Shown: positions 1 to 9,835 of the stretch, piece by piece | How the letters are laid out: each line of letters opens with the position of its first letter | Numbering within the stretch: position 1 is the first letter of the stretch | From: Candidatus Hodarchaeota archaeon | Lineage (GTDB): Archaea; Asgardarchaeota; Heimdallarchaeia; Hodarchaeales; Hodarchaeaceae | Assembly (NCBI GenBank): GCA_016839665.1 | Contig: JAEOTU010000088.1 | Span: 1 to 9,835 of the forward strand | Direction of reading: 5' to 3' | Length of the DNA: 9,835 bases | Position numbers and translations under genes: made by a program | Notes under the pieces: generated by a model | Databases searched by the model: none | Told to the model about the DNA's origin: nothing | The model's input: only the letters and a program-made list of their open reading frames with translations

Positions 1-49
1 GTGAATAAGGTTGTATCTTTACAGAGGAAACGCTTGCAGAAGAGTTGTT

Positions 50-124
50 GGGCGGGTAGCCTAGTCAGGATAGGGCACAGGCCCCCTAAGCCTGTGGTCG
101 TGGGTTCGAATCCCACCCCGCCCG
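50..124 (+). tRNA. tRNA-Arg (anticodon CCT), integration target
   Basis: The full cloverleaf can be folded by eye. Acceptor stem 50-56 pairs with 117-123, discriminator G124, D arm 59-76, anticodon stem 78-82 with 90-94, T stem 100-104 with 112-116, T loop TTCGAAT. The seven-base anticodon loop 83-89 reads CCCCTAA, giving anticodon CCT (85-87), which reads the AGG arginine codon; A37 fits an anticodon ending in U. No CCA is encoded and there is no intron, as is usual for archaea. Position 33 is C84 rather than the nearly universal U. The 3' part is the left attachment site of the element that follows. A run of six T at 157-162 could end transcription. Confidence 0.95.
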
Positions 125-129
125 TTCTG
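102..129 (+). repeat. attL: 28-bp core, tRNA 3' end
   Basis: The 28 bases are identical to 8836-8863. They cover the T-stem end, T loop, 3' acceptor strand and discriminator of the tRNA plus five bases beyond it (TTCTG). Similarity with the right-hand copy continues, with substitutions, to about 195-210, inside the integrase coding sequence. Confidence 0.9.
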
Positions 130-147
130 AACGAACCCCAGACGGTT

Positions 148-1326
148 CTAGCTACGTTTTTTGAAAATCTTGTTACTCTTGTAATCGCAGACATACTCAA
201 ATCCAGCTTCTACTAGTTCGCAGATTTCTTCTTCGGAATGAGCGACTTTTGAGATGAATTCATCGTTTGTGAAGTTTACTAGCTGCGTATAGATTTGAGT
301 GTTCGTTATGCTTCTATGACCAAGCTTTTGCATTACATGCATCATATCTTTAGTTTTATGATATTCCATAGTTGCGAACCAGTGTCTAAAGGTGTGAAAG
401 CTAATTTGCATCAATCTAGAGTTTTTCAGCTTTGCAGCAATTCTTCTGCGCTGATGTTGGTAGCTTTTCCGCATAGCATCAGCATTAGCATCAAATACTG
501 TTTCAGCATGTTTTGGAAGATAATTGAACATACTAACAAGAGTGTTAGAAATTCCTAGAACTCTAGCATTACTTCCCTTCTCTGGTGTAATACGTACAAC
601 TTTACTCTTGAAATCTACATCGGTCCACTTCAAGCTGCAACCTTCCCCACATCGCACTCCAGTTTCTTTTAGCAACTGTAGAAAAGTAGCCATACGCTTA
701 TTACTGCCAGCGATTAATTGATCAATTTCAGTTTCCTCTGGTATAAATGGAAGCTTCCTGATTCTCTTGTAAATTGGGGGTTTCCATGTAGAACCATGCA
801 TCTGAAGAAAACTTGTATAGGCATCGACTGCGTTCTCTTTTCTTCCATTACTCCATGTTTGTTTCGCAATCGTTTCCTTAATAGATTCAGGATCGTATAA
901 GTTGGCGCCAAGTTTTACCAATCGTTTCAGAAGTTTAGTTCGTCCTTTAATCGTAGCTTTTGCATACCCTTGCTTCAGTAGCCAAAAGGAATAGTCAACA
1001 ATTGCCCCTGTGAATTTACTAGTTGGTTTTGTGGTCCCCACAGACCTATCTTTTAATCCATTTTTTTGCTCTCTTTTCAGCGCCAAATTTATCATTCCCT
1101 GGTCAGGAACGCCTATTTGGCGATTCACAACTACGCTAGAAGAATTATTAAAAATAGTATGGAACCTACTTCTAGAAGGATCACTAAAACGACGCCCACA
1201 ATCCCTACATTGATACCTTTGTACGTCGCCATCACCAACCCTGCGAAAACCAGCCTTCCAGATCCTACCACAACCACAAAAAGGACACCTAACAAAAGAA
1301 AGCCTGGTCGCAGCTGGGACCCTCAT
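148..1326 (-). CDS. int: Tyrosine recombinase (integrase) with N-terminal zinc ribbon
   Basis: This 392-aa integrase catalyses site-specific insertion and excision at the tRNA-Arg site. The catalytic set is complete: R225 in TGVRCGE, a lysine in the PEKGSNAR beta-hairpin (K250), H311-x-x-R314 in HTFRH, H337 in LGH, and nucleophile Y346 in IYTQL. Residues 14-43 form a four-Cys zinc ribbon (CPFC and CRDC) resembling those at the N-terminus of transposases, and residues about 105-190 look like the SAM-like core-binding domain. The tail (EAGFEYVCD, then a basic end) is typical of archaeal integrases. The ATG overlaps the upstream gene's TGA by 4 nt (ATGA), so translation is probably coupled. The TAG stop lies 18 bp from the attL core, so the att region overlaps the gene's last codons. 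The minus-strand transcript runs antisense into the tRNA with no obvious U-tract. Confidence 0.93.
   Translation of the reverse strand: MRVPAATRLSFVRCPFCGCGRIWKAGFRRVGDGDVQRYQCRDCGRRFSDPSRSRFHTIFNNSSSVVVNRQIGVPDQGMINLALKREQKNGLKDRSVGTTKPTSKFTGAIVDYSFWLLKQGYAKATIKGRTKLLKRLVKLGANLYDPESIKETIAKQTWSNGRKENAVDAYTSFLQMHGSTWKPPIYKRIRKLPFIPEETEIDQLIAGSNKRMATFLQLLKETGVRCGEGCSLKWTDVDFKSKVVRITPEKGSNARVLGISNTLVSMFNYLPKHAETVFDANADAMRKSYQHQRRRIAAKLKNSRLMQISFHTFRHWFATMEYHKTKDMMHVMQKLGHRSITNTQIYTQLVNFTNDEFISKVAHSEEEICELVEAGFEYVCDYKSNKIFKKRS
157..162 (+). terminator. T-tract, possible tRNA terminator
   Basis: Six consecutive T lie 33 nt after the tRNA 3' end, the only T-tract of this length nearby. Archaeal polymerase stops at such U-tracts. 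The same bases are two AAA lysine codons near the 3' end of the integrase on the other strand. In the right-hand decayed copy this run is interrupted (TTTCCT). Confidence 0.45.
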
Positions 1327-2015
1327 ACAATTCCAATCTTCTTATCCAAGCGAATCTTCCTAGGATTAAAAAATTCAATAATTCTTTCATGCTGGAACTC
1401 TAATCTTTCTGCCCAATCAGGATAGCAAAATTCAACCTCTATAGCTGTTGGGTGAGATCTATCACCTGTCTTTATCACTAATCCATTAGATTCCTTGAAA
1501 AAGTCAATCCTATTATTAGGAAGCTTTATCCCAGTATCAAAAGTAGCATGTGCACCTTTAACCCTAATTCTAGAAAGAATCAGATCAAGATCTTTAGAAT
1601 CTTTAATTAAATCAGTATAAGTAAACCCTCTACAGAATAATCCATAGACATGCCCTTGAGTAATTGGGTTTTTATTGATAAGAGATCGCATATACAGATT
1701 AACTCTACCAGTACTAGGAAACCACTCCATACGACCCAACGGATCTTTCCAAGTCAACATATGATTCTTAGATTTTGTCCGATTCCAACCTTCCTTAACA
1801 GCCCTATCCAGATCAAGGCTAGGAATTCCCTTCACATACCATCGACGCTTATGAAAATTTGGGCGTTTTGGCCCTAGCCCATTTTTATAGTGAGTCTTTA
1901 GAAAGTCTGATCGGATATTATCAACATATCCTTTCTTTTCAGGCCATGGAAAATTGAGAAATTTACATATATAACGTGCTGTAAGATACTGATTTTTCCT
2001 TAAGAGCTTCAGCAC
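1323..2015 (-). CDS. Uncharacterised winged-helix-like protein coupled to the integrase
   Basis: This 230-aa basic protein is not a family I recognise. Residues 1-40 (LLRKNQYLTARYICKFL and following) look like the start of a winged helix. The rest is mixed alpha/beta and ends in a charged stretch (AIEVEF, then FNPRKIRL). It is directly upstream of int and overlaps it by 4 nt, so it may help integration or excision, or regulate int; that is context only. The GTG at 2015 has no Shine-Dalgarno sequence at a usable distance. The frame stays open for 25 sense codons upstream, where SKSIRSRV extends the putative first helix, until a TGA at 2091-2093. Beyond that TGA the same frame continues to an ATG at 2183. 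The true N-terminus is therefore doubtful: either a shortened protein starts at GTG, or the gene is broken or read through. Confidence 0.7.
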   Translation of the reverse strand: MLKLLRKNQYLTARYICKFLNFPWPEKKGYVDNIRSDFLKTHYKNGLGPKRPNFHKRRWYVKGIPSLDLDRAVKEGWNRTKSKNHMLTWKDPLGRMEWFPSTGRVNLYMRSLINKNPITQGHVYGLFCRGFTYTDLIKDSKDLDLILSRIRVKGAHATFDTGIKLPNNRIDFFKESNGLVIKTGDRSHPTAIEVEFCYPDWAERLEFQHERIIEFFNPRKIRLDKKIGIV

Positions 2016-2034
2016 TCTAGATCTTATCGATTTG

Positions 2035-2058
2035 GACTCACTATACTCATTGTGAGTC
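2035..2058. repeat. Inverted repeat GACTCAC-N10-GTGAGTC
   Basis: Perfect 7-bp arms at 2035-2041 and 2052-2058 around a 10-bp spacer. It lies 20 nt upstream of the GTG of the 230-aa gene. The outer sequence GAGTCTTTCC recurs at 2079-2088. It could be an operator or an RNA hairpin occluding or exposing the GTG start. Confidence 0.45.
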
Positions 2059-2090
2059 TTTCCCTTAGATGTTATCTTGAGTCTTTCCTT

Positions 2091-2183
2091 TCAGTCCTTT
2101 TTTCGATCCTTTTTTCGATACTTTTGCATGTATTCTCTCATGTAATCTCTGTACCATTTCGCAGTTTTATGGTTCTTTGTCAT
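2091..2183 (-). CDS. 30-codon leaderless ORF, in frame with the downstream gene across one TGA
   Basis: ATG at 2183, stop TGA at 2091-2093. The product is small, aromatic and strongly basic (KWYRDYMREYMQKYRKK, ending RKKDRKKD). There is no Shine-Dalgarno sequence, but an archaeal TATA element is centred 30 nt upstream, which fits a leaderless mRNA. It is exactly in frame with the 230-aa gene that follows, with 25 sense codons between the TGA and that gene's GTG. Three readings fit: a true small protein, the N-terminus of a larger protein truncated by a nonsense mutation, or a gene expressed by stop-codon readthrough. The YRDYMREYM pattern resembles basic N-terminal arms of archaeal DNA-binding proteins, by impression only. 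Confidence 0.5.
   Translation of the reverse strand: MTKNHKTAKWYRDYMREYMQKYRKKDRKKD
2095..2118. repeat. Tandem 12-bp repeat (2 copies)
   Basis: TCCTTTTTTCGA occurs twice in tandem (2095-2106 and 2107-2118). On the minus strand it encodes the repeated RKKD at the end of the 30-codon ORF, immediately before the TGA. The two A6 tracts are prone to replication or transcription slippage. Confidence 0.7.
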
Positions 2184-2242
2184 GAGATATTCTGATGTCT
2201 TTTAGTAAATTAATAAATAACTAGATATGTAATTATTACACT
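2184..2242. promoter_or_regulatory. Divergent promoter with one shared TATA element
   Basis: This 59-bp AT-rich gap separates two ATGs on opposite strands. TTAATAAA (2210-2217) reads as an archaeal TATA box on both strands. Its centre is about 30 nt from ATG 2183 (minus) and about 29 nt from ATG 2243 (plus), the TATA-to-start distance expected for leaderless transcripts. Neither start has a Shine-Dalgarno sequence. Sharing one box would make the two transcripts compete. Confidence 0.55.
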
Positions 2243-2704
2243 ATGCGTAATTACAATTCTAAAGGAGATCTGGAAGGCATAATTATTCAAGCAATTATTC
2301 ATACTCAAGAAGGTAATGTAAAAGAACTTCGCTGGTCGGAAATCAGAGATGCAATATTGAGCGTTATGGCTTTTGAGAATACAGATCCGCCACCCCATTT
2401 TAATGTAAAAATCACAAGAATCTTGAACCGTCTTGTGAAAAAAGGCCTGCTTCTTAAACATGAGAAAGGGCATAAGAATACATCTTATTCTTTGAACGAA
2501 GAAAATTATGATTTTTCAACTATGCGTCCTGGAATTTCTGTATTTGGAGTGGGAACTTTCAAACCTGGCGACACTTACTTAGAGTTCAAGAAGAAGTTAT
2601 TTAATCGTATGGAAAAAGAATTTGGATTTAAGAAAATGTATGATGAACTTGTAAGATTTACATCTAAAAATTACATTAATTCAGAATTTTATTCTTTTAA
2701 ATAG
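2243..2704 (+). CDS. Winged-helix DNA-binding protein, probable element regulator
   Basis: This 153-aa cytoplasmic protein has a winged helix in residues about 8-85: helices around EGIIIQAI and WSEIRDAIL, a recognition-like helix KITRILNRLVKKGLL, then a wing (HEKGHKNTSYSL). The second half is basic and alpha-helical (FKKKLFNRMEKEFGF) and could serve dimerisation. It is transcribed away from the integrase operon from a shared promoter, as expected for a regulator of integration genes or of itself; its target is inferred. ATG at 2243 is chosen because the TATA element lies about 30 nt upstream and there is no competing start. It does not closely resemble a named family I can assign with confidence, such as PadR or MarR. 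A 174-bp gap follows before the next gene on the same strand. Confidence 0.72.
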   Translation: MRNYNSKGDLEGIIIQAIIHTQEGNVKELRWSEIRDAILSVMAFENTDPPPHFNVKITRILNRLVKKGLLLKHEKGHKNTSYSLNEENYDFSTMRPGISVFGVGTFKPGDTYLEFKKKLFNRMEKEFGFKKMYDELVRFTSKNYINSEFYSFK

Positions 2705-2845
2705 ACAAAAATCCCAAAATAATAGATGGAAATTGCTTAAAATCTCTGTTTTCACCCTGGATAATTCACAAAATTAAGTCAACCATACAGAAAAGATGAA
2801 AAAGATAAGAAAAAGGCTATCCTTCCCAGCTAAAAATAGAATTAA

Positions 2846-2864
2846 TAGAATTTAATTGCGCGCG
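2846..2864 (+). promoter_or_regulatory. Candidate TATA box for the TOPRIM gene
   Basis: GAATTTAATT at about 2848-2857 lies 22-31 nt before the TTG at 2879, compatible with a near-leaderless transcript. It is followed by GCGCGC (2858-2863), unusual in this AT-rich sequence. The rest of the gap 2705-2878 is AT-rich, with nothing I can support as a gene. Confidence 0.35.
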
Positions 2865-2878
2865 ATTCTATAACAATA

Positions 2879-3931
2879 TTGGCGAATCTCATGCTAGAGA
2901 AGTTGAACCCGGAAATTTACTTGCAGCACAAAAGCCTTTTTTTTCGAGTGATTCAATCAGAGACCATTGGAATGACTGTCTACGACCTGCCAGATCTTTT
3001 GAAATGGATAGCTGCTTATCGTTGCAATAAGTGTACTCAGATTGCAATTTTCGAGGGTGAGGCAGAATGCTTCGATCATCAACAACGCGAGATGGGGTTT
3101 GAAACATTCTATGGTTCGACTGACATTCTTTATTGTCCAAATTGTGATGAAGAAATTACTTTCGAGTCTTTCATTAGTTATTATGCTATGTCTTGGTTTT
3201 GCGAATTTGAATGTGATAATGCAGAATTGGTTCAAATCAATCAACTTCGCTTATATTTGAAAGCACTGCACGAAAGTAAAATGGAACTAAGAAAACTGCA
3301 GAGTAAAGAAAAAGACATACTGCGCAGACTTGAGCTTCTGGCTGAACATGCAAAAAAGATGAATGGATACATTTTGATCGTAGAAGGTGATGATGACCTG
3401 GAAGTTTGGAATCGATTGCTTATGACCAAAAACGTAGATTTGACTAAGATAGATATAGCTAAATATGGAGAGGGGGGAATGGATGCTGCAATCAAAGCAG
3501 CGAAATTCTTCAAAGGAAAGGTCCTCAAAACTATTCCTCATAAATTGATAATTGACTCAGACAACATGGGAGATGAGATAAAAAATAAACTTCGTAAAAG
3601 TGGGATAAAGAGCTATCATATACTCGAGAAGAAAGAAATAGAGTCCTACCTCATAGAACCCAAAGCTCTTTCTCAGATTCTCAATATTGACATGAAAACA
3701 ATTGATGAGGAGCTTAATAATATTGGTGCAAACCCAGGAAAAGAGCAGTTGGATCATATATTCAGGACGTTTACTGGAAAAAAGGCAACATCAAGTGCAA
3801 AAGGTCTTGTAGCTGGAGCTTTGGAAAAAACACCCATTGAGATAGATGAAATTATTAACAATATAAAACTTGAAATCGTTAAGAATGCCCCAATAATTCG
3901 TGAGTATGAAAACTACGCAGACTACGAGTAG
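2879..3931 (+). CDS. Zinc-ribbon/TOPRIM protein (OLD- or DUF4435-like TOPRIM)
   Basis: 350 aa. Residues 49-89 carry two CxxC pairs (CNKC at 49-52, CPNC at 86-89) that should bind zinc. Residues about 120-160 are a charged, probably coiled-coil linker. The C-terminal part is a TOPRIM fold of the kind in OLD-family nucleases: the VEGDDD glutamate (E169), a DSD acidic pair (D226, D228), then the KKEIESYLIEP segment that often follows the TOPRIM core in this group. TOPRIM domains use these acids with Mg2+ to cut or transfer DNA or RNA strands. No ATPase domain is fused or adjacent, unlike OLD proteins, so it may act alone or be a toxin-like effector; this is inferred. TTG at 2879 has a plausible TATA box; ATG at 2891 is the alternative start. 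Neither has a Shine-Dalgarno sequence. Confidence 0.75.
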   Translation: MANLMLEKLNPEIYLQHKSLFFRVIQSETIGMTVYDLPDLLKWIAAYRCNKCTQIAIFEGEAECFDHQQREMGFETFYGSTDILYCPNCDEEITFESFISYYAMSWFCEFECDNAELVQINQLRLYLKALHESKMELRKLQSKEKDILRRLELLAEHAKKMNGYILIVEGDDDLEVWNRLLMTKNVDLTKIDIAKYGEGGMDAAIKAAKFFKGKVLKTIPHKLIIDSDNMGDEIKNKLRKSGIKSYHILEKKEIESYLIEPKALSQILNIDMKTIDEELNNIGANPGKEQLDHIFRTFTGKKATSSAKGLVAGALEKTPIEIDEIINNIKLEIVKNAPIIREYENYADYE

Positions 3932-4211
3932 TATGCGCGCATGTAAGCGAATAGACAATTTAAAATACGAGCCTAAACGACGAAAATTGCTACTCACTAA
4001 CACAGTTGTATAGAAAGATGAAATATCGATTTTTTTATCCCATTATTCTTATAACATATTTTAGTAAATCCCCCTGAAAACATGAATAGTTGGTAAAATG
4101 AATCCTTAATTCTAAGGTGTTTTAAACAAAATCCGATGTTTTGTTCAATTGTTTTTCATGGAAAGAAGTTTAGGCAAATGTGTGAACGTATTCCACGACC
4201 GTCTGAAAAAG
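3932..4211. terminator. Convergent intergenic region with T-tract and hairpins
   Basis: 280 bp between the 3' ends of the TOPRIM gene (plus) and the protease gene (minus); no gene is seen. It holds a perfect 10-bp palindrome ATGCGCGCAT (3933-3942) just after the TOPRIM stop and a run of seven T (4030-4036) that would terminate plus-strand transcripts. Two hairpins follow: CCTTA/TAAGG (4104-4108, 4113-4117) and AACAAAA/TTTTGTT (4125-4131, 4139-4145). The second has T-rich flanks on both strands and could serve as a two-way terminator. Confidence 0.45.
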
Positions 4212-4961
4212 TCACGTGGTTGATACTGGATCTCGCAAATATTCGATAATTATGCTTGGATCATGTTCACAGAAATTATGCCGTTTATACAGGTTGTGTA
4301 GAGCCCTAATATCTAAGTCCATCTCAATCTTTAACGGAAATCCTAATGTCCTAATTTCTCCTGGTCTTATTGGGGAAATGTGTGAAGGGTGAACCCGATC
4401 TTCTAACAGTAGTCTTTGAATTATTTTTTGAATTTTTTGCTCTGTATCGAATTTTCCTTCACAAAGTGAACGGACATATTGTTTGGATTGCTCGATCATC
4501 CTTCTACCACTGGTTTTTATTACGGAATCATCACTCTCCATTAAATCTAAAGCTGAGACAAAATTATCTCCATGTAAAAACTGTGGATCAACTGGACTAA
4601 GGATAGCATTGGGGTGCATTATCAAGTGTTTCCCAGAGATGGCTATTAAAGTAGCAGCACTAAGCGCTTGCTCAGGAACGATAATTCGTACTTCCCCGAC
4701 TCTTTCATACAAGCAAGTAGCAATTCGGTATCCTGTAAATGTATATCCACCAACGCTATTAATGAGTACAGTAAGTGGTGTTGTTTCTCCTATCTCCTCT
4801 AAAGCTAATTGGAAATCGTCAAATGTTCTTTCGTTTATTATTCCTTCATTACCATTAGTAATGTGTAATCTATTTCTGTAAAATGTAATAACCTTGGATT
4901 GAAATTTCTCTTCAAGCTTTTTAATTACTCTGAGTCTGTCAAGTACTTCGCAAAATCTCAT
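4212..4961 (-). CDS. SDH-family Clp-fold serine proteinase, third gene of the RM operon
   Basis: This 249-aa protein resembles the serine dehydrogenase proteinase (SDH_sah) family of the ClpP/crotonase fold. INSVGG (67-72) forms the oxyanion-hole strand, as the TPGG-type motif does in relatives. VPEQALSAAT (95-104) places the likely nucleophile at S101, and MHPNAILSPVDPQ (115-127) is the characteristic following block, where the family's second catalytic residue or substrate-pocket residues are expected. No signal peptide or clear membrane helix is visible, so it is probably cytoplasmic, unlike SppA-type relatives. ATG 4961 lies 5 bp after the hsdS stop; the ribosome site (GAGCTGA) is weak, suggesting translational coupling. 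Tight linkage to hsdS points to a role with the restriction system, either controlling its level or acting as effector; that is inferred. Family assignment is by motif, without alignment. Confidence 0.82.
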   Translation of the reverse strand: MRFCEVLDRLRVIKKLEEKFQSKVITFYRNRLHITNGNEGIINERTFDDFQLALEEIGETTPLTVLINSVGGYTFTGYRIATCLYERVGEVRIIVPEQALSAATLIAISGKHLIMHPNAILSPVDPQFLHGDNFVSALDLMESDDSVIKTSGRRMIEQSKQYVRSLCEGKFDTEQKIQKIIQRLLLEDRVHPSHISPIRPGEIRTLGFPLKIEMDLDIRALHNLYKRHNFCEHDPSIIIEYLRDPVSTT

Positions 4962-4966
4962 AGCAG

Positions 4967-6355
4967 TCAGCTCGTGATGTGTGCACGCTTTTTCAGAAAG
5001 TTTTCTACATAATTTATTGACCTCTTGATACTTTTCTGGCTTTTTTTCAAGGATTCATAGGATTCTCTTATTAAATCTCCAACATCATTTTGCATCTGCC
5101 TTGGAATTTTTGGCAACTGAATCTTTTTTAGAGATCTTAGTGAAACTGATTGCATTATTGTACCTGCAATCCTTTGTTGAAGCTGGCTTTGAAAGATTCT
5201 ACTTCTTAGTAAAGCCAATAGAAACCAACTTTCGTAAGCTTTTGAACGCACTACATAGAATCCAGTGCTTCCCACCATTCCATGATACTCATTGGTAACA
5301 ATTGAGATTTTATCGAATGAGCCCCTTAGGTAGGGAATGAGAACATCACCTTTTGACAGAAGCATTTTCGCCCTTGACGGGGCTTTATGACCTAATACTT
5401 TGGAGTAACTTTCAATGTTGCCAAATGTTGGAGAAATATTAGATAATTCAATATAGCAAAATTTTTTGCTTGGAGTATCTTTAGGCTTTACCTTCCTTGA
5501 CGAGACTGTTATAATATCTCCGAACTTCATCAATGGATAATTGCTTTTCTTTATTTCATCCAAAAGCTCTGAGTAGTCAGGTAAATGCTGTTCTGAGCTC
5601 CATCCGCTCATATTTTCGATATCAGAAAAAGTTACTTGAAAAGTTCTCTGTCTTCTTGGATTATAATTTTCTAGACCAAGAATTACATCCAGCTTATGAA
5701 GAGCTTCCCTATAGAATTTTCTGGCTTCACTATATTTCTCTATGCTTTTGTTAACCCAATTGCAAATCATTTGCTGTTTATCATCAGGGATAATTGGAAC
5801 AGGTAGATCCCTAACTGGTCTCAATTCAAGATGTGGGTGTGTAAGTCGAGATCGATTTCTTTCAAACCATCGCTTCCCAAACCAGGAGGCAAGATATATG
5901 CACACATATTCTGGAAGAATTTTTCTAGTTTTTATTGATATTCCAATAACATCTTGACTAATGTTCACCATTGGCATATAATTAGGAATAATTGCTACTT
6001 CTCCTATCGTTCCACCCTTTGAAACAACAATATCCCTAGGTTGAAGAGAAGTTTTTTTTTCGTCATTATTACGTTCTTCAGATATGAATGTCAAATTATT
6101 CTCATCAATCATTAAATTCTTGATATTTGACACACGTATGAAAGGAATTCCTTGATCTTTGTACTCAGTTTTTAAGATAGAAAAAATGCCTTTTCTTATC
6201 CTCGATGATATGCTTCTCAGGGAAACTATCTTAAGGTCAGATTTTTCTATCAGGAATTCTAAAACTTTTTCCAACTCTAAATATGAAGGGTGAAAATACT
6301 CTGCATCCATTCTTGAGGTGATTTTTGAAAATTGTACTGTAGAAATAATGGGCAA
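4967..6355 (-). CDS. hsdS: Type I-like DNA specificity subunit (two TRDs)
   Basis: 462 aa, with the normal two-half layout of HsdS. The first target-recognition domain is about 40-193 (KGGTIGEVAI is a typical TRD block), followed by central conserved helices about 194-228. The second TRD is about 258-418 (KGDVLIPYLRGSFDKISIV, then GTIMQSVSLRSLKKIQLP), followed by C-terminal conserved helices to 457. Each TRD reads half of a split target, and the helices set the spacer and dock the methyltransferase. The start is TTG at 6355, 12 bp after the hsdM stop, with AAGGGG 8 nt upstream as ribosome site. The N-terminus (RMDAEYFHPSY) is shared with many S subunits paired with nuclease-fused methylases, by recognition. 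The two TRDs are clearly different, so the target should be asymmetric. No frameshift seen. Confidence 0.92.
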   Translation of the reverse strand: MPIISTVQFSKITSRMDAEYFHPSYLELEKVLEFLIEKSDLKIVSLRSISSRIRKGIFSILKTEYKDQGIPFIRVSNIKNLMIDENNLTFISEERNNDEKKTSLQPRDIVVSKGGTIGEVAIIPNYMPMVNISQDVIGISIKTRKILPEYVCIYLASWFGKRWFERNRSRLTHPHLELRPVRDLPVPIIPDDKQQMICNWVNKSIEKYSEARKFYREALHKLDVILGLENYNPRRQRTFQVTFSDIENMSGWSSEQHLPDYSELLDEIKKSNYPLMKFGDIITVSSRKVKPKDTPSKKFCYIELSNISPTFGNIESYSKVLGHKAPSRAKMLLSKGDVLIPYLRGSFDKISIVTNEYHGMVGSTGFYVVRSKAYESWFLLALLRSRIFQSQLQQRIAGTIMQSVSLRSLKKIQLPKIPRQMQNDVGDLIRESYESLKKSQKSIKRSINYVENFLKKRAHITS

Positions 6356-6367
6356 ATTGAAAGCCCC

Positions 6368-8266
6368 TTAAAACTTCAAGTGGTTCCTCACTTTAAATTT
6401 GTTAAAGGACTCAATGATTTCTGGAATATCTGTGTCTATTGCAGCTTCATCTTCATTGTTTACAACTTTCCCTGAATTATCAATGAGCTGTCCAAGATTA
6501 TTCTTTTTATAAATGGTTTTTCCTCTAATGTCATAACCTATGCGTTCACAAATTGCCATGAAAATTGGGTAATTTTCTTTTTTTATGAGGGCAAGTTCAC
6601 TAGGTTGCATTTTCTGTAGGAATAAAACAGATGTTTTGCTACCCGCACCATGCGGTACAAAAGTTTCCTGAGGAAGAGAAATTACTGCGATAATTCGTGA
6701 CTTGTGCTTAATGTATTCTCGAACATAGTTTGATGTAGCGTTTGTTAAAATTCCATCTGGCAAAACAATTGCCATTCTGCCATGATTAACTAAAAATTCT
6801 AAACATCTTTCAAGGAACAAAATATCGGGTACTTGACTTTCCAGTGGGTACATTGTCTTTTCTAGTTCTTCAGATCCCTTGACCCCTTTCCATCGATACG
6901 CGAGATCAAATCGTTCAAGTATGAACTTTGATGTAACCCGACCCTTTGTTCCGAACGGAGGGTTTGTAAGGATAATTTGGAACATATTTGCTGTAATATC
7001 GCCTGCTCCTGCTAGAAGTGCTGCTTCTCTAATCCGTTGAAGTGAATCTAGAGAGTTAGTTGAAAATATGCCAGTATGCCCATCGTCGTAAAGAATCATA
7101 TGCATTTTAGAAACTCTAGCCAAATCTGGATTTATATCAATGCCTCGTATGTAAGTGCGAGCAAATTTTTCTTTGATCTTGTCACGTATTGATTTTGATA
7201 GGTCTTGCCTTTTCTCATCGATTTTTTTAAAGACATGTTTCATTGCTTGAACCAGAAAACCTCCAGACCCAACTGCAGGGTCGAGAATTTTTTCGTCTTC
7301 TTTAGGGTCAAGTATTTTTATAGCAAGTTGAAGTATCGGATATGGCGTAAAAAACTCTCCTCGTTCTCCTCGTTCATGTGCATGAACGAATGTTTGAAAA
7401 GCTATTCCTTTCACATCTGCAGGTGTGCCAATTAAACTATATTTCTGAAGGCGACTAACGATAAAGGCTATTGTTAGTGGGAGAAGATTTATTTTCTCAT
7501 TAATATCAGGGAATACATCGTGGTATTGATCCTTTACTTTAGTGAATAACGTTTGTATTCTACTTAGGAACTCATTTGAGAATCCTGATTCAAGCTCATC
7601 TTTCTCTTTTTCAGTTATTCTAAATTTGCATTTTTGGTCTGTGCTTCTTTCATCAACCATTTTAATGAAGATAAGTTTTAGGACTTCATTGAAAACTTTC
7701 TCTTTCAACAATCCTTCGTTTGCATATATGTAGTTATGGCAAGTCTCAAATACTGTCTTAAGCTCAGAGGCTGGAACGAGATTTTTCTTAAGATAAAGCC
7801 CTACATCTTCTAAAGTTTCACCTTTCTTCGGAATATCTGCAATCTCTTTAAAAAACGGTCTTTTTTTAAGGCTTTGAAGATGAATAATTTCTTTACCGTT
7901 AAACCACACGCCAAATTCCGCAGTGGTAGGACTAAGATATGATTTTAATTGGTCTATTCCGTCTTTTCTTTCTTCTCTCTTTGTTTCAACTATAATATAG
8001 ATATTGTCTTGCCTTTTTTTATTACCATAAAAGACAACAATGTCCGCTGGTCCGATTTTCTTGCTACCTTTAGTAATGTAAAATTCAGGTACTGTTTGGA
8101 TTTGATCTGGAGAGTATCCATACTCTTCGACAAGCTTTTGCACCATTATCTGACGTACTCTTTCTTCTGGTGTAGCAGGTAATCTTTTACCTGTTATGTA
8201 ATCTACAACTTCAGGTTTCCTTTCAACAAGAAGCGCTCTACCGCTAAGATTAAGTTGTTTAGTCAA
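6368..8266 (-). CDS. hsdM: Nuclease-methyltransferase fusion: HsdR N-terminal domain + HsdM
   Basis: 632 aa, longer than a usual HsdM because of the extra N-terminal domain. Residues about 30-130 match the HsdR N-terminal PD-(D/E)XK nuclease pattern: D75 in PADIVVF, E94-x-K96 in VETKRE, Q106 in QLKSYL. Residues about 150-290 are the helical HsdM N-terminal region. The N6-adenine methyltransferase follows: FFTP (305-308), AdoMet motif I DPAVGSGGF (329-337), GIDINP (375-380) and catalytic NPPF (435-438). With HsdS it should methylate an asymmetric target and may cut DNA using its own nuclease domain. No helicase or HsdR gene is present, so it resembles BcgI-type fused RM enzymes more than classical type I. 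The start is TTG at 8266 with AGGA 5 nt upstream. First gene of the hsdM-hsdS-protease operon. All key residues of both activities are intact. Confidence 0.92.
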   Translation of the reverse strand: MTKQLNLSGRALLVERKPEVVDYITGKRLPATPEERVRQIMVQKLVEEYGYSPDQIQTVPEFYITKGSKKIGPADIVVFYGNKKRQDNIYIIVETKREERKDGIDQLKSYLSPTTAEFGVWFNGKEIIHLQSLKKRPFFKEIADIPKKGETLEDVGLYLKKNLVPASELKTVFETCHNYIYANEGLLKEKVFNEVLKLIFIKMVDERSTDQKCKFRITEKEKDELESGFSNEFLSRIQTLFTKVKDQYHDVFPDINEKINLLPLTIAFIVSRLQKYSLIGTPADVKGIAFQTFVHAHERGERGEFFTPYPILQLAIKILDPKEDEKILDPAVGSGGFLVQAMKHVFKKIDEKRQDLSKSIRDKIKEKFARTYIRGIDINPDLARVSKMHMILYDDGHTGIFSTNSLDSLQRIREAALLAGAGDITANMFQIILTNPPFGTKGRVTSKFILERFDLAYRWKGVKGSEELEKTMYPLESQVPDILFLERCLEFLVNHGRMAIVLPDGILTNATSNYVREYIKHKSRIIAVISLPQETFVPHGAGSKTSVLFLQKMQPSELALIKKENYPIFMAICERIGYDIRGKTIYKKNNLGQLIDNSGKVVNNEDEAAIDTDIPEIIESFNKFKVRNHLKF

Positions 8267-8333
8267 GATAATCCTATTACAAATTACTAAAGATTCTAAT
8301 GAGATTTTCTACCCAATTTGTATCCAGCTGAGC

Positions 8334-8360
8334 ACTCTAAAGAGAGTTAAAGTATTATAG
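8334..8360 (-). promoter_or_regulatory. Candidate hsdM promoter and operator
   Basis: On the minus strand CTATAATAC (about 8350-8360) resembles a TATA box. Roughly 10 nt after it lies a perfect inverted repeat ACTCT-N4-AGAGT (8334-8347), placed where transcription would begin. The hsdM TTG is a further 68 nt downstream. A repressor bound here would block initiation. Both are short motifs in AT-rich DNA. Confidence 0.3.
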
Positions 8361-8364
8361 AAAA

Positions 8365-8583
8365 TTATTCCGTGTTTGAAATTATATGTATGATAGGTTC
8401 CTTTCGATTTAATTTGAAGAAATAGCAACGCCTCCAACGAGAATGTAATACTTTCTTTTTCACAAGGTAATGTTTGCATCTATAAAAAAGAACACGCTTT
8501 TCATTACGACATATTTCCATATTTTGACAGTCAATACATCTGACGTATCCCTTATTGTAGCCACTTCTCCCATCGACTGGCAA
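8365..8583 (-). CDS. Small Cys-rich, probably zinc-binding protein upstream of hsdM
   Basis: 72 aa. Residues 16-37 carry C16-x2-C19-x5-C25-x11-C37 followed by H39, a plausible single zinc site (CIDCQNMEIC, then RCKHY). The C-terminal half is basic and aromatic (HSRWRRCYFF). I do not recognise the family. TTG at 8583 is chosen because AGGAG lies 9 nt upstream and an ATTTAAAT box about 55 nt upstream; this is the best ribosome site in the window and makes the gene credible despite its size. It is on the same strand as the RM operon and ends 98 bp before hsdM, so it may be a co-expressed accessory or regulator of that operon. There is no helix-turn-helix, so it is not a classic C protein. No nearby start codon gives a longer product. 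Confidence 0.62.
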   Translation of the reverse strand: MPVDGRSGYNKGYVRCIDCQNMEICRNEKRVLFYRCKHYLVKKKVLHSRWRRCYFFKLNRKEPIIHIISNTE

Positions 8584-8644
8584 GGTTTGGTTCTCCTAAA
8601 TCTTGTCCTATTTACTCATTCCAAGCAATTAAGCATTTAAATTT
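8584..8644 (-). promoter_or_regulatory. Promoter and ribosome site of the 72-aa gene
   Basis: The palindromic box ATTTAAAT (8635-8642) could be the TATA element, giving a start of transcription near 8612. AGGAG (minus strand, 8593-8597) sits 9 nt before the TTG at 8583 and decides that start. Confidence 0.45.
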
Positions 8645-8835
8645 CACATCCAAACAAATTGGCACATTAATCAAGGTAAGGGAAAAATGAGGAACAGCTG
8701 ACATCTCTATTGGTCTTCAGAGTCAATCCCAGTAGACTAACTATCACCACTAGAGTTTATGCCTAAAAAAAGGGGGGGTCTTGCGGGAATATAGTTGTTG
8801 GTATCTCTGATCGGGTGATATCTCCACTGTGGGTG
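8645..8835. other. Gene-free right end of the element
   Basis: No supportable gene. It contains A7 immediately followed by G7 (8765-8778). It would include the outer arm of the attachment site next to attR, where integrase or accessory proteins may bind, but I see no clear repeated arm sites. Confidence 0.5.
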
Positions 8836-8863
8836 GGGTTCGAATCCCACCCCGCCCGTTCTG
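8836..8863 (+). repeat. attR: second copy of the 28-bp core
   Basis: Identical over 28 bp to 102-129: the 3' end of the tRNA plus TTCTG. The rest of the tRNA is absent here, so this copy is the partial one left at the far end of the element. Degenerate similarity to the left copy continues to about 8942. Confidence 0.9.
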
Positions 8864-8881
8864 GACGACCCCCAAGCGGTT

Positions 8882-8942
8882 TTACTTATGTTTCCTGAAA
8901 ATTCTTGCTACCGTTGAAATCACAAAGATCCTGAACCCAAAG
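8882..8942 (-). pseudogene. Decayed 3' end of a second integrase gene
   Basis: Read on the minus strand, this ends in IFRKHK then TAA (8882-8884), with CDFNGSK just before, apart by one extra base near 8903. The live integrase ends CDYKSNK, IFKKRS, stop, at the same distance from its att core. DNA similarity to 148-210 is plain, with several synonymous-type changes (for example Cys TGC to TGT). Only about 20 codons are recognisable; upstream of them the frame is closed by stops. It is probably the remnant of another, related element that used the same tRNA site. Confidence 0.6.
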
Positions 8943-8944
8943 TC

Positions 8945-9075
8945 ATAATTTTAGTCTAAACTATATGGAACTCTAGTCTTGTTTTATAGACTTTGCCAAA
9001 TTTTCTTCTTCTATTGACTTGGAGCTTTCCAGAAGTGATAAATTAATCTAAGTCCTTGATAGTATGGGAGAGATC
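8945..9075. other. Intergenic sequence before the chromosomal gene
   Basis: No gene seen. GATAAATTAAT (9037-9047) is a candidate TATA element for the gene at 9076, and GGGAG (9066-9070) is its ribosome site. Confidence 0.4.
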
Positions 9076-9835
9076 ATGAGAAGGATAACCAAATTTCTTC
9101 TGTTTTGGATCTTATTTTCACTAGTTTCCATAGTTTCTGCACCTTCACCTTTGCAGACAGAGATAAAATTGGAGCCTTCTACGGTTGTGTTTGGACCAGA
9201 GTATTGTGTAGGTAAAACATTCACTATCTCAAGCAAAGTTTACGATGTGAGTAGCCTTACAGGAGTAGGCTTCCAGATCAAGTGGAACACAACATACCTT
9301 TCGTATGAGGATCATGTGATTAAAATTCCTGTTGAAGAACATCCTGATGGGATCTTACATGAACCAATAATATTGGTTGCCGACACCATTAACAAGCCTG
9401 CAGGTACTTACGATCTTGCTGCTAGCACACTTGGCGGAGACTTGTTTACTGGTTCTGGAACTGCCTTTGAAATTACTTTCAAAGTGAAATATCAACCAGT
9501 GTTTCCTGAGCCTGATGCAGACTTCTGGATAGAATACACAAACCTTGGTCTCGGAATTCCTGATGTTCTAGAAGGTTCCCCCTTAAGTCCTATGCCTCCT
9601 ATACCAGTGAATTGTCACGTGACTATTCATGCGAATCCAATGGTGCCATTAAAGGTTATGAGCCAACCATCAGATATAATGTTCTCAGTTGATGACTCTC
9701 TCCATGTCACTCCTTGGGTTGAACAATTCAACCACCATGAGAATATATCTGTCGTAATGCCTGAATTCCATATTGACTCTGGGAGGTTTTACTGGAGCAG
9801 ATGGAGTGATGGAGTATTAAATCGGTCAAGAACTA
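9076..9835 (+). CDS. Secreted cohesin-like surface protein (3' end beyond window)
   Basis: 253 residues are visible before the window ends. Residues 1-22 are a signal peptide: basic start MRRITK, hydrophobic core, cleavage likely after VSA (20-22). Residues about 27-150 resemble archaeal cohesin-type beta-sandwich domains: a proline-containing opening strand, VGKTFTISSKVYDVSSLTG, then FQIKWNTTYLSY. Residues about 185-253 resemble the short Ig/PEGA-like repeats of archaeal surface proteins (a VDD...TPWV turn and FYWSRWSDG). The protein is probably exported and surface-bound; its ligand is unknown. ATG 9076 is preferred over the in-frame ATG at 9064 because GGGAG, which overlaps that earlier codon, sits 5 nt before it. 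It is chromosomal, outside the element. One cysteine-poor, threonine- and proline-rich product, consistent with an extracellular protein. Confidence 0.82.
   Translation, partial: MRRITKFLLFWILFSLVSIVSAPSPLQTEIKLEPSTVVFGPEYCVGKTFTISSKVYDVSSLTGVGFQIKWNTTYLSYEDHVIKIPVEEHPDGILHEPIILVADTINKPAGTYDLAASTLGGDLFTGSGTAFEITFKVKYQPVFPEPDADFWIEYTNLGLGIPDVLEGSPLSPMPPIPVNCHVTIHANPMVPLKVMSQPSDIMFSVDDSLHVTPWVEQFNHHENISVVMPEFHIDSGRFYWSRWSDGVLNRSRT

Follow-up and report, generated by a model that had tools for sequence, protein, structure and literature searches.

A serine protease of the SDH type (Clp fold) is encoded as the third gene of an operon whose first two genes specify a restriction–modification (RM) fusion protein and a specificity (S) subunit. 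It is well supported by sequence comparison that the protease belongs with this RM system and that its clade travels with this RM. The RM core is, as judged from profile matches and gene layout, Type IIB-like rather than Type I and related to MADS, and the protease is accessory to it. The operon was identified in a window of 9,835 nucleotides (the whole stretch of DNA that was analysed), where it is probably the cargo of an integrated element of approximately 8.7 kb.

The operon and the surrounding element

The following features were located in the window:

49..125, plus strand: tRNA-Arg (CCT), likely integration site (ARAGORN; Rfam 65 bits)
102..168, plus strand: attL-like repeat at the tRNA 3′ end, matching the attR-like copy without mismatch over its first 28 nt
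148..1326, minus strand: tyrosine recombinase (integrase) of the element (PF00589, 90 bits)
4212..4961, minus strand: SDH-type (Clp-fold) serine protease, soluble, 249 aa (PF01972, SDH_protease, 80 bits, gathering score 31.3)
4380..4382, minus strand: codon of His194, presumed third triad residue (H in 26/26 RM-linked and 67/67 other proteins of the SDH tree)
4587..4589, minus strand: codon of Asp125, presumed second triad residue (D in 22 of the 26 RM-linked proteins and E in four; D in 67/67 others)
4659..4661, minus strand: codon of Ser101, presumed catalytic serine (S in 26/26 RM-linked and 67/67 other proteins of the SDH tree)
4967..6355, minus strand: specificity (S) subunit, MAD5-like, 462 aa, TTG start (PF01420, Methylase_S, 47.5 bits, above the gathering score)
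6368..8266, minus strand: RM fusion of an N-terminal PD-(D/E)xK nuclease and an N6-adenine methylase, MAD2-like, 632 aa, TTG start (PF13588 and PF02384)
6953..6964, minus strand: methylase motif NPPF, residues 435–438 (alignment)
7979..8044, minus strand: nuclease site D75 ... E94-T-K96 (alignment)
8836..8902, plus strand: attR-like repeat, direct repeat of 102..168

The three operon genes are all located on the minus strand and are separated by only 12 and 5 bp. This arrangement had been reported in a preliminary description of the sequence, and the re-check returned the same ORF coordinates and gaps. From the spacing, we infer a single transcript for the three genes. The start codons (TTG for the RM fusion, TTG for the S subunit, and ATG for the protease) are consistent with those of homologues. 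The RM fusion matches the Pfam families HSDR_N_2 (68 bits) and N6_Mtase (125 bits), both above the gathering scores. Features of Type IIB systems are present, with nuclease and methylase combined in one ORF and a separate S subunit containing PF01420 encoded by the next gene. The earlier reading of the first two genes as a nuclease-methylase and a specificity subunit was borne out, with one correction: the first gene encodes a Type IIB-like RM fusion rather than the HsdM named there. A Type I system was rejected, because no helicase match was obtained in the nine window ORFs scanned. An ORF of HsdR size is absent within the window, in which the largest ORF comprises 632 aa; such a gene could be located beyond the window. 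According to the ORF list and Pfam, the operon contains neither a motor nor an unfoldase gene.

The protease had been described as soluble-looking and as carrying the serine block, and both traits were recovered: Ser101 was identified by alignment, and a hydrophobic N-terminus is absent. The alignment also places S101, D125, and H194 in the S-D-H order, and we take these three residues to be the catalytic triad on the basis of the family name. The AlphaFold2 model of the protein reached a pLDDT of 91.4. The best Kyte–Doolittle window has a value of −0.05 in the first 60 residues and of 1.36 over the whole protein. With the threshold chosen by us, none of the 26 RM-linked SDH proteins of the tree described below shows a hydrophobic N-terminus, compared to 45 of the 67 others. 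Among its sequence relatives are ClpP and 1510-N, a protease of the NfeD type. It resembles the SDH family (PF01972/NF047768) in this Clp-type relation, in the S-D-H order, and in its 80-bit match. In contrast to the family, it misses the cut-off of the SDH equivalog model NF047768 (91.6 bits, cut-off 250), lacks the hydrophobic N-terminus, and falls, with full branch support, into a clade of its own that is linked to RM.

The 3′ end of the tRNA-Arg gene is directly repeated over 67 nt (85% identity) at a spacing of 8734 bp. This tRNA 3′-end repeat, together with the integrase gene, is the reason for regarding the operon as probable cargo of an integrated element.

Recurrence and co-inheritance of the RM–protease pair

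A contig scan with the SDH alignment resulted in 61 pattern matches, of which one was confirmed as a locus (L001, in a Nitrosopumilaceae MAG). Its gene content and gene order are those of the window operon, with identities to the window proteins of 47% (SDH), 43% (S), and 60% (RM). The pairing is therefore not private to the window's genome or its close kin, a restriction that the preliminary description had considered. For the conservation across distant archaea and bacteria that it proposed to look for, the Nitrosopumilaceae MAG is the single named carrier, and on this basis the window element is tentatively taken to be archaeal; on the bacterial side, none of the eight plasmid or phage RM loci read showed the pairing. 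The L001 operon adjoins an integrase gene as well, whose best match to the window integrase (21.6 bits, E 0.032) amounts to no clear similarity, and the cassette therefore seems to be located in two different elements. The phylum of the L001 MAG was covered by 398 genomes: SDH profile matches occurred in 134 of them, and only this MAG exceeded 126 bits, at 325.

For a broader view of co-occurrence, proteins were searched with the SDH profile; 200 were found, and the figures given here are from the 120 listed. The first 26 SDH proteins listed, the RM-linked set, score at least 167 bits and the next one 120 bits. SDH and RM proteins were paired by contigs of exactly equal size. Each protein cluster was represented by its longest contig, and the RM side by the 120 matches listed out of 2047, so misses are to be expected. 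When contigs of 4.5 kb or more are considered, 9 of 13 RM-linked SDH proteins (window excluded) pair with a listed RM homologue, compared to 1 of 62 other SDH proteins (Fisher p = 5 ∙ 10−8); with the window, the count is 10 of 14. Two proteins (P0218 and P0234) were dropped from the 94 other SDH proteins, their contig size not being given. None of the 12 RM-linked proteins on contigs shorter than 4.5 kb has a partner, as would be expected if the operon takes up about 4.1 kb. Six of the paired contigs measure only 4.6–5.9 kb, and the genes must therefore be close neighbours there; the paired contigs of 48 and 95 kb indicate co-residence only. L001 is a further case of pairing, which stems from the contig scan and lies outside the 26-protein list. 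Four RM-linked proteins on contigs of 7–145 kb (P0008, P0017, P0018, and P0149) have no partner among the 120 RM homologues listed, and one pairing, on a contig of 4568 nt, resembles a chance event. The protein P0151, in which PF01420 and PF01972 are joined, was considered as proof of contact between S subunit and protease and rejected: its sequence passes directly from within the S gene to the middle of SDH, without the serine. We regard it as the product of a deletion or of chimeric assembly and for this reason omitted it from the SDH tree. Its contig, equal in size to that of the RM protein P0024, is one of the nine pairs, and without P0151 the count is 8 of 12.

In 29 loci of ordinary SDH proteases, examined with flanks of at most about 1.5 kb, no neighbour matched the window's RM or S protein, and the same holds for the five plasmid or phage SDH loci read (from 37 and 125 records with matches, respectively). 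The phage SDH matches are mostly genes annotated as Clp or head-maturation protease (20 of 125 records listed). Viral contigs yielded no confirmed RM relative and one weak SDH locus, and plasmids gave no match to the cassette in distant-mode blastn. In the class of genome G369, none of 256 genomes yielded the SDH clade at E ≤ 1e-38, where an empty answer is no proof of absence. RM relatives at E ≤ 1e-90 were likewise rare, being present in 2 of 250 genomes of the family of genome G001 and in 3 of 256 of the class of G369.

The SDH tree was calculated with 26 RM-linked proteins (P0151 removed, the L001 protein added) and 67 others (38 of the 94 and the proteins of the 29 loci). The RM-linked proteins form one side of a branch with an SH-aLRT value of 100, separated from all 67 others. 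Pairwise distances of RM and SDH proteins are correlated (Mantel r = 0.73, p = 0.0007, n = 10 pairs), to which shared host ancestry could contribute. In the RM (methylase) tree, a quick tree in which the label SDH-linked was assigned by equal contig size except for the window and L001, all 11 SDH-linked RM proteins fall into one clade of 38 sequences (SH-aLRT 92). Of the contigs in this clade, 31 reach 4.5 kb and 17 reach 8 kb; an SDH protein of the RM-linked set is present on 11 and 5 of them, respectively, both values being lower bounds. Outside the clade, such a protein was found on 0 of 59 and 0 of 25 contigs of these sizes among the listed RM homologues. In more distant RM loci, none of 17 read (nine from Thermoproteota and eight from plasmids or phages, the latter chosen from 23 and 15 records) showed any SDH match. 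The RM core seems to manage without the protease, because 12 of the 17 long contigs of the clade and all 17 distant loci show none. The assumption that the three genes probably form one system, made earlier from their spacing, is well supported by the Nitrosopumilaceae operon, the co-occurrence of 9/13 versus 1/62, the single protease clade, and the correlated divergence.

Possible roles of the protease

The nuclease residues D75, E94, and K96 are intact in all 11 SDH-linked RM proteins, and the protease is therefore no substitute for the cutter. Among the other RM proteins listed, the site is intact in 108 of 109, and the five outgroup RM proteins of small systems all have it. Six further RM relatives from Thermoproteota kept it in four cases, lost it in one (an RM–S fusion, G587), and lack the region in one. 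Taken together, the accessory status of the protease and the intact nuclease site in 11/11 suggest that the protease is an addition to a functional RM system.

Our first choice is an additional activity under the control of the RM complex, given that the RM enzyme appears complete and that its relatives dispense with a protease. We tentatively favour an RM-gated effector or guard, with alleviation of restriction as the next candidate, and the sequences do not separate the two. A complex of the (RM)2S type would mark host DNA and cut unmarked DNA, while the protease would be kept inactive by, or near, this complex. Engagement of the RM enzyme with unmodified foreign DNA, or jamming of the enzyme by an anti-restriction factor of the invader, would release the protease, which, as a further layer of defence, may then cleave a single protein or a few proteins of the host or the invader. 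An unfoldase would not be required by the protease, and its NfeD/SppA-type relatives are not known to need one. The genes behind S vary among the RM relatives, being an SDH protease, a MAD6 kinase, or a 386-aa gene with an ATPase gene. Stated in full, and held more loosely still, the proposal is that a Type IIB-like RM enzyme may gate the protease, with unmodified DNA or jamming as the trigger of proteolysis, as a third outcome of a MAD2/MAD5-like core. The other outcomes of such a core are cutting with two genes and MADS, in which the nuclease site is apparently lost and a kinase and an ATPase were gained. Against the effector or guard stands that no recognisable sensor or inhibitor gene accompanies the protease; the data would fit a regulatory or processing protease about as well. 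The long contigs of the RM clade (12/17, a figure affected by presence being a lower bound) and the distant RM loci (17/17) in which no such protease was seen count against it, too.

A self-contained alleviation, in which cleavage or turnover of the RM fusion or the S subunit by the protease continues until methylation of the host is complete, is slightly less likely than the effector or guard and, taken alone, less likely than not. The delay in cutting would let the mobile element enter naive hosts. The att-like repeats and the integrase imply that this element has to enter unmethylated hosts in the course of its life, and on such entry the intact nuclease site makes the enzyme dangerous. The correlated divergence of RM and SDH would suit a relation of enzyme and substrate. 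Host ClpXP is used in a like manner by Type IA and IB systems; ClpX, however, removes the translocation-competent complex (passages of PMC12707154). Both roles, alleviation and effector, had been put forward in the preliminary description. With neither a motor such as that of HsdR nor an unfoldase in the operon, alleviation in the literal ClpXP fashion has become less likely, and the effector is slightly favoured. Alleviation is also disfavoured by the RM clade itself, where 12 of 17 long contigs show no RM-linked protease, although presence is a lower bound here. Since nuclease and methylase are located on one chain, removal of the RM protein would end methylation, too, unless only the nuclease domain was cut.

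A protease that trims or clears misassembled RM or S protein in maturation or quality control, neither brake nor weapon, appears unlikely. Its co-inheritance with RM and its relation to 1510-N (NfeD-type) and ClpP are in accordance with such a task, but protease-free RM relatives are common. Still less probable is an unrelated protease gene that came to lie behind S by chance. The patchy distribution of the protease and the mobile element would allow for it; the recurrent linkage, the single RM-linked clade, and the correlated divergence argue against it, as do the ordinary (0/29) and the plasmid or phage (0/5) SDH loci without RM or S. As the main reading, chance was rejected on account of the L001 operon, the 29 ordinary loci, the contig pairing, and the clade together with the distance correlation.

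Comparison with known systems

The ClpXP-mediated alleviation of EcoKI is similar in that a Clp-type serine protease acts together with an RM system. There, the protease is encoded by the host and requires ClpX and a translocating HsdR, whereas the window protease is encoded in the operon, where neither was found. PrrC of the PrrC–EcoprrI system illustrates, as one possible logic, how RM genes can be accompanied by that of an additional enzyme: it is linked to a Type Ic RM, silenced by it, and freed by the phage protein Stp (passages of PMC2610378). PrrC is, in contrast, a tRNA nuclease, and no sequence relation to the window protease is claimed. Among the titles and abstract openings listed from the open-licence literature, none mentions RM together with a protease of the SDH or ClpP-like kind, and the BREX passages of PMC12839542 contain no pairing of a protease with RM of this kind.

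Among solved structures, RM.BsaXI is the nearest relative of the RM profile (E 1.6e-50), the match spanning profile positions 167–560 only; the nuclease domain of the window protein is recognised by Pfam and by its motif. Mutagenesis of BsaXI supports the nuclease residues E73, D90, E105, and K107 (passages of PMC11997821). Type IIB enzymes (BsaXI, BcgI) and the window system share the combination of nuclease and N6-adenine methylase in one polypeptide, the separate S subunit, and the PD-(D/E)xK site. They differ in the length of the RM protein (632 aa in the window, 916 in BsaXI) and in the protease gene behind S.

With MADS, the gene set of which was taken from NCBIfam names and plasmid neighbourhoods, the window RM and S proteins share matches to MAD2 and MAD5 that run nearly end to end, with M preceding S. 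Membership in MADS was rejected, because both cut-offs were missed (NF047738 MAD2: 482 bits, cut-off 720; NF047740 MAD5: 164 bits, cut-off 400). Neither a MAD6 kinase nor any other MADS model was matched among the five window proteins scanned. MAD2, MAD5, and the MAD6 kinase occur together above cut-off on three plasmids (Hymenobacter, Piscinibacter, and Bacteroides), with the kinase behind S. The archaeal relative L068 carries the 386-aa gene and a HAS-barrel/MAD8-like ATPase gene after S, and its nuclease site is intact. According to a review, MADS restricts by unknown means (passages of PMC12904381). Three MAD2 proteins above cut-off display V/V/I and N/E/F at the positions of E94 and K96, in agreement among four MAFFT modes, and the nuclease site has likely been lost in MADS MAD2. 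This loss is likely rather than certain, because a displaced (D/E)xK triplet is located nearby in each of the three, three to four residues beyond the E94/K96 positions. In the window RM protein, the site is kept.

The tie between a stand-alone RM enzyme and a dedicated protease can be tested in one small cassette. It raises the questions of whether a restriction enzyme can switch on proteolysis and whether a mobile RM element can carry its own brake. If the protease is indeed gated by RM, one small system would cut both DNA and protein. The comparison suggests that Type IIB enzymes and MADS are linked by a related M and S core, the cutting site of which is kept here and apparently lost in MADS.

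Further genes of the mobile element and its flank

The gene at 2879-3931 (+) encodes a 350-aa protein that weakly resembles AriB/AriAB of PARIS (about 21 bits) and also displays a weak similarity to DUF3226. It is possibly a second defence gene carried by the element. The 153-aa protein encoded at 2243-2704 (+) gave weak, sub-threshold matches, among them winged-helix families. The reading frame of a 230-aa protein (1323-2015, minus strand) overlaps the integrase start by 4 nt; this protein has no Pfam match and no similarity to the protein adjoining the integrase in L001, the Nitrosopumilaceae locus with the same three-gene operon. Upstream of the operon, a cysteine-rich ORF of 72 aa (8365-8583, minus strand) was found, which has no Pfam match and may not be a real gene. 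Beyond the element, the start of a surface-type protein is located at 9064-9834 (+), for which a weak, sub-threshold match to a cohesin domain was obtained.

Variation among RM-linked SDH proteases

Inspection by eye revealed a Cys-rich, zinc-ribbon-like C-terminal tail in six RM-linked SDH proteases (P0008, P0017, P0018, P0143, P0145, and P0146), which is absent from the protease of the window. In P0151, S and SDH are apparently fused. The catalytic serine is absent, and the protein is likely the product of a deletion or an assembly chimera.

RM relatives in other gene arrangements

Three loci of RM relatives showed other arrangements:

L067, 87-2633: 848-aa RM-S fusion
L069, 6085-10036: RM, S, and a 204-aa gene overlapping S
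L068, 6640-12851: overlapping array of RM, S, a 386-aa gene, and a HAS-barrel/MAD8-like ATPase

The nuclease site of the L067 fusion, which stems from a genome of the same family as the L001 MAG, is degenerate. The 204-aa gene of L069 has no Pfam match. In the L068 array, the nuclease site is intact, and this array is possibly an intermediate linking Type IIB systems and the methylation-associated defence system (MADS).
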